NCBI GenBank assembly: GCA_021234155.1
Contig: JAJEKV010000002.1
Location: 15,909,428 to 15,973,427 of the forward strand
From: Isoetes taiwanensis
Taxonomy: Eukaryota > Streptophyta > Lycopodiopsida > Isoetales > Isoetaceae
Direction: 5' to 3'
Length of the DNA: 64,000 nt
Shown here: positions 1 through 64,000 of the stretch, piece by piece
How positions within the stretch are numbered: the stretch's first letter is position 1
Layout of the letters: each line of letters opens with the position of its first letter
Translations under genes and position numbers: made by a program
The notes under the pieces: generated by a model
Database searches by the model: none
Seen by the model: the letters and a program-made list of their open reading frames with translations, nothing else
Told to the model about the DNA's origin: nothing

Positions 1-145
1 GATCCTACGGCCCAAGTTGAATGCTTTTAAAATCCTATGGCTTTTAAAATTTTTATGTTGTGTGGGGGATTCGAACCCTAGCCATTGACCTCCCAGCCCC
101 CCAATTCTAACCACTAGACCAAGCATTAATTCTATGAACAACTTA
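1..145 (-). mobile_element. tRNA-derived SINE, head region (partial)
   Basis: Read on the minus strand, about 120 down to 62, there is a Pol III type 2 promoter. The A box is TGGTCTAGTGGTTAG and the B box is GGTTCGAATCC, a perfect consensus. They are spaced as in a tRNA, but the acceptor stems do not close, so this is tRNA-like rather than a tRNA gene. The body would run towards position 1 and leave the window. No tail or target duplication is visible. A degenerate tRNA pseudogene is the alternative. Confidence 0.5.
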
Positions 146-179
146 TGTTTCAAGGGTAATGTTCCTATTAAGATAAAAT

Positions 180-905
180 AGACTATAACATTCTAGCTAG
201 TTCAAGAAAGTTCTAGAATGTTCTGGAAGGCTTTCTAGAATCTTCTAGAAAGTTCTAGAACATAAGAGAATCTAGGAGGGATCTAAGAAAATTCTTCCAG
301 AAAGTTCCAAATTGTTCTAATAAGTTTTAGAATGTTCTAGAATGTAGGGGAATCTACGGGAATATAAGGAAATCTAGGGAAATACTTCCAGAAAGTTCTA
401 GAATATATTGAAAGTCTTAGAATGTTCCAAAAAGTCTTAGAATGTTCTAAAAAGTTCTAGAATATAAAGGAATCTAGAAGAATCTAATAGAATCTAAGAA
501 AATCTTATAAAATGTAAGAGAATCTAGAAAAATATTTACAAGCTTTAAGGAATCTCTTAAAATCTAGGGGATCTAAGGGAATCTTCATAAAATCTAAGGG
601 AATCTAAAAAAATGTTGATGAAATCTTAGAGTATCTAGGGGAATCTTTATAGAATCTCTTTGAATCTCATATAATGTAAGGGAACCTAGGGCAATCTCAT
701 AAAGTCTAAAGGGATCTAAGGGAATCTAAGGGAATCTAGGGGGATCTTCATAGAATCTTGGAGAATCTACGGAAATCTAATGGAATCTAGAGGGAATCTT
801 ATAAAATTTAGAGGAATCTCCACGAAACCTCCAAGAGAACCTTGGTAGAATCTTAGAGAATCTATGAATTTAGAGTATTCTTAAAAGATTCTTTTAGAAT
901 GTAGG
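180..905. repeat. Degenerate short-period tandem array (TTCTAGAANN / GGGAATCTAA units)
   Basis: About 700 bp of imperfect 10-11 bp repeats. The left half is dominated by TTCTAGAANN, the right half by variants of GGGAATCTAA and AGAATCTAGG. No coding frame is credible here. In the left part the spacing of TTC and GAA triplets is exactly that of heat-shock elements (see findings). Confidence 0.75.
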
Positions 906-1556
906 GCACGACAAGAACTTGCAGCATAGGAACATGCTAAAACTCGGACATGCACCGTAGGACGCATTAAATTTCTTGTATATATATATTTAGATTTCAC
1001 ATATTTGTGCGGTGCTTTTCTTTAACACTAGACCTGTCCCTAGGACCATTCCTGATCCATGGACCAGAACTGGCCCACATGACCTCTGCCACTTAAACCC
1101 ATGTAACTCACGAAAGAAATTTCAAATTTATAATATACCACCATCATTTGAGTCTTCACTTGTTTCTTAATGATTTCTGAGAACTTCAAGACCAATGGGA
1201 TCACCTATACCTTGTGGTGATTGCTCAAATATTGGAGAATTTGGCAGTTTCTGCACCAGTCCAGAACCGCTTTCTTTGATATTTCTAGCATAAAGTGACT
1301 TAAACCTTGCTAAAATTGGAGGTATTTGCCCGTTTATCATAGAACACATTGAGTTTTATGTTCCCATGTTTTCGTGCTATCATCTGACATCGGTGGAAGC
1401 TGCCAAACTCTACTTTGATCAAAAAAGCTACTTGAGGTCCAAGAATTGTTCTCTCTCATTATAACAAGTTTTGATTTAATTTTTGTGGCCATGAGTTGCT
1501 AACTATACGAGCTATAGTTTCATGATTTTTTGGAGTGTTCATAAGTCATGTTAACC
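906..1556. other. Unassigned spacer
   Basis: AT-rich sequence with no recognisable gene. A minus-strand open stretch at 1167-1349 (60 codons) matches nothing I know and is probably chance. Confidence 0.4.
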
Positions 1557-1629
1557 TTAATATTTACTAAAAGAATCTACTATACAGAATTCTGGACAAA
1601 AGTATATATTAAAATGCTCCAATAACAAC

Positions 1630-2420
1630 CATCCATAATGCCATTCTTGGGAGTTCGGTAGCTGCAAACCAGAGATATTACTCTCAGATACTTCATATTC
1701 CACCATCTTAGTAAGTAAGTTGGCCATGATTAGAAATAAATAGAGTGCAAGAGGGCAACCCTGCCTAATACCCTTCCAAAGTTCAAAAAATCCTGATGGC
1801 TGCCCATTAATAAGGATTGATGCTGAGGCAAGCTTGTTCAAGCCTAAGGCTAGCTCAACAAATAAGGGGTCAAATCCTATGTGTAACATAATGTCCTGCA
1901 GACCTCTCCATCGGAGGGAATCATAAACTTTGCAAAAGTCTAACTTAAGAAAGGCACAGTTCTGCTTAGAGAGTCTAGACCAGTGCAATCCCTTCGTAGC
2001 CGCAACAAAATTATCTAGAGTATGCCTGTTAGGTAGGAAAGTTGTTTGTTCACCACCAATAACTTTATTGAGTATGAGCTTGAGCCAATTGGCTATTATT
2101 TTCATAATTACCTTGTAGAGCACATTAGTCAATGCTATAGGTCTCCATTCACATAGCTTTTGAGGTCTAGCAACCTTGGGGATCAAAGAAATGAAGCCTA
2201 TGGATAGAGTCGGATGAAGATATCGGGGCTCCCAAGCTCCTTTGACTGCCTTAATAAAAGCAGAACCAAGGTGGTCCCAAAATGCCACATAGAACTATGG
2301 GGGAAAGCCATTTGGACCTGGATATTTGCCTACTGCCAGAGAGGAGAGAGTTCTAAAGATCGCACCGTCCTCCAAAGCTCGCAATAGTGTCCTGTTATCT
2401 GCTTGCGAGATTTTGGTCCC
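1630..2420 (-). pseudogene. LINE ORF2 reverse transcriptase, N-terminal half
   Basis: The reverse transcriptase would prime new LINE copies at the nicked target. Minus-strand translation shows PGPNGFP just upstream, then FISLIPKVARPQKLCEWRPI, LTNVLYKVIMKIIANWL, FLPNRHTLDN, KLDFCKVYDSLRW and GIRQGCPL. These are the early RT motifs of plant L1 elements in order. A stop near 2295 splits the PGPNGFP motif from the rest. The frame ends shortly after GIRQGCPL, so the FADD catalytic motif, thumb and zinc-binding region are missing. Non-functional. Confidence 0.85.
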
Positions 2421-2586
2421 CCATTGTATTTTCGATAGCTAGTTTTCAATTGTGGCATCATAAGGAGTAGGGAGAGTGTCCTCTTAGAACATATTGTTAA
2501 AACTGTCCTTCACATATGTAGCAATACCATCAAGTGTGTCAATGTTGCGCTGCTGCTCATCATGAGGGATGTGATACTATTCTCGA

Positions 2587-4388
2587 CTAGCCCGAGAACA
2601 GTATCACATTTCCCAGCAAGTGTGAAAAAGTGCTCCCAGCAAGTCTGAAAAAGTGCTTAGAGTTCTCGTGATCCACCTCTATATACCACTTGGTTTTGGA
2701 TTGAATTGCCGCTCCCCTAGCCTCCTCCTCTTCAATAGCCTTCGCCTTGCCTTCAAGATCAGCTTCCCGAGAATGGAGATTAGAGTTATAGGGATCTAAT
2801 AAGAGGTCCTGCTTGGTGATTCTGAGTTGATCATATACTGCAATTTTTTTACCTCCTAAATTCTCCAGCTCTCTCACGCCCCCACCTTTTGATCCACTCA
2901 TTTATATCTCCAATAGCTTGAATCCAGGCCTTCATACTTGGTATCCCTTCCTCTTGATGACGGGATGCAAGAAAGGCATGAAAGGGTTCACAGAAAGCTG
3001 ATTTGCCAATTAGAGAACATTACCAGTTCTTCGGGCCGAAGGAGCATCCCCAAATGTACGTTCTTGAGAGACGTGGTCTGATTGGGTAAAGGCATCCCCC
3101 TCCACAAAGTATTTGTCAAGGAAGCCTGCGGACCTATTGACACGGTAGAATCTATGCAGCAGACAATAGACCCGATCGTGCCCCTTTTGTTTATTGGACC
3201 AGGAAAAAGAAGTGTTCAAAGGTGGGATTAAAGAGAATCCCACATTGTTGAGTAAGGAGGTCCATGAAGCATTCTCCTCAGTTATGAAGTCCAATTTTCT
3301 GGTCCCATATATCTGTCATATTCAAGTCTCCACCCAGAAGCCAGTTTTCCACGTCCTGTTGAGTAATCCAGGTCTCAATTTCCTTCCACATGATGGCCCT
3401 TTCAATGGGTTTATTGGATGCATAGATATTAAGAAGGCCCCATTTGCGGCCCAGTGTTTCGAGGATTACTGCATGCCATCTTCCATTTGTACTCTTGAAT
3501 TGGAGTAGGAGAGTTGTACCGCCCTTCGTACCTATGGCCGGGCAAGTGAAAGAAGCATATTGTCCACCCACCTAAGTGCCCAGCAGAATAGGCTGTTTGT
3601 TAATGAGTCCAAAAGCAGGTTCTTTATGCAAGAAGTCGGATACTTGGGCCATATTATATCTAAAGAAGGCATACAGATGGATCCCGAAAAGATTAGGGTT
3701 ATCATTGATTGGCCTCAACCTGAAAACCTCAAAGATTTACGTTCTTTTGTGCAGTTATGCAGTTACTATCGAAGATTTGTGAAGGATTTTGCAAAAGGTC
3801 GAATCCTTGATATTTCTGGCCGATTCTCAGATATTTATGATTATTTACCTTTTTGATAGATATTTGTGTTCAGAAAAGGCCAATCTGGAAATAGGTTGAT
3901 TTCTTCTTATAAATGCAACTGTCTCCTTTACCCTATCTTAGAATTTCTGGCTGAGTGCTTTGTGAAACCTTCTGCCTTGCTATAGTCAGTGCTGGTCGAA
4001 TTTGTCTTTTGAATTTGAATTCTTGATTGTGGTTGTGGAAGCAAGATAACGGCTTCTTGCTGGGGAACCTGAGCCCAGTTGGGTGGATTAATTTCTCCTA
4101 AAGATTGGAGTGGAGTCCATGTTCTTGTATGAGGATGATGTCTGCGGGCATTGATCTTATAGCTGCAAGCACTCTGGCACGTTTTAACGCACCCTTGATG
4201 CCCTTTAAATACCACAATATGACCTTCATGGGAACTATATTGGTGTTAGATACAGTAGGACCATATCCATTAAGCCCCCCTTTAGAACATGTGTTTGGGT
4301 GTCCTTTACCAGTAAGGACACACAGGGAGTCAACAAGCCCTAAACTACCTTCTATGAGTATCCCACCTTTTTTAACTATCTTACCCAA
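2587..4388 (-). pseudogene. LINE ORF2 endonuclease and linker, broken
   Basis: Apurinic/apyrimidinic-type endonuclease of an L1 LINE, in pieces. Its start lies near 4230 (MKVILWYLKGIKGALKRARV, then ADIILIQEHGL). The middle is at 3571-3278 (WGLLNIYASNKPIER, WLLGGDLNMTD) and the C-terminal part at 3294-3010 (SFSWSNKQKG, SDHVS). The linker to RT at 2901-2587 keeps the EEEEARGAAIQSKTKWYIE-like motif that precedes plant L1 RTs. Several frame changes occur, and a plus-strand Ty3 fragment lies between the first and second endonuclease pieces. Confidence 0.8.
3560..3810 (+). pseudogene. Ty3/gypsy reverse transcriptase fragment inside the LINE
   Basis: Plus-strand translation reads SKSRFFMQEVGYLGHIISKE, then GIQMDPEKIRVIIDWPQPEN and YYRRFVKDFAK. 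This is the thumb/connection part of a Ty3/gypsy RT, in the opposite orientation to the LINE around it. It covers only about 80 codons, so it is a fragment without LTRs. It could be a nested-insertion remnant or a template-switch product. It resembles the matching part of the 44.6 kb RT but is not identical. Confidence 0.85.
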
Positions 4389-5167
4389 CTATATTTTAAT
4401 TGGGTACGTACAAGGGTGACGGATAGTGATTCGCACCCGCCTAACTGAGGCCAATATTTTTTTTTTTGATATGCCTTTTAGTTTGATAGCTCCAACATTT
4501 GTGACCCATGGGCAAAGTTGATGGCGTAGATAATTCAGGTAATTTACCTTTATTTTAATAGAGTACCCCGCCCTTAATTCATATAGTGTTTTATTTATTT
4601 ATTTTTAGGACGAAAGCCAAAAGTTTATTAATCAGATAAAAAGTACAACCCTTAATTCATATAGTTGGTTTGGCCTATGCCATAAGTTGCCGTTGTATAG
4701 TATATATACCCTTTTGGGAACCTATCTTCAGAGCATAAACATAAGCGGGGGGGTGTTGTTAGAAACGGAAACATTGCACAAACTTTGGAGAGAAGATATG
4801 TATTTAGCTTATACATTCCTCATATATAGTTTCGAGTGTTATCCAAATGACAACACTATTAGGCCTAGATATAGCTTTCCCAATTTAACTGGGCCACTTA
4901 ACTGTCCACCTGCAACCTGCCAGAAGAGAAGCAGTTGCACTTTGCTTGTGCATACCGAAGCCACAAGTCACGCACTATAGATACTTGTATATGATAATAC
5001 CATAACCCATTACTTATTTCATTCTCAGGTAAAACCCCCAACTTATTCATATCAGAAGAGAGAGAATAAAAGCCAAGAACTAACCTTTGTATGAAAAGAG
5101 AAGAACGGAGCCACTTCCAGATCATGGGATATACTTGCAACATTACAGTGTTCATTATAAAGTCCAT

Positions 5168-7107
5168 TTAGAGATCAAAAACCACTAACCGTTGGTTCCT
5201 TAGAAGTTTCTGCCCAGATGGGGCTTCAATACCATCGTCATCTTCCTTATTAGTCCCCTCCAGTAGCAACAACCTCCCCTTTTTCTTCTTTCTTGCAGCA
5301 GATGTGAGGGGCTGGGTTATATTAGCTGATCTCAAACCACTTGCAATACTTATATCTTGTGAATCAGGGGCCTCACATGCCTCTACTTGTTGAGTTGTAT
5401 CAGCAACCAGAATATCAGAAGACACAAGCAAATGAGTTGTTTCATCCTCCTTACTAGGGGGGTAGCTGCTTGCATCATCCTTTTAATGGGAAAGGCAGCC
5501 CCTTTAGGAGATGGAGCAATGTCTACAGTGTTAATCAGAGAAGTCGCCTTAAGGGGTGGGGCAATATCCTCATCAATAAGTCTGCTGTCACTTGATGCTT
5601 CCCCTGCAGCTATGACAGGGGCTAGATTGTTAGTTGCAGCACAACCATCGATTTGAGTATTCAACGTGGCCATATATACTGGAGTAGAGGTATCTTTGGC
5701 TACCAAGAGTGTAATGACCATGTTAGCAGAGTGATTGGCGAGCATCCTTTGAGCTGAGCTGGTATTAATCGAGGAAATACAGGCATTTGTGGCCACTTTA
5801 TTATCCATATCAGCTGTTGTAGGCAGTACTGAGCTGGAGGGCAGAGAAGCCCTTATATCATATCCTTGACTGGTCAAAGAAGAAGGAGGAGATATAGTGT
5901 CTGGAGGAATGACCAGATTCTGTATCTTTGATTGATCAAAGGTTCCTGACTGGTCAAGGATACCAGCCATGGCATCCTGTGGGGGAATGCCTAGATTCTC
6001 AGCATTTTCCATGTGCTGGAATAGAGGGGTGGACAGATCACATGAGGCAGACCCACATGAGCAGCACGATAAGGATGACTTTGAGTAAAAGGAGATGGCA
6101 CAGACCTAGAACATTCTCCCTTGTCGTTAGAATAAGCAAATCCTGACAAACCAGTAGATTGGACTCCTTGTACTACTGCACAAATCTGCTTGCCTTTAGG
6201 TTCTTGGACATCGGGTGCATGGGATCCGGGAACATGATTGGGTGCTTGTAATTCAGGTGCATGGGATCCAGGAGCACGATTGGGAGTAGTGGTCGTTAAA
6301 TTAACAGTCGAGGTGCAACCCAACTTTCCCATATCACAATTAATTCCTGCATGTAATCTAACTCCACAAACTACAGGGAATGGGAAGCCCAGTAGCAAGA
6401 ATTTGGAAATTAATATTTTCATCAAAGTAGCCCGAAAACTGAATGAACTCAGGAATAGACTTAAGAAGGTCTACTGAAATACATATTTTGGGTGCCTCAT
6501 CTGGCCTATTATCCATACAAACATACTCTCCAAGCTTAGAAGCAATTATCTTGAAGTACGGTTCATTCCAATATTTTGGGCTTAAGTCTGAGATCCAGAT
6601 AGGATAATAGAGGGCATCAGGTCGAAAGGCTCGGAATTCAGCCCTATATCTTTGTAGGAAGAGCTGCCCATGCTGGGAGGAGATCAGCCCTTTTCGGAAG
6701 ATTGCATTTACTTCCCTCGTGGTGGCCGCAGTTAGCAGGAAATAAGTATTCCTCAACACTTGAACCTTGATCTCTGTCTTGGTTCTGCAAACTCTTTCAA
6801 GAGTTTTTTTTATCTCAACCCGATTTGAACTGCCCCTACAAACCTTGCGAATGAGGCCAAACTTTTCAAAGTAGCGAATCTTATCCGCTACTACTGCAGT
6901 ATGTAGAGAAAATTTGCCCTGAGGGCTGGTTGTCATTCTTTTAGATAGAGGGGGAGCAGAGCTAGATGCAGAAACTTGAGCAAAGGTCCTAAGTTGAGCA
7001 ATGGAGAGCTTATTGGAGATATGAGTAGAAAGTTGAGCAAGGGACCTGCCATCTAAGCCTCCAGTAGAGAGCTTACTGGAGAGCTCATCGAGCTAGATTT
7101 TCTCCAT
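5168..7107 (-). pseudogene. LINE ORF1 (nucleic-acid-binding, DUF4283-like), broken
   Basis: ORF1 of plant L1 elements coats the RNA. The best-kept part is 6936-6358, with the DUF4283-like pattern YPIWISDLSPKYWNEPYF followed by IASKLGEYVCMD and PKICISVDLLKSIPEF. A Pro/Ser/Thr-rich and Asp-rich tail follows at 6425-5383 and 5431-5168, including an RKKKKGRLLLLEG basic patch. A possible start codon is near 7107, but the fifth codon there is a stop. At least three frame changes are present. The zinc knuckle that usually follows DUF4283 was not found. Confidence 0.7.
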
Positions 7108-7222
7108 CTAATATAATTCAAGAAAGAACTCAGCACCAAGGAGGGGGAAGGGGAAGGGGGGCAAGTGAGCTTATAATAGGGAGGGGCAGGGTCAAGAAAG
7201 GACATTCAGACCTCCCAAATTT

Positions 7223-7600
7223 TTAGACTGTATATACTTCCAGATAGATAAACTCAGCCGTTGCAAGATAAAGTGTTCTAAATTTAGAGAAACATGGCTG
7301 ATCAGCTCCCAGATAAGCAATTTTCCATTCAAGAGCAGCAGCCTCAAGATCAAAAGATATAGAACCAGCTTCTTTTGTGAAGAGTTGATCAGGGAAGAGA
7401 TGTTTATCCAGCAGATATGACCACAATACTGAGGAGGAGCCCTCTAGCCAGCCACAGAATCCTTCCTGATCCTTGAAGCCGATAACAAAGTTTTTGTTCA
7501 AGAGGACTGGAAGAGGAGAGCACAGAGATACGTGGGACTGGAGCAAATTATGGATAAAGGAAGTGGACGGCCCATTTGAAGGCAGCAGCAAAGGGAGCAC
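7223..7600 (-). CDS. Unrecognised open frame, paralogous copy 1 (FCGWLEG type)
   Basis: A 125-codon minus-strand frame. Residues 47-123 carry GFCGWLEG, an LW-x2-L block, LFPDQLFTKEAGS, IAYLGAD and a C-terminal EFIYLEVY. The same ordered motifs occur in the frame at 8213-7917, so the two are diverged duplicates. I do not recognise the family. They lie directly upstream of the LINE ORF1 in the same orientation, so they may be part of that element's 5' region or a separate duplicated gene fragment. The conserved motifs argue for a coding past, but no start, promoter or function can be named. Confidence 0.4.
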   Translation of the reverse strand: MLPLLLPSNGPSTSFIHNLLQSHVSLCSPLPVLLNKNFVIGFKDQEGFCGWLEGSSSVLWSYLLDKHLFPDQLFTKEAGSISFDLEAAALEWKIAYLGADQPCFSKFRTLYLATAEFIYLEVYTV

Positions 7601-7916
7601 TCATTTCAGAGGACGGTACTGAAGTGAGGCAATAAATTGGAGCAATAGATTGCCTAAGTCATGATTGGAAAAAAGGATGAGCAGCTGAGACTGATTGAGT
7701 GCAATGCCACAAAAAGGAGGATTAAGAGCTTGCAAAAAGGTTCATGCAGGTTTGCATGTAGTAGAGAGACAGTCCCGCATGTGTGACGTGAAGACTAAAT
7801 GCAAGGAGGTGACTGGTGTAGAGGCAGTTGCAGCAGCCCCATCATTTAGAGTGATCAGAGTGCTGTAGCCCCATCATTTAGAATAATCAGAATTGCCAAG
7901 GCAGTTGATAGAGAGC

Positions 7917-8213
7917 TTAATAGACCTTGACCCGAATCTTCCCTACAGCCCATTCACTGTAAATATCAAAGATCCCAACAGGAGAAGCATCTCTGTCACC
8001 CACATAGTCCCCCAGCCAACTTTCGACCAGCTCAATTGGATTTTCGGGGGTCACACCAGCTTCACCTATAAAGAAATGATACGGAAAGATTTGTTCTTCA
8101 AAAAGAGCTTCCCAGAGCTCAACAATGGGGCCTTCAAGCCAGCCACAGAGGTAATGATCCCCGTGAATAACAATGATGAAAAGTCTGGCTTGCTTCGGCT
8201 TTCTGGGCTGCAA
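7917..8213 (-). CDS. Unrecognised open frame, paralogous copy 2 (LCGWLEG type)
   Basis: A 98-codon minus-strand frame with HYLCGWLEG, VELWEALFEEQIFPYHFF, GEAG, LGDYVGDRD, FDIYSEWA and KIRVKVY at the end. It aligns along its length with the frame at 7600-7223, and the shared stretch (agccagccacaga) also shows at DNA level. The two lie about 0.3 kb apart on the same strand. Family unknown. It may continue upstream beyond 8213 in another frame. Confidence 0.4.
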   Translation of the reverse strand: MQPRKPKQARLFIIVIHGDHYLCGWLEGPIVELWEALFEEQIFPYHFFIGEAGVTPENPIELVESWLGDYVGDRDASPVGIFDIYSEWAVGKIRVKVY

Positions 8214-8599
8214 TAGAGGCGGAAGGGGGAAGCCCTTGAGATGGCTATGGGAAGAGGGATATTAGGCTTGCCCTTACTAGGGCTAGCCAGAGAAAACAAG
8301 AGCGCCCCTCTGCCGAGCTAGTGAGACATGGAGGAGAACTGATTAAGCCATAGTCAGGCTTTGTTGCACCATCGAGGAACAGGCATGGCCCTTAACAACG
8401 AGCGCCTTTCTAACCCAAAACGAGCGCCTTCCTTCCCAGATCGTGCCCCGAAATAGAAATTCTAGTGGTGGATCTGAGGAGTCAAAGGCAAAAGAGGTGA
8501 GTCCAACGAGAGGACCATAAGGCAAAGAGGTCTCAGGCATAGATACAGTCTCAGCAAGATTGCTTTGCTCAACAGGAGAAATTGAAGATTATGTAGTAG

Positions 8600-9050
8600 G
8601 AATTGGTTTTGGAGCATTGCATTCTCGGGCTAAATGGCCTATTTTTTGACATCTGTAACAGATCAAGTTATGGCAGTCAAGCTTGGGTCGCCTGAGTTGA
8701 GTGGATGATTCTAAGAAGTCAACATAAGATTTTCAGAGGAATTTAAGCTTCATGATGTACTCGAGAAATGGCAGAATCAAAGGTGTAATCCTACAAAATT
8801 CCTTCAAATTTTATAACCAGACTTTCAAAATATCTGGAAGGCTATTCAACAACATTCAAACTTCCTCATCATTAGTGATGATATTCCTGTAGCATCCAAA
8901 TCATCCACAAGTTCTTTCATTTGACAAATATGGGCAGTAACATCATCTCCTTCTTGAAGATATAAATTATATAATTGCGTACAAAGAGCAAGACGAGTGC
9001 TTGCAGTTTTGGAAGCATAATGATTCTACAAAATTTTGAGAAAAGTTCTA
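8600..9050 (-). pseudogene. Ty1/copia-type gag fragment with CCHC zinc knuckle
   Basis: The minus strand from about 9010 reads LYNLYLQEGDDVTAHICQMK and then ELVDDLDATGI, the UBN2/copia gag signature. After stops and a frameshift it ends in a zinc knuckle, CYRCQKIGHLAREC, at about 8670-8625. This is the order of a copia gag polypeptide. Protease, integrase, RT and LTRs are absent, so only the gag relic survives. It is next to the GWLEG frames but not obviously part of them. Confidence 0.75.
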
Positions 9051-10436
9051 CTGACGGGCAAAGGGCATAATAGGTGACCAGTTATAAACTGAAAATCTCA
9101 TAGTACCTTTTGGCCCCTGCCCTGGTACTGTCATCATGTTAATAGGGTACCAGATTGGCAGGTACGAGGTTTTCCTCGCATTGTATCTCTTGCTTTAGAG
9201 GTTTTATTTAGCATTTTTAAATGTTACTCAACGAAGAAAAATGTCTGAGCATATAAGATATACCATGTGATCAAATTTTAGATTTCTGCAGGGCTATAAG
9301 CAGACCTGATTTTCATGATGTGTAACAAAGTATTTTCTAAAATATAGGACATACCAAGTTTCAAATGTACACAAAACAAATATTGTAACCATCAGAGTTG
9401 ATGCTTGTATGTCGCAACATCATAATGCATATTTCTTGTAATAGTTTAGGAGATCAGATGATCTGCTCCAATCGTGTGTTGCAATGAAGCCAGCTATAGT
9501 TTTGTTTTGTTAAACAGGACACCAGATTCTGCAAAATAATAAGGGTCTATAAGTTTAGTCTATGTTGCTCCTTAAAGATGAAGACCACATGAACACAAGA
9601 TTCAGCTATGAAGTTAAAATAAAAGGAAAAACTTCTATTGGTGGTTGAATATATTATGCTTCTTGTATAAAATTTAATGGTAGAATCTAAACCATTATAT
9701 AAAGGAAAAATTCTAAAGCTACCCTTATCCTTCTATATATATGATTACTAACTGCCTTTTGGAATTATGGATATGTAACTTTCTGGCATGAAATTAGAGT
9801 AAAATTGAGATTGTGTACATTTTTGGACTTTATGTACATTTTTCCGGTGCCCCTTTGCAGCTAAAGCATGTACAGGGCTATGGCATCTTCATTTATTTGG
9901 GGGATGTGATGGAGGTTCTGCAGTTTTGATGTGCTTGTTTCTTGAGGGAACTTAGTGCTGGAGGAGAAGACCTGATCCCGTTGATTCAAGAATTGAGCCT
10001 TACCCTAGTCGAGTTTTTGTTTATTTTCCAAGTAGGCCTTTTTCTTATGTACCAATTTGTTGATTTTTTCTTGATTCGGGTGGCTATTTTGTCTACAGTG
10101 GAATCTGCTTCCTCTTGAATATCTGCCCTTCGAAGGCCACTTAATGTTGGTTCCGGCCATTTGGAAGCAACTGCTCTCCTTTTTGTTCAAGCATATGCAA
10201 GATTAGAGGTGCAATGGAAGCGACCTAAGATATTAAGCTGTCATTACATATGCCAGCTTTAATATAAAGGTTTGCTATACTAGTGTGATATAGCTGGCCC
10301 TGAGGGATCAAGGAATCAATAAAATTTAAGATCACGGTCTTTCACATATTGACCTGTAGGAGCTTAAATTGAATGAAGGGACATCTATAGCAACTTCATT
10401 GTTAGATGGCCATGTTGGTGGAGTTGGTATTAATAA
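9051..10436. other. Unassigned AT-rich region
   Basis: No gene, RNA or repeat that I can support. A 61-codon minus-strand frame at 10005-10190 is Lys-rich and unrecognised; it is likely chance. Confidence 0.4.
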
Positions 10437-10830
10437 TGTAACGGACCCAGGGTAGACCACTCGAGTAGATCTGGTGTCGCATTTTCGAGACACCGACATA
10501 AATGGATAGACGCGACTACTCATAAACATCTAGATGGTTTTGCCCAGGTAGTCAAGGGCATGTCGGTTTGGAACATTACATTTGATATCAGAGCAGGGCT
10601 CGCATTCGAGGCTCCATAGGGGCAAGTGTGACTCGGAATACCGTTGGACGGTAGGTCATGGCTTGGTCTTGGACAACATGGGATGGTGTGGTCTATGGTT
10701 TGTGATGCTCGAGGATGAGCATAGTTCTAGTGGGAGATATTGTAATGGACCCATGAGAGACCGCTCGAGTAGATCTGGGTCTCGCATTCCTGAGACACCG
10801 TCATAAACGGGTAGAAGCGACTACTAAAGG
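10437..10830 (+). mobile_element. TRIM (miniature LTR retrotransposon), 3' LTR truncated
   Basis: The left LTR, 10437-10580 (144 bp), begins TGTAACGG and ends CATTACA, giving TGTAA/TTACA ends. Two bases later comes a Met-tRNA primer-binding site, TGATATCAGAGC (10583-10594), one mismatch from the usual TGGTATCAGAGC. The internal region is only about 160 bp, has no gene, and ends in a purine-rich AGTGGGAGATAT. A second LTR copy starts at 10741 (TGTAATGGACCC) and matches the first for about 90 bp (CTCGAGTAGATCTGG is shared) before diverging. This is TRIM architecture. No target duplication can be checked because the right end is lost. Confidence 0.75.
10583..10594 (+). other. Primer-binding site of the TRIM (tRNA-Met)
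   Basis: TGATATCAGAGC, complementary to the 3' end of initiator tRNA-Met except at one position, starting 2 bp after the left LTR. Confidence 0.7.
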
Positions 10831-11002
10831 GACATACCAAAGGAGGTCATGCTTAGCCTTGATGAAACAATAACCTCGAGTAGAACACTTTTCTTAGGAA
10901 CTAGCTCATGTATATATAGATTGAATATCTTGTGGCAATGTTCTACAAATCATAGTCCAAAAAATCCTCCTCTTATGATATTCTGTTATCAGCATATCTA
11001 AG

Positions 11003-12555
11003 ACATGCCAAAGTGGCCCATGACAAGGTGACTCAAACATGCTACGTAGGCTCCAAGGCCACCTAGGCTCCAACGTGCGAGGTGGCTCAAACATACCAAG
11101 GTGGCTCGAACATGGCACATGGGCTCCAACATGTTACCCAGGCTCCAACATGACAAGGTGGCTCAAACATGCCACCTAGGCTCAAACATATCAAGGTGGC
11201 TCAAACATGCCATGTGTGCTCCAACATGCCACCTAGGCTCCAACATGCCAAAGTGGCTTAAACATGCCAAGGTGCTCAAACATGCCACCTAGGCTCCAAC
11301 ATGCCACCTAGGCTCAAAGATGTCAAGGTGGCTCAAACGTGCCACCTAGGCTCCAACATGCCACCTAGGCTCAAACATGTCAAGGTGCCTCAAACATGCC
11401 AAGGTGGCTCAAACATGCCACGCGGGCTCCAACATGCCACCTAGACTCCAACATGCCAATGTGGCTGAAACATGCCAAGGTGGCTCAAACATACCAAGGT
11501 GCTCAAACGTGCCACCTAGGCTCCAACATGCCAAGGTGGTTCAAACGTGTCACCTAGGCCCCAACATGCCACCTAGGCTCAAACATGTCAAGGCATCTCA
11601 AACATACCACACCGGCTCCAACATGCCACCTAGGCTCCATCATGCCAAAGTGGCTCACTACATGCGCCACCTAGGCTCCAACATGCCAAGGTGGCTCAAA
11701 TGTGCCACCTAGGCTCCAACATGCCACCTAAACTCAAACATGCAAAGGTGGCTCAAATATGCCATGCGGACTCCAACATGCCACCTAGGCTCAAGCATGC
11801 CAAGGTGGTTCAAACATGCCACGCAGGTCCAACATCCACCTAGGCTCAAACATGCCAAGGTGGCTCAAACATGCCACCTAGGCTCCAACATGCCACCTAG
11901 GCCACCTAGGCTCAAACATGCCAAGGTGTCTCAAACATGCCATGTGGGCTCCAACATGCCACCTAGGCTCCAACATGCCAAGGTGGCTCAATCAGGCATG
12001 TCACCTAGGCCCCAACATGCCACTTAGGCTCCAACATGCCAAGGTGGCTCAAACATGCCAAGGTGCTCAAACATGCCGCTTAGGCTCCAACATGCCACCG
12101 AGCCTCAAACATGCCACCTAGGCTCCAACATGCAACCTAGGCTCAAATATGCCAAGGTGGAGCAAACATGCCGAGGTGGCTCAAGCATGCCACCTAGGCT
12201 CCAACATGCCACCTAGGCTAAAACCTGCCAAGGTGGCTCAAACATGCCACATGTGCTCCAACATGCCACCTAGCCTCCAGCACGCCAAGGTGGCTCAAAC
12301 ATGCCGCCTAGGCTCCAACATGCCACATGGCAAGGTGGCTCAAACATGCCACAATATCCACCTAGGCTCAAACATGCCAAGGTAACTCAAACATGCCACG
12401 TGGGCTTCAACATGCTACCTAGGCTCCAACATGCCAAAGTGGCTCAAACATGACACCTAGGCTCCAACATGCCACCTAGGCTCAAACATGCCACGTGGGC
12501 TCCAACATGTCACCTAGGCTCCTACATTCCACTGTGGCTCAAACATGCGAACATG
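11003..12555. repeat. 19-bp minisatellite, about 80 units
   Basis: About 1.5 kb of 19-bp units in two main forms that tend to alternate: CCTAGGCTCCAACATGCCA and AGGTGGCTCAAACATGCCA. Each has a CATG, and the first form has the palindrome CCTAGG. The consensus has no plus-strand stop, so all plus frames are open for long runs and yield the same 19-residue periodic peptide (HLGSNMPPRLKHAKVAQTC-like). These open frames are a by-product of the repeat and not genes. Minor variants include ACGTGGGCT and ATGTGCTCC units. Confidence 0.95.
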
Positions 12556-12845
12556 AATGGAGGATTCAACGGTTGAATAGGAAACTGAGCTCTGGGAGAG
12601 GGGGCATTGTATACGACCTCTCAGAGGAGTGCCGCTAGGAAAGGCTGCCTTGGAAACTTTTTTGGGGTCTGGCCTCTTCCCTCTAGTGGGTCAGACGCAT
12701 AAAGTCATGGCCTTGTTCGACTTGGAAAAGCGTGCTATTTACATGTTCAAAGATTCCACTGGAAGAAGTTTGAATCCATAAGTGTCAATATTTTAAGAAT
12801 GTACATCTTTTTTTGGCTCAAGTTGAATATTAAACTCAATATAAA
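12556..12845. other. Unassigned spacer between minisatellite and Helitron end
   Basis: No gene or repeat that I can support. Confidence 0.4.
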
Positions 12846-12916
12846 CTAGTTATGGTGCCCGGCGTTGCCGGGCTTTAACAACTCTATTTTCTCTGATAAT
12901 ATAAGAAAATAGAGTT
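12846..12916 (-). mobile_element. Helitron 3' terminus, minus strand
   Basis: On the minus strand the sequence ends GCCCGGC-AAC-GCCGGGC (12873-12857), a 7-bp GC stem with a 3-nt loop, then 7 nt, then CTAG (12849-12846) followed by a host T. A 3'-terminal hairpin plus CTRR next to T is the Helitron signature. Just inside it is a second perfect 13-bp inverted repeat, AACTCTATTTTCT / AGAAAATAGAGTT (12880-12916). The element body lies at higher coordinates. Its 5' TC end was not located, so its size is unknown. The same hairpin recurs at 58846-58862. Confidence 0.75.
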
Positions 12917-13860
12917 TGCCAAGTAATAAAGACTTCAAAAGCTTATAATGTGATTGTTAGACGCCTGTAAATAGAGAGATTCGATTTGTAGGGATTCTCT
13001 AAGGTGTGATCCATTTTATAATAACTATATGTCGAAGTTGTAGAAAATGGTTGTATTAGTTCGTTCTATGGAGTAGTTTTGCGCCGTTGACAATTAAAAC
13101 ACTTATTTTTCAATATACTTTTTCTTGAATTTGGACACTTGTTACAATGTACATGCAGAAGGGAAATCTTTTAAGTTTGATGCAGTAGGACGAAATGTTC
13201 ATGTAATCAACCATGGTGTCTGCAAGGACAATTAAACTGTAATTGTAAATATTTTTGCAGAGATGTCTTACACTTTAGGCTAGCACTTGCATCCCATATG
13301 ACCAAGTAAAGAGATGTATGCTAGCTTTAAGCTTTAAATAATCAAGATGCTGAAATGACTCAAAAGCTGGCTTACACCTGTGATAAATGTTGCACCACTG
13401 TGATAACAGAACGAACATGTAATAAATGAGCGTTCATATATTGCCCACTATTTTGCTGGATTGTTTTAAAAGTTTAGCCATAGATGTGAATAGAAATTAT
13501 TTCAAGGTTTTGAAAAATAGACTGAACCGAAGCTCATGTGCCAATTTGATAGTGATGCTAATATCGAAATGAAATGAAGTTGTAACACGTGTCAACCTTT
13601 TAGTGATGCAACAAATGTAATGTCAAAGCTCGCCTTTTTCATGTGCGAGTTCAAAATGAACAATTTAGGCACATGGATCGCTGCAGGCCGCATGGTGGAC
13701 AAATATAGGATGAAGAACTCTGCTATATAACAACAGCATTAGTACCTGCAAGGAAAAATAAAAGCAAGTGATAATCATACATCGAAGGAAAACCAAGCAG
13801 ATGGTTGGTGCCATATGCATGAAGCAGCCCATCTCCAACTTTTTCCAAGGTTAAAACATT

Positions 13861-14160
13861 ATGTTCAAATTCGCATCCAAAATCCCATTCCGGTCGGTTT
13901 GTAAATATGTGGGAACGATAGCTCTGGTGAAGGCGTTGGCCGCTCTATCTCTGGCATTTGTTCAGCAGATCAAATACTACTCTTATTTGAGCTTGTGCTA
14001 TGGAAGAGAGAGGCCGGGCAATCCAAGAATCTTATCAACTTTTGCATCAAGAAAGCAGACCAAAGACGTTGATAAACATTGCGTTAGTTGCACAAAGATA
14101 AGCCAACTAATTTTGTGCAGAGGTTTCAGTTCATTCATGGAGAACAAAACTTGGATGTAA
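13861..14160 (+). CDS. Unrecognised 99-codon open frame
   Basis: ATG to stop, 99 codons. It has a hydrophobic stretch near residues 20-35 (IALVKALAALSLAFV) that could be a membrane segment or an amphipathic helix, and no motif I know. No related copy or exon structure is visible. It may be chance. Confidence 0.2.
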   Translation: MFKFASKIPFRSVCKYVGTIALVKALAALSLAFVQQIKYYSYLSLCYGRERPGNPRILSTFASRKQTKDVDKHCVSCTKISQLILCRGFSSFMENKTWM

Positions 14161-15026
14161 GGAGTAAAAATCTAAACATTTGTGTGTGTAATGCAAGAAG
14201 ATGTTAAACGAATTGATATGTAACAAACATGCTGGTGGGTAACCAGAATCCAAGGATGATTACAAAAATGCAGTCACTGTAGAGAAAGGATGATGCATAC
14301 TTAAATATTTGCTGGCTCTATTGCCTCTGATCATTATGGACCATGTACATCTGGTCCAAGCTGTCGAGTTTGTCATTAAAGTGCTTGTTCCAACCTGTCA
14401 TTAAAGTGCTTGTTCCAACCTGTCAAAGATTATTCATAGCAGTAATAGATAACATACATTAGGGCTTTTGCCTCAGAGAGCATACAAAGAAAAGGGGCAA
14501 CATACAGAGAGAAGAGGCAAGCAACTGTAAGCCTCAAATATGCCAATCTGCCTGCCTGGACTGATGAAGATGCAACGCAGGAAAATCGATGAAGATGCAA
14601 CGCAGGAAAATCAAGAACGGAATCCAATGCTATAGAAGCTAACCAAACAGAAGTAATTATGATGGATGTATGGCCATGAAAGCATCTCTAAGGTATTAGA
14701 TATACTAAGTTCTACAACTTCGTATTCATCTGTTATCTACATAAGTCCAAGCGTGGATTTGGTTTTGCACATGCCACCCAATGTCTTAAGACATACTGGT
14801 CGTTTTAGCTACTCCTGTGTTAAAATCATGTATAAGAAATAAATCTATCTATTGTATGCAACCTCGACCAAAATCATATTGCAAATAAATAATGAAGAAT
14901 TAAATCCAGGCTTGGTCCATCATCACAATATAATCAAGTACTCACGGATAGAAGCATATAAGATATCTACCTTCTCCACCTGGGTAGGAAGTCTGGAGCA
15001 GATTGCTCTAATCATACACAGTCCTT

Positions 15027-15135
15027 TGCTTAGTGCTGAGTTCCATTGCCTAGTGCTGAGTTCCAGTAGAAACCTCCCTTCATGGCCGAGCTTAGTGCTG
15101 AATTCCAGTAAAAACCTCTCTTCATGGCCGAGCTT
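15027..15135. repeat. Small minisatellite with CTTAGTGCTGAGTTCC units
   Basis: CTTAGTGCTGAGTTCC or a close variant occurs three times between 15029 and 15105. A longer unit, including AACCTCCCTTCATGGCCGAG, is duplicated with a few changes. Confidence 0.7.
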
Positions 15136-16044
15136 GTTCTCTGGAAAAATGGTAGAGAACAATAATATTAAAACAAATATTCTAGAAACAAACTCTTCCA
15201 TGAATTCCATTGACTTGTAATAGAATGAGAATGGGAGGAACATATTCAAAATGTTCACCTGGTCAATCTGCTCAGAAAAAAATAATCGTATCTCTATCTT
15301 GGTTTAGCATACCTTCCACAAATGGACATAGAGATGAACTAAGAAACACCAACTTCCCTTTTCCCAATGAGAACACAAATAGAGCCCATTTATTGCTATG
15401 AAATGTCTGTATGCCCATTATCTTCCAAAGGAATATCAAACTGTAGCTAACTGCTCTAACATCACCTCTAAGAGAGAATATGTTCTCACCTTCTTGCAAC
15501 AATGTCTTTTACCCCAGGATTCCCAGTCAACTCTTTCGCCCTTTCTTCTTTAGCCCTTTCGTAAATAAAAGCTGGCTTGTGCAATGATGGTTGAGAGCTC
15601 CAATTTCATCTATGGGCTTCTTGAAAACCTGAAATTCCTGTGAGCAATAATCCGTAAACAGACCAAGACCAAGTAAGCCAAATAAGCCGGTAAAAAACCT
15701 AAGGAGCTGCCCAAACGACCATATACAACATTATAACCCAGCAAAGGTACTCAAATATTGTTGTAGTTGATAGAATGCTCGCAAATGGTATTACTTAAAA
15801 CGTCTGAAGCGTGATTTCACAGGAGGTGCCGAGTGGGTGTTCTGGTAGTAATGCTGGATCGATTTCTGGAGCTACTGCGAGAAAGGTTTCAGATACGCTT
15901 GTGCTAGGTAAATTCGTTCTACCATATTTTCTGAAGTAGGATGCAAGACATCTGATTTATGTGCAAATATATCCAATGATACAGTTAAGCTGGGATCTGA
16001 ATGTGAGGCTTTAAGGAATGATTGCTTTGGGGAGTTGAAATCGT

Positions 16045-18240
16045 AGGGGTTACATAAACGACAACTTTAGTTCATCCAGGATTTCCACATTCTGCAATTG
16101 TCTAGGAGCAGTGCGTAGGACCATCTGAGCAGATCGTGGGGTCAATGACTTGTCGGAGCCAGCATTTCTTCTCCCTACATTCGTCATTAAACTAGCAGTT
16201 GTGGGGGAAGGTGATAGCTCCCAAGGGCCTCCGTGAGCGGCCTCTCCTGAAGCATATGTCATTGGTTGTCAGAAGGAGCCGAGTCAGTTGGGCAGTCTGC
16301 TGCTGTAGTGTGGGAAGCTGCAGCATTTCCTCCAAGTTAGCTCCTGATAATGTTAATTCTCTAAGTATGCTTGCTGATGACACTTTCACTTTCCTCAAGA
16401 ATGATCTTAACAATATCTCTGCCTTCCTAAATATTGTTATGTCTCTGTATGATCATAATCCAGGTGCAACCGGGACACATGGGGTGCTGAGGCAATGGTC
16501 GTGCGGGTGGCCTGCCAGTATATATACAAGAACAGGGGCTGGTGGTCTAAGTCTACTTCCTCGTCCCGGTTGTTTATTCCAATGCTGAAATGGGTAATCA
16601 GGTGCACACCTTGCTCCTCTGCTAGTATGTAATCCGTGATATTGGTGTCACCCACCTAGTTCTCCTGTCTGCAAGTGCAGCACCTCGAAGACGGCCACTG
16701 TGCTAGCCCATTGCAAATGAAAAAGTCAAAAGATACTGCCTAGCAATAACAATTGTCTGCCATAGCGTGCCACCTGGCCATCATCTAACGTCCTTGGCCA
16801 AGCCACCTCTGCGAGGTATAGTTGCAACACATTTTCTGCGAGGGGTCCGAATTTTGGGATCTGCTCGGCCCCCTCCAAGCAACATGACATTGCACAATTG
16901 CTTGTGCTACTGTATGTCATCATATAGATCGACATAGGGCTCCAGCCTGTCCACATCCAAGTGGGTGTGGTAGAAGTTGCTCTTGGCATGTGGGAAGTAG
17001 CAGGCCGAAACAAAGAGAGGGTTGCCACCGTAGTTCTGCATGCGCACCCACAGGTTATCTGTTGTGCCTGTCCGTCTTGCACAGGGAAACTGATTGTGCC
17101 AAGGCTGTCCAAAAGTAGCAGGCAACTCCTCTGTGTCCCCGCTTTCTCGTGCATTCATTGAAGACAAAGTGGCACTGGTATCCCGATAAGTTAGCTAACT
17201 TGTGTCCAGCATGCTCCCATGTTCCCATGAGGAAGATGAGGTCCATATCGGCGGCTATCGAGTTGAGACTGTCACCCTTCTATCATAGGACACCCCGACA
17301 ATTCCAAGAGACCACGCGAAGGCACAATCCCTATTTGCTGGCAGGAGTTGCCATTGCAGATCTAGTAGTGGCGGCATAAGGGGGCAAGAGAGGTGGAGAC
17401 AGCATGTGGTATAGACGACGACAGCCCGAAGCTCTTGCACCTCTTGGTTTCGTGTCAAGACCCTACTCCAAAAGGTTCTCAACTCTGCCTGGCTTGCTTT
17501 AAAGGTGGCCCGGATGCTTCGTATCGTAGTGGCGGCCTCCTCAAATTTTGACTAGAGGCGGGAGATGGTTACCATTGTCTCTTGCTCACCACACTGCATG
17601 TGCTGTGTCTAGGCTTCTGTGGTGGTGGAGAGGGAGTCCATGCAGGCTCGCATGTCCTCAAGACTGTTTCTCCACCTCTGATTGGAGCCGAAATGTGGTT
17701 GTCGTTGCCTTCTGCACTGCCTGTTCTCTGTCCTCTGTTATGGCTTCCACGGTGGTGGACAGAAAGTCCAGGTGGGCTTGCAATTCAGTGAGCTCCTGCC
17801 TATCCTGTTGCCTCTCAGTGTGTGCCAAGCTGAGGCCCGCCTCTGTCTGCTGTGTGCGGACCTCCAGTTTTGCGGTCCGCTGCTTCTCCATCGCCAGCTG
17901 CCTCCTCAACACATGGGGTACTGAGGACTGCATCTCTGCTGCTAGACATGCGATTTGTGCACTGTTATCTGCAATATCGGCCTGAAGCTAGCTCCAAGGC
18001 TCTGCTGGTGCTAAGTTCACTGTGGAGCCTGAGCAACCAAACTCACCCTGTCGGGCTGATTTTACTGATTGGGTTTTGGCTCGGGCCTCCCTCTTCATGG
18101 AAGAGGAAGCTTCTCCCTTGTGCATGATGTCTGGTCAGGGCCGTTTCCATAGAGGCCCTTCATTTTGGTCCTCCCAAGTAGGGTTGTCCTGCTGTGACCA
18201 GCAGATGGCGAGGGTGCCTGAGCAGTAGACTGGGTCTGGC
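16045..18240 (-). pseudogene. Retroelement protein relic: coiled coil plus EEP endonuclease domain
   Basis: Minus-strand frames in order. First, at 17933-17658, a heptad-rich segment (RRQLAMEKQRTAKLEVRTQQ ... LTELQAHLDFL) looks like a coiled coil. Then an endonuclease/exonuclease/phosphatase domain in pieces: WSLGIVGVSYD near 17310, TWEHAGHKLANLSGYQCHF at about 17220-17160, RGVACYF, LFVSACYFPHAKSNFYHTHL then LEPYVDLYDDIQ near 17020-16910, and ITDYILAEEQGVHL near 16630 with LDHQPL in place of the usual SDH motif. The order matches the endonuclease half of a non-LTR retrotransposon ORF2. No RT follows; a possible linker at 16413-16192 is the last recognisable part. Frames change repeatedly. It is distinct in sequence from both L1 elements here. 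Confidence 0.6.
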
Positions 18241-18289
18241 CCGGGACATGGGGCTGAGGTGTGTCTCCTTCCAAGTCATGGGTTGCATG

Positions 18290-18760
18290 TATGGCCATAG
18301 TATCTACTGGCTGCCACAGAAACCCTAGCACACAGCCCGAAAAAGTGTCAATTTAAGCCCTGAACCAATTGGAAAGATCTCTGAACCAGCTTTCAACGAG
18401 CCTAGGCACACAAAAATCTGACACCAGATGTGTGAGATACAGCTCATCGAAGTGTCTACTGGCTGCCCCAGAAACCCTAGCATATAGCTTGGTAAAGTTC
18501 CAATTTGAGCATTGAAATAAAGCCAAGCATGTAGGTATTATATGCCATTAGAAAGAATATGAACCAGCTTTCCAACAAGCCTAGATACACAAAAATCTGA
18601 CACCAGATGTGTGAGATGTAGCCCATCAAAGTGTCTACCAGTTGCCATAGAAACCCTAGCACACAGCCCGAAAAAGTGCCGATTTGAACATCAAAATAAA
18701 GAAATATCTCTGAATCAGCTTTCCAACAAGCCCAAGCACCTGAAAATCTAACATCGGATG
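18290..18760. repeat. Three tandem copies of a 152-179 bp unit
   Basis: Units start near 18303, 18455 and 18634 with TCTACTGGCTGCC, each followed by AGAAACCCTAGCA, a CCAGCTTTCCAACAAGCC-like motif and TCTGACACCAGATG. The second unit carries about 27 extra bases. The array stops exactly where the T19 tract of the next LINE begins. No coding frame. Confidence 0.85.
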
Positions 18761-18779
18761 TTTTTTTTTTTTTTTTTTT

Positions 18780-19770
18780 GAGAGTACGAGATGATTTTTT
18801 CATTAATTAAGGAAATACATACATAGTAGTTTGGAAACCTTCATAGATAGGTTTAACCAAATCAAAATGAGTAAAATACCAAAAATTCAAACAGTAATTC
18901 AGCAGCACAATGTTCAGTCAAAGTCTAGTCAAAATCCAGTTAAACTTCTTGCCCAAGTCTTGTCGAATACTTGAGATCTGTGTTTTAGTGGTAATCTGTT
19001 TGTTAAAGAAGAGAAAATGATCCAGAAATAAAGGTTCTTCCCAAAAAGGTACATGTGATGTCCAGATAGCAAAAACATGTCTCTGCTAACAAACCTGCAA
19101 AACCAAATAGAAACTATTGCACCTCAGAGGAGGCAATACTGTCAATGTATATGTCATCAGGGATGGTAGGAATCTTTGGGTCATCTGAGTTTATGGCAGT
19201 ATGGAAGAGTTGGTTATAGGTTTGAGTGAAAGAATCTGCAGTTCCCATGACATAGGAGTCGGCCATCCATAGATTATCCCTTATTAATTTGTAAAAATCT
19301 CCATGAGAAGAATGAGGGTGCCATAAGCATCAGCTAACATTCTGTGAGTGTAGTACATCTGCCTGTATCTGCTGAACTGTCTTTCAGTGAATTCATGATG
19401 GTTGGAGTTAATGAACCAAAACATATACATCATTTGCATGACTTCCCTTGTGTATATACCTGCCCAAATCCTTTCTCTTGCCTTGCTGTTTCATTGTCCC
19501 TGATCATCTCTCTGACTGACCACTTATTATGAGGGAAGAACTTGACCTGATGTTCATGGATTCTCTCATCCCCATACAACTTAACTTCAAACCTATCTGC
19601 TCCTCTATCAAATTTTCTCTTCTGATGACCTCTGCAAAGCTCCATGTACCCTACGAGCAAGAATTCAGTTAGAATTTCTATAAGATAGATTGGAGTTGAA
19701 CATGTTAAAATGCCCTTGAAAAATACCAATTTGGTTCCAGCACCTGTCATAGTTGTCAGAAAACAAATTT
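18780..19770 (-). other. 3' UTR and unresolved tail of the truncated LINE
   Basis: Sequence between zf-RVT and poly(A). A 118-codon minus frame at 19786-19430 overlaps the end of the zf-RVT frame and may be a frameshifted continuation. No domain recognised. Confidence 0.45.
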
Positions 19771-21212
19771 TTATGTGCTGTTGCACATAACATCATATTT
19801 GAAATGAATCTTGATCCAAGTTGTAGAGAATTTTTTGTGACCATACAGACATCTGTTTCTAGACTTCCAGATATTCCATAAAGCTAGATAGATAATAGTA
19901 TTGTTGTATGGATTATTGGTTTGAAGTAGCTGAATGATAGAGCTTCTGTCATGAATACCAAAATAATGCTCAAACCATCTCCAAAAATGCCTGAGTTTAG
20001 GGCAGAAGAAAATATATTCCATACTTTCTACATTATTGCAATTTAGAGGGCATAAAGGTGAAATATTTGGATCCCTCCTTGAGAAGGTTTCAAGACAAGA
20101 AACACTTTTATTTGCAATAAGCCAGATGAATAGGGAGATTTTGTTGGGAGAATAAGAATTCCAAACATTAGATATCAAAGATTTGAAGGCAGCAATATCC
20201 AGGTTCCATGAATAGGCAGATTTAGCAATGCCAGCATTTTGATTTAGATAATCATAGATAAGAGAAACCTTGTATCTAGATTTATTGCTTAGATGCCAGT
20301 CAGAGGTTGTATTATGAGCAACAGAAGGAATATTGTCTCCCATAACATTCTTGATATGAAGATATATCTTTTTATCAGTAGTTGTACCATTAATCTTCCT
20401 TCTCAGGCAAGTTCAAGTAATCCATCTGTTGTTGTACCAGAGATCTCCAATAGTATTAATAGCTGAAGAGGCCCACCTTTTGTAAATCTGAGGATGCTTG
20501 AGGGCAAGAACATGATTAGGATGATCTTTAAAGATAGGGGACCAAAAAATAGGCATGGCAAGATGAACAGAGTTTACTTGTGCATAAGAAAAAGCTGGAG
20601 AGATATTATTCCAAGCTTTAATAAAATTTCTCATCAGAGGAGATGTGTTGGGAGCAATGTGAAGCTCACAAAATGCAGAATCAGGGAGAGCATGAGTCAC
20701 AGAAGGGTGCCCAGCAGGATTACTTATAGAGATCCAGTAATTAATGAAGATAGAGGCAGCACTTGAGGATCCATTAATAGCTTTCCAAATAAATTTACCA
20801 GCAAGTGCTTAGCTTGTTTATGTAGGATTTTACAGTTGAGACCACCCTCTTTTTTTTTCCTGGCAATAGTGTCCCAGTTAACCTGGTTATTTCCATTCCA
20901 AATGAATTGCCTAATGATCTTCTCAATTTGCTTATACATATATGCTGGAGCCACCAGGGCAGAGGAAAAATAAACATGTGAGCTGGCTAGCACAGCATTG
21001 GCAATTACAACTCTCCCAGCCAGAGATATACTATTCCTATAGATATGAAGTTTGGCACGGATTTTGTCAACAATAGGAGTCCACAAACCAGAGAGATTAG
21101 CATTCAAGGAGAGAGGCATTCCAAGCAACTTAGTAGCTTGATTAGTGCTAATGACATTAATCCCTGCAATTTGAGAGTCTGGAATATCAGCCATGATGCT
21201 ACATTTGTCCAA
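19771..21212 (-). pseudogene. LINE ORF2 C-terminal part: RT thumb and zf-RVT region
   Basis: Minus-strand pieces at 21212-20724, 20700-20413 and 20343-19771. The first has LGMPLSL, SLAGRVVIANAVLASSHVYF, IIRQFIWNG and KKKEGGLNC, the region after the RT palm in plant L1 elements. The last has WNLDIAAF, WNSYSPNKISLFIWLIANKS, then CPLNCNNVESMEYIFFCPKL. This is the zf-RVT domain with its Cys/His spacing (C-x3-C, later H-x-FF-C-type, here partly changed to YIFFC). Stops separate the pieces. No RNase H domain was recognised after it. Confidence 0.85.
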
Positions 21213-21240
21213 ATTTAAATGAATCCCAGAGGCAGCACTG

Positions 21241-22025
21241 AAATTGTTCTTTAATGGGGCTTTGCTTAAGATGAGATGAGTTGTGAGATGCCATCACGTC
21301 TACAGGGCTTTGCTTAAGATTGCATCGCTTCATTACATTTTGAATATCATTGTCTGCAATAAACAATATTGAGCTGAGCGGATACATTCCTGCCAGTCTC
21401 AAATTCCTGCAAGGCAACTCCTCATGTGGTTCCATACTGGATTTCTTATGCATGTACCTGCTCCTTAATTTCCTAAAATTACATATGGAGGATGCAATAT
21501 CTGAGGGCCGCAATTGAAAGCATTGGGATGCTTGGATATCATGACTTTGAGTCTCTCAACTTCAACACCTTTGACTTCATATCAGGTGCAGGTACAGGTC
21601 AGTATCCCATCCCTTAAATCTTCCCTTCCTTCCTGACAGTCATCCTTGAAGTGCTTCTGTTATTGCACATTCTCAGCCTCTATCTATCTATTAAGAATGA
21701 TATTTCTTCGTCATCAATTTTACAATGAAATAGAGCATACCATTCGAGTTCATATGTATCGTAATCAATGGCTAGACTGGCCCCTATAGAAAAGATCCCT
21801 GTAAAATAAGAAAGAGTTGTTATGTGGTTGTCAATACAGCAAGCAATATTTGAGGGATATATCATGTGAACCATTTAATCACATCGTTTCATTCCCGCAA
21901 ATCTGCTACACAAACTGAAAATGACGCATTAGAGCTTCCCAAATGGTCACATCAAAGAATGAGCCATTCTTCAACAACATCCCATGAACAGTAACGGTTG
22001 ACAAAAATGGTCATCTTTGTTTGTT
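21241..22025. other. Unassigned spacer
   Basis: No gene identified. GGGCTTTGCTTAAGAT occurs twice (near 21257 and 21306), a short direct repeat close to the 5' end of the LINE. Confidence 0.4.
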
Positions 22026-22121
22026 AATAAGACCTCAAGACCCATGTTCATCTCGTCAACATATGAAAGACATAATAAGACCTCAAGACCCATGTTCATC
22101 TCGTCAACATATGAAAGACAT
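22026..22121. repeat. Perfect 48-bp tandem duplication
   Basis: Two head-to-tail copies starting AATAAGACCTCAAGACCCAT at 22026 and 22074, ending ATATGAAAGACAT. No mismatches between copies. Confidence 0.9.
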
Positions 22122-22280
22122 GAATCCTGATATTAACAGGCCCCATCGCTTAGTGGCGAGTAAGCAAACTGTTAGAACTCGAACTTGGTCAGGTGAAATA
22201 TGGCAGGCATAACGTAGTTATGTTGCCACGACATCGACGGCCAAGTACAAATGTTTAGTTCAAAATCCTAAATGCTTGTT

Positions 22281-22758
<478 letters not shown>

Positions 22759-22759
22759 C

Positions 22760-23512
22760 TACAGAATCAAAAAGCAACCTCTTACCATTCACCTTGCGGT
22801 CTATTGCAAGCAATCGTATGCTCACTTATACATCAAGATTTAGCCTGGAAACCATCCTCAAACGTGCATGCACTGCCTTCCAGCGCACAGGTCGGATGCA
22901 TGCGAGAGAAAGGGGCACTACGAATCATAAAAATATTTTTTCCTGATTTTTGGAAATCGGAAATTTCTTCCGGCTACCAAATCCCACGAAACCATAGGGA
23001 AATCGCCTTAAGAAAATTCCAAAAACTTTTTCTTTCAAACCGGAAAATCCCAAATTAACAATATTGATTGATTGATTGATTGATTGATTGAAATCAAACT
23101 CAAGAAAATATGGTCAATAAGTGAAGGACAAGTCAAATACGCACCCTCTTGGTAACAAAAATTGCTCCAAGTTCTTGAAGTTACCTTTGCCAAATTCCCT
23201 ACACAAAAAATATTTGCTTTGTCCATTTGTTGCAAAAATGCCTAGTCATCATCATGTCCACATCACCAAGATATTGCCATGTCACCAAAAATTTGCCACA
23301 TCACCCATGGAAAACCAACCAAAGTTGCACATTTTTTATTTTTGGCTCAGTCAAAAGTTGGCCTTGCTTACTTGGCATGACATGTCGCCACTGATGTGCC
23401 ACACCATCATGTGCATATCTACATTTGCAAATTTCAAATTTTCCCACTCATTTCATGGAACATCATTATAGGCATGCATTATAAGTATGGAGCAATGCAA
23501 TACCCCAGTTTA
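22760..23512. other. Unassigned region with (ATTG)n
   Basis: No gene identified. (ATTG)7 lies at 23063-23090. A 116-codon plus frame at 23121-23471 is His/Ser/Pro-rich low-complexity sequence without a known motif. Confidence 0.4.
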
Positions 23513-23700
23513 GAGTTTGATAAGATGCATGTACGAATTATAGTCTCATGGGCTACAATCATTGTAGGATATGCAGGGCAACATGGTGATGGTGGCAAAG
23601 CCCTCAAGCTTTTTGACCCAATGTAGGATGATGACTTCTGGCCAGATAAGCATACATATATAGTTATCTTGAACGCTTGTGTTGATTGACATGTATCCTA
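23513..23700 (+). pseudogene. PPR repeat fragment 1 (PLS type)
   Basis: Translation gives VRIIVSWATIIVGYAGQHGD, then GKALKLFDPM and, after a stop, DKHTYIVILNAC. This is the VSWxxxIxGYAQHGxGxEALxLF ... PDxxTxxxxLxAC pattern of plant organellar PPR proteins. Only about 1.5 repeats remain and a TAG interrupts them. Intronless, as is usual for PPR genes. Confidence 0.7.
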
Positions 23701-24080
23701 AATGCAAGGGCATGGCATAAGCCCATCAAGTATTTAGTCATGTTTGCATGAGATATAGTATCATGTACAATATCATGGGGCATAAGAAAGGTTTCTCTAT
23801 ATTTCCTAAGCATTTGATGAGATGGTAAGGGGAAATATATTGGATAAGGGTCAAAGTCTTTTACTTTGATTGCTGATATCACAGGAATTTGACATGCAAG
23901 ACTACAAACGTTCATCTGAAGCTAGCAGTCTTGTCTTTTTTTGCAAGGTCCGTGATCAAACTGCATCCAGCTTGCATGCGCCAATAGTATGGTGCTAACC
24001 ATCACATTTTTTGCTAGTGCAAGGAACAAAATAACAATAGTTAGTACGTCCCATTTGCCCATGTAGTTTATTGCTTTTTG

Positions 24081-24312
24081 AGCAATTGCAAGGATGATGG
24101 CTTCTAGCCAGCCTTGAATGCTTGTGCAGGCGCAGGCTCAGGATTTCTAGAATGGGGTAGGCATAAATACACACAACTATTCCATGCTAAAGTTGAGCTA
24201 GATATGTTTGTCGAAATGTATTTAGTTGGATGCCTGCAGAAGATAGGATATAGTGCCATGTACAGAATCATGGACTTCTTTAATAGTAGGATATACACAA
24301 CACGGAGACGCT
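24081..24312 (+). pseudogene. PPR repeat fragment 2 (PLS type)
   Basis: Translation reads LNACAGAGSGFLEWGR, then KVELDMFVEMYLVG, matching LxACAxxxxLExGRxxHxxxxxxxLExDxFVxxxLVDMY of PLS PPR proteins, and then decays. It lies about 0.4 kb after fragment 1 on the same strand, so both probably come from one broken gene. Confidence 0.65.
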
Positions 24313-24640
24313 AATAAATCCTGTAACTTCGACAGACACAAAATGTAGGTTTGTTATGAGTGAAAAATGAAATAGTATTCTTATGCACGCCTAATAAACT
24401 TTTTACCGTAGAGTGATTTGAGAGCTCAGTACTCTACAACAACGGGTGCAAGAAAAACAGTTGGTCCAACTCTACAATAAGGGTGCAAGAAAAACAGTGG
24501 TGAAGGACCGAAGGTGATGAGGAGGTAGTTTTGGGCTAGATGCTCCAAAACTTATAATCCTCGATTTGAGAATGCAATCCAGGGTCAAAGCCATGGTCGA
24601 GGTATTAGACATAGTCACCAGAGAGTCTTCTGGTTGGTTA

Positions 24641-24642
<2 letters not shown>

Positions 24643-24701
<59 letters not shown>
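24643..24701. repeat. (TG)n microsatellite
   Basis: About 29 uninterrupted TG units. Confidence 0.98.
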
Positions 24702-24702
<1 letters not shown>

Positions 24703-25138
24703 CTTTTTGGTGGTTTTTTGTGCTTGTTTTCGAAATGGTATGATGTGTAATGTGTTGCATAGTTTTAAAATATGATTTATATAAGAGAAAATGTCATTCT
24801 GAGATGTCTGAAATGCATTTCTGAGGGTCTGATCCCATGTTGTTGACATGTTGCTATTTTGCAGACTTCTTGTAGGTTATGGTGCTCTGGGTGTATTATA
24901 TAGACTGCTGCTACTATTTGCTTAGGGGTCTTGCAGATTGCCTTAGTGCCCCAATAAAGGGTTTCGCAGGTCATATTGTTGCTGGCTAGTTGCTGTTCTT
25001 GTGTATACTGCTGGACTAGATTGCTAATAGATTGTAGAGAGTGCATAGCATAGGGTCCTGCAACAGGTATTGGATGGATCACTCACAAGATATTTGGCTT
25101 GTTATCATGTAATCTTGTTGCTAACAAATTACTTGGTG
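24702..25138. other. Unassigned host flank of element A
   Basis: No gene recognised. A 101-codon minus frame at 25082-24777 contains YIIHPEHHNLQEVCKIATCQ and is faintly reminiscent of protein-coding sequence, but I cannot place it. Confidence 0.3.
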
Positions 25139-25143
25139 TCCCA

Positions 25144-27557
25144 TGTTGGAGATTATCCTGGGTGGTCTCCAACCGGGGCCTTACAAGTGTGTTTTGATGG
25201 TCAGGACCTCCAGATCACTTGAGGTGATCAATCTGCACTGCAAAAAAAACTCTGAATTTGCAAGGAAATCTCAAATCAGCTAGAGTCCCTAAAGCAAAAA
25301 AAACTAGCAGCACTCAGACATTCACCACACCATGCATCTACTTCAAAAGCACTTAAAATCTTTACCAGAGTGTGCTAGCCAACTCCAGAAAACTGTTGTG
25401 AAAGGTCTACAGTATAAATGCTCATAGATTTCTCACAAATCAAATTCCTGACTGGGTCAATTTTTGGTCAATGGCCTGGACAGTGAGCTCGATTCTGCCA
25501 AATGCTAGACAATGATCTTTTGTGGCAGAGACCAATTCCCACACCTAGGTGTGCTCCTGTAGGTCACGTGCATATGCTCATTTAGTCCAAACAGAGCTTA
25601 GATTCTTGCTGTAACATGTACTGCCAGAGTCACAATGACAATGTCTGTGACAGTTTTTGCACTCTGATTGTTAATAATATTTTCTTACGTTTTTTTCTAC
25701 TCTGAACACTCACTACTGATGCTCCTAATTGTTCAAACACCAATAGTATTTTGCTAACTTCTTTTGTGCTTAATAACAATGCAAAGTAAAATGAGTTTAA
25801 TCACAATCTCACACAATCTTTTCCCAAATTCCGATTTTCATTAAGTCAAAACAGTAAATTCACAACACGAGGTATTCAAGAATGCCCGACTGGATCATCT
25901 GAGAATAACTCAATCACAAAATAAATGTCAAGTTTCAAGAATTTCAAGGATATTTCATCACAAATGCCTCAGATTTTGATTTCCGAAGCAGGAGGATCTT
26001 ATGCAAGCTCTGTAGACGTCACGACTCCACGTTCCTGGTCTTCAAATCCGCTTATCGCCCTCGAAAAAAATTCAGTGGAACAAACCCCTTTTTAAAATCC
26101 CTGTCTTCGGTCAGATCTTGGCAAATTCGCAATCAATGCTACGGTTTTGGTTTAATTGGGCTGTTCTTTCAGTGGAATAGGACAAAACCGGCCAACAAAT
26201 GCAATGATCACCCCGTTTGCCCCAACAGAAAGGAGGTTTCTTGGCAAATTCAAATTTTAGGGTTCGACATGATATATCCCACAGGCCGAGATCAAAAAGT
26301 GGGCCTAGGTATAAATAGAGATCCACATTCTATTTTCTTGATTACGTGGTCTCCTCCCACGCCAAGCTCGGCTCGTGTTTCGACTTGGCATGCCAGGGGG
26401 GACGCCACTTGGCAGAGGATAAGAGGGTAGATAGGGGGGGGGGGTAGAATAGGAAAATTTTTGCATTTTTTGGCATGGGGCACGGTTCCCAAGAAATGAA
26501 ATTTGAAGGTCTATTGAGATTTTTTGTGCCAAGTGGCATACTTTCAAGGGAGCTTCAAGATGGCAAGGACAAATCTTGGAAAAATAATATTTTTGAAAAA
26601 AATGAATGACTGGGCAAGGTCAATGTGATATGTGTTGGTCAAACAAGGTATTTTGCCCAAATGGATGATGAGGTGGCAATAGGTGAAAATGTAGTGGAAG
26701 GATAGAAAATAGGTCAACTAGGGTAAACAAGGCTAGTAGGTTCACTTCCCAAGGTAGTTTGATCATTTGGTTGACCAATTTTTGAGTTTGGTTAAAACTC
26801 GCCTAGTCATCATTTGATGATGTGGAGTGATGTGATGATGTGGAAATTTGGTGCTTAGGTGGCAACATGATGAATGAGACATGAAGGTAGCAAATGATGA
26901 GTGGACCAAAGTAGCTTTGGAGGTGATGACATGTACATCTAGTCATCATGCCATGTCACTTGGATATGTGGCTAGGCATCTTTGTGTTTTTTGTATTTTT
27001 TGTGCTTAGCACATATGTTTTGCTTTAGCTACTTGGTATGGAGTGTGTGACAATGGAATGGCAAGGCATGAGATGAGGATGGTGATATAGAGTTCGATGC
27101 TAGGCAACTTTTAGATTTGACAACTTCCTTGGGAAATGTGCCCTAGGTCATGGTAGGTCAACTATGAAACAAATGGTTATACATGAAATACATGATGGTA
27201 TAGGATGTGAAAAGGCAATGAGGGTGAAAAAAAATAGGATAAGGATGATGGTGTGATGGCACAAAAAGCAAATAGAGAATCTTTAGAATATGAGAAGGAT
27301 AAGTACCATATCATAGCTTGCCATCTTCACAGGGGTCTTCCAAACCTCATAAGTGCCTTCCTTCAGAGCTAGAAAATGCATTCAATCTTTGGGGCTTGAG
27401 TTGTGAACTTGTGTCTTGACTTAAAGTCATCCTTTGAGTTCTTCATCAGCATCTTTGTCTTCAAGTCTTTTGGTCTCAGTATTCTTGGTCTTCAAGTTGT
27501 TTGCCTGTGATATTGCTCAGGAGCCTTGTACATGTTGCCTGCTATAGCCAGGCAACA
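25144..27557 (-). repeat. 3' LTR of element A
   Basis: 2414 bp, colinear with 33650-36056. Both LTRs carry a canonical TATAAATAG on the plus strand (about 26310 and 34819), opposite to the coding strand (see findings). Confidence 0.95.
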
Positions 27558-28317
27558 TGATGCTAAACAAAGGAGAGGATGTGGCTGGTCCCCTCAGCCT
27601 GTGACATTCAGTTAGAAAATTTGACTATGGATATGAATATACAGACTGACAGGTGGTCTTCAGAAACTGTTGGAATAATTGGCATGATCAGCAGCAGTGT
27701 TCTTCTTGTTTTGTTTGAACTTGTCTCTCTGAGTTGCCTTTAGGTGAGTGACTATGGGAGGCAACTTTTGGTAGCAGCTTGAGAAGATTTGGAAGCAATG
27801 GTCATATGTTCCAGGCTATAGTGATCAGATGGACATGGAAGGAAAACAAATGAGCCTGGAATGACACTTAAAAAACCGTTAGTATCTTCTGCAACAGCTT
27901 TTCTCCATGGATGCATAGCTGCTTGATAGGAATCTGCATTTGAAAAGAATACAAGTCTCATGTATATGCAGGCTAAGTTACATCCTGATGAGTTTGATCA
28001 GTCTGATGGATCTGGCAAGTGGTGCAAAATGTTAGCATCAACAAGATGAATTCTTGCTCAGCCTGAAGCAGCATTTGTTTGAAATCTGGCCTTCAGTCAG
28101 CAACCATCTTCTCTCTGAAAGTGCAAACTGTTAAATAACACAACCTACTTTACTTAGAACTCTATGTTTTTACTTAGAACTCTATGTTTTGTCTGATTTT
28201 CTTTCTTTTCTCCTTTTTATGTCTTTTATCATTTTAAACTTGAAATACTAACAAAGACTCTGACAACTATTTCTGAGAATTATCACATAGTTCCTAACTA
28301 AAAGTATTACAACATGT
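27558..28317. other. Untranslated region between integrase and 3' LTR of element A
   Basis: About 760 bp without a supported gene. A 69-codon minus frame at 27961-27752 is unrecognised. A 20-bp unit (TTTTTACTTAGAACTCTATG) is tandemly duplicated at about 28148-28190. The bases next to the LTR are purine-rich on the plus strand (AAACAAAGGAGAGGATGTGG), the wrong strand for a polypurine tract of this element. Confidence 0.5.
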
Positions 28318-29604
28318 TTACTCAAATAAGATCAGGCAGACATGCTGCTCCCAATATCTTTTCAAGTGCAATGTGTTTATAGGATTAGCTAGCAATCTCC
28401 CTGTACCAATTTCTTGCAAAAGATAAGAACTCGTACCTGCAATTGCATGGATCTTGAAAGGGCCTTCCCATAGGCCATCAAATTTACCTGCTGAATCTTC
28501 CTTTGCTTTATTCCACTTGAGCACCAATTCATTTACTTTGAAACTTCCTTGTAACTTGTGTGCAGCTTTGAAAGCTGCTATATCCTTAGCTTTTTTCCTC
28601 AGGTTGACATTCTCAGCTTCCAGCCTCTCTTCTTCAAGCATCAGCAACTTCTCATACCTGTCTCTGTAAGCATCCTCTAGCTGCATCTGGATCTTCATTG
28701 CCAACCTGAGTGATGGCAATTCTAGTTCAACTGGGACCACAGCTTCAACACCATAGACAAGGCTAAAAGGTGTATGGTTAGTAGCATTTTTTACAGTGGT
28801 CCTATATGCCCACAATGCATCATGCAGTTTAATATGCCAATCTTTTTTATGAACTTCAACTGTTTTTTTTAGGATGCTCTTCAACACTTTGTTTGTTGAT
28901 TCAGCTTGCCCATTGCCTTGAGGATAATAGGCAGAACTTTTCACATGTTTGACCTTTAATGCTTTGAGTAGATTACTAATGACATCATTTATGAACTGTG
29001 TTCCCCTATCAGATACAATTTTGAAAGGAATGCCAAACCTGGTGCATATGTGCTCATGTAAAAATCTTGCAGTTGTCAGAGCATTTGCCTGTCTAAGTGG
29101 AGTTGCTTCCACCCATTTAGTAAAATAATCTGTAGCAACTAGGATGTATTCATGCCTACCTTGAGATTCAGGAAATATAGGCCCTATAAAATCCAATCCC
29201 CAAATTTGAAAAGGACCAGGAGATACAATACCGAAGAGCAAAGAAGGTTGAAGGATTCTCCTACCATGAATTTGACACTTATGGCATCTTTTGATTGTCT
29301 CATAACAATCTTTGAACAAACTTGGCCAGAAGTAGCCTGACCTGATGATCTTCTTTGCAGTGGTTTCAGCTGCAAAATGCCCACCACAAATGCCTTCATG
29401 ACATGCTTCCACAATCAGCTCAGCTTCAGATCTGTTGACACATCTCAACAGCACTCCATTATAATCAATCTTGCACAACACATCTCCTACCATCTTGAAT
29501 GTTTTAGCTTTAGCTCTAAATCTTCTGGTTTGCTTAGTATCCATGTTTTTAGGCTGACTCTCCATTTCATTAGAATTCAATAAGGTCAAACCGCCAATCC
29601 TCAT
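28318..29604 (-). CDS. Integrase of element A, open over 428 codons
   Basis: Inserts the element cDNA into host DNA. HHCC zinc finger: H at residues 69 and 76 (EACHEGICGGHF) and CHKCQ about 30 residues later. Catalytic core: D in GLDFIGP, D in VSDRGTQF and E in QGNGQAESTN, giving a complete DDE. The C-terminal part has VLKWNKAKEDSAGKFDGLWEGPFKI, a GPY/F-like module with LWEGPF, and then ends without a chromodomain. It is the only long pol domain of element A without a frameshift. The first 20 or so residues may belong to upstream pol. Confidence 0.9.
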   Translation of the reverse strand: MRIGGLTLLNSNEMESQPKNMDTKQTRRFRAKAKTFKMVGDVLCKIDYNGVLLRCVNRSEAELIVEACHEGICGGHFAAETTAKKIIRSGYFWPSLFKDCYETIKRCHKCQIHGRRILQPSLLFGIVSPGPFQIWGLDFIGPIFPESQGRHEYILVATDYFTKWVEATPLRQANALTTARFLHEHICTRFGIPFKIVSDRGTQFINDVISNLLKALKVKHVKSSAYYPQGNGQAESTNKVLKSILKKTVEVHKKDWHIKLHDALWAYRTTVKNATNHTPFSLVYGVEAVVPVELELPSLRLAMKIQMQLEDAYRDRYEKLLMLEEERLEAENVNLRKKAKDIAAFKAAHKLQGSFKVNELVLKWNKAKEDSAGKFDGLWEGPFKIHAIAGTSSYLLQEIGTGRLLANPINTLHLKRYWEQHVCLILFE

Positions 29605-30178
29605 TCATCTTGCTAGACAAAACAAGGTTGGTAGAATCTCCGGTCTCACGAGGTGTTTCCATGTCCCCGCAATCCTTCAAAATCCTCAAATTCAAAAGCT
29701 CTCTACGTGAGATAATCACTAGGGCTCTTAATGGTTTTATTTGTTTTGACACTAAGATTATAATCTTGAATTTTTGCAGGCCCACCGCATAATTTGGCTT
29801 TGCTTTGACTTTTTCGAAATAATAATGGAAGGGGATTTTGGTGCATGAGCACCTTTACCTCATTGTGTTGGACAATATGTCCAAGTCTTTGTAGGAACCA
29901 CATTATTCCTGCAGCACTCTTTTCCAATCTAGCATATCTCATTTCTGTGTCTGACCATATCTTGCTTGTAAAGGCTATTATGCCATGATCCTGTAGTAGA
30001 GAAATGCCAACAGCTTTGTTAGTGATACTTATATAAGCTTTAAAAGGAAGACTATGATCAGGTGGTTTTAAAGCTTCCGATTGAGAAATTCGAAAGTGAT
30101 GAGTAACTCAAAAGCGACACGGGCACTCGGTGTCCAATTTACTTCCATATGTTTGCTCTCGCTTTTCTTTGTACTTGC
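29605..30178 (-). pseudogene. Native RNase H/connection region of element A, degraded
   Basis: Minus strand about 30050-29700: a KAYISITNKAVGISLLQDHG-like start, IIAFTSKIWSDTE, MRYARLEKSAAGIMWFLQRL and VKVLMHQNPL. This matches the degenerate native RNase H of Tat-type Ty3 elements. The usual DAS catalytic motif is replaced (ITNKAVG), so this domain is probably structural, which fits the gain of a second RNase H. Confidence 0.65.
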
Positions 30179-30710
30179 CTACTCTTGTCGATTTGCTATA
30201 GGACCCATAATATGTGAGAAATTAGGTACATAGATTCTTAAAAAACTAGTAAGTCCCATAAAGCTCTTTACTTGCCTCAGAGTTTTAGGTGGCACTACTT
30301 TCTTGAGTGCTTCCATCTTACCCTCTGAGACTTTGATTCCTTGAGCAGATACTTCATGTCCTAACAGTTCACCTTTTGAACATAGAAAAATACACTTCTT
30401 TGGGTTTAAGCATACACCACTTTCCCTGCACAGACTTATAATCATAGTCAGAAGTTTCATGTGTTGCTCTATCAGTGTTCCCAGGCAAAGGTCATCAAGA
30501 AACACCCTAAATTTATCAAGAGGCATGCTTTGAAAGATTTTATCCATAGCCCCCTCGGAATGTAGCGAGATGCATTCATCAATCCAAAGGGCATTTTTGC
30601 ATGGCAAAGGTTCCCCAAGGGGTTATGAAGGAGGTCTTAGCTTGGTTACGCTTCCTTGATTTTAATCTGATTAAAACCACGAAAATCCATCTAGAAATGA
30701 ATAAATCTCT
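30179..30710 (-). pseudogene. RT core of element A, frameshifted
   Basis: Continues the RT after the break at 30711. Minus-strand pieces around 30640-30690 keep the YPLPFLEEVLHATAGKE and MPFGL-type motifs in shifting frames. The frame 30607-30179 has the catalytic FRVFLDDLCLG (LDD), then CLNPKKCIFLCSKGELLGHE and LRQVKSFMGL. All palm motifs can be traced, but at least three frame changes lie within about 150 bp. Confidence 0.8.
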
Positions 30711-32009
30711 TTACCAGCGGTTGCATGAAGCACCTCTTCTAGAAAGGGAAGTGGATACTTGATCTTTTATAGTAGCCTTATTAAGGTCTCTATAATCTAT
30801 GCATATCATTATAGTTTTGTTCTTTTTTTCAACAGGTACTATGCATGACAGCCATTCAGGGTTGGTTATCTCAGTGATAACTTCAGCTTCTTTCATCTTT
30901 AATAATTCTTCTCTGATCAAGGTTAGCAAGGATCTATTTATCTTTCTCAGTTTTTGCATGACAGGTTTGGTTCCCTCTTTCATCTTTATTTCAAATTCAC
31001 ATATCTCAGTTTTTACACCTACCAACTCTGTGTAATCCCATGCAAATACATCTTTCCATTCTTCAAAGAATTCTTGTAATGATGCTTCTTTCTGAGTTTT
31101 AAACATATCTCCTAGAAACAGAGTTCTAATCTCATCATTCTTGGTAATAGTCAGTTCTTTTACCTCTTTCTCTTGCTGAGCATCTATTACCAGAATGGGA
31201 TGCAGTTGTGCAATCTCTTCATGTTCCAACTCTTCTTCTTTGATAGCTCCTTCAGCAAGGTAATCTAGCAGCACACTTCTGCATAGGGCATCTGCTTCAC
31301 AATTTTCATCCCTTGGTATGTAATTCAAACTCCATTTGTTAAATTTGCTCAACCAGCTCAAGGCTTCCTCTTTCAGCAATAGCATTTCTTGGTTCTTGGC
31401 TTGATACTCACCATTGACCTGCCTGCATATTAGTTGAGAGTCACCATAAATGGTTACTTCAGTCAGTCCTAATGAAATAGCTTCCTGCAAGCCAGCCAAA
31501 AGGGCTCTGTACTCAGCCATGTTGGAGGTTATGCCAACATGTATCCTGCCAACCTTTGAAAGCAATCTGTTAGCACAATCTTTGATTATAGCAGAAGAAG
31601 ATGCCACCCCTAGCTTAACAGATATTCCACCATCAAACCAGATGACACCCAAATTCTTGTGATCTACTGAGTTAGAAGAGTAAGAGGGTACCAATTCATC
31701 CAGGAGATCCAGGGCTAGAGGTAGTTTGTAGAATCCCATGGTGCTTTGTTCAAGCATTTCTTCTTCCAAAAAACTACAGATATTGGTACTCCCTGACTTG
31801 TTGTAGAGAGTTGTCCTTTTAACTCCATCAGATATGGTACACTCTCCTTTTGACCATACAGGTCTGGCATCAACTGTAGACATCCATCTCCTGCCAAGTA
31901 ACAAGTCATAGATGTCAGTAGTGCTGTTGCCAAACTTGAAAGCAACTACAAAAAAACTAGCTTGAACCACAATCCCTTCCGGGTCCATCCCGGTACACTG
32001 AAACAACAC
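30711..32009 (-). CDS. Pol segment of element A: protease C-term, extra RNase H, RT N-term
   Basis: A 432-codon open frame. Residues 1-60 are the protease C-terminal part (DIYDLLLGRRWMS). Residues 121-250 form a cellular/archaeal-type RNase HI with all four catalytic acids: VIWFDGG (D126), SNMAEYRALL (E166), IYGDSQL (D190) and NCEADAL (D240). Residues about 310-415 start the RT (WKDVFAWDYTELVGV, REELLKMKEAEVI, MICIDYRDLNKATIKDQ). The frame ends by a frameshift just after DLNKATIKDQ. The RNase H lies before RT, whereas Tat elements usually carry the extra RNase H after the native one, downstream of RT. It should remove RNA from the RNA-DNA hybrid during reverse transcription. Confidence 0.85.
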   Translation of the reverse strand: MLFQCTGMDPEGIVVQASFFVVAFKFGNSTTDIYDLLLGRRWMSTVDARPVWSKGECTISDGVKRTTLYNKSGSTNICSFLEEEMLEQSTMGFYKLPLALDLLDELVPSYSSNSVDHKNLGVIWFDGGISVKLGVASSSAIIKDCANRLLSKVGRIHVGITSNMAEYRALLAGLQEAISLGLTEVTIYGDSQLICRQVNGEYQAKNQEMLLLKEEALSWLSKFNKWSLNYIPRDENCEADALCRSVLLDYLAEGAIKEEELEHEEIAQLHPILVIDAQQEKEVKELTITKNDEIRTLFLGDMFKTQKEASLQEFFEEWKDVFAWDYTELVGVKTEICEFEIKMKEGTKPVMQKLRKINRSLLTLIREELLKMKEAEVITEITNPEWLSCIVPVEKKNKTIMICIDYRDLNKATIKDQVSTSLSRRGASCNRW

Positions 32010-32352
32010 CTAAAGGCATGATTTTAGCATTAGAAAATGATCTCAACATCATTGGTGAAGGTTTTGTGATCTTCAATCCACATTTTTGCATTATATGCTG
32101 AGGCATCACATTCAAAGAAGAACCACCATCTAACAAAACTCTAGGAAGTTGATGAGTACCAATTTTTGCTGAACATGTAAAGGCACCAGGGTCTTCCTCT
32201 TCCTGAGTCAGCACAATTTCAGAAGCAAAAGACACTGTTTCTACATTACTAGAGTTGATCACTTTCTGCCTATAGCTAGGAGCAATCCTCAGCAGAGTCA
32301 ATAAATCCAAAGTTACCTTAGAATTCTTAAGAATATGTTCAAAGTCATCCAA
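31700..32352 (-). pseudogene. Aspartic protease of element A
   Basis: The active-site motif is LLDGGSSLNVM (about 32140), in the DGGSS form typical of Tat/Athila-type elements rather than DTGAS. It is followed by GLKITKPSP and a second-half DIYDLLLGRRWM near 31900. The frame shifts once between the halves, around 32000. It would process Gag-Pol. Confidence 0.8.
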
Positions 32353-32470
32353 ATCCTTATCTTTTCTCTGAAATCTTTCAGCAGGAGCAGGAGCTATTAC
32401 CTGATAAGCTTGATCTTCTTTTTGAATTTCCTTCTCTTGGTAACTGACCGAGTTTGCATCCTTCTTGTTC

Positions 32471-33585
32471 TCACCATAGCTCTAGTTTGTCTTGCCATGA
32501 TCGCTTCTGGAATGCTTCTTCTTCCAAGAATCTCACAGATGCACTAGTCTCAGCCTTTTTGCCTTGTTCTTGTTTCTCCAAATACTCCTTCACCAAGCAC
32601 CTATCCTCATAATGGCCAATCTCCTTGCAGAACTTGCACACTGGGCAAACCTTTCCATAATGACCTTTTTCCCACACTTCAAGCAAGCCCTCAGAATAAC
32701 AAATGTCACTAGGGTGAGTATTCTTGGTGCAATGAATGCATGGTGGATAAGTTTTTATGTTATTTTTCATCTCCATGAGTTGCTTAGTCAACTCTGCTAT
32801 AGTTTCATCATCTTGGCCATCGACTTTTGATTCATTGGATTGAGCTTCTTCTTCAACCTTGGCTTTCCTCTTTTCCTTCACAACATACACAGGCTCTTGT
32901 TCATAATCAGGATAGAAAGGATCTGAAACATGTGGATGGCAAGTGTCAGGTAGGAAAGATAATTCTCGCAGATATAGAGGTAGCTTTGGCAAAGGCTTTA
33001 TGTATGGAATCAAAACCTTCTTGGTTTTGGATCCTAAGCATTTTCTTGTGAATTCTTGGCCTAGGAGCTAGACCTTTGATAAAAGCAGCTACAAAGAAGA
33101 GGGATGGAGTGGGGATATGACTCTTTTGGCATTTTCTAAGGTAGGCATTGAATCTTTCAACATATTGGTTGATGCTCTCTCCACCGAATGCGTAAAGTTT
33201 GAAGCTCATTGGCCAGCTCTTGTGGTGCCGACAGCTTTCCAAACCTGCTCAAGAACTGTTCTACAAGACTCTCATAAGTATTAGTACCCATAACAAAGTA
33301 GTAACATGTTCACACCACGCCTGGGTTCACTAGATTTCATACACTTCACAAATTCGGAGAACTTACAACCTTTTTATTACCATAATCTTTGTAGTAGTCT
33401 TCAAATGTCTTCAAGAATTGATTGGCATTCATCTTTGGGCTCAAAATAGGAGGAGTAATTGGTAGGTTCAGTTCAAAAATAGGAGGCAGAGTCAAATTAG
33501 GAGGTACATTGCTTGAACTGGGCATTCCAATGGGATCAGTAGGTTCTGGAGCTTCAGTCTGCTCACTTCTCCTACTTGGAGGCAT
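32471..33585 (-). pseudogene. Gag of element A (capsid and zinc-knuckle region), frameshifted
   Basis: The likely start is the Met at 33585 (MPPSRRSEQTEAPEPTDP), the first ATG inside the internal region. A Pro-rich N-terminus is followed by FLKTFEDYYKDYG, a capsid-like segment at 33242-32946 (GESINQYVERFNAYLRKCQK, FIKGL) and a Cys/His region at about 32750-32560 (CPVCKFCKEIGHYEDRC, a C-x2-C-x4-H-x4-C knuckle). At least two frame changes separate the parts. Gag would package the element RNA in cytoplasmic particles. Confidence 0.8.
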
Positions 33586-33628
33586 GTTTTTTCTACTTCC
33601 AGGTGAGTTCTTGATTTCCAGGAGGGAT

Positions 33629-33646
33629 ATCTCGGTAGGACCTCCA
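33629..33646 (-). other. Primer-binding site of element A (tRNA-Gln)
   Basis: The plus strand reads ATCTCGGTAGGACCTCCA three bases from the LTR. On the coding strand this is TGGAGGTCCTACCGAGAT, complementary to a tRNA ending in GGTAGGACC-T-CCA, which matches plant tRNA-Gln. Confidence 0.8.
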
Positions 33647-33649
33647 AAA

Positions 33650-36056
33650 TGTTGGAGATTATCCTGGGTGGTCTCCAACTGGGGCCTTACAAGTGTGTTT
33701 TGATGGTCAGGACCTCCAGATCACTTGAGGTGATCAATCTGCACTGCAAAAGAAACTCTGAATTTGCAAGGAAATCTCAAATCAGCTAGAGTCCCTAAAG
33801 CAAAAAAAACTAGCAGCACTCAGACATTCACCACACCATGCATCTACTTCAAAAGCACTTAAAATCTTTACCAGAGTGTGCTAGCCAACTCCAGAAAACT
33901 GTTGTGAAAGGTCTACAGTATAAATGCTCACAGATTTCTCACAAATCAAATTCCTGACTGGGTCAATTTTTGGTCAATGGCCTGGACAGTGAGCTCGATT
34001 CTGCCAAATGCTAGACAATGATCTTTTGTGGCAGAGACCAATTCCCACACCTAGGTGTGCTCCTGTGGGTCACGTGCATATGCTCATTTAGTCCAAACAG
34101 AGCTTAGATTCTTGCTGTAACATGTACTGCCAGAGTCACAATGACAATGTCTGTAACAGGACAGTTTTTGCACTCTGATTGTTAATAATATTTTCTTACG
34201 TTTTTTTCTACTCTGAACACTCACTACTGATGCTCCTAATTGTTCAAACACCAATAGTATTTTGCTAACTTCTTTTGTGCTTAATAACAATGCAAAGTAA
34301 AATGAGTTTAATCACAATCTCACACAATCTTTTCCCAAATTCCGATTTTCATTAAGTCAAAACAGTAAATTCACAACACGAGGTATTCAAGAATGCCCGA
34401 CTGGATCATCTGAGAATAACTCAATCACAAAATAAATGTCAAGTTTCAAGAATTTCAAGGATATTTCATCACAAATGCCTCAGATTTTGATTTCCGAAGC
34501 AGGAGGATCTTATGCAAGCTCTGTAGACGTCACGACTCCACGTTCCTGGTCTTCAAATCCGCTTATCGCCCTCGAAAAAATTCAGTGGAACAAACCCCTT
34601 TTTAAAATCCCCGTCTTGGTCGATCTTGGCAAATTCGCAATCAATGCTACGGTTTTGGTTTAATTGGGCTGTTTTTTCATTGGAATAGGACAAAACCGCC
34701 AACAAATGCAATGATCACCCCGTTTGCCCCAATGTAAAGGAGGTTTCTTGGCAAATTCAAATTTTAGGGTTCGACATGATATATCCCACAGGCCGAGATC
34801 AAAAAGTGGGCCTAGGTATAAATAGAGATCCACATTCTATTTTCTTGATTACGTGGTCTCCTCCCACGCCAAGCTCGGCTCGTGTTTCGACTTGGCATGC
34901 CAGGGGGGACGCCACTTGGCAGAGGATAAGAGGGTAGATAGATGGGGGGGGTAGAATAGGAAAATTTTTGCATTTTTTGGCATGGGGCACGGTTCCCAAG
35001 AAATGAAATTTGAAGGTCTATATAGGGTCTTTTTTTGAGATTTTTTGTGCCAAGTGGCATACTTTCAAGGGAGCTTCAAGATGGCAAGGACAAATCTTGG
35101 AAAAATAATATTTTTGAAAAAAATGAATGACTGGGCAAGGTCAATGTGATATGTGTTGGTCAAACAAGGTATTTTGCCCAAATGGATGATGAGGTGGCAA
35201 TAGGTGAAAATGTAGTGGAAGGATAGAAAATAGGTCAACTAGGGTAAACAAGGCTAGTAGGTTCACTTCCCAAGGTAGTTTGATCATTTGGTTGACCAAT
35301 TTTTGAGTTTGGTTAAAACTCGCCTAGTCATCATTTGATGATGTGGAGTGATGTGATGATGTGGAAATTTGGTGCTTAGGTGGCAACATGATGAATGAGA
35401 CATGAAGGTAGCAAATGATGAGTGGACCAAAGTAGCTTTGGAGGTGATGACATGTACATCTAGTCATCATGCCATGTCACTTGGATATGTGGCTAGGCAT
35501 CTTTGTGTTTTTTGTATTTTTTGTGCTTAGCACATATGTTTTGCTTTAGCTACTTGGTATGGAGTGTGTGACAATGGAATGGCAAGGCATGAGATGAGGA
35601 TGGTGATATAGAGTTCGATGCTAGGCAACTTTTAGATTTGACAACTTCCTTGGGAAATGTGCCCTAGGTCATGGTAGGTCAACTATGAAACAAATGGTTA
35701 TACATGAAATACATGATGGTATAGGATGTGAAAAGGCAATGAGGGTGAAAAAAAATAGGATAAGGATGATGGTGTGATGGCACAAAAAGCAAATAGAGAA
35801 TCTTTAGAATATGAGAAGGATAAGTACCATATCATAGCTTGCCATCTTCACAGGGGTCTTCCAAACCTCATAAGTGCCTTCCTTCAGAGCTAGAAAATGC
35901 ATTCAATCTTTGGAGCTTGAGTTGTGAACTTGTGTCTTGACTTAAAGTCATCCTTTGAGTTCTTCATCAGCATCTCAGTATTCTTGGTCTTCAAGTTGTT
36001 TGCCTGTGATATTGCTCAGGAGCCTTGTACATGTTGCCTGCTATAGCCAGGCAACA
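33650..36056 (-). repeat. 5' LTR of element A
   Basis: 2407 bp, TGTTG...CAACA. Differs from the other LTR by about fifteen substitutions and several small indels, for example an extra 14 bp near 35020 (TATAGGGTCTTTTT) and the loss of about 22 bp near 35970. Confidence 0.95.
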
Positions 36057-36231
36057 TCCCATTTCACTAAGCATTATTGATTAATTGTAGACTTTGTGGT
36101 TATCCACATTATATTTCGAGTCAAAAACTATAATACAATCATATTCTATTGTTATTTACCTGAATGGATTTTTTTTGTGTTCGATTCCCAAAGGGTTTTT
36201 TTAAAATAAACCATGGCGATCCTTCTTGTAG

Positions 36232-37868
36232 TGTGACGGTCCAAGGGAATATACGCCATAAATACGTATATTCCTGGATCCGTCACCATACAAGTCTATC
36301 TTTATAGCCTTGTATACCATAGATTGTGGCACTAGGGGGCATGGCTAAGTTATTCTCATAACTTAGCCAACCATAGGTTAAGCCCACGTGGCCTTAACCT
36401 ATTGGGGCACCGCCACACAGGACTCACCCGATTGGTGCCACGTGGCATCCTAGGTGGACCTAACTTATATAGGCATAAACCCTAACCCTAGACCTCTTTC
36501 CAGCCCTAGCACCCAGAGACTCACCTACTTGTTCGAAACCCCGTTTCGAACATCGTTCGTTGTGGCATAGGCTGGTGCAGCAGCCCCAGCAGGGTAGACC
36601 CGTTCTTGGAGTAGGAACAGCAGCTTGTGAGTCGAAGACCATGGAGGCGCCCGGATCTGGAGGGAGAGCATCAGGAGCAGGTATGTAGGATAGTAGTTGT
36701 GATAGCTCATCTGGGATTAGCATTCCAAGATGTGCTAGTATTTTGTATCTAGAGTAGAGCCATCCTAGAACCCATATTCAACATCTTGAACCCTAATCAA
36801 GGAACCCTAACTATTAGTTAGTTGTATGATTAGGTTAAGATGTTCTTCTTATGATTATTCTCATGATGTGATGATTATGTGATGTTGGTTGATCATGTTT
36901 GCTCCTCTTGTATTGGGAAGGGGGGTAGAGACCTAGGGCCATATGTAGTATGTTCCTAGAGTAGATCCCTTAGTTCCTATTAGTTGCGGCCTGTGCATAG
37001 GAGCCCACCAGGCTATTGAGGCTATGATACGACTCAGCACCAGATAACGGGGCTAGAGGGAAAGTGGAGGGAGGATCCCTGCCGAGTGGGGGCTTCGGGG
37101 GATCCCATAGTGGGCTAGGCCTATGGTCGGTCACTTCTGGGTGGGCGAGCATGGGTCCGACACCTCCCGGGCAATGGTGTTGCCCCGCCTTCGGGAGCCG
37201 CAAGTGCTGGCTTGGCTCTCGCTTTGGGGGTTCACTGGTACTAATCGCGGTGTCGCCACGATTCTCTAGCCGCCCACGGCACCTCTAGACCCTGGGAAGG
37301 GGAGATGCAACCCTTCCTGCCTCATCGGACCAGGGAGATGCAACCTGGAGTAGTCCCGATGGGTGATGCCATGGGATTGCGTATCCGGAAGGCTAGAGTC
37401 CCTGTCGAAGCCTGATCTAGCCCATCCGCAAAGTATGCAATGTGAAGGGCGGATGGAGTGGTCAACCCTAGCCATTGTTCTATGCCAGCCCCTCGCCATT
37501 GCCATGACTGGTCCGCTCTATCTTGAGGCTCAGCCCGCCACCACCCTCCTTACGAAGTCCGGTAGGGGTAGGAGCTCTCCTGTTTTATGGTTTGTGATTA
37601 TCATCTTTGCATTGGTTTATGTGCGATGCACTACCCTCCGAGGTAGTATTTGTATATGTTTTATGCTAGTTCTGACGTGTTATCGCTTCCGCTGTTATAG
37701 GAGCCCATAGGGGAAGGGCGCGCAAGACACCTTCGTGTTCCCTCCCCGCACTAAGAGTCACCTCGAAAGGGAGGGGTTAGACGGAAGGGCCCATGCGTTG
37801 CTTGAGCCGGATGGGGATTTCTGCTGGGTATCTGGTGGGGCCGTATGTTTAGCGGTGGAGCCGTCACA
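36232..37868 (+). repeat. 5' LTR of element B
   Basis: 1637 bp. A TATATAGG TATA-like box lies near 36467, with two CACGTGG motifs upstream (about 36385 and 36440) and a telo-box AAACCCTAA at 36477-36485, all in the same places in the other LTR. Confidence 0.97.
36466..36485 (+). promoter_or_regulatory. LTR core promoter: TATA box and telo-box
   Basis: TATATAGG followed within 10 bp by the plant telo-box AAACCCTAA. The arrangement repeats in the 3' LTR at about 47916-47935. Strand and position fit an LTR promoter. Confidence 0.5.
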
Positions 37869-37869
37869 A

Positions 37870-37881
37870 TGGTATCAGAGC
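37870..37881 (+). other. Primer-binding site of element B (tRNA-Met)
   Basis: TGGTATCAGAGC, exactly complementary to the 3' end of plant initiator tRNA-Met, one base after the 5' LTR. Confidence 0.95.
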
Positions 37882-38440
37882 AATGTTCTTGGTTGACCAA
37901 GAACTAGCACTGACCATAACCATGAAGTAGTCTAACAGGCCTATAGGGGTGTGAAATAAACATTTCCACCATCGAACCGCGAAAATGGGGGAAAAATTTT
38001 TCTCCTAGGTAGTGGGTCAGGACTTAGGTTAAGTGTTAGACGAAAGTTGAGTGAGTCAAACTCATCTTCTAGTAAAATTGGAGTGAAAATCATGCATCTG
38101 CATCAAATTTCACCTAAAATGGGTCGAAGAATCATGCCAATCGGAGACCCAGTGAAAAAATGGCAAATTCATAGATTACACTTCGAACCATTAGAAAAAT
38201 TCGAAATTCAAGTGTAATATCAGTTAATATGGATTTAACATATACATTAATAATTAAATAATTACTAAATATCTTGTAATTAATAAGGGGGGCTAATAAA
38301 TAGGGGTAATTATGGTAGGAGAATATTCTCAGGGACCCTCCTCTTTAAATATCTCTGACACCTCATTTTTCCCTCCAAACTTTCCTCCACCTTCTCTCTC
38401 TTGACCAGCCTATCCCCACCCGTTTTCTAGACCGTTAAGT
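37882..38440 (+). other. Leader of element B upstream of the H3-like gene
   Basis: No gene seen. AT-rich until about 38330, then CTCTTTAAATATCTC (38341-38355), a possible TATA element about 90 bp before the H3-like ATG, and a C/T-rich stretch typical of a plant 5' leader. Confidence 0.45.
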
Positions 38441-39524
38441 ATGGCCAGAACCAAACAGACCTACAGGAAGCCAGGACAGCGCCCCACACTCTCGATGGCG
38501 AACCTAGCAGCGGGACGCCATGTGAAGAAGATCCCGGAGCACCTCCGACCCAAGAAGGGGGAAGAGGAGCTTCCCCTACCCCGCAGCAGCAGCGACGGCA
38601 CCTATCACGATGCCGAGCAGCCCCGCCAGCCAGGAACGCGAAAGAACCGACGATCTCGCCACTTCGGGGCCACAGATAACCGGGCGGAAGAGCAGGAGGA
38701 AGAGCGTGTCCAAAGAACAGTGGACGGCTGGCCTCTACGCCAAGGAAGAAAGGCAAGGAGAAGGTTGCGGAGTGGCCAGAAGAGAGGGCCGCAAGGAGGA
38801 AGAGGGAGCGCGAGGAGGAGCTGCGGCGGCAGGAGCGGAGGACGAAGAGAAGAAACGACGGTCCCCGCCGAACCGTCGTGATAGAGGAGCCTCCCCGGCG
38901 CGAGGAGGAGCACGTGGAAGGAGAGGAGCAGGAGGAAGAAGAGCAGGAGGAAGAAGATGAGCAGGGGGAAGGGGCGGACCCAAGACCACCTTACCCAGTG
39001 TGGCCCAAGCCACCTAAGGTGGTAAAGAAGCAGAAGGCGGGCGAGCGGGCCTTCGCCTTGAAGGAGGACCGTCTCTACCGGCGCCGCCTCAAGGCATACC
39101 AAGAATACCTTCGTCGGTGGACGAGGTATAATGATTGGTACTGCCGGCAAAACATCCAGCGCACCGTGGAGGGAGGCCGGCCGCCAAAGAACCAGCCTAA
39201 GCCGCCGCCGCCACAGCCCGAGAAGCCGAAGAAGGTCCACCATGGGCCTAATTCTGGGCATTACACTCCTGTCTTCCGGAGATTAGACACTTTCAGCAGT
39301 GCACTAATCCCCGATTAGGGAAGGCACCTTTTGAGCGACTCATGCGGGAGGTGATGGCGGAGTTCGTCACCGACTACAGAGTGACGTCGCTCACAACTCG
39401 GGTGTTGCAAGTAGCCGCCGAGGCTGAGCTCACCCGGGTTGTTTGAGGAAGGGAACCTCTCGCGATCCACGCCAAGAGGGTGACTCTAATGCCCAAGGAT
39501 ATATATTTATTGCCGCATCCATAA
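38441..39524 (+). CDS. Histone H3-like protein with long charged insert, inside element B (frameshifted)
   Basis: The ATG at 38441 opens with MARTKQTYRKPGQRP. The first nine residues after Met equal the histone H3 tail except Ala7 to Tyr; Ser10 is Pro. A long Arg/Lys/Glu-rich linker follows, including an acidic run at about 38905-38975. From about 39260 comes an H3 fold: PFERLMREVMAEF (helix 1; H3 has PFQRLVREIAQDF), VLQVAAEAEL (helix 2; LALQEAAEAYL), then a FEEGNL block and AIHAKRVTLMPKDIYL (H3: AIHAKRVTIMPKDIQL). About 36 of 62 fold residues agree with H3 in my hand alignment. Helix 3 is cut to YLLPHP before a stop at 39522. As sequenced the frame breaks near 38680-38760, 39314 and 39441-39460; the first open piece is 146 codons. 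GC content is higher than in gag-pol, suggesting capture of a host gene. It could be a CenH3-like or other H3 variant, but the linker is far longer than a normal tail. Confidence 0.88.
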
Positions 39525-40237
39525 AGGAATATCCTTGAGGATGCATTTTTTGTTCAAACTAATGTAATTATTAAGTTTTCCCCATAAATATAAAATTTTG
39601 TTTTGCAATTAGTAGTAGACAAATCCTCCTTCCCGCATTAGATAAAATTTTAATTGAAGCGGCCCCGAAATCGGGTCACACGCCGCCAGACCGCCGCGCC
39701 CGCGCGACGCAGAGGCGCGTTTCAAGGCCTCGACCCGGTTTCGCAAAACTTTATCAATTTAAGGTCTAAATCATGTAAGAAAAACCCCTAGTTAGATTAG
39801 AATCGTCCAAATAGTCATCCTAGCAATTCGAATTCTTCAAAAATCCACAGCAGAGCTAAGAATAGACCCAAATCGGGTCACACCGCCAGCCACCGGCTGC
39901 GCGCGGCGACGCAGAGGCGCTTTCAAGGGCTCGACCGATTTCGGCCAATTTTTCGCCCAATCGACCAATTTTGACCCAACAAACTGCCATGTAACGTTTC
40001 TTGCTTTGTTTTGTTTAGAATTGCACTTCATGGTAGCTCATTTGGACACCCAGGGCCATAGATTTGGAGTCTCTCCCATCAAGAACCTTTGTGCACGGAA
40101 CCCGAGGCACCTCTAGTCTATAAAAAGGGACCCTCATTTGTCATTTTTTTCCCATTAGAGTTGCTCTCAGCCCCTTTGGCGATTTCTTTGGCTTTTGCTC
40201 ATTTCCATCAGCCATTTTCCATAGCTATTCCTGTTCA
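39525..40237 (+). other. Intergenic region between H3-like gene and ORF504
   Basis: No gene. A GC-rich segment of about 90 bp is repeated directly (near 39664 and 39869), sharing AAATCGGGTCACAC and GACGCAGAGGCGC. A canonical TATA box, CTATAAAAAGGGA, lies at 40118-40130. Confidence 0.6.
40118..40130 (+). promoter_or_regulatory. Internal TATA box upstream of ORF504
   Basis: CTATAAAAAGGGA, about 110 bp before the ATG at 40238, well placed for a separate plant Pol II promoter inside the element. Confidence 0.5.
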
Positions 40238-41752
40238 ATGGCGCCCTCAAGTTTTGTCAGATGGTATAATGAGACCAATCACATTCGTGATTGTTCCCCT
40301 GAACAAGTCTTCCATGTTTTTGATTATCTCTTTGATCTCCATGCCACTCTGACTAGAACTCCATACTACACTGACATCATTTGTCAATATGATCAGCAGG
40401 TCTTACCCTGGGAAGTTAGCTTGCCACCTAGGGGAGGGAAATGGGTTTCTCTAGATTCTCTTGCTCAAGCCATAGGTGGGGGATCCAGGGGTAAGAACAA
40501 GCTATGGGATAGAACCAGAAACATGCCAGACTACATGACCTGTAAGCATCATAGGCATAGGTACCTCTCAAGCCAGGCAGCCTTAGCATTGTTCATGCAG
40601 TATAGGGCAGTTAACCAACCAGGGGAGCCGTCAATCCAACCCTTGGATTTGGCACCTCTCGACACCCGAGCAGCACAGATAAGCATCCAGGAGATCCAGA
40701 CCTTAGCATACGAACACTACGGCTCCACATCAGAAGCACCTACGTTGCAAATCGAGCAGGATTACGAAGAGGAAGAGGAAGAGAACCCAAGCTGGGAGAT
40801 GAGGGAGGCAGGAAGGATGGAGAGGCGTATAGCTCGGCAACAGGAAGCGCTAAGGCGGGACTTTGAGCCACCAATGGGCATCACGGGCCTCACCCCAGTA
40901 ATCGTCGATGGCGAGGAGTACATATTCGCCACCGACATCCTCAACCTCCCCTATTGCCAAGAGGAGAACCTCAGGATAGACGAACTCCTAGGCCTAATTG
41001 CACAGGAACAGGGTAGCGACTTCATCGACTACTCCTACCAGGAGATACCAAGGGAAGTAGCGGAGCGACATTCCTATGCGGGGGAAACTATGTCGGACAT
41101 CCAGGCATATCAACAGATAAGGCAGATGTATCAGCAACAGGAACCCATCATTCCAGAAGAAGAATTTCAGGAAATCCAAAGCAGGTTGTACAAGCCGGGA
41201 AGGGGCCCAAGCGCCAGCAGACCAGTGCGCTCCATGAGTACGCGAGAAGCTCGTAGCAGCATCAATTTGGAGAGTGCAACTACTATGTGGAGAGACCATG
41301 AGGATCTTATGGCATTGGACATCTTCGGCGAAGCAGCTGGGAGAAAAGGTACGGGCACCGGGGGCGGAACCAAGGGCAAGTCACTCAGGTACTATCTTCC
41401 GGCCCTTAGCCAGGGGCAGATGATAGTTTTCCATAAAGAATTTAGCCCAAGAGGTGAAGAGTCCGTAGCACTCCTTATAGCACTTTCGGGCTTTGGTCAG
41501 CATGCGAGAATAGATGTGAAAGTAGACCATGTTATCCTCTTCAAGAGATCAGTAGCACTTCATGCTCTCGACTTCGCAAGGGGCCACCTCAGGGATGCGC
41601 ACTTGTCAGTAGTAGCGGCAACTGCACCAGAACTCCCAGCACCACAGGTAGCAAGAGCATTGGAGGGAGGATCGGCGGCTAGAATCCTGCAGAACATGGG
41701 CAAGGGCACAGGATTCAAGAAAATCAAGGACTTTTTCAAGCGACATCGTTGA
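40238..41752 (+). CDS. ORF504: intact accessory protein of unknown function in element B
   Basis: 504 codons, ATG to TGA, uninterrupted, between the H3-like gene and gag. I do not recognise the family. The N-terminal 160 residues look globular (FVRWYNETNHIRDC, VFDYLFDLHATLTRTPYY, WEVSLPPRGGKWVSLDSLAQ). An acidic run (YEEEEEENPSWEM) follows near residue 172, then an Arg-rich segment (RRIARQQEALRRDFE), a Gln-rich helix (IQAYQQIRQMYQQQEPIIPE) and a C-terminal domain (YYLPALSQGQMIVFHKEF, LIALSGFGQHARIDVKVDHV, SVALHALDFARGHLRDAHL) ending in a basic tail (FKKIKDFFKRHR). No Cys/His zinc motif, protease, chromodomain or membrane segment is seen. It is distinct from the element's gag, which follows and has its own knuckle. 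An extra structural protein, a chromatin-acting partner of the H3-like protein or a captured host gene are all possible. Confidence 0.8.
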   Translation: MAPSSFVRWYNETNHIRDCSPEQVFHVFDYLFDLHATLTRTPYYTDIICQYDQQVLPWEVSLPPRGGKWVSLDSLAQAIGGGSRGKNKLWDRTRNMPDYMTCKHHRHRYLSSQAALALFMQYRAVNQPGEPSIQPLDLAPLDTRAAQISIQEIQTLAYEHYGSTSEAPTLQIEQDYEEEEEENPSWEMREAGRMERRIARQQEALRRDFEPPMGITGLTPVIVDGEEYIFATDILNLPYCQEENLRIDELLGLIAQEQGSDFIDYSYQEIPREVAERHSYAGETMSDIQAYQQIRQMYQQQEPIIPEEEFQEIQSRLYKPGRGPSASRPVRSMSTREARSSINLESATTMWRDHEDLMALDIFGEAAGRKGTGTGGGTKGKSLRYYLPALSQGQMIVFHKEFSPRGEESVALLIALSGFGQHARIDVKVDHVILFKRSVALHALDFARGHLRDAHLSVVAATAPELPAPQVARALEGGSAARILQNMGKGTGFKKIKDFFKRHR

Positions 41753-41980
41753 TGGAAGATTTGGGGTGCTAAGTTAATTAAAATACATTGTAACTCCTTT
41801 TTAAGTATTATCATGTAGTTCATTAAGTGTACCCATATATACTAATTAATGTATTACCATGATTTTGACTTGTAAAAGAAATTTTCATATGATTTCTTTT
41901 GTACCTAACAACAATTTAATTGTAAGCAAAAATGATCATTGCCTAACCTAATAACATGTATTAATGATCAATCCTTGCAG
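41753..41980 (+). other. AT-rich spacer ending in a splice-acceptor-like site
   Basis: Strongly AT-rich, intron-like sequence ending TCAATCCTTGCAG (41968-41980) right before the gag-like frame begins. It may be an intron, or the 3' end of ORF504 plus a leader. Confidence 0.4.
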
Positions 41981-43299
41981 CAAGGAACTCAAGTGCAGGA
42001 TCTCAAGATCAGCACCGACCACGCAATTGGGTACCAAGGAATCTGTTTGGCAGGGAACAAGAGGATGTTGAGCAGGATATGTCACCAGAGGCGATCCAAC
42101 GAAGGTTGGTGCGAGATGAGGAATCGATGCAACACCTCATCAAGCGGGCGACACCTCTCATGAATGCATGGGGAAGATGGTCACCCACCTCCACCTTGTT
42201 TTCCGGGTGGTGACGAAGTCCCTCAGCAGGAAGGGGAGGGCAACCAGGGGAACGCCAGGGATAGAAGAAGGAAGAGGAGAACCAGGAGCCCATCATCATC
42301 TAGCTCCAGCTCATCGGATAGTTCTTCCAGTGAGGACAGTTCTAGTCTCGACAAGCGGTGACTCGCACACCTAAGGCAAGGAAAAGGGCAAGAAAGACAG
42401 ATGATTACCGAAAAAGGTGGATAGTGCTATGAGCAATGTGTGGAAGACAAAGGAAGTGGGCGGTTCCGGGAAAAGACAGATCAGGCATGGAAGCTGAAGC
42501 ATGGCTTGATGAAATGGACGAATTTGGTAACTCTTACGGTATGAAAGACAAGGATATAGGGAAAGTTGCTACAGCTAACCTTATTGGACCGGCAAGGATC
42601 TGGTGGAAGGGATATGCTAAGTCTAACAAGCTGAAGAGGAACAATTGCAGATTTAAGACTTTTAGCAAGGCTTTCCGTAAGCACTATGTACCAAGGTCCC
42701 ATACTAGTAGACAGATCCAGCAGTTTTACAGGTTGAATCAGGGTAGCTTATCAGTGGCTAAGTATACCGAAGAATTCATGAGACTTAGACTTCATGTCCC
42801 GGGAGTATCAGAAAGGCAAGCAGTGGACACCTATATTGAGGGGTTGAACAGCAATATCAAGAGGCTTGTTAGAGCAATCAACCCAAGGTCAGTTGCAGAG
42901 GCCGAAGATAAAGCTATAAGTTTGGAAGAGGCACCAGCAACTCCAGCAGAGAAGCAGTCAACCTTCAGGGGTAAGAGTTCAGGGCAGTATCAGGGACAAT
43001 ATCAGGGTAAGCAATCGCCAGCCTACACCATGGAGAGTCAGCAGCAAGGTAAGGGTCAGAGCAAAGCTTTTGGGGACCGTAAGCCACAGAATGCATCAGG
43101 GGGCAGCGCTCTTAAGCGTCTCCTAGACAGTCTGCCGAAGGAAAAGAGACAGGAATGCATTGAGAAGAAGTTATGCTTCAGGTGCTTCCAGCCAGGGCAC
43201 CGGACACATGATTGTCCATTCGTCATGCAGTCAGCCTTGGCAGAACTCTTGGATTGGGACTCCCCAACAGAAGCGCACCTTTTTATTTTAAGACGATGA
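41981..43299 (+). pseudogene. Gag of element B with CCHC zinc knuckle, N-terminal half frameshifted
   Basis: The N-terminal part, about 41995-42210 (NWVPRNLFGREQEDVEQDMS, LIKRATPLMNAWGRW), breaks into a Ser-rich segment at 42230-42360 (RRTRSPSSSSSSSSDSSSSE) in another frame. The main frame runs 42436-43299. It has the retrotransposon gag domain (WLDEMDEFGNSYGMKDKD, ANLIGPARIWWKGYAKSN, FRKHYVP, YTEEFMRLRLHVPG, DTYIEGLNSNIKRLVRAI) and a zinc knuckle, CFRCFQPGHRTHDC. Gag coats and packages element RNA. The ATG at 42436 is probably not the original start. Confidence 0.85.
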
Positions 43300-44488
43300 C
43301 CAGCAGGAGGCCCGGGACTTCATAGATGGTGAGTGTCACATATGTGCAAACATTGAGTCGGATGATATAGAGAATCAGTCGACCGTCATTGCAGCTGATG
43401 GGATCATAGATAGTAAGCCATATGTAGTCCTCATAGATACAGGTAGCTCTCATAATTTTGCATCTCCTAGATTGGCTGCTCTAATGAAGAACAAGGTATT
43501 GAAGTCTAAGCCAAGGCCAGTAGCTATGGCAAATGGTGCCATTCGGCACACTAAGGGGAGGAGGATCACCTTTGACATAGACCTTAGTGGGGCTAAGTGG
43601 CCGATGGGGAGCGAAGTCATGGATATTGGAAGGTATGATCTTATTGTGGGAATGGAATTCTTGAAGCCAGCTAAAGCAGTAATTGATTGTGACCGGAACG
43701 AAGTCGCCATGACGGCACCGGACGGCAACAAGTTGATAGTCAAAGGTAAGAAGCTAGATTCTCCCATGCAGTGTATTTCTTTGAAGCAGCTAAGGAAGAG
43801 CATAGAAAGGAATAAGGTGGATTACATCTTGAGGTTGGAATCAGTTGGGCCAGGCAAGCAGGAGGGAAGTGACCCAAAGGGGAATCAGTTGCCCAGCCAG
43901 ATAGCAAGGCTTATTTCAGAGTTCAAGGATGTATTCCCGGATGAAATCCGGCAGCTGCCACCCTATAGGGGTGTAGAATGTGAGATCACATTGGCTCCAG
44001 ATGCGAAGCCTACCAGTAAGGCACCATATAGAATGAGCACCCCAGAATTGATTGAGCTCAAGAAGCAGCTTCAAGAATTGCTAGACCTTGGATTCATAAG
44101 GGCAAGTGTGTCTCCTTTTGGAGCACCTATACTCTTCGTAAAGAAGAAAGACGGGAGCTTAAGAATGTGCATAGACTATCGCCAGCTCAATAAGCAGACG
44201 ATAAAGAATAAGTATGCATTGCCGAGGGCAGATGACCTAATGGATCAGCTACAAGGAGCAAAGGTATTCTCTAAGATTGATTTGAGATCAGGATACCATC
44301 AGATAAGAATAAAAGAAGAGGACATCCATAAGACTGCTTTCAGAACGCGGTATGGTCATTTTGAGTTTACAGTAATGCCCTTTGGATTGTCGAACGCTCC
44401 CGCAACGTTTATGCGCCTCATGAACGATATCTTCAGAGACTTCTTGGATGAGTTTGTTATTGTCTTCTTCGACGACATCCTAATCTGA
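43295..44488 (+). CDS. Protease and RT fingers/palm of element B
   Basis: The frame is open from 43292, overlapping the end of gag by 8 nt in the +1 frame, with no ATG at its start. Protease: [17 protein letters not shown] (DTGSS). Linker, then [89 protein letters not shown] and the catalytic [10 protein letters not shown], where FFDD replaces the more usual Y/F-x-DD. A TGA directly after DDILI ends the frame; the rest of RT continues in the next frame, consistent with one indel. Confidence 0.92.
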
Positions 44489-45743
44489 CAAGTCCCTTGA
44501 AGAGCATTGTCAGCATCTCAGGAAAGTGTTGGAGAAGTTGAGACGTCATCGGTTGTATGGGAAGCTCTCTAAGTGCCACTTTGCAACAGGCCGGGTGGAG
44601 TACTTGGGGCATGTAGTAACATCCGAGGGAATCTCCACAGATCCATCTAAGATTGAGGCAATAGTTGATTGGCCAGCTCCAAGGAATGTGGCAGAAGTAA
44701 GAAGCTTTCTCGGGTTGGCGGGATACTACAGAAAGTTCGTGAAGGACTTTGCTAAGTGGGCGTCCCCTCTGTCGGACCTCACTAAGGCCAAGAAGATTAA
44801 GGATTGGGCTAGCCATTGGTTAGAGAAAGTCCAAGCTTCTTTTGAGAAGCTTAAAGAGGCCTTAACAACAGCACCAGTGCTTGTTCTCCCGGATCCGAGT
44901 AAGGATAAGTTGGTAGCAACAGATGCAAGCAAGATAGCAACAGGGGCAGTCTTGATGCAAGAAGGAAGGGTAGTCGCCTACGACTCGAAGAAGATGAACG
45001 ACGCCGAGCAACGCTACCCAACCCATGATCAGGAGCTGCTAGCCATTGTCAGAGCATTGAGGATATGGAGGCATTATTTGCTGGGAAGGAAGTTTCAGTT
45101 AGATACTGATCACCAGAGCCTTCAGTATCTTTTCACCCAGCCACTCCTCAACTTAAGGCAAAGGAGGTGGATGGAATTCCTTGAGGAGTACGATTTTGAT
45201 ATTATATATAAGCCTGGTAAGCTTAATGTTGTAGCAGATGCCCTCTCTAGGAGGCCATTTCAGACAAGGACGCATTGTAATGCGATTTCCACTCTTTCGA
45301 GTGAGTTTGGCAAGAAGATTGAGGACTCCTTGCCAACCGATGTGGACTTCAAGGAGGTGTGGGAAAGCCTCTCCAAGGAAGCCAGAACAGACAAGGAGCG
45401 GGAAACCTTCAAGCACTTTAAAAAGGAAGGCAACCTGTTGTACCACAAGCATAAGTTGTGTGTGCCCGAATCTTCAGGGGTAAGGAAGTTAATTCTTCAT
45501 GACACACATAACAGCCCAATAGCGGTGCATGCTGGCTTCATGAAGACCTATTTCAAGATTCGAAGTAGTTACTTCGCCAGAATGAAGAGGCGAGATAGCT
45601 GCATATATTGGGATTGCCGGTTATGTCACAGCAGAACCAAGGCAGAGAGCAAGCTGCGGATTCTCGGGTGCTTTAGAGCCATTGGGGTGCCAAATGCAAA
45701 AGTGGGAGGTCATAAGCATGGATTTCATCACGGGACTCCCTAG
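44489..45743 (+). CDS. RT thumb, RNase H and integrase N-terminus of element B
   Basis: Continues RT one frame over: [55 protein letters not shown]. RNase [17 protein letters not shown] (first Asp), [16 protein letters not shown] (Glu), [14 protein letters not shown] (Asp). Then [11 protein letters not shown] and the integrase HHCC finger start ([22 protein letters not shown]). A frameshift within the finger garbles the frame near 45590-45743. Confidence 0.92.
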
Positions 45744-46322
45744 AACTCTTCGAGGCAAGGATGCATTGATGGTTGTCGAGATAAGTTATCTAAGATGGCA
45801 CATTTCGCGGCCTTGCAAGACGCTATTGCACACACCGCATTAGACACCGCCAAGTTATTTGTAAGGGAGATTTTTAGACTCCATGGCATGCCTAGGAGAT
45901 AATATCGATAGAGATTCTAAGTTCATGAGTGCCTTTTGGCGGGATCTCTTTAGCACCATCCGCACGAAGCTCTCCATGAGTACGCATATCATCCCCAAAC
46001 AGATGGCCGGACGGAAAGGACGAATCGGATCATTGAAGACATGCTTGAAGCTATGTGTGGAACAAAGCAGTCCAAGTGGGATGAGTACATCCACTTGGTG
46101 GAATCGCCGCCAACAATGCCAAGCAGCAGAGTCATCTCGAGATGTCTCCTTTCATGGTGAATTACGGGTACCGGTGCTTAACCAGGACACCGCACAATCC
46201 TCGCGGTCCAAGGTAGAAGTGTCCCAGCCAGATGTTAGGGGATATGCGCAGCTAGTAGAGGAAGTAAGGGGTTATTTATTGGCAGCAAGAAGTCGGCGTA
46301 AGAGTGTAGCCGACAAGCCAAG
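45744..46322 (+). pseudogene. Integrase catalytic core of element B, multiply frameshifted
   Basis: Traces of a Ty3 DDE core appear in alternating frames: [11 protein letters not shown] near 45720, the region around CGATAGAGATTCTAAGTTC (45906, DRDSKF) and YHPQTDGRTERTNR near 45985-46030. All three catalytic regions can be placed, but at least five single-base frame changes occur in 600 bp, so it is not translatable as sequenced. Confidence 0.8.
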
Positions 46323-46814
46323 GTGACCGTAAGGGAGTTTAAGGTGGGCGATACCGTTTGGTTGAAGATCAAGGTGAAGCAAGCCAAGCTGCGAATTGGG
46401 AGCTGCAAGAAGCTTGCCCCTAGGTGGGCTGGCCCGTTCAAGATTTTGGAGAGAGTGGGCTCTCAAGCCTACAAGTTGGATCTTCCAGCCCATCTTAAGG
46501 TCCACAAGGTCTTCCACGTAAGTTTATTAAAAAGGCACAATCCTAACCCTGAGGAGGTTTTGGATACTCCAACCTTGTTGGAAATGACGGAGGAGCAAGT
46601 AGAAATAGTGCCTGAGTTACTTCTTGATAAGTCATTCAAGAAGACTAGGAGGTCTCAGTTCCTCCAATATTTGGTCAAGTGGAAGCACTTACCCGTGGAA
46701 GATGCGACATGGGTATTGAAGCAAGATTTGGAGAAGCAATACCCAGAGTTTATGAAGGAGTTTGATGGGCGAGTCGTCTCCGACTTGGTCGACCCCGACT
46801 TGCCAGGTGGTTAG
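46323..46814 (+). CDS. Integrase C-terminus with GPY/F module and chromodomain, element B
   Basis: 163 codons. Residues about 8-75: KVGDTVWLKIKVKQAKLR, LAPRWAGPFKILERVGSQAY (GPY/F-type module) and HKVFHVSLLKRHNP. Residues about 110-150: FLQYLVKWKHLPVEDATWVL followed by LEKQYPEF, a chromodomain with Y, W and W at cage-like positions. Chromodomains of this kind direct integration to H3K9-methylated chromatin in chromoviruses. In-frame ATGs are absent near the start, so this is the 3' end of pol after a frameshift, not a separate gene. Confidence 0.92.
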   Translation: MTVREFKVGDTVWLKIKVKQAKLRIGSCKKLAPRWAGPFKILERVGSQAYKLDLPAHLKVHKVFHVSLLKRHNPNPEEVLDTPTLLEMTEEQVEIVPELLLDKSFKKTRRSQFLQYLVKWKHLPVEDATWVLKQDLEKQYPEFMKEFDGRVVSDLVDPDLPGG

Positions 46815-46879
46815 CTAGTATGTTGTTAGTTAGCTTTGAGCCTGGCGCATGCATTCTAGTTAGGAGGGTGCATGTGCCA

Positions 46880-47310
46880 GAACCTTGGATCGTGTGGGCG
46901 ATGATGGGATACGCCTTTAGGGCATTCTCTAGGCCACACGCACCAAGAGGTGCGCATGACCACTAGGGTCATGTGAGTGAGGAATGAGGCATAGTGGGCG
47001 ATGATGGGACATCGATCGGATGATCTCTATGCCACGATGCGGGGTACGCACACCTGGCCGTAGGAGGGTCATGGTGAAGGTTAAGTGATCATGCGCGATG
47101 ATGGGATCGTGAGACGTTCCCTAGCTGAAACCCTCGGGGCATGATGCACTGGGGTGTACTCGATCCGGGGGATCGTGTACAAGGTAGCACTCGATCATGG
47201 GCAATGATGGGAGCATCTTAAATGATCCCTAAGCTCAAATCCGAAAGGGCCATGATCTTGGGCAAGGTAGTAGGACAACCTTGAGCCAGTAGTCCGGCTC
47301 AAGGAGGTAA
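46880..47310 (+). ncRNA. Array of four covarying stem-loops in the 3' region of element B
   Basis: The core GCGATGATGGGA occurs at 46898, 46998, 47095 and, as GCAATGATGGGA, at 47201, about every 100 bp. Each core follows the 5' arm of a stem: CGTGTGG/CCACACG (46891/46934), GGCATAG/CTATGCC (46988/47027), ATCATGC/GCATGAT (47088/47139), GATCATGG/CCATGATC (47193/47250). The arms differ between units but stay complementary. Further hairpins lie between or after them (CATGACC/GGTCATG at 46955/46967, TTGAGCC/GGCTCAA at 47281/47296). No ORF spans the array. Confidence 0.7.
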
Positions 47311-47660
47311 GGGGGGTGGTCCCCTAAAACCACAAATTATTAACTAAACTAACGTAATGTGCTCCTTTTGCAGGCAAGTAGAAGGAGGACTTCAACGAGG
47401 AGCGCGTTACGGGAAGATACGGGGAGCCATAATTAGATTATGAACCCTAATAACTCTTATAATAGTAGTTTGAATTATTATAAGAAATAACGGTGTTAAG
47501 GCTATATAATTTTGTATAAGTACAAATATAGCCTAAAATTTTGACTCGAACTAATAAAACTTGATTGCTAAACTAAACTAAAGATTATGACATGTTGTTG
47601 ATATGTTGCAGGCATAAGGTAGGTTCGTCACCTTAGCGCAATGCTGAGGACAGCATTGTC
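47311..47660 (+). other. 3' untranslated region of element B
   Basis: No gene. AT-rich between 47430 and 47600. Confidence 0.5.
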
Positions 47661-47675
47661 CTAAGGGGGGGAGAA
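47661..47675 (+). other. Polypurine tract of element B
   Basis: CTAAGGGGGGGAGAA directly abuts the 3' LTR start TGTGACGG, as expected for the plus-strand primer. Confidence 0.9.
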
Positions 47676-49320
47676 TGTGACGGTCCAAGGGAATATACGC
47701 CATAAATACGTATATTCCTGGATCCGTCACCATACAAGTCTATCTTTATAGCCTTGTATACCATAGATTGTGGCACTAGGGGGCATGGCTAAGTTATTCT
47801 CATAACTTAGCCAACCATAGGTTAAGCCATTATCCACGTGGCCTTAACCTATTGGGGCACCGCCACACAGGACTCACCCGATTGGTGCCACGTGGCATCC
47901 TAGGTGGACCTAACTTATATAGGCATAAACCCTAACCCTAGACCTCTTTCCAGCCCTAGCACCCAGAGACTCACCTACTTGTTCGAAACCCCGTTTGAAC
48001 ATCGCTCGCTAATGGCATAGGCTGGTGCAGCAGGCCCCTGGCCAGGTAGACCCGTTCTTGGAGTAGGAACAAACACTTGTGAGTCGAAGACCATGGAGGC
48101 CGGGATCCGGAGGGAGAGCATCAGGAGCAGGTATGTAGGATAGTAGTTGTGATAGCTCATCTGGGATTAGCATTCCAAGATGTGCTAGTATTTTGTATCT
48201 AGAGTAGAGCCATCCTAGAACCCATATTCAACATCTTGAACCCTAATCAAGGAACCCTAACTATTAGTTAGTTGTATGATTAGGTTAAGATGTTCTTCTT
48301 ATGATTATTCTCATGATGTGATGATTATGTGATGTTGGTTGATCATGTTTGCTCCTCTTGTATTGGGAAGGGGGGTAGAGACCTAGGGCCATATGTAGTA
48401 TGTTCCTAGAGTAGATCCCTTAGTTCCTATTAGTTGCGGCCTGTGCATAGGAGCCCACCAGGCTATTGAGGCTATGATACGACTCAGCACCGGATAGCGG
48501 GGCTAGAGGGAAAGTGGAGGGAGGATCCCCCCGCCGAAAGTGGGGGCCGGGGGATCCCATAGTGGGCTAGGCCTATGGTGGTCACCGTGTGGGCGAGCAT
48601 GGGTGGACACCTCCCTGGGGCAATGGTGTTGCCCTGCCTCTCGGGAGCTGCAAGTGCTGGCTTGGCTCTCGTTTTGGGGGGTTCAGTCGGGTACGAATCG
48701 TGTGTCGTCACGATTCTCTAGCCGCCCACGGCACCTCTAGACCACAGGAAGGGGAGATGCAACCCTTCTGCCGCCTCATCGGACCCAGGGAGATGCAACC
48801 GGAGTAGTCCCGATGGGTGATGCCATGGGATTGCGTGATCCAGGAAGGCTAGAGTCCCTGTCGAGCCCTGATCTAGCCCATCCGCAAAGTATGCATGGAG
48901 GGGCGGATGGAGTGGTCAACCCTAGCCATTGTTCTATGCCAGCCCTCGCCATTGCCATGACTCGGCCCCGCTCTATCTTGAGGCCTAGCCCGCCGGGCCA
49001 CCCTCCTTACGAAGTCCGAGCGGGGTAGGAGCTCTCCTGTTTTATGGTTTGTGATTATCATCTTTGCATTGGTTTATGTGCGATGCACTACCCTCCGAGG
49101 TAGTATTTGTATATGTTTTATGCTAGTTCTGACGTGTTATCGCTTCCGCTGTTATAGGAGCCCATAGGGGAAGGGCGCGCAAGACACCTTCGTGTTCCCT
49201 CCCCGCACTAAGAGTCACCTCAGAGTGCGGGGTTAGACGAAGGGCCCATGCGGTTGCTGAGCCGGATGGGGATTTCTATTTGGGTATCTGGTGGGCCGTA
49301 TGTTTAAGGGGAGCGTCACA
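47676..49320 (+). repeat. 3' LTR of element B
   Basis: 1645 bp, colinear with 36232-37868. A stretch of about 350 bp (48121-48480 against 36673-37030) looks identical, while GC-rich stretches such as 48525-48700 differ by many small indels. Confidence 0.97.
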
Positions 49321-49325
49321 TGTAG

Positions 49326-50378
49326 GGTTTTTTTTTGTAGTGTTGTAATATTAGCCATGTATTGTGATATCGAAAATGGCGTGTCCTTAACTAAAGAAAT
49401 TCAACGGGTCTTGACTAAATAAAATTCAATGCCTATATGCATGTATATGACCATAGTATTTTGTTTATAATGTTGTAATATTAGTTTCCTATGCATGAAT
49501 ATGACCTATAGTATTTAGTTTATAGTGTTGAAATATGACCTATAGTATTTAGTTTATAATGTTGAAATATTAGTTTTCTACTGTTTAAAACAACGTCTCT
49601 TATTTGGGAAAAACAATGCCTAGTGGCATTAAAACTACAATTATTTTTTTTTAACGTGTGGACATGTCGTGTAGTTTTTTCTTTTCTACTTTAGCACTAT
49701 TATCTTTCCACGTATTGAATGTCTAAAATAACGTGTCTTACAAAAAAAAAAAAAACAACACATTGTATTTTTCTTAAGGGACTGCCAAATTTCTATGCAG
49801 ACTTTTAGACAAAAACTACATGTTTCTAGCATTTACGGAATTCTGCAAAAAAAAAACAGCAAAAACTACACATAGAGCCAAATTTGGGGTCAGTGTATAT
49901 GTCGTTTCACCAGAACAACAAAAGTTTGCCTAGGGAGTTACCGAATTATTAAGGGAAATTTACTAAAATAACCCTAATTTTTGCTGTATTTCCCAAATTG
50001 CCCTTTGTATTTTCGAAATTCCCAAATTACCCAAACGTAAAATGAAAAATCCGAAAATGGGCTTGCCGCTTAAAAAATCTTCTCGTTCTGATTTCTTCTC
50101 GGTTCCTATTCCGCTGATCTGATGCCGACTGCTATGGACGCTGATACAAACCCGGACTGAACCAATTTGATCTTGCTGCTGATTCCACACCGAGGTAAGC
50201 CATTAGTACTGCTGATTTTGCCATTATTTACTAATTCTGTTGATTAGTGTTGCCATGCATGGGATTACTGAAATCAGAATTTTGCTGCACTTATTATCAT
50301 GATAATTGTGTCGTTATTTAGAGATCCTGTAAATCCACGTTCTAACCTCTATAAGCTGTAATTATTTGGTTGGTTCAG
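49326..50378. other. Host flank, no gene assigned
   Basis: AT-rich. Repeated short phrases such as GACCTATAGTATTTAGTTTAT occur around 49500-49560. A possible first exon ending CCACACCGAG/GTAAGC at about 50193 may belong to the next gene fragment. Confidence 0.4.
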
Positions 50379-50828
50379 ATGGTATTTTAAGCAAAGCTGC
50401 TAAAAATGCCAGATCTCTTTCCCTTGCTGGTAGTGGTTATGGCACCATTGGTGATGCTCTGCATGTAAGTATCTGTTTCAAATCTATCTTCATTTTCTTA
50501 GCTCTTATTCTAGGAAGCAGATAAAGCGATAAATTTACAAGTCCTTAATGCAGTAGTTAAGTTTGTTGCCCAAATGTAAACAAGCAAAATAAGTGCTATA
50601 TCTTGTTTTTGCTTATATATTTCTTCGCTATAGCTTTGGAACTGATTTGTATATATGCCAGGGAGCTAAGACTTGTCTTGCAAAAGACAAAGTAGTTACA
50701 CAGAAAGATGCTTATTTGGTGCAAGGTGTGGAGCAAGCAACTGATCCACATGGGCAGTTGGATCCTTCTGGAATTGGCATGACGATGCAAGAAGCAGCCA
50801 ACAGAAATGAGGCTGACGGATTGAAAAG
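50379..50828 (+). pseudogene. Seed-maturation/LEA (SMP domain) gene fragment, two exons
   Basis: Exon 50379-50464 encodes AAKNARSLSLAGSGYGTIGD followed by ALH, ending at GTAAGT. Exon 50662-50828 encodes CLAKDKVVTQKDAYLVQGVE, then GMTMQEAANRNEADGLKR, again followed by GTAAGT. The TIGDAL and DKxVTxxDAxxVQ ... AAxxNE pattern is that of SMP/LEA D-34 proteins, which accumulate in desiccation-tolerant tissue. Only a middle part is present and no start or end is visible. It retains introns, so it is a genomic fragment rather than a retrocopy. It is in the same orientation as the fragments downstream. Confidence 0.6.
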
Positions 50829-50946
50829 GTAAGTGCATACCATTTTCAGTTGCTTTGTGAAGTGATGAATTGATTTGCTTTTACATTCTTATTTCACAGT
50901 TGCTTTCTCTTCTTGCCTTTTGCTTTCCACAATTTGAATGTAAAAT

Positions 50947-51380
50947 ATGACGGACTTAAGAGTAGGCCGGCAATTTGACTCAATCTTGGACCTCCGGAAT
51001 GCTGTGAAGGAAGAAGCCCTACGTGCTCATGTGGAATTAGAAGTAGGCAAATCTGAAAAGAATAGGTATACAGTCTTTTGTGGAGACCAATCATGTCCGT
51101 GGAGGCTATTCTTTTTCGACGACAACGTCCAGAGCTTTATACCAATCCAGGTTACTTGTTAAGTTCATTTTGCTATTCATATGCTGGAGCTATTTATCCA
51201 CCAAATTTTGAACTTGTTGAAAGTAATGAATTACTACCTCCTGCGACACGTCGTCCTCCTGGAAGGCCTAGAAGGAAACGGGATAGGACAGAAGACAGAG
51301 ATAGAGAAAAGCGGGTGTACAAGTGCACACGTTATGGCAACGGCGGCCATAATGAACGCAGTTGCAGAAATCCTATTTGA
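50947..51380 (+). pseudogene. MULE transposase with its catalytic core deleted
   Basis: The N-terminal MuDR DNA-binding domain (VGRQFDSILDLRNAVKEEAL, RYTVFCGDQSCPWRLFF) is followed within about 40 bp by the extreme C-terminus in another frame: IYPPNFELVESNELLPPATR, RRPPGRPRRKRDRTEDR and the zinc knuckle CTRYGNGGHNERSC then RNPI and stop. Its second Cys is Tyr here. The roughly 400-residue DDE catalytic domain is absent, so this is an internal-deletion derivative. No terminal inverted repeats were identified. Confidence 0.8.
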
Positions 51381-51845
51381 CATTGCATATTTTAGTCATA
51401 ATTTCATGTTGTGAAAATTATTTTGGATGTCACGAAAATGTGGTACTAAACACTTTCATTCCATCTGTAAAAACAATAGTCTATTGTGAATTTGGAAAGT
51501 TGCATGCATTCTATCTGTAAGAATAATAATCTATTGTGAATTTGGAACGTTGCACGGCTTTTTGATAATTTTTAGCATAGAAAGGGCTATTTGGGAAAAT
51601 ACCAAAGAATTAAAGTTGGGGCCAAACTTAAGAAAATGCATGCCATGTCAACCGAGCGCAGTAAACAACAGGAGCTTCAATCAGTGCCTACAAATAAGAC
51701 AACTTGATGATCAATGCCACGAAACAAGAAGTATTGCAGATTGCCGGAGTTGCAAGGATTCTGTGGTATGTTTTTATGACTTTCATATGCCTTAAGGAGA
51801 ATAATTTATTGTTACTAAGGAAACTGCAGGGAAAAGTGAAGAACG

Positions 51846-52252
51846 CGGCACTCAGGAGCGCCGTATTCCTACTCCGGGAAGTGGTAAACCCGGACACATG
51901 TCCGGGTTAACCACTGTCATGTCCGAGTTAACCACTTTTTTTTGGCTGGGATAACCACGCGGTGAACTGAGCGTGGGACTGTGTTTTGGCATGATAATCT
52001 TTGAATAGAGCTTGCAATCAGCTTATTGAACGGTTCAATCCGGTTCAAACACCATTGGAATCACTTGGCAGCCCCTAAAAGCCTCATTCTATCAAAAGAG
52101 CAAGAGATTTGAGCATGGATCAAGCAAGATCAGTGAAAAACCATGCAGAAACCGTTGTCTTTTGAGCTTGAAACTGAGCAGCAGTGGTAAACCCGGACAT
52201 GTGTCCGGGTTTATCACTTCCCGGAGTAGGAATACGGCGCTCCCGGCACTCA
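51846..52252. mobile_element. Mutator-type MITE, 389 bp, with 9-bp TSD
   Basis: The element spans 51855-52243. Inverted termini of about 63 bp start GGAGCGCCGTATTCCTACTC and differ at only about two positions. A perfect 9-bp target duplication, CGGCACTCA (51846-51854 and 52244-52252), flanks it. Nine-bp duplications are characteristic of Mutator elements. Each terminus contains a near-perfect hairpin, CCCGGACA-CA-TGTCCGGG. No coding capacity. Confidence 0.93.
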
Positions 52253-52573
52253 AGGTTAGATTCAGAAGTGCTATAATAGTTCAATTTGAAGGGATATGAT
52301 TCGAATCATGTTACATCACGCCTTGTCACCGGATTTGGTGTTGTCAACAAAGTTGCTTTCCAGTCCGTGTGAATAAGAAACGAATAAGAAAGGGCATTCT
52401 TGCTGGGTCAAGTTTCAACTGATAAATGCCATGCTACGTCAAATGAGCAACAGTAAACAGCACGTCAGCACGAGCTTCAGAATGTAACGAGATTAGTATA
52501 TAATGATCAATGCCTCTGAGCAAGAAGTATTCCAGCTTCTAGTTCTGCGTCCATAATCCATCTAAAATTTGTA

Positions 52574-54253
52574 ATGGCGACCTCCATGCAGTGCATGCTC
52601 GGTCTCAATCCTCGAAGCCACATTATTCCCAACGCATTGTGTCAGACAAATAATCCACGGGCTCGGGTTGATCCAAATGCAGAACGCAGACCTGTTCTGG
52701 TTATTGAGAATTACAAAGGTTTCACCAGAAGTCTCTGCCAGGTACATAGATTTAGACCCGGGTATTCAGAGTACGGGATTCGGTATTTCAGCCTTGGGCC
52801 TTTTTTGGTATTTCTCGCCTTTCAAGCATTTTTGTAGTACTGTTTTGGGGCATTTTTGGATAGATCCGGCTCTATCTGAGCTCATATCTCTTCCTCTCTT
52901 CATCAACCTACCATTAAAGAGGTAGATCAGAGTAATTAGAAGGGCTTTTGAAGCAGTTCAAGCCATCCATGGAGTTGCAAGTACAATCCGACCAAAGATC
53001 TCACCTCCGCCACACAAGCCGCCCATGGAGTTGCAAGTACAATCCGACCAAAGATCTCACCTCTGCCACATAGTTTTGCGCTTAGTTTCTGGCTGAAAAT
53101 ACCATTTTTTGGGCCGGATATACCACTCTTTTTGGCCAGAAATACCACCTTTTTTTTTTTTGCTAGAAATACCACCTCATGAATGGCTAGAAATAGCATA
53201 AAAAAGGACCGAAAATAGCACACCCCGGACTCTAAATACAAGCGTCCCATAGATTTTTCTTTTCCTATCTTAAATACCTACCTTTCCATTCATATCTAAG
53301 TTTTTTGGCAGTCCCTTGCTGATCTTCGTTGCAGCTTCAAAGTTTACAAAGATGATGAATTTAATGTTGACGAACGGATTGATGAATTTGAAAAGTAAGT
53401 TACTTCATTCTAATTCTATGCATTTAAAGGGCTGCACTCACATATCCTTCTTCTGATCAGAATGAGGCCAAAGGGTCTTATAGTATCAGGCCCAGGTATA
53501 ATTAATTAGCTTCAGGTTGCAAAATTGGTTTTCAGATTGAAAATTTATATTTATGAAACTTTGGAATTACAGGTACACCAGGAGATGCTATTTACAGTTC
53601 GCTTTTTAAGCGAACTGTACTTAAGCTAGGGCCAACTATTCCACTCTTGGGTGTTTCCTTGGGTCATCAATGCATTGCAGAAGCTTTTGGAGGTAACTAG
53701 AAGGTTTTGGTATTTCAGAGGCCATTTTGGATTTTCATATTCATTTATAATCCGTTTATGAAGGGAAAATAGTCCAATCTCCTATTGCCGTGTTTCCTAC
53801 GAAAGCAGACGAGATATATCATCCTGGAATCCTACCTCATTATCCCAAGTAAATTTTAGCATTGATATTTATTGGGCAACTTTAATTTTTCTTGTTATAT
53901 ATACTGTGGGCAACATTTGAAGATGTTGAACTTATCTTTATGCTTGAATGTTTGGTTTCCAGTCCTTTTAGTGCATTTCGACATCACAATCTAGTTATTG
54001 AAAAAGAGAGCTTTCCTGATGTTGAACTGGAGATAACAGCATCGACAAATGATGACCTCATTATGGCAATTTGACATAAAAAGTATATGCATATTCAGGT
54101 AGGCCTCGATCTACCTTATCACAAAGAATTGATAATATATATACTCTCATATAATAATTTCTTGGTTCTTAGGGTGTCCAATTCCATCCAGAGAGCATCA
54201 TTGCAAAGATTGACAAGGATGTATGGGCAAGTTTCATATCCATGATCTTGTAA
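52574..54253 (+). pseudogene. ASB: Anthranilate synthase beta subunit (glutamine amidotransferase), seven-exon pseudogene
   Basis: ASB supplies ammonia from glutamine to the alpha subunit in plastid tryptophan synthesis. Seven exons with GT-AG introns in phase: 52574-52741 (transit-peptide-like start, then RPVLVIENYKGFTRSLCQ), 53312-53394 (CSFKVYKDDEFNVDERIDEF), 53461-53495 (RPKGLIVSGP), 53573-53692 (LGPTIPLLGVSLGHQCIAEA), 53764-53848 (QSPIAVFPTKADEIYHPGIL), 53963-54098 (PFSAFRHHNLVIEKESF) and 54173-54253 (GVQFHPESI, then stop). Defects: the catalytic Cys in GVCxGHQ is Ser (TCC at 53656), the SPGPG oxyanion motif is shortened to SGPG, and a TGA at 54072-54074 replaces an Arg codon, consistent with CGA to TGA. 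The His and Glu of FHPE remain. Full length but inactive. Confidence 0.88.
52964..53225. repeat. Tandem repeats in the first ASB intron
   Basis: A 56-bp unit (GGAGTTGCAAGTACAATCCG onwards) occurs twice at 52971 and 53027. It is followed by about six 25-30 bp units built on GGCCAGAAATACCAC between 53093 and 53225. Confidence 0.8.
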
Positions 54254-54296
54254 ACATGAGAATGCACATACAACTGGAATTAACAATGCATATTGA

Positions 54297-54297
<1 letters not shown>

Positions 54298-54350
<53 letters not shown>
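54298..54350. repeat. (ATT)n microsatellite
   Basis: About 17-18 uninterrupted ATT units. Confidence 0.98.
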
Positions 54351-57300
54351 CCTATTGTTTAAATTTGGTTTTTCCGGGGTTCCGAAAACTTTTTGGATTT
54401 TTTTTTTAGGTTAATTTTCTAAGGTTCGAAGGGTTTTGCCAGCCGAAAAAACTTCCCGATAGTCCAAAAATTGGAAAAGCATTTTTGCATAAGATTTGGA
54501 TGGTTTCGATGTTGGTCAGATTTAGGGATTTCTTCTTTGGGTAAAGCTTCGATGCGCCGTCACTCTGGAAGCATGTAGCACGGCATGGAGGCCACGATTG
54601 CTTTGGTTAGGGTTCGCGATTTGGACATTCGAGATATTCTATTCGGAACTATAGCTTGCGGGAGGATTATTGTTTCACATCGATTCTAGAATTGAAGGCA
54701 ACAAGTCGTTATCAGGAATGATCGGCTTCATGTTGGGCCAGCTTCTACCTTATGCTAAATTGACCATCACTATCTGCAAATCTCCTAGCAGTTGGTAAGA
54801 GTTTTCTTTTTTTTCACGGCATGGGCTTTGTTGAAAATCCATTCATCGTCTATTCTTCATGCTTCTCTATGTTTGCTAGCCAAAATTCTTACGGTATGAG
54901 ATGAAGCATCGAGAGCATTTCTTATGTTAAAATTTCATTTTAGGTGTTGCAAAATGCACAGGCTATGTTTTTGATGCTTAGAAAATGGCGGTTCGTTCGA
55001 TACTATCTAGCGTCCACGCCAAAGAAAACATTCTCCACAAATTTTATAGGTGAGTCATTTTTGCTGTTTTTATCTCTATATTTATATGATTCAAACTATA
55101 TTTGAACGCCGTTGAAATACTGGCATTCTTAAGCTGAAAGCATGCCTATTACCCCTACAGTCGTGTTTATGATGTTAGCTTTTGACATTATTCATCCGGG
55201 GTTGTCCTTCTGACTTACTTGATTGAAGATATATTTGAGAACGATCTTGATACTAGCTTAGTGGAATTTTATCCATGAATGTAAGTTTTACTTTGATCCG
55301 CACTAGAGTATTTGAGGAGAGTTAACTTATTTGTTATTCTTGCTATATTTTACTGCCCATGGGAAGTCTATATTCCTCAGGTACCATCATTGCTTATTCC
55401 TCAATTACCATCATTGCTCCTTCTGTAGAAAAGGAGTGTACCGCCGACAAACATCTCCATCATATATATTCTTATATGCCAATGCAGGAAACGACTCAAT
55501 TTCCATTCTTTCCACAAGGTAAATTAGCTATATATTGATGAGTCTCAATCACTATTTCTTTGTTCAATCATTATGGTGACAATCTGCGATTTGGGCCATA
55601 ACAAAGGTATCCACTTGCATTTTGTAACTGACGGAAAAGCTTCAATCTAGAACTTTTATGAGTCGTTTCTTCCATATTTTTGTTACGAAAAGGAGTTTCA
55701 TTATAGAAGATTAATAAAGCGTGCCATGTCAATGAAGGTATGCTTTTGGTCTTTGGAAGCTTTTTCCACGGCAATGTCTCTTGGTATATTAAAGTCTACA
55801 TGCAAGAGAACCAAAGCTTCCAACGGCATCTAACATCTTACTTTTTGGTGTCAAATCAAAAGGCTTGGTTAGGGGTTTGCATACGATTCTCCAATCACTT
55901 TGTTTTTCCAGGTAAGTCCACTTCTTTTCCATTTAACAAAGCTTTCAATGGCATCCACATCTTATTTTTTAGGGTCAAATCAAAAGGCTTGATTAGGGAT
56001 TTGCATACCATTCTTCAATCACTTTTTGTTTTTTCCAGGTAAGTCCAGCATTTTTTCCATTCAATTCACGTGCTGCTTAAGTTTCTATGGTTTCTTTGTG
56101 TCCCATGTTCATGATTATCCAAAAGAGGCATACACTTTCTTTTATTGGGCTGCCTCTCTTTCTTGATGTGCATGTCGTCTTGCAATTTCACCGTTTGTAT
56201 TTTTAGGCAAGTCTACTTTTCTTTACATTCAGGTACATAAAATAGTTCAAATCCTTCACAGGCCACTTATGATTTCTTTCCTTTTTCTTGCATATATACT
56301 AAGCCAGAAGGTTATTTCCAAATTATCCAAAAAGCCGTGCATTACTACCTCTCTTTCTTGCTGTGCATGTGGGCATCATTTTTGTTTTGCAAGTAAGGAA
56401 TGAAAATTTACCATCACATTCTTGGCCTACGTTGCTGTCATAACAGATAACAGTAAAGCCACAAATCTAAATAATAGGTGTTCACTTCCAGATTTGTGCT
56501 CTATCCTAAGACTACAGGATTAATCATGCATCATCGAAGAAGATGCAAAAACTCCTATCGCCTTTGTCCACAACGTATACCTCATCGAAGATACCATTGT
56601 GGATATCTATACAAAAATTGAGGGCATAGAGAAGGCTGTAGAAGTTTCTCAAGATTTGCCAAGAACAGCTATGATCTCATACGGTAAGTTTTCCCCTTGA
56701 ATTATTTGTCTTCCCATACCATACCATGATTGCTCATACTCGGCATTCTTCTTAGGTGTTTTGATACATTAGCACATTGACTAGGATGAAGCCAGAATGG
56801 CAAGGTAAGTGCCCTCCAGACTTCATCATCCAATCATTATTCTTCTTTCTCTTACAGTATCAGTTTGACACTCTCGAAAATCACAGCATCAATGACAACA
56901 TTTTGAATAACCTCTTCACAATGGCTGTTGCTTGATACAAAATATGGAGATCCGAAATATCCTTCAAATGGAGCAGAGAAGTCTGTTCTTTGAATAACCT
57001 CTGACAGTGATCAACATGGAATTTGCAGGGTGCTCAACTTCTGCTTCCAGCTTTTACCTAGGGTTTGCCTAATAAGCATTTTGAAGAGATCAAGGCCTAA
57101 TGCATTTTCTAAGAAGCAGCAATAGTTATTCTCTAGGTAAGTGTTTACAAAGCTAGAATAGATTGCCGCTCCCACAGATCTTGAAGATATGAGTTACTCT
57201 TTCAGGATAAAAGATCTCAGAGCTGCACAAGGTCAGGTCTTAGGATTAAAAATATTATGCTGTTTTGGAGAGACTCAAATACTACACTTACCCTGTTCTA

Positions 57301-58845
57301 AGTATATGGCGAATCTTCCTTCACAGGCTGTCAAAGGCTTCGTTATATGTGGACATACTATTATTTTTATGCTGTTGCTACAGGAAGTTAATGCGGTAAG
57401 TTAATTCTGTTGTGTTTTCTCAATCCTTTGCTTCATCCAAATGCTTTTGGAGAGACCCTGTGTGCTTTGTGTAGATGCTTTTTAGATAGATAATATTTCG
57501 CAAATGATGTATAAGGAGTTTACAGTAGTGGATATACTAGAATAGTAATAGCTTTTATTTTGTGCAGGCCATTTCTACATATGTTCAGTTAGACCAGATA
57601 ATCCTCAAGGCACCAAATCCAAAAGTTACCTACATGTGGAGCATCAGAATTCAATCAAGTACAATGCAACGTATTTCGTGATTTCATATCTTCTGTTTGA
57701 CATGAAGACATCATAGCACATCGACTTCCATTTATTCCCAATATTAGATCAGTGAGCTCTACATTTTTTTGTGAAGAGATTTGTTTATTTATTCTTATTT
57801 TCTTTTGTCTCAGGTACATAGTGCGTAATCTTCAAAATGCGCCTACATCTTCGTTTTATGTTGTGTAATTCATTTCCATACTGTATCTGGATATGACCAA
57901 GTTGATATTCTATCTTATTCACATGTCTTATCAGTTCTCTAAGAAATATTATCCATGCATATACGCTCTGCTTCAATAAAAATTAGCAGAGGTGCACATT
58001 GCTATGGTATACAGTAATGTCCTATTGAAATGTGTCGTGACTTTTAGCAACCTTAATTAATCTGTTATCTAAATATTTCTCTTGCAGAGAATATGAGACC
58101 AGCATTCAACTCCAATGTTCTCGCGTAAACATTAATCCATTACAAACATTACTCCATTAGAGTTGGCATTAAGTTGAACGCATATCCACCTGACCACAAC
58201 AGATAGTTACTGTAATTTGTAATTTCTAGCTTTTGTGAACATAACTACTGGGTTTATTGAACATCGAAAATACATCCTTGCCATACAGTTCTTTCTTAAC
58301 ATGGAAGAACATCTTCACATCGCCGATCTACAAATCATTCAGAATACACATTGCATTACACACAAGAAAAAAATTAGCATTTAAAGTTACACATTGCACT
58401 TTAAGCGTTTAATGCTTTCAAGTGCAGCATTCCCAATATTAGTCTTGATATTATCCAATAGGTTCACATCATCAACTTAATCTCTACATGCTAGCATGCC
58501 AAAATGTTTAAATAAGGACTACAATCCAAATTCACCTTAAATCAACCAACTTATACCACCCACTCCAACAACATAGTCCTTTATAATATACGGCCAGTCA
58601 ATAACCTTCATGCCATTCGTATCGTCAAGCTAATATCCTAAATAATACCTACCACTCCTCATCCCTAACACACATTACCCCAACGTCATAGATTGCATTA
58701 CTCTTCAAACTATTCCTCAACCACACATCAACAAATCACATCCTTACAAAAACACAACAAAATACAGCTATTCGTACATAATCCAACAAAAAACATTCAT
58801 TGTTCTACCCAGCCATCACATGACCATCTCTTCAAATCTAGAAAA
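54351..58845 (+). other. Exon-like gene-fragment zone inside the Helitron
   Basis: No gene can be named. Several short open pieces end at GTAAG/GTGAG-type donors (about 54795, 55050, 55280, 56690, 57232). Examples are MAVRSILSSVHAKENILHKF ending at 55050 and YLIEDTIVDIYTKIEGIEKA near 56575; the second has a faint PPR flavour (VDIYxKIxGIEKAVEV). They may be exons of unrecognised genes picked up by the Helitron, or chance. No transposase or Rep/helicase frame is present. Confidence 0.35.
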
Positions 58846-58873
58846 GCCCGGCAACGCCGGGCACCACACCTAG
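58846..58873 (+). mobile_element. Helitron 3' terminus, plus strand
   Basis: GCCCGGC-AAC-GCCGGGC (58846-58862), 7 nt, CTAG (58870-58873), then host T. The hairpin is identical to that at 12857-12873, so both belong to one family. The element extends leftwards and probably includes some or all of the gene fragments at 50-58 kb, but the 5' TC end was not found. Confidence 0.75.
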
Positions 58874-59060
<187 letters not shown>

Positions 59061-60319
59061 GACACTTTATCTGAAAGACTAGCCTATCCACGTGTCTGAA
59101 TATTTGACATGAACACTCAACATGCTGTAAGATTTTGATCTAAAGAAAGGAACGATTGAAAAAAATAAGAAAGTTGTGCCTCTTGGAAACATTGCATTGG
59201 CATCAAATGCTCTTATTGGTGCTTTGTCATGTTACATTTTATGTTGTGTCGTTTCTTCCCTTGGTTTTTGATATTTTGGATGTGGTGGAAGTTCTGTCTT
59301 TATTCTAGTATCATGCCTGCACCATGTCGTTTTTGCTCTCCATTGCTATTCTTTCCTTCTCTGATTCGAATGGCTACAACCTAAGTTTCAACTTTTTCTA
59401 GCATAACAGGCTTTGCTGCTTGCAGAGTTCATGGTCACCACCGAGGCTCTTGCCATAATGGAAACGTCTTTCCTTGTTTTGCTTTCAATGATAGAAAAGG
59501 AGCTCAAAGGAGCCAAATATAGTTGCAGTAAAGGTAGGCCGCCTCTTCATTTCTTATCCTTGTCATTTATTTCATTACATTGTTGCACTTTGCCAAAGTT
59601 TTAAAGCAACACACTTTTACTAAGAAATCAATTCTTAGTAAAGAATATGGCCTTGAACACACCGTGAACATTTAATTTCATTGAAAATCATGTAGATATA
59701 TGGGAGTGACAAGCATAAACTGTGTCAAATGGACGCTTTACTAGTAATTGAAGGTGGTAAATGCTCGTCTTAAAACCATTTTGTCTCCATCAGTCATTTG
59801 TATTGTACATGATAGAGTAAAGTCACGAGGATATCGAAGAGTAAAACTCCATATGATTTATGTCCTTTGACTATGATTGCATACCTCAACATGAGGTTGG
59901 AAAGCATGCTATATTAGGGTGCTATATTATCCATCTTAAATCACAGCCATGGAACCAAACTTGTCACAATCCTTTGCAGACATAGTTCCTTCATCCATAT
60001 GGATTCTATCAACAAGTCCAAAAGCCTTAAAACTTCACTTCAATATGTCATTCCAGAATCCAACTCTAGCAACAAATTCTACTTGTCAATCAAGCAGAAT
60101 ACATCAAAGATAAGATCATGACTTTGCATGTCTCTTTGAAGGTTGTGATATCAACATGTTTCATTGGTCTCTAGCGAAATAGACATCGTTGTTTGATATC
60201 CTCTATAGGTATTACCCAACTTACGTTGCAGCTATTATATGCATTGAAACTAACCCTGCAACCACAAGCCACTCAAATTCAAAAGCAAAGTGCAACAAGC
60301 TTAGAAATTCCATAATGTC
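59061..60319. other. Unassigned region with one exon-like piece
   Basis: No gene named. 59427-59534 is flanked by TTGCAG and GTAGGC and is open (EFMVTTEALAIMETSFLVLL), so it may be an isolated exon. Confidence 0.35.
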
Positions 60320-61175
60320 CTTCCAACCTATTGTTAAAATTTGTAATAAAGAAGGAAATACAACAAAACAAGTCCCTTCTTCAGGAATTCTGCATCCTGA
60401 GTTCAATTGCTTTACTAGTCATTTTGTACTTTGAGCAAAAGAGAATACGTCACAATATTTTTGTAGAAGAAGTAGCAATAAAATGTAGCCTACTGAGAAA
60501 GACCATGTTCTTGAGACTGTTTTATGTTCGTACTATAACTTGCCAATGAGACTCATCATTATATAATAATTGGCAGTGCCATCGGTGCATCAGCTATTGA
60601 TGTGAAGTCTTTGTCAAGAAGGCTGTATTATTCACGATTCCTGCTGCTTCCTCATAGCTATTCAACTCTTTTTTCTTGGCATATAGCTGAATCTAATATG
60701 TCTTTAGGAAGAAATAGCTGGATGTTGTTAATATTCTTAATGAATATGTCATTCATTATATTATTTAAATGTATGTCCAGCCATCAGTCTTTGCAACTTC
60801 TTTGCAGTGTAAATGCTTGGCAAAAATATATATAGTTGTTCTCCAGCGTACATTGCACATTCCAAATTAAGTTGTTTTTGCAAGCCACCCAAAGCGTTCC
60901 GTGCTTCAATATGGCAATTCCAATCCATTGTAGCGGAAATAACAACAAGGGATATTCAACCTGGACAACCCTGCCAGTAAGTGGGTTACATCTTGAGTTG
61001 AATTGCTTTACGTCTCAATTTGTACTTTTCGACACAAGAGGGCACATTGTCCTGGAGAATAAATAAACATGTCTTGATAAATTTAGCCATATAATATAGC
61101 TTATTGTATACGACGTCTTGAGACTATTTTATGCCCATAGCATAGCTTAAGCATAATTTCATTATATATGGACTT
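60320..61175 (+). repeat. Diverged direct repeat pair, about 240 bp each
   Basis: 60320-60570 and 60905-61175 share order and wording: CATCCTGAGTTCAATTGCTT against CATCTTGAGTTGAATTGCTT, later CTTGAGACTGTTTTATG against CTTGAGACTATTTTATG. They translate to related FNCFTSHFVL and LNCFTSQFVLF peptides. Probably an old duplication; no LTR-like ends. Confidence 0.6.
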
Positions 61176-61489
61176 TCTTTGAGTCCATATGACTCTGAAA
61201 TGATGGCTAATTTTTAGAATATTGCATTTTTTTTATTATAACGATGCATTTTTTTTTAGAATCGTGCAGGTAGGTCAGCTGGCAGGCATTGTGTCAATTG
61301 GGACACGAAAGATAAATCCAAGACGGTGTTCTGGAAAAGCGCCCTCATAACCGGAGGTGTGCTACTTAAGGCGAGGTTCCGTAAATCTGGTTTTCCTAGA
61401 TTCATCTCAGGACACTCAAAATGATTGAAACGAGGTGCAGATATGGAATTACAATGAGCGAAATGCAGTCCCATATTAGTGAACCAATC

Positions 61490-61924
61490 TTAGCGCATGC
61501 GAATCAATTGCAGCTGGAGGCGCAAAACGAGATAAACAGGCATGGAAAGAAAGAGATCGGTGCTTAAGTCAGGAAGCTCCTCCATGGGGAAGGGTTGGCA
61601 CGAGTAAAAAATGACGAAGATCATGTCAGTAGGGCCGAGCTTGAGGACTACCTCATATCACTGAAATGCCATATTTACCGGGCAAAGGCACTGAAGAGGC
61701 TACTGAAAACGGAGAACGTCTGGATGCACAACACGTTCAGACCGCTATTTAAAAAGCTTTATAAGAAGCAGAAAAGGTAGCGTGAAGCTTTGGCAATCAA
61801 GCTCATCAACAACACTACTCACTATGTCCGAGACTTGGATGACTGGATGGATCTGTTTAGCCGAAGTAGCATTGAGGAATTCGATCTGAGGGATCTTATT
61901 CAGGTTGAACTGGGCATTGACTAA
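61490..61924 (+). pseudogene. Unrecognised protein-coding relic with two in-frame stops
   Basis: One frame reads for about 140 codons with only two stops (TAA near 61566, TAG at about 61778). It has a strongly helical, charged composition: HANQLQLEAQNEINRHGKKE, SRAELEDYLISLKCHIYRAK, LKRLLKTENVWMHNTFRPLF, LINNTTHYVRDLDDWMDLFS, ending DLIQVELGID and stop. The composition looks like real protein. I do not recognise the family. Confidence 0.45.
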
Positions 61925-62026
61925 AACTTTGCTCTCTGATATTATCTATTATCTCTCTTTATGTATGTGTTGCTTTAGCTATGTCCAGGCATATTGCGGG
62001 GTCTATGTACTTCTTTTCTATATAAA

Positions 62027-62057
62027 CTAGTGACGGTGCCCAACATTGCCGGGCATA
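62027..62057 (-). mobile_element. Helitron 3' terminus, minus strand (diverged)
   Basis: On the minus strand: GCCCGGC-AAT-GTTGGGC (a 7-bp stem with two G-U pairs), 7 nt, CTAG (62030-62027), host T. The flank ATATAAA-CTAG also occurs at the 12846 terminus, indicating AT-rich target choice. The body would lie to the right and may leave the window. Confidence 0.65.
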
Positions 62058-62439
62058 AGTTGAAAGTCGTCAAATGTTTTGACCGCAATGAGAAAAGCAT
62101 GCAGTAAATAACGATGTTGAGCATTGTTGGGCTTTACTTAGAAACATGCAAATGATGCATAGTTGGGCCCTACACTACACTTAATCTCGACCCTCCATTG
62201 CACCAGTTAAGCTCGACCCTCTATTGCACCACTTAATCTTGGCCTTTAAGAAGGCCTCCACCACCTCTTCATCTCAAGTCGTTTTTCTTGAGAAGTTGAA
62301 AAACGACTTGAGAAGTAGGTTACACATGATAAAACACAAAGGTAGGTTGTACACAGAACAATTTTTAAATGTCTAAGGTGGCATACTATAATCGAGCGTC
62401 CATATCTGGGTTTTTTAATGGGAAGTTCTTTGCTTGTTT

Positions 62440-62610
62440 TCAATTTGAAGTTGAAATTGTGATGAAAGCCCTCATATCATGTCTACATTGCTTGTTAAGT
62501 TCAAAATGCGATGAAAGGCCTCATCTCATGTTTACATTGCTTGCTTTTAACTTGAAGTACAGAATGTGATGAAAAGCCTCATATCATGTTTATAATGTCT
62601 AACATACGAC
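62440..62610. repeat. Three tandem copies of a 55-60 bp unit
   Basis: Each unit contains a GTGATGAAAAGCCTCATATC variant followed by ATGTTTACATTGCTTG. A separate short direct repeat, CATTAAGCAAGAGTTTGCAA, occurs near 62717 and 62773. Confidence 0.75.
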
Positions 62611-62800
62611 ATCATTGTTTAATTCCCATGCATTGAATATTTCCTTGGGCCATTGCAAATTATAAGCAGCATTTGAAAATTAGAATCATTGTTATTCAGT
62701 GAGTGAGAACCAACATCGCATTAAGCAAGAGTTTGCAACCTCCGTCTCTTATGGTATGTCTCATCTCCGGAGACTCATTAAGCAAGAGTTTGCAACCTCC

Positions 62801-64000
62801 TGCATCGCCATTATTTGAACATCAAATGGCACTACTTGTTAGTATGAGAACATTCTAGATTGTTGCTCACCCTTATCTTAACATTTGAACACACAACGAA
62901 TAAGGCACTTGATGAGGAAGAGGTATAAGAAAAATAAAAAAGGTAAACATCGTGCTATAAATCTCAAAATAAAAGGATTACACTTCAAGGTTGGCATAGA
63001 GGAACCAAAGCAGTACCACCTCACAATTGGTATAGGCCTGGCTTATCTGCTACCAATTTACATCTTGGCATTTGTTAGCCACTTGAGTACTCAAAGGCAG
63101 TAGAACAAGAAGTACTGGAAGAATATCAAATGTCTTGCAAGACCATAACTCAATTGCAAAGACAATATAGCATCAGCAAGCTTCTAGACCGCGAGGGTTC
63201 ATTCATCCGGTCCTTAAAATAAGAAGAGGAAACTGGAACAATGGGATCAATTTGCATTGCATATTATTATTTTATAAAATAATGCAGTCAAAGCTTTAGA
63301 TATTATCACAACAAAACATTCTTGAATGTGCAGAATGGCTAATACTTCTTATCTTTTAGAAACATAGGACAAAGATATTCAATCGTCTTAGTCAATATTT
63401 TCTTTCTAAATCACACAATACATTGAGATTGAATGTGCATTTATACAACTTTGGAGACTTCCTTGAAATGCCCGCATCAAAACAAATAATTCACATCTTG
63501 TAATGAATGAAGAAAGTACAAAATGATTGGTCTGCAGACATACCATAGAATATAGAAGCTTTGCAGCTGCCAGAAAACCTTATGTCTTCCCTCTGGTGCA
63601 AGAATCAATATATACTCTCTAGCTAATCCAAGACAATAGAAAAGAAACAATAATGCAAATCAGTCATAATACATGCAGCATTTGGAACAAAAGTCATATC
63701 ATAAAAGCGGTGAACATGGATTGTTATAAATAGTCCTAGGCAGCCAAAAAACATATCTCAATCTTTCATATTGAGAAATCTCGTTATTTATATGCTTCAC
63801 TTTTGAACATTTTGTATTCTGGATGAAGGGAGAAACTGTATTCTGTGAAATAACTGAAGAAACCCAGATTTTAAGACCCAAAAATCTGCCAGATCCAATG
63901 GCTATTTAGGAAAGCTTTGAAGTACAAAATTGAATACCATGATACTAACGAAAATTTTGAATACCTTGGAATCATCCAAGCCTTTTCCCCTGCCTACTCT
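62801..64000. other. Unassigned right end of window
   Basis: No gene recognised. A 72-codon plus frame at 62885-63103 begins with a basic segment (RHLMRKRYKKNKKGKHRA) and ends in a hydrophobic one, without a known motif. Confidence 0.35.

Follow-up and report, generated by a model that had tools for sequence, protein, structure and literature searches.

A selected histone H3-fold gene between the primer binding site and gag in Ty3/gypsy retrotransposons of Isoetes taiwanensis

Can an LTR retrotransposon carry a core histone gene, and if so, is that gene an idle capture or something the element uses? The question was raised by a stretch of 64,000 nucleotides of the Isoetes taiwanensis genome (the window), in which the initial annotation had placed a gene with both ends of histone H3 inside an LTR element. 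In the current study the element and the gene were delimited, and relatives were sought in the whole assembly (1,658,258,908 bases in 1110 contigs). One Ty3/gypsy family and at least one diverged relative were found to carry a selected H3-fold gene between the primer binding site (PBS) and gag.

The element in the window and its H3-like gene

The carrier is a Ty3/gypsy chromodomain element of 13.1 kb. Its LTRs, target site duplication, PBS and polypurine tract were all identified by direct repeats, pairwise alignment and direct reading, which bears out the earlier description of a well-delimited element enclosing the H3-like gene. The 5′ LTR (36232..37868) and the 3′ LTR (47676..49320) lie on the plus strand, as do all internal features, and are flanked by the duplicated target site TGTAG (36227..36231 and 49321..49325). 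The PBS-like sequence TGGTATCAGAGC (37870..37881), which we take to be of the initiator tRNA-Met type, follows the first LTR, and the polypurine tract AAGGGGGGGAGAA (47663..47675) precedes the second.

Pfam searches and reading frames gave the domain order of a Ty3/gypsy chromovirus: gag with a Ty3 capsid and a weak CCHC knuckle (42436..43299), protease and reverse transcriptase (RT; 43292..44488), RNase H and the start of the integrase (44484..45743), and the integrase C-terminus with a chromodomain (46323..46814; PF00385, E 1e-11). The protease match fell below the Pfam cut-off, the integrase zinc domain just below it, and the frames are broken. The element thus resembles the plant Ty3/gypsy chromoviruses (Tekay, Reina, CRM, Galadriel and Tcn1, as presented in the accessible text of PMC3350952) in its LTRs, 5-bp target site duplication, PBS, gag, protease, RT, RNase H, integrase and chromodomain, but differs from them in that its PBS and gag are separated by two extra features, an H3-like gene at 38441-39524 and a second open reading frame, ORF2 (40238-41752). 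In an alignment by eye, the chromodomain has I and L at the cage positions Y24 and Y48; it was therefore classed by eye as type II, apparently lacking the first and third aromatic-cage residues. The cage rule for type II chromodomains is given in the available parts of PMC3350952 and PMC6317226, according to which their partners are not known.

The H3-like gene begins with MARTKQT at 38441, its start reading MARTKQTYRKPGQRPT. The ARTKQT tail and the first part of a linker occupy the first reading frame (38441..38680), a charged, proline-rich linker continues over the two other frames (38685..39267), and the histone fold, from alphaN to alpha3, follows with a broken frame (39273..39524); this order was matched in 12 unbroken relatives. 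A translated search of the region against histones, as had been suggested, matched 39276-39443 to the Pfam Histone family (PF00125, E 3.9e-8) and to histone H3 chains in the PDB (best E 9.6e-8). The C-terminal sequence AIHAKRVTLMPKDIYL named in the initial annotation was present, and in the 12 unbroken relatives the protein continues to LARRI[RC]KE[YR]P. The claim of an H3 gene thus held for the ARTKQT tail, the fold and the position between PBS and gag, but not for an intact gene in the window, where the copy is split into pieces in all three plus-strand frames up to a stop at 39522-39524. A protein search with these pieces returned 27 matches among 3891 candidates, all of them H3 folds covering at most 34% of the query, and gave no relative sharing the linker in a database that may lack Isoetes proteins.

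Part of the damage in the GC-rich H3 gene (60.3% GC) of the window copy may be assembly error, because differences between the two LTRs concentrate in GC-rich columns. The LTR pair differs by 81 mismatches and 23 gap events, and when sorted by local GC content the differences number 2 in 441 columns below 45%, 23 in 400 at 45-55%, 84 in 666 at 55-65% and 16 in 156 at 65% or more. These differences were read as assembly error in GC-rich sequence, the alternative being true mutation. According to the available text of PMC8566536, the published I. taiwanensis assembly is based on ONT reads and used miniasm, racon and pilon. GC-linked LTR differences of this kind would also mislead the dating of LTRs in this genome.

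A TATA-like TTTAAATA (38344..38351) lies 97 bp upstream of the H3 start codon, and the motif occurs 87-98 bp upstream of H3 in all 40 family copies that were compared. It is a possible candidate for an internal promoter, and its conservation may reflect shared descent only.

ORF2 (40238..41752, 504 aa) belongs to no recognised family. The sequence TATAAAAA (40119..40126) lies 119 bp before it, and CTATAAAWAG occurs within 1 kb after H3 in 34 of the 40 copies. ORF2 is itself under purifying selection (w 0.118 over the 7 of 40 copies in which it is unbroken). It gave no protein homolog at E 0.01 (the database may lack Isoetes proteins) and nothing above the Pfam cut-offs, and an AlphaFold model made without an alignment was useless (mean pLDDT 33.5). 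That ORF2 might be another histone was considered, and nothing was found in favour.

H3-bearing elements across the genome

A DNA search with the H3 segment gave 40 scored matches among 1567 candidates, all of which match nearly the whole segment at 78-100% identity, and all 40 (family 1) were fetched. The end of a 5′ LTR and the leader precede H3 in 39 copies (the exception is L041), the exact 12-base PBS motif in 32, and ORF2 follows in 38 (the exceptions are L013 and L038). The start MARTKQT is kept in 39. A private insertion into the window copy, which the initial annotation had argued against, is excluded because H3 occupies the same place after LTR and leader in 39 of the 40 copies. To the question, raised in the initial annotation, whether other copies share an intact frame, the answer is yes in part: a single unbroken frame of 361-373 aa occurs in 12 of the 40 copies, one of which (L038) matches PF00125 at E 4.6e-29, but the other 28 lack the full unbroken frame (350 aa in L048, shorter in the rest).

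A protein search with the unbroken copy L046 gave 111 scored matches among 23036 candidates, at 76-100% identity. By manual count an in-frame stop was listed in 33 of these and none within the matched stretch in 78, not all of which are full length, a minority of the 111 covering only part of the query. Together the DNA and L046 searches name at least 134 distinct family-1 loci.

No copy lacking H3 was present among the 40, all of which had been found by H3 itself; a reverse test that starts from RT therefore weighs more. At least 26 of 119 scored RT loci are preceded on the same strand, at a distance of 4.0-5.6 kb, by a family-1 H3 from among the matches listed, against 0.01 expected from shifted coordinates, and at least 5 of the other 93 have H3 nearby at another distance or in another order. 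The pairing count is a lower bound and is not decisive for those 93. Four RT loci outside the H3 lists were fetched at the expected place: an H3 fold is present at three of them (L060, L061 and L062), and at the fourth, L063, the stretch matches no part of the element. H3-less relatives, which the annotation had named as evidence against its reading, are thus possible. The H3 of L060, L061 and L062 is 77, 45 and 70% identical to that of L046 over the best stretch, and where aligned the H3 DNA of L061 and L062 is 68-69% identical to the window element. These loci form a sister type of family 1 whose RT is 96-97% identical to that of the window, and either faster evolution of H3 or an exchange of modules could account for similar RT with diverged H3.

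H3 folds extend beyond family 1. With a canonical H3 query, the best 150 of 9022 candidates comprised 15 canonical H3 genes (96-98% identity) and 135 others (71-86%), many of the latter in open frames of 400-567 aa. A plant CENH3 query gave, as the best 150 of 7735 candidates, 15 canonical H3 genes and 135 others, and 39 non-canonical loci were common to the two queries. United with the 40 family-1 DNA matches, these amount to at least 271 H3-fold loci on 113 contigs, besides the 15 canonical genes; of the 231 loci outside the family-1 DNA list, six were read (L049, L050, L051, L056, L057 and L058), and the CENH3 query did not lead to a recognisable host CENH3 among the loci read.

Three of these (L049-L051) form family 2, with proteins of about 410 aa in which a new N-terminal region of about 310 residues, beginning MA[IN]TK[SR]APDP, precedes an H3 fold ending RRIRGE[QR]P. 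The fold is 86-89% identical to host H3 (PF00125 at E 1.2e-41 in L050). The N-terminal region had no protein homolog at E 0.01 in a database that may lack Isoetes proteins, and a match to the family-1 linker (E 0.001 in compositionally biased sequence) was not accepted as homology. Placement between LTRs was verified in one family-2 copy, L050, which lies between LTR stretches (L055:1-1142 and L054:6298-7439) that are 96.4% identical. A PBS directly follows the first LTR, and the element continues with distant relatives of ORF2 at the corresponding place (E 1.7e-12 and 4.7e-6), gag, protease and integrase; RT is missing. A third lineage (L058/L059), traced back to a PBS motif upstream, has an N-terminal region similar by eye and a fold ending LHLARRIRGETR.

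Selection on the element H3 and its origin

Purifying selection on the family-1 H3 gene is strong and extends over the fold, the tail and the linker, as shown by the comparison of dN and dS across copies that the initial annotation had proposed. In the 12 unbroken copies (66 pairs, NG86), dS was 0.479, dN 0.065 and w 0.137 for the whole gene; w was 0.091 for the first 14 columns, and the fold gave dS 0.180, dN 0.016 and w 0.090. Picking unbroken copies biases the sample against stops, but not against missense changes. Five phylogenetically independent pairs agreed, with 229.8 synonymous and 135.2 nonsynonymous differences over the whole gene (pN/pS 0.170, P 9e-62) and 34.0 and 11.0 in the fold (pN/pS 0.095, P 9e-14 against neutrality). 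In the three copies of family 2, w was 0.045 for the H3 part and 0.108 for the region before the fold. In both families dS of the fold was below that of the rest of the gene (0.18 versus 0.35-1.41 for the parts of family 1, and 0.37 versus 0.94 in family 2).

Membership in the H3 fold was found by profile in the window piece, L038 and L050, with H3 chains as the best PDB matches. Measured against a host H3 (L052), the copy compared from family 2 and that from family 3 show 11 differences each over 99 residues, and the family-1 copy shows 39 over 96. Identity of the family-1 fold is 57-59% with host H3 and 44-50% with three angiosperm CENH3, and the host residues K56, L65, F84 and E94 are lost from it. 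Residues 105-131, which comprise loop 2, alpha3 and the H3-H3′ bundle, are best kept, with 85-89% identity to host H3 when a single copy from each of the three families is compared, and in the alignment with host H3 the interface residues are largely kept. The canonical tail, residues 1-36, is absent: by eye, family 1 keeps ARTKQT[A/Y]RK and nothing canonical beyond about K9, while in family 2 no more than MA[IN]TK, a possible remnant of MARTK, is left. Substitutions relative to host H3 cluster at positions 86-90, a patch picked after the alignment had been viewed, into which 3 of the 11 substitutions fall in each of families 2 and 3 (P 0.009 in either case); the 4 of 39 in family 1 are not significant (P 0.086). 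Positions 87-90, together with 31, are given in the available text of PMC4054674 as the differences between metazoan H3.1 and H3.3.

The centromeric H3 variant, CENH3, resembles the element protein in joining an H3 fold to a divergent tail that starts ARTK. The F at position 54 and the motif TNLLI of family 1 are reminiscent of CENH3. The further comparison speaks against placing the element protein with CENH3: the alignment shows no loop 1 insertion, and the element H3 stands apart from the three angiosperm CENH3 in both trees, which have a weak backbone.

The natural reading is that the H3 was derived by capture of a host gene, and the trees would be compatible with any source gene, date or number of captures. 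The initial annotation had taken high GC content as a sign of capture, and this argument fails, since the element gene has 60.3% GC and the host H3 coding sequence (L052) 47.9%. Trees of about 100 columns, whose backbone is again weak, place families 2 and 3 close to host H3 and give family 1 a long branch. Constraining the element H3s to a single group costs 1.40 log units (p-AU 0.317), which neither establishes nor rejects one capture. In favour of a single capture are the shared position of H3, the relatedness of ORF2 and the LTRs between family 1 and family 2, and the presence of T107A and I124L in both family 2 and family 3.

Possible functions of the element H3

Parasites that encode a core histone are known among viruses, examples being the H4 of bracoviruses and the histones of Marseillevirus. 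Those carriers are DNA viruses and not retroelements. As the initial annotation had also held, an LTR retrotransposon with a histone gene does not appear to have been described; none was found in the open-access literature, a scope outside which most subscription papers and preprints lie, and the finding is probably new to the literature. The survey PMC6317226 uses the word histone once, for a chromodomain target, and the word is absent from the main text of two Isoetes genome papers (one being PMC8566536) and of PMC3726574. At least two genomes of the genus have been sequenced (PMC8566536, PMC10541799).

The nearest known system, as far as the available text of the two sources goes, comes from Dothideomycete fungi, in which hAT DNA transposons contain transduplicated H3-like genes (PMC3538342, PMC6710886); there too a mobile element bears such a gene in many copies. 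The extra copies of Pseudocercospora fijiensis and five other species are reported there as broken by RIP (PMC6710886), and of the 26 copies in Pyrenophora tritici-repentis, 23 apparently retain coding capacity and 21 are identical (PMC3538342). Unlike these carriers, which are DNA transposons with terminal inverted repeats, the quillwort carrier is an LTR retrotransposon, its H3 fold is fused to new N-terminal parts, and its diverged copies are under purifying selection. The window element was rejected as a hAT transduplication on account of its LTRs and Ty3 pol. Host genes inside LTR elements are also known from rice, sorghum and maize (PMC3726574), and the accessible part of that paper mentions none that diverged families of elements have retained.

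The explanation we put forward tentatively, at somewhat less than an even chance, is that the elements encode their own H3 variant, which would pair with host H4 and change or mark the chromatin of the element. The protein would be made from element RNA, perhaps from the conserved TATA-like site or from the LTR, and would enter nucleosomes with host H4, probably on the element's own new DNA. There the element-specific N-terminal part would replace most of the modifiable H3 tail, with ARTKQT[A/Y]RK and a long charged linker in family 1 and the region of about 310 residues in family 2, and host marking and silencing might misread the resulting chromatin. The fold is common to all lineages, and the part that differs is the region ahead of it. 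That the protein is a working histone H3 variant is possible, and we lean somewhat against it: the four missing host residues and the 57-59% identity of family 1 leave nucleosome formation not assured, and the fold might be selected for a different purpose, such as binding of H4 or of chaperones or the packing of nucleic acid. If the protein does serve as a histone, the basic chromatin unit that the host uses for silencing has been appropriated by a retroelement. The many copies in which the tail is replaced by other sequence are a natural experiment in H3 evolution.

A more far-reaching proposal, which we regard as speculative and rather improbable, is that the lineage builds its own chromatin. 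Having carried an H3 for enough time to diversify into several architectures, it would deposit this H3 on its own DNA by way of altered chaperone contacts, and the chromodomain integrase would read the self-made chromatin. The type II chromodomain would thereby gain a partner, and the element a mark of its own that guides it to insertion sites and lets it escape silencing.

Several other roles were weighed against the element-specific variant. An unlikely one is that of an integration tether, in which the pre-integration complex or the particle is anchored in chromatin through the H3 fold, or the type II chromodomain recognises element-H3 nucleosomes on old copies, so that new copies land in element-rich chromatin. 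The same element does encode a chromodomain, apparently missing cage residues 1 and 3 when aligned by eye, of a type whose partners are given as not known in the available text of PMC6317226 and PMC3350952, and the fold comes fused to a long linker or to another region; however, no fusion of H3 to Gag or integrase was seen. We think it quite unlikely that the protein is a decoy that titrates away host H4, the chaperones of H3 or the enzymes modifying H3K4/K9 and so weakens silencing in trans, not being built into chromatin. The MARTKQT start and the altered patch 86-90 would suit such a role, but in family 2 at most MA[IN]TK of the tail is left and yet the fold is the most constrained (w 0.045), and for a decoy it would be unnecessary to conserve the entire H3-H3′ interface. 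As a basic histone-like protein compacting RNA or cDNA in the particle, for which the fold and the charged linkers would serve, it is less plausible still, since Gag already has a CCHC knuckle (weak Pfam matches) and the near-canonical fold of families 2 and 3 exceeds what packing needs.

Adoption of some copies by the host as H3 variants could occur at single loci, but as the source of the selection signal it is highly improbable, given that 39 of 40 copies stand after LTR and leader and 38 of 40 before ORF2 and that the signal is spread over independent pairs. It is hardly credible that the gene is a passive passenger, captured from the host and multiplied together with the element but of no use to it. 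Hundreds of genes have been captured by LTR elements in rice and sorghum, according to the available text of PMC3726574, and 28 of the 40 copies lack a full unbroken frame, but the fold, the tail and the linker are all under strong purifying selection, as is the family-2 gene, and the long unbroken frames and the presence of H3 in diverged lineages also speak against it.

The window also contains other mobile sequences. A second Ty3/gypsy element (28318-33067, minus strand) has an extra RNase H (RVT_3, E 9.6e-23), placed by eye between protease and RT, an order given for the TatI elements of club-mosses in the accessible text of PMC6317226. Two further minus-strand stretches, 1557-2294 and 6358-7092, hold an RVT_1 piece, by its look from a non-LTR element, and a piece of a DUF4283 protein.
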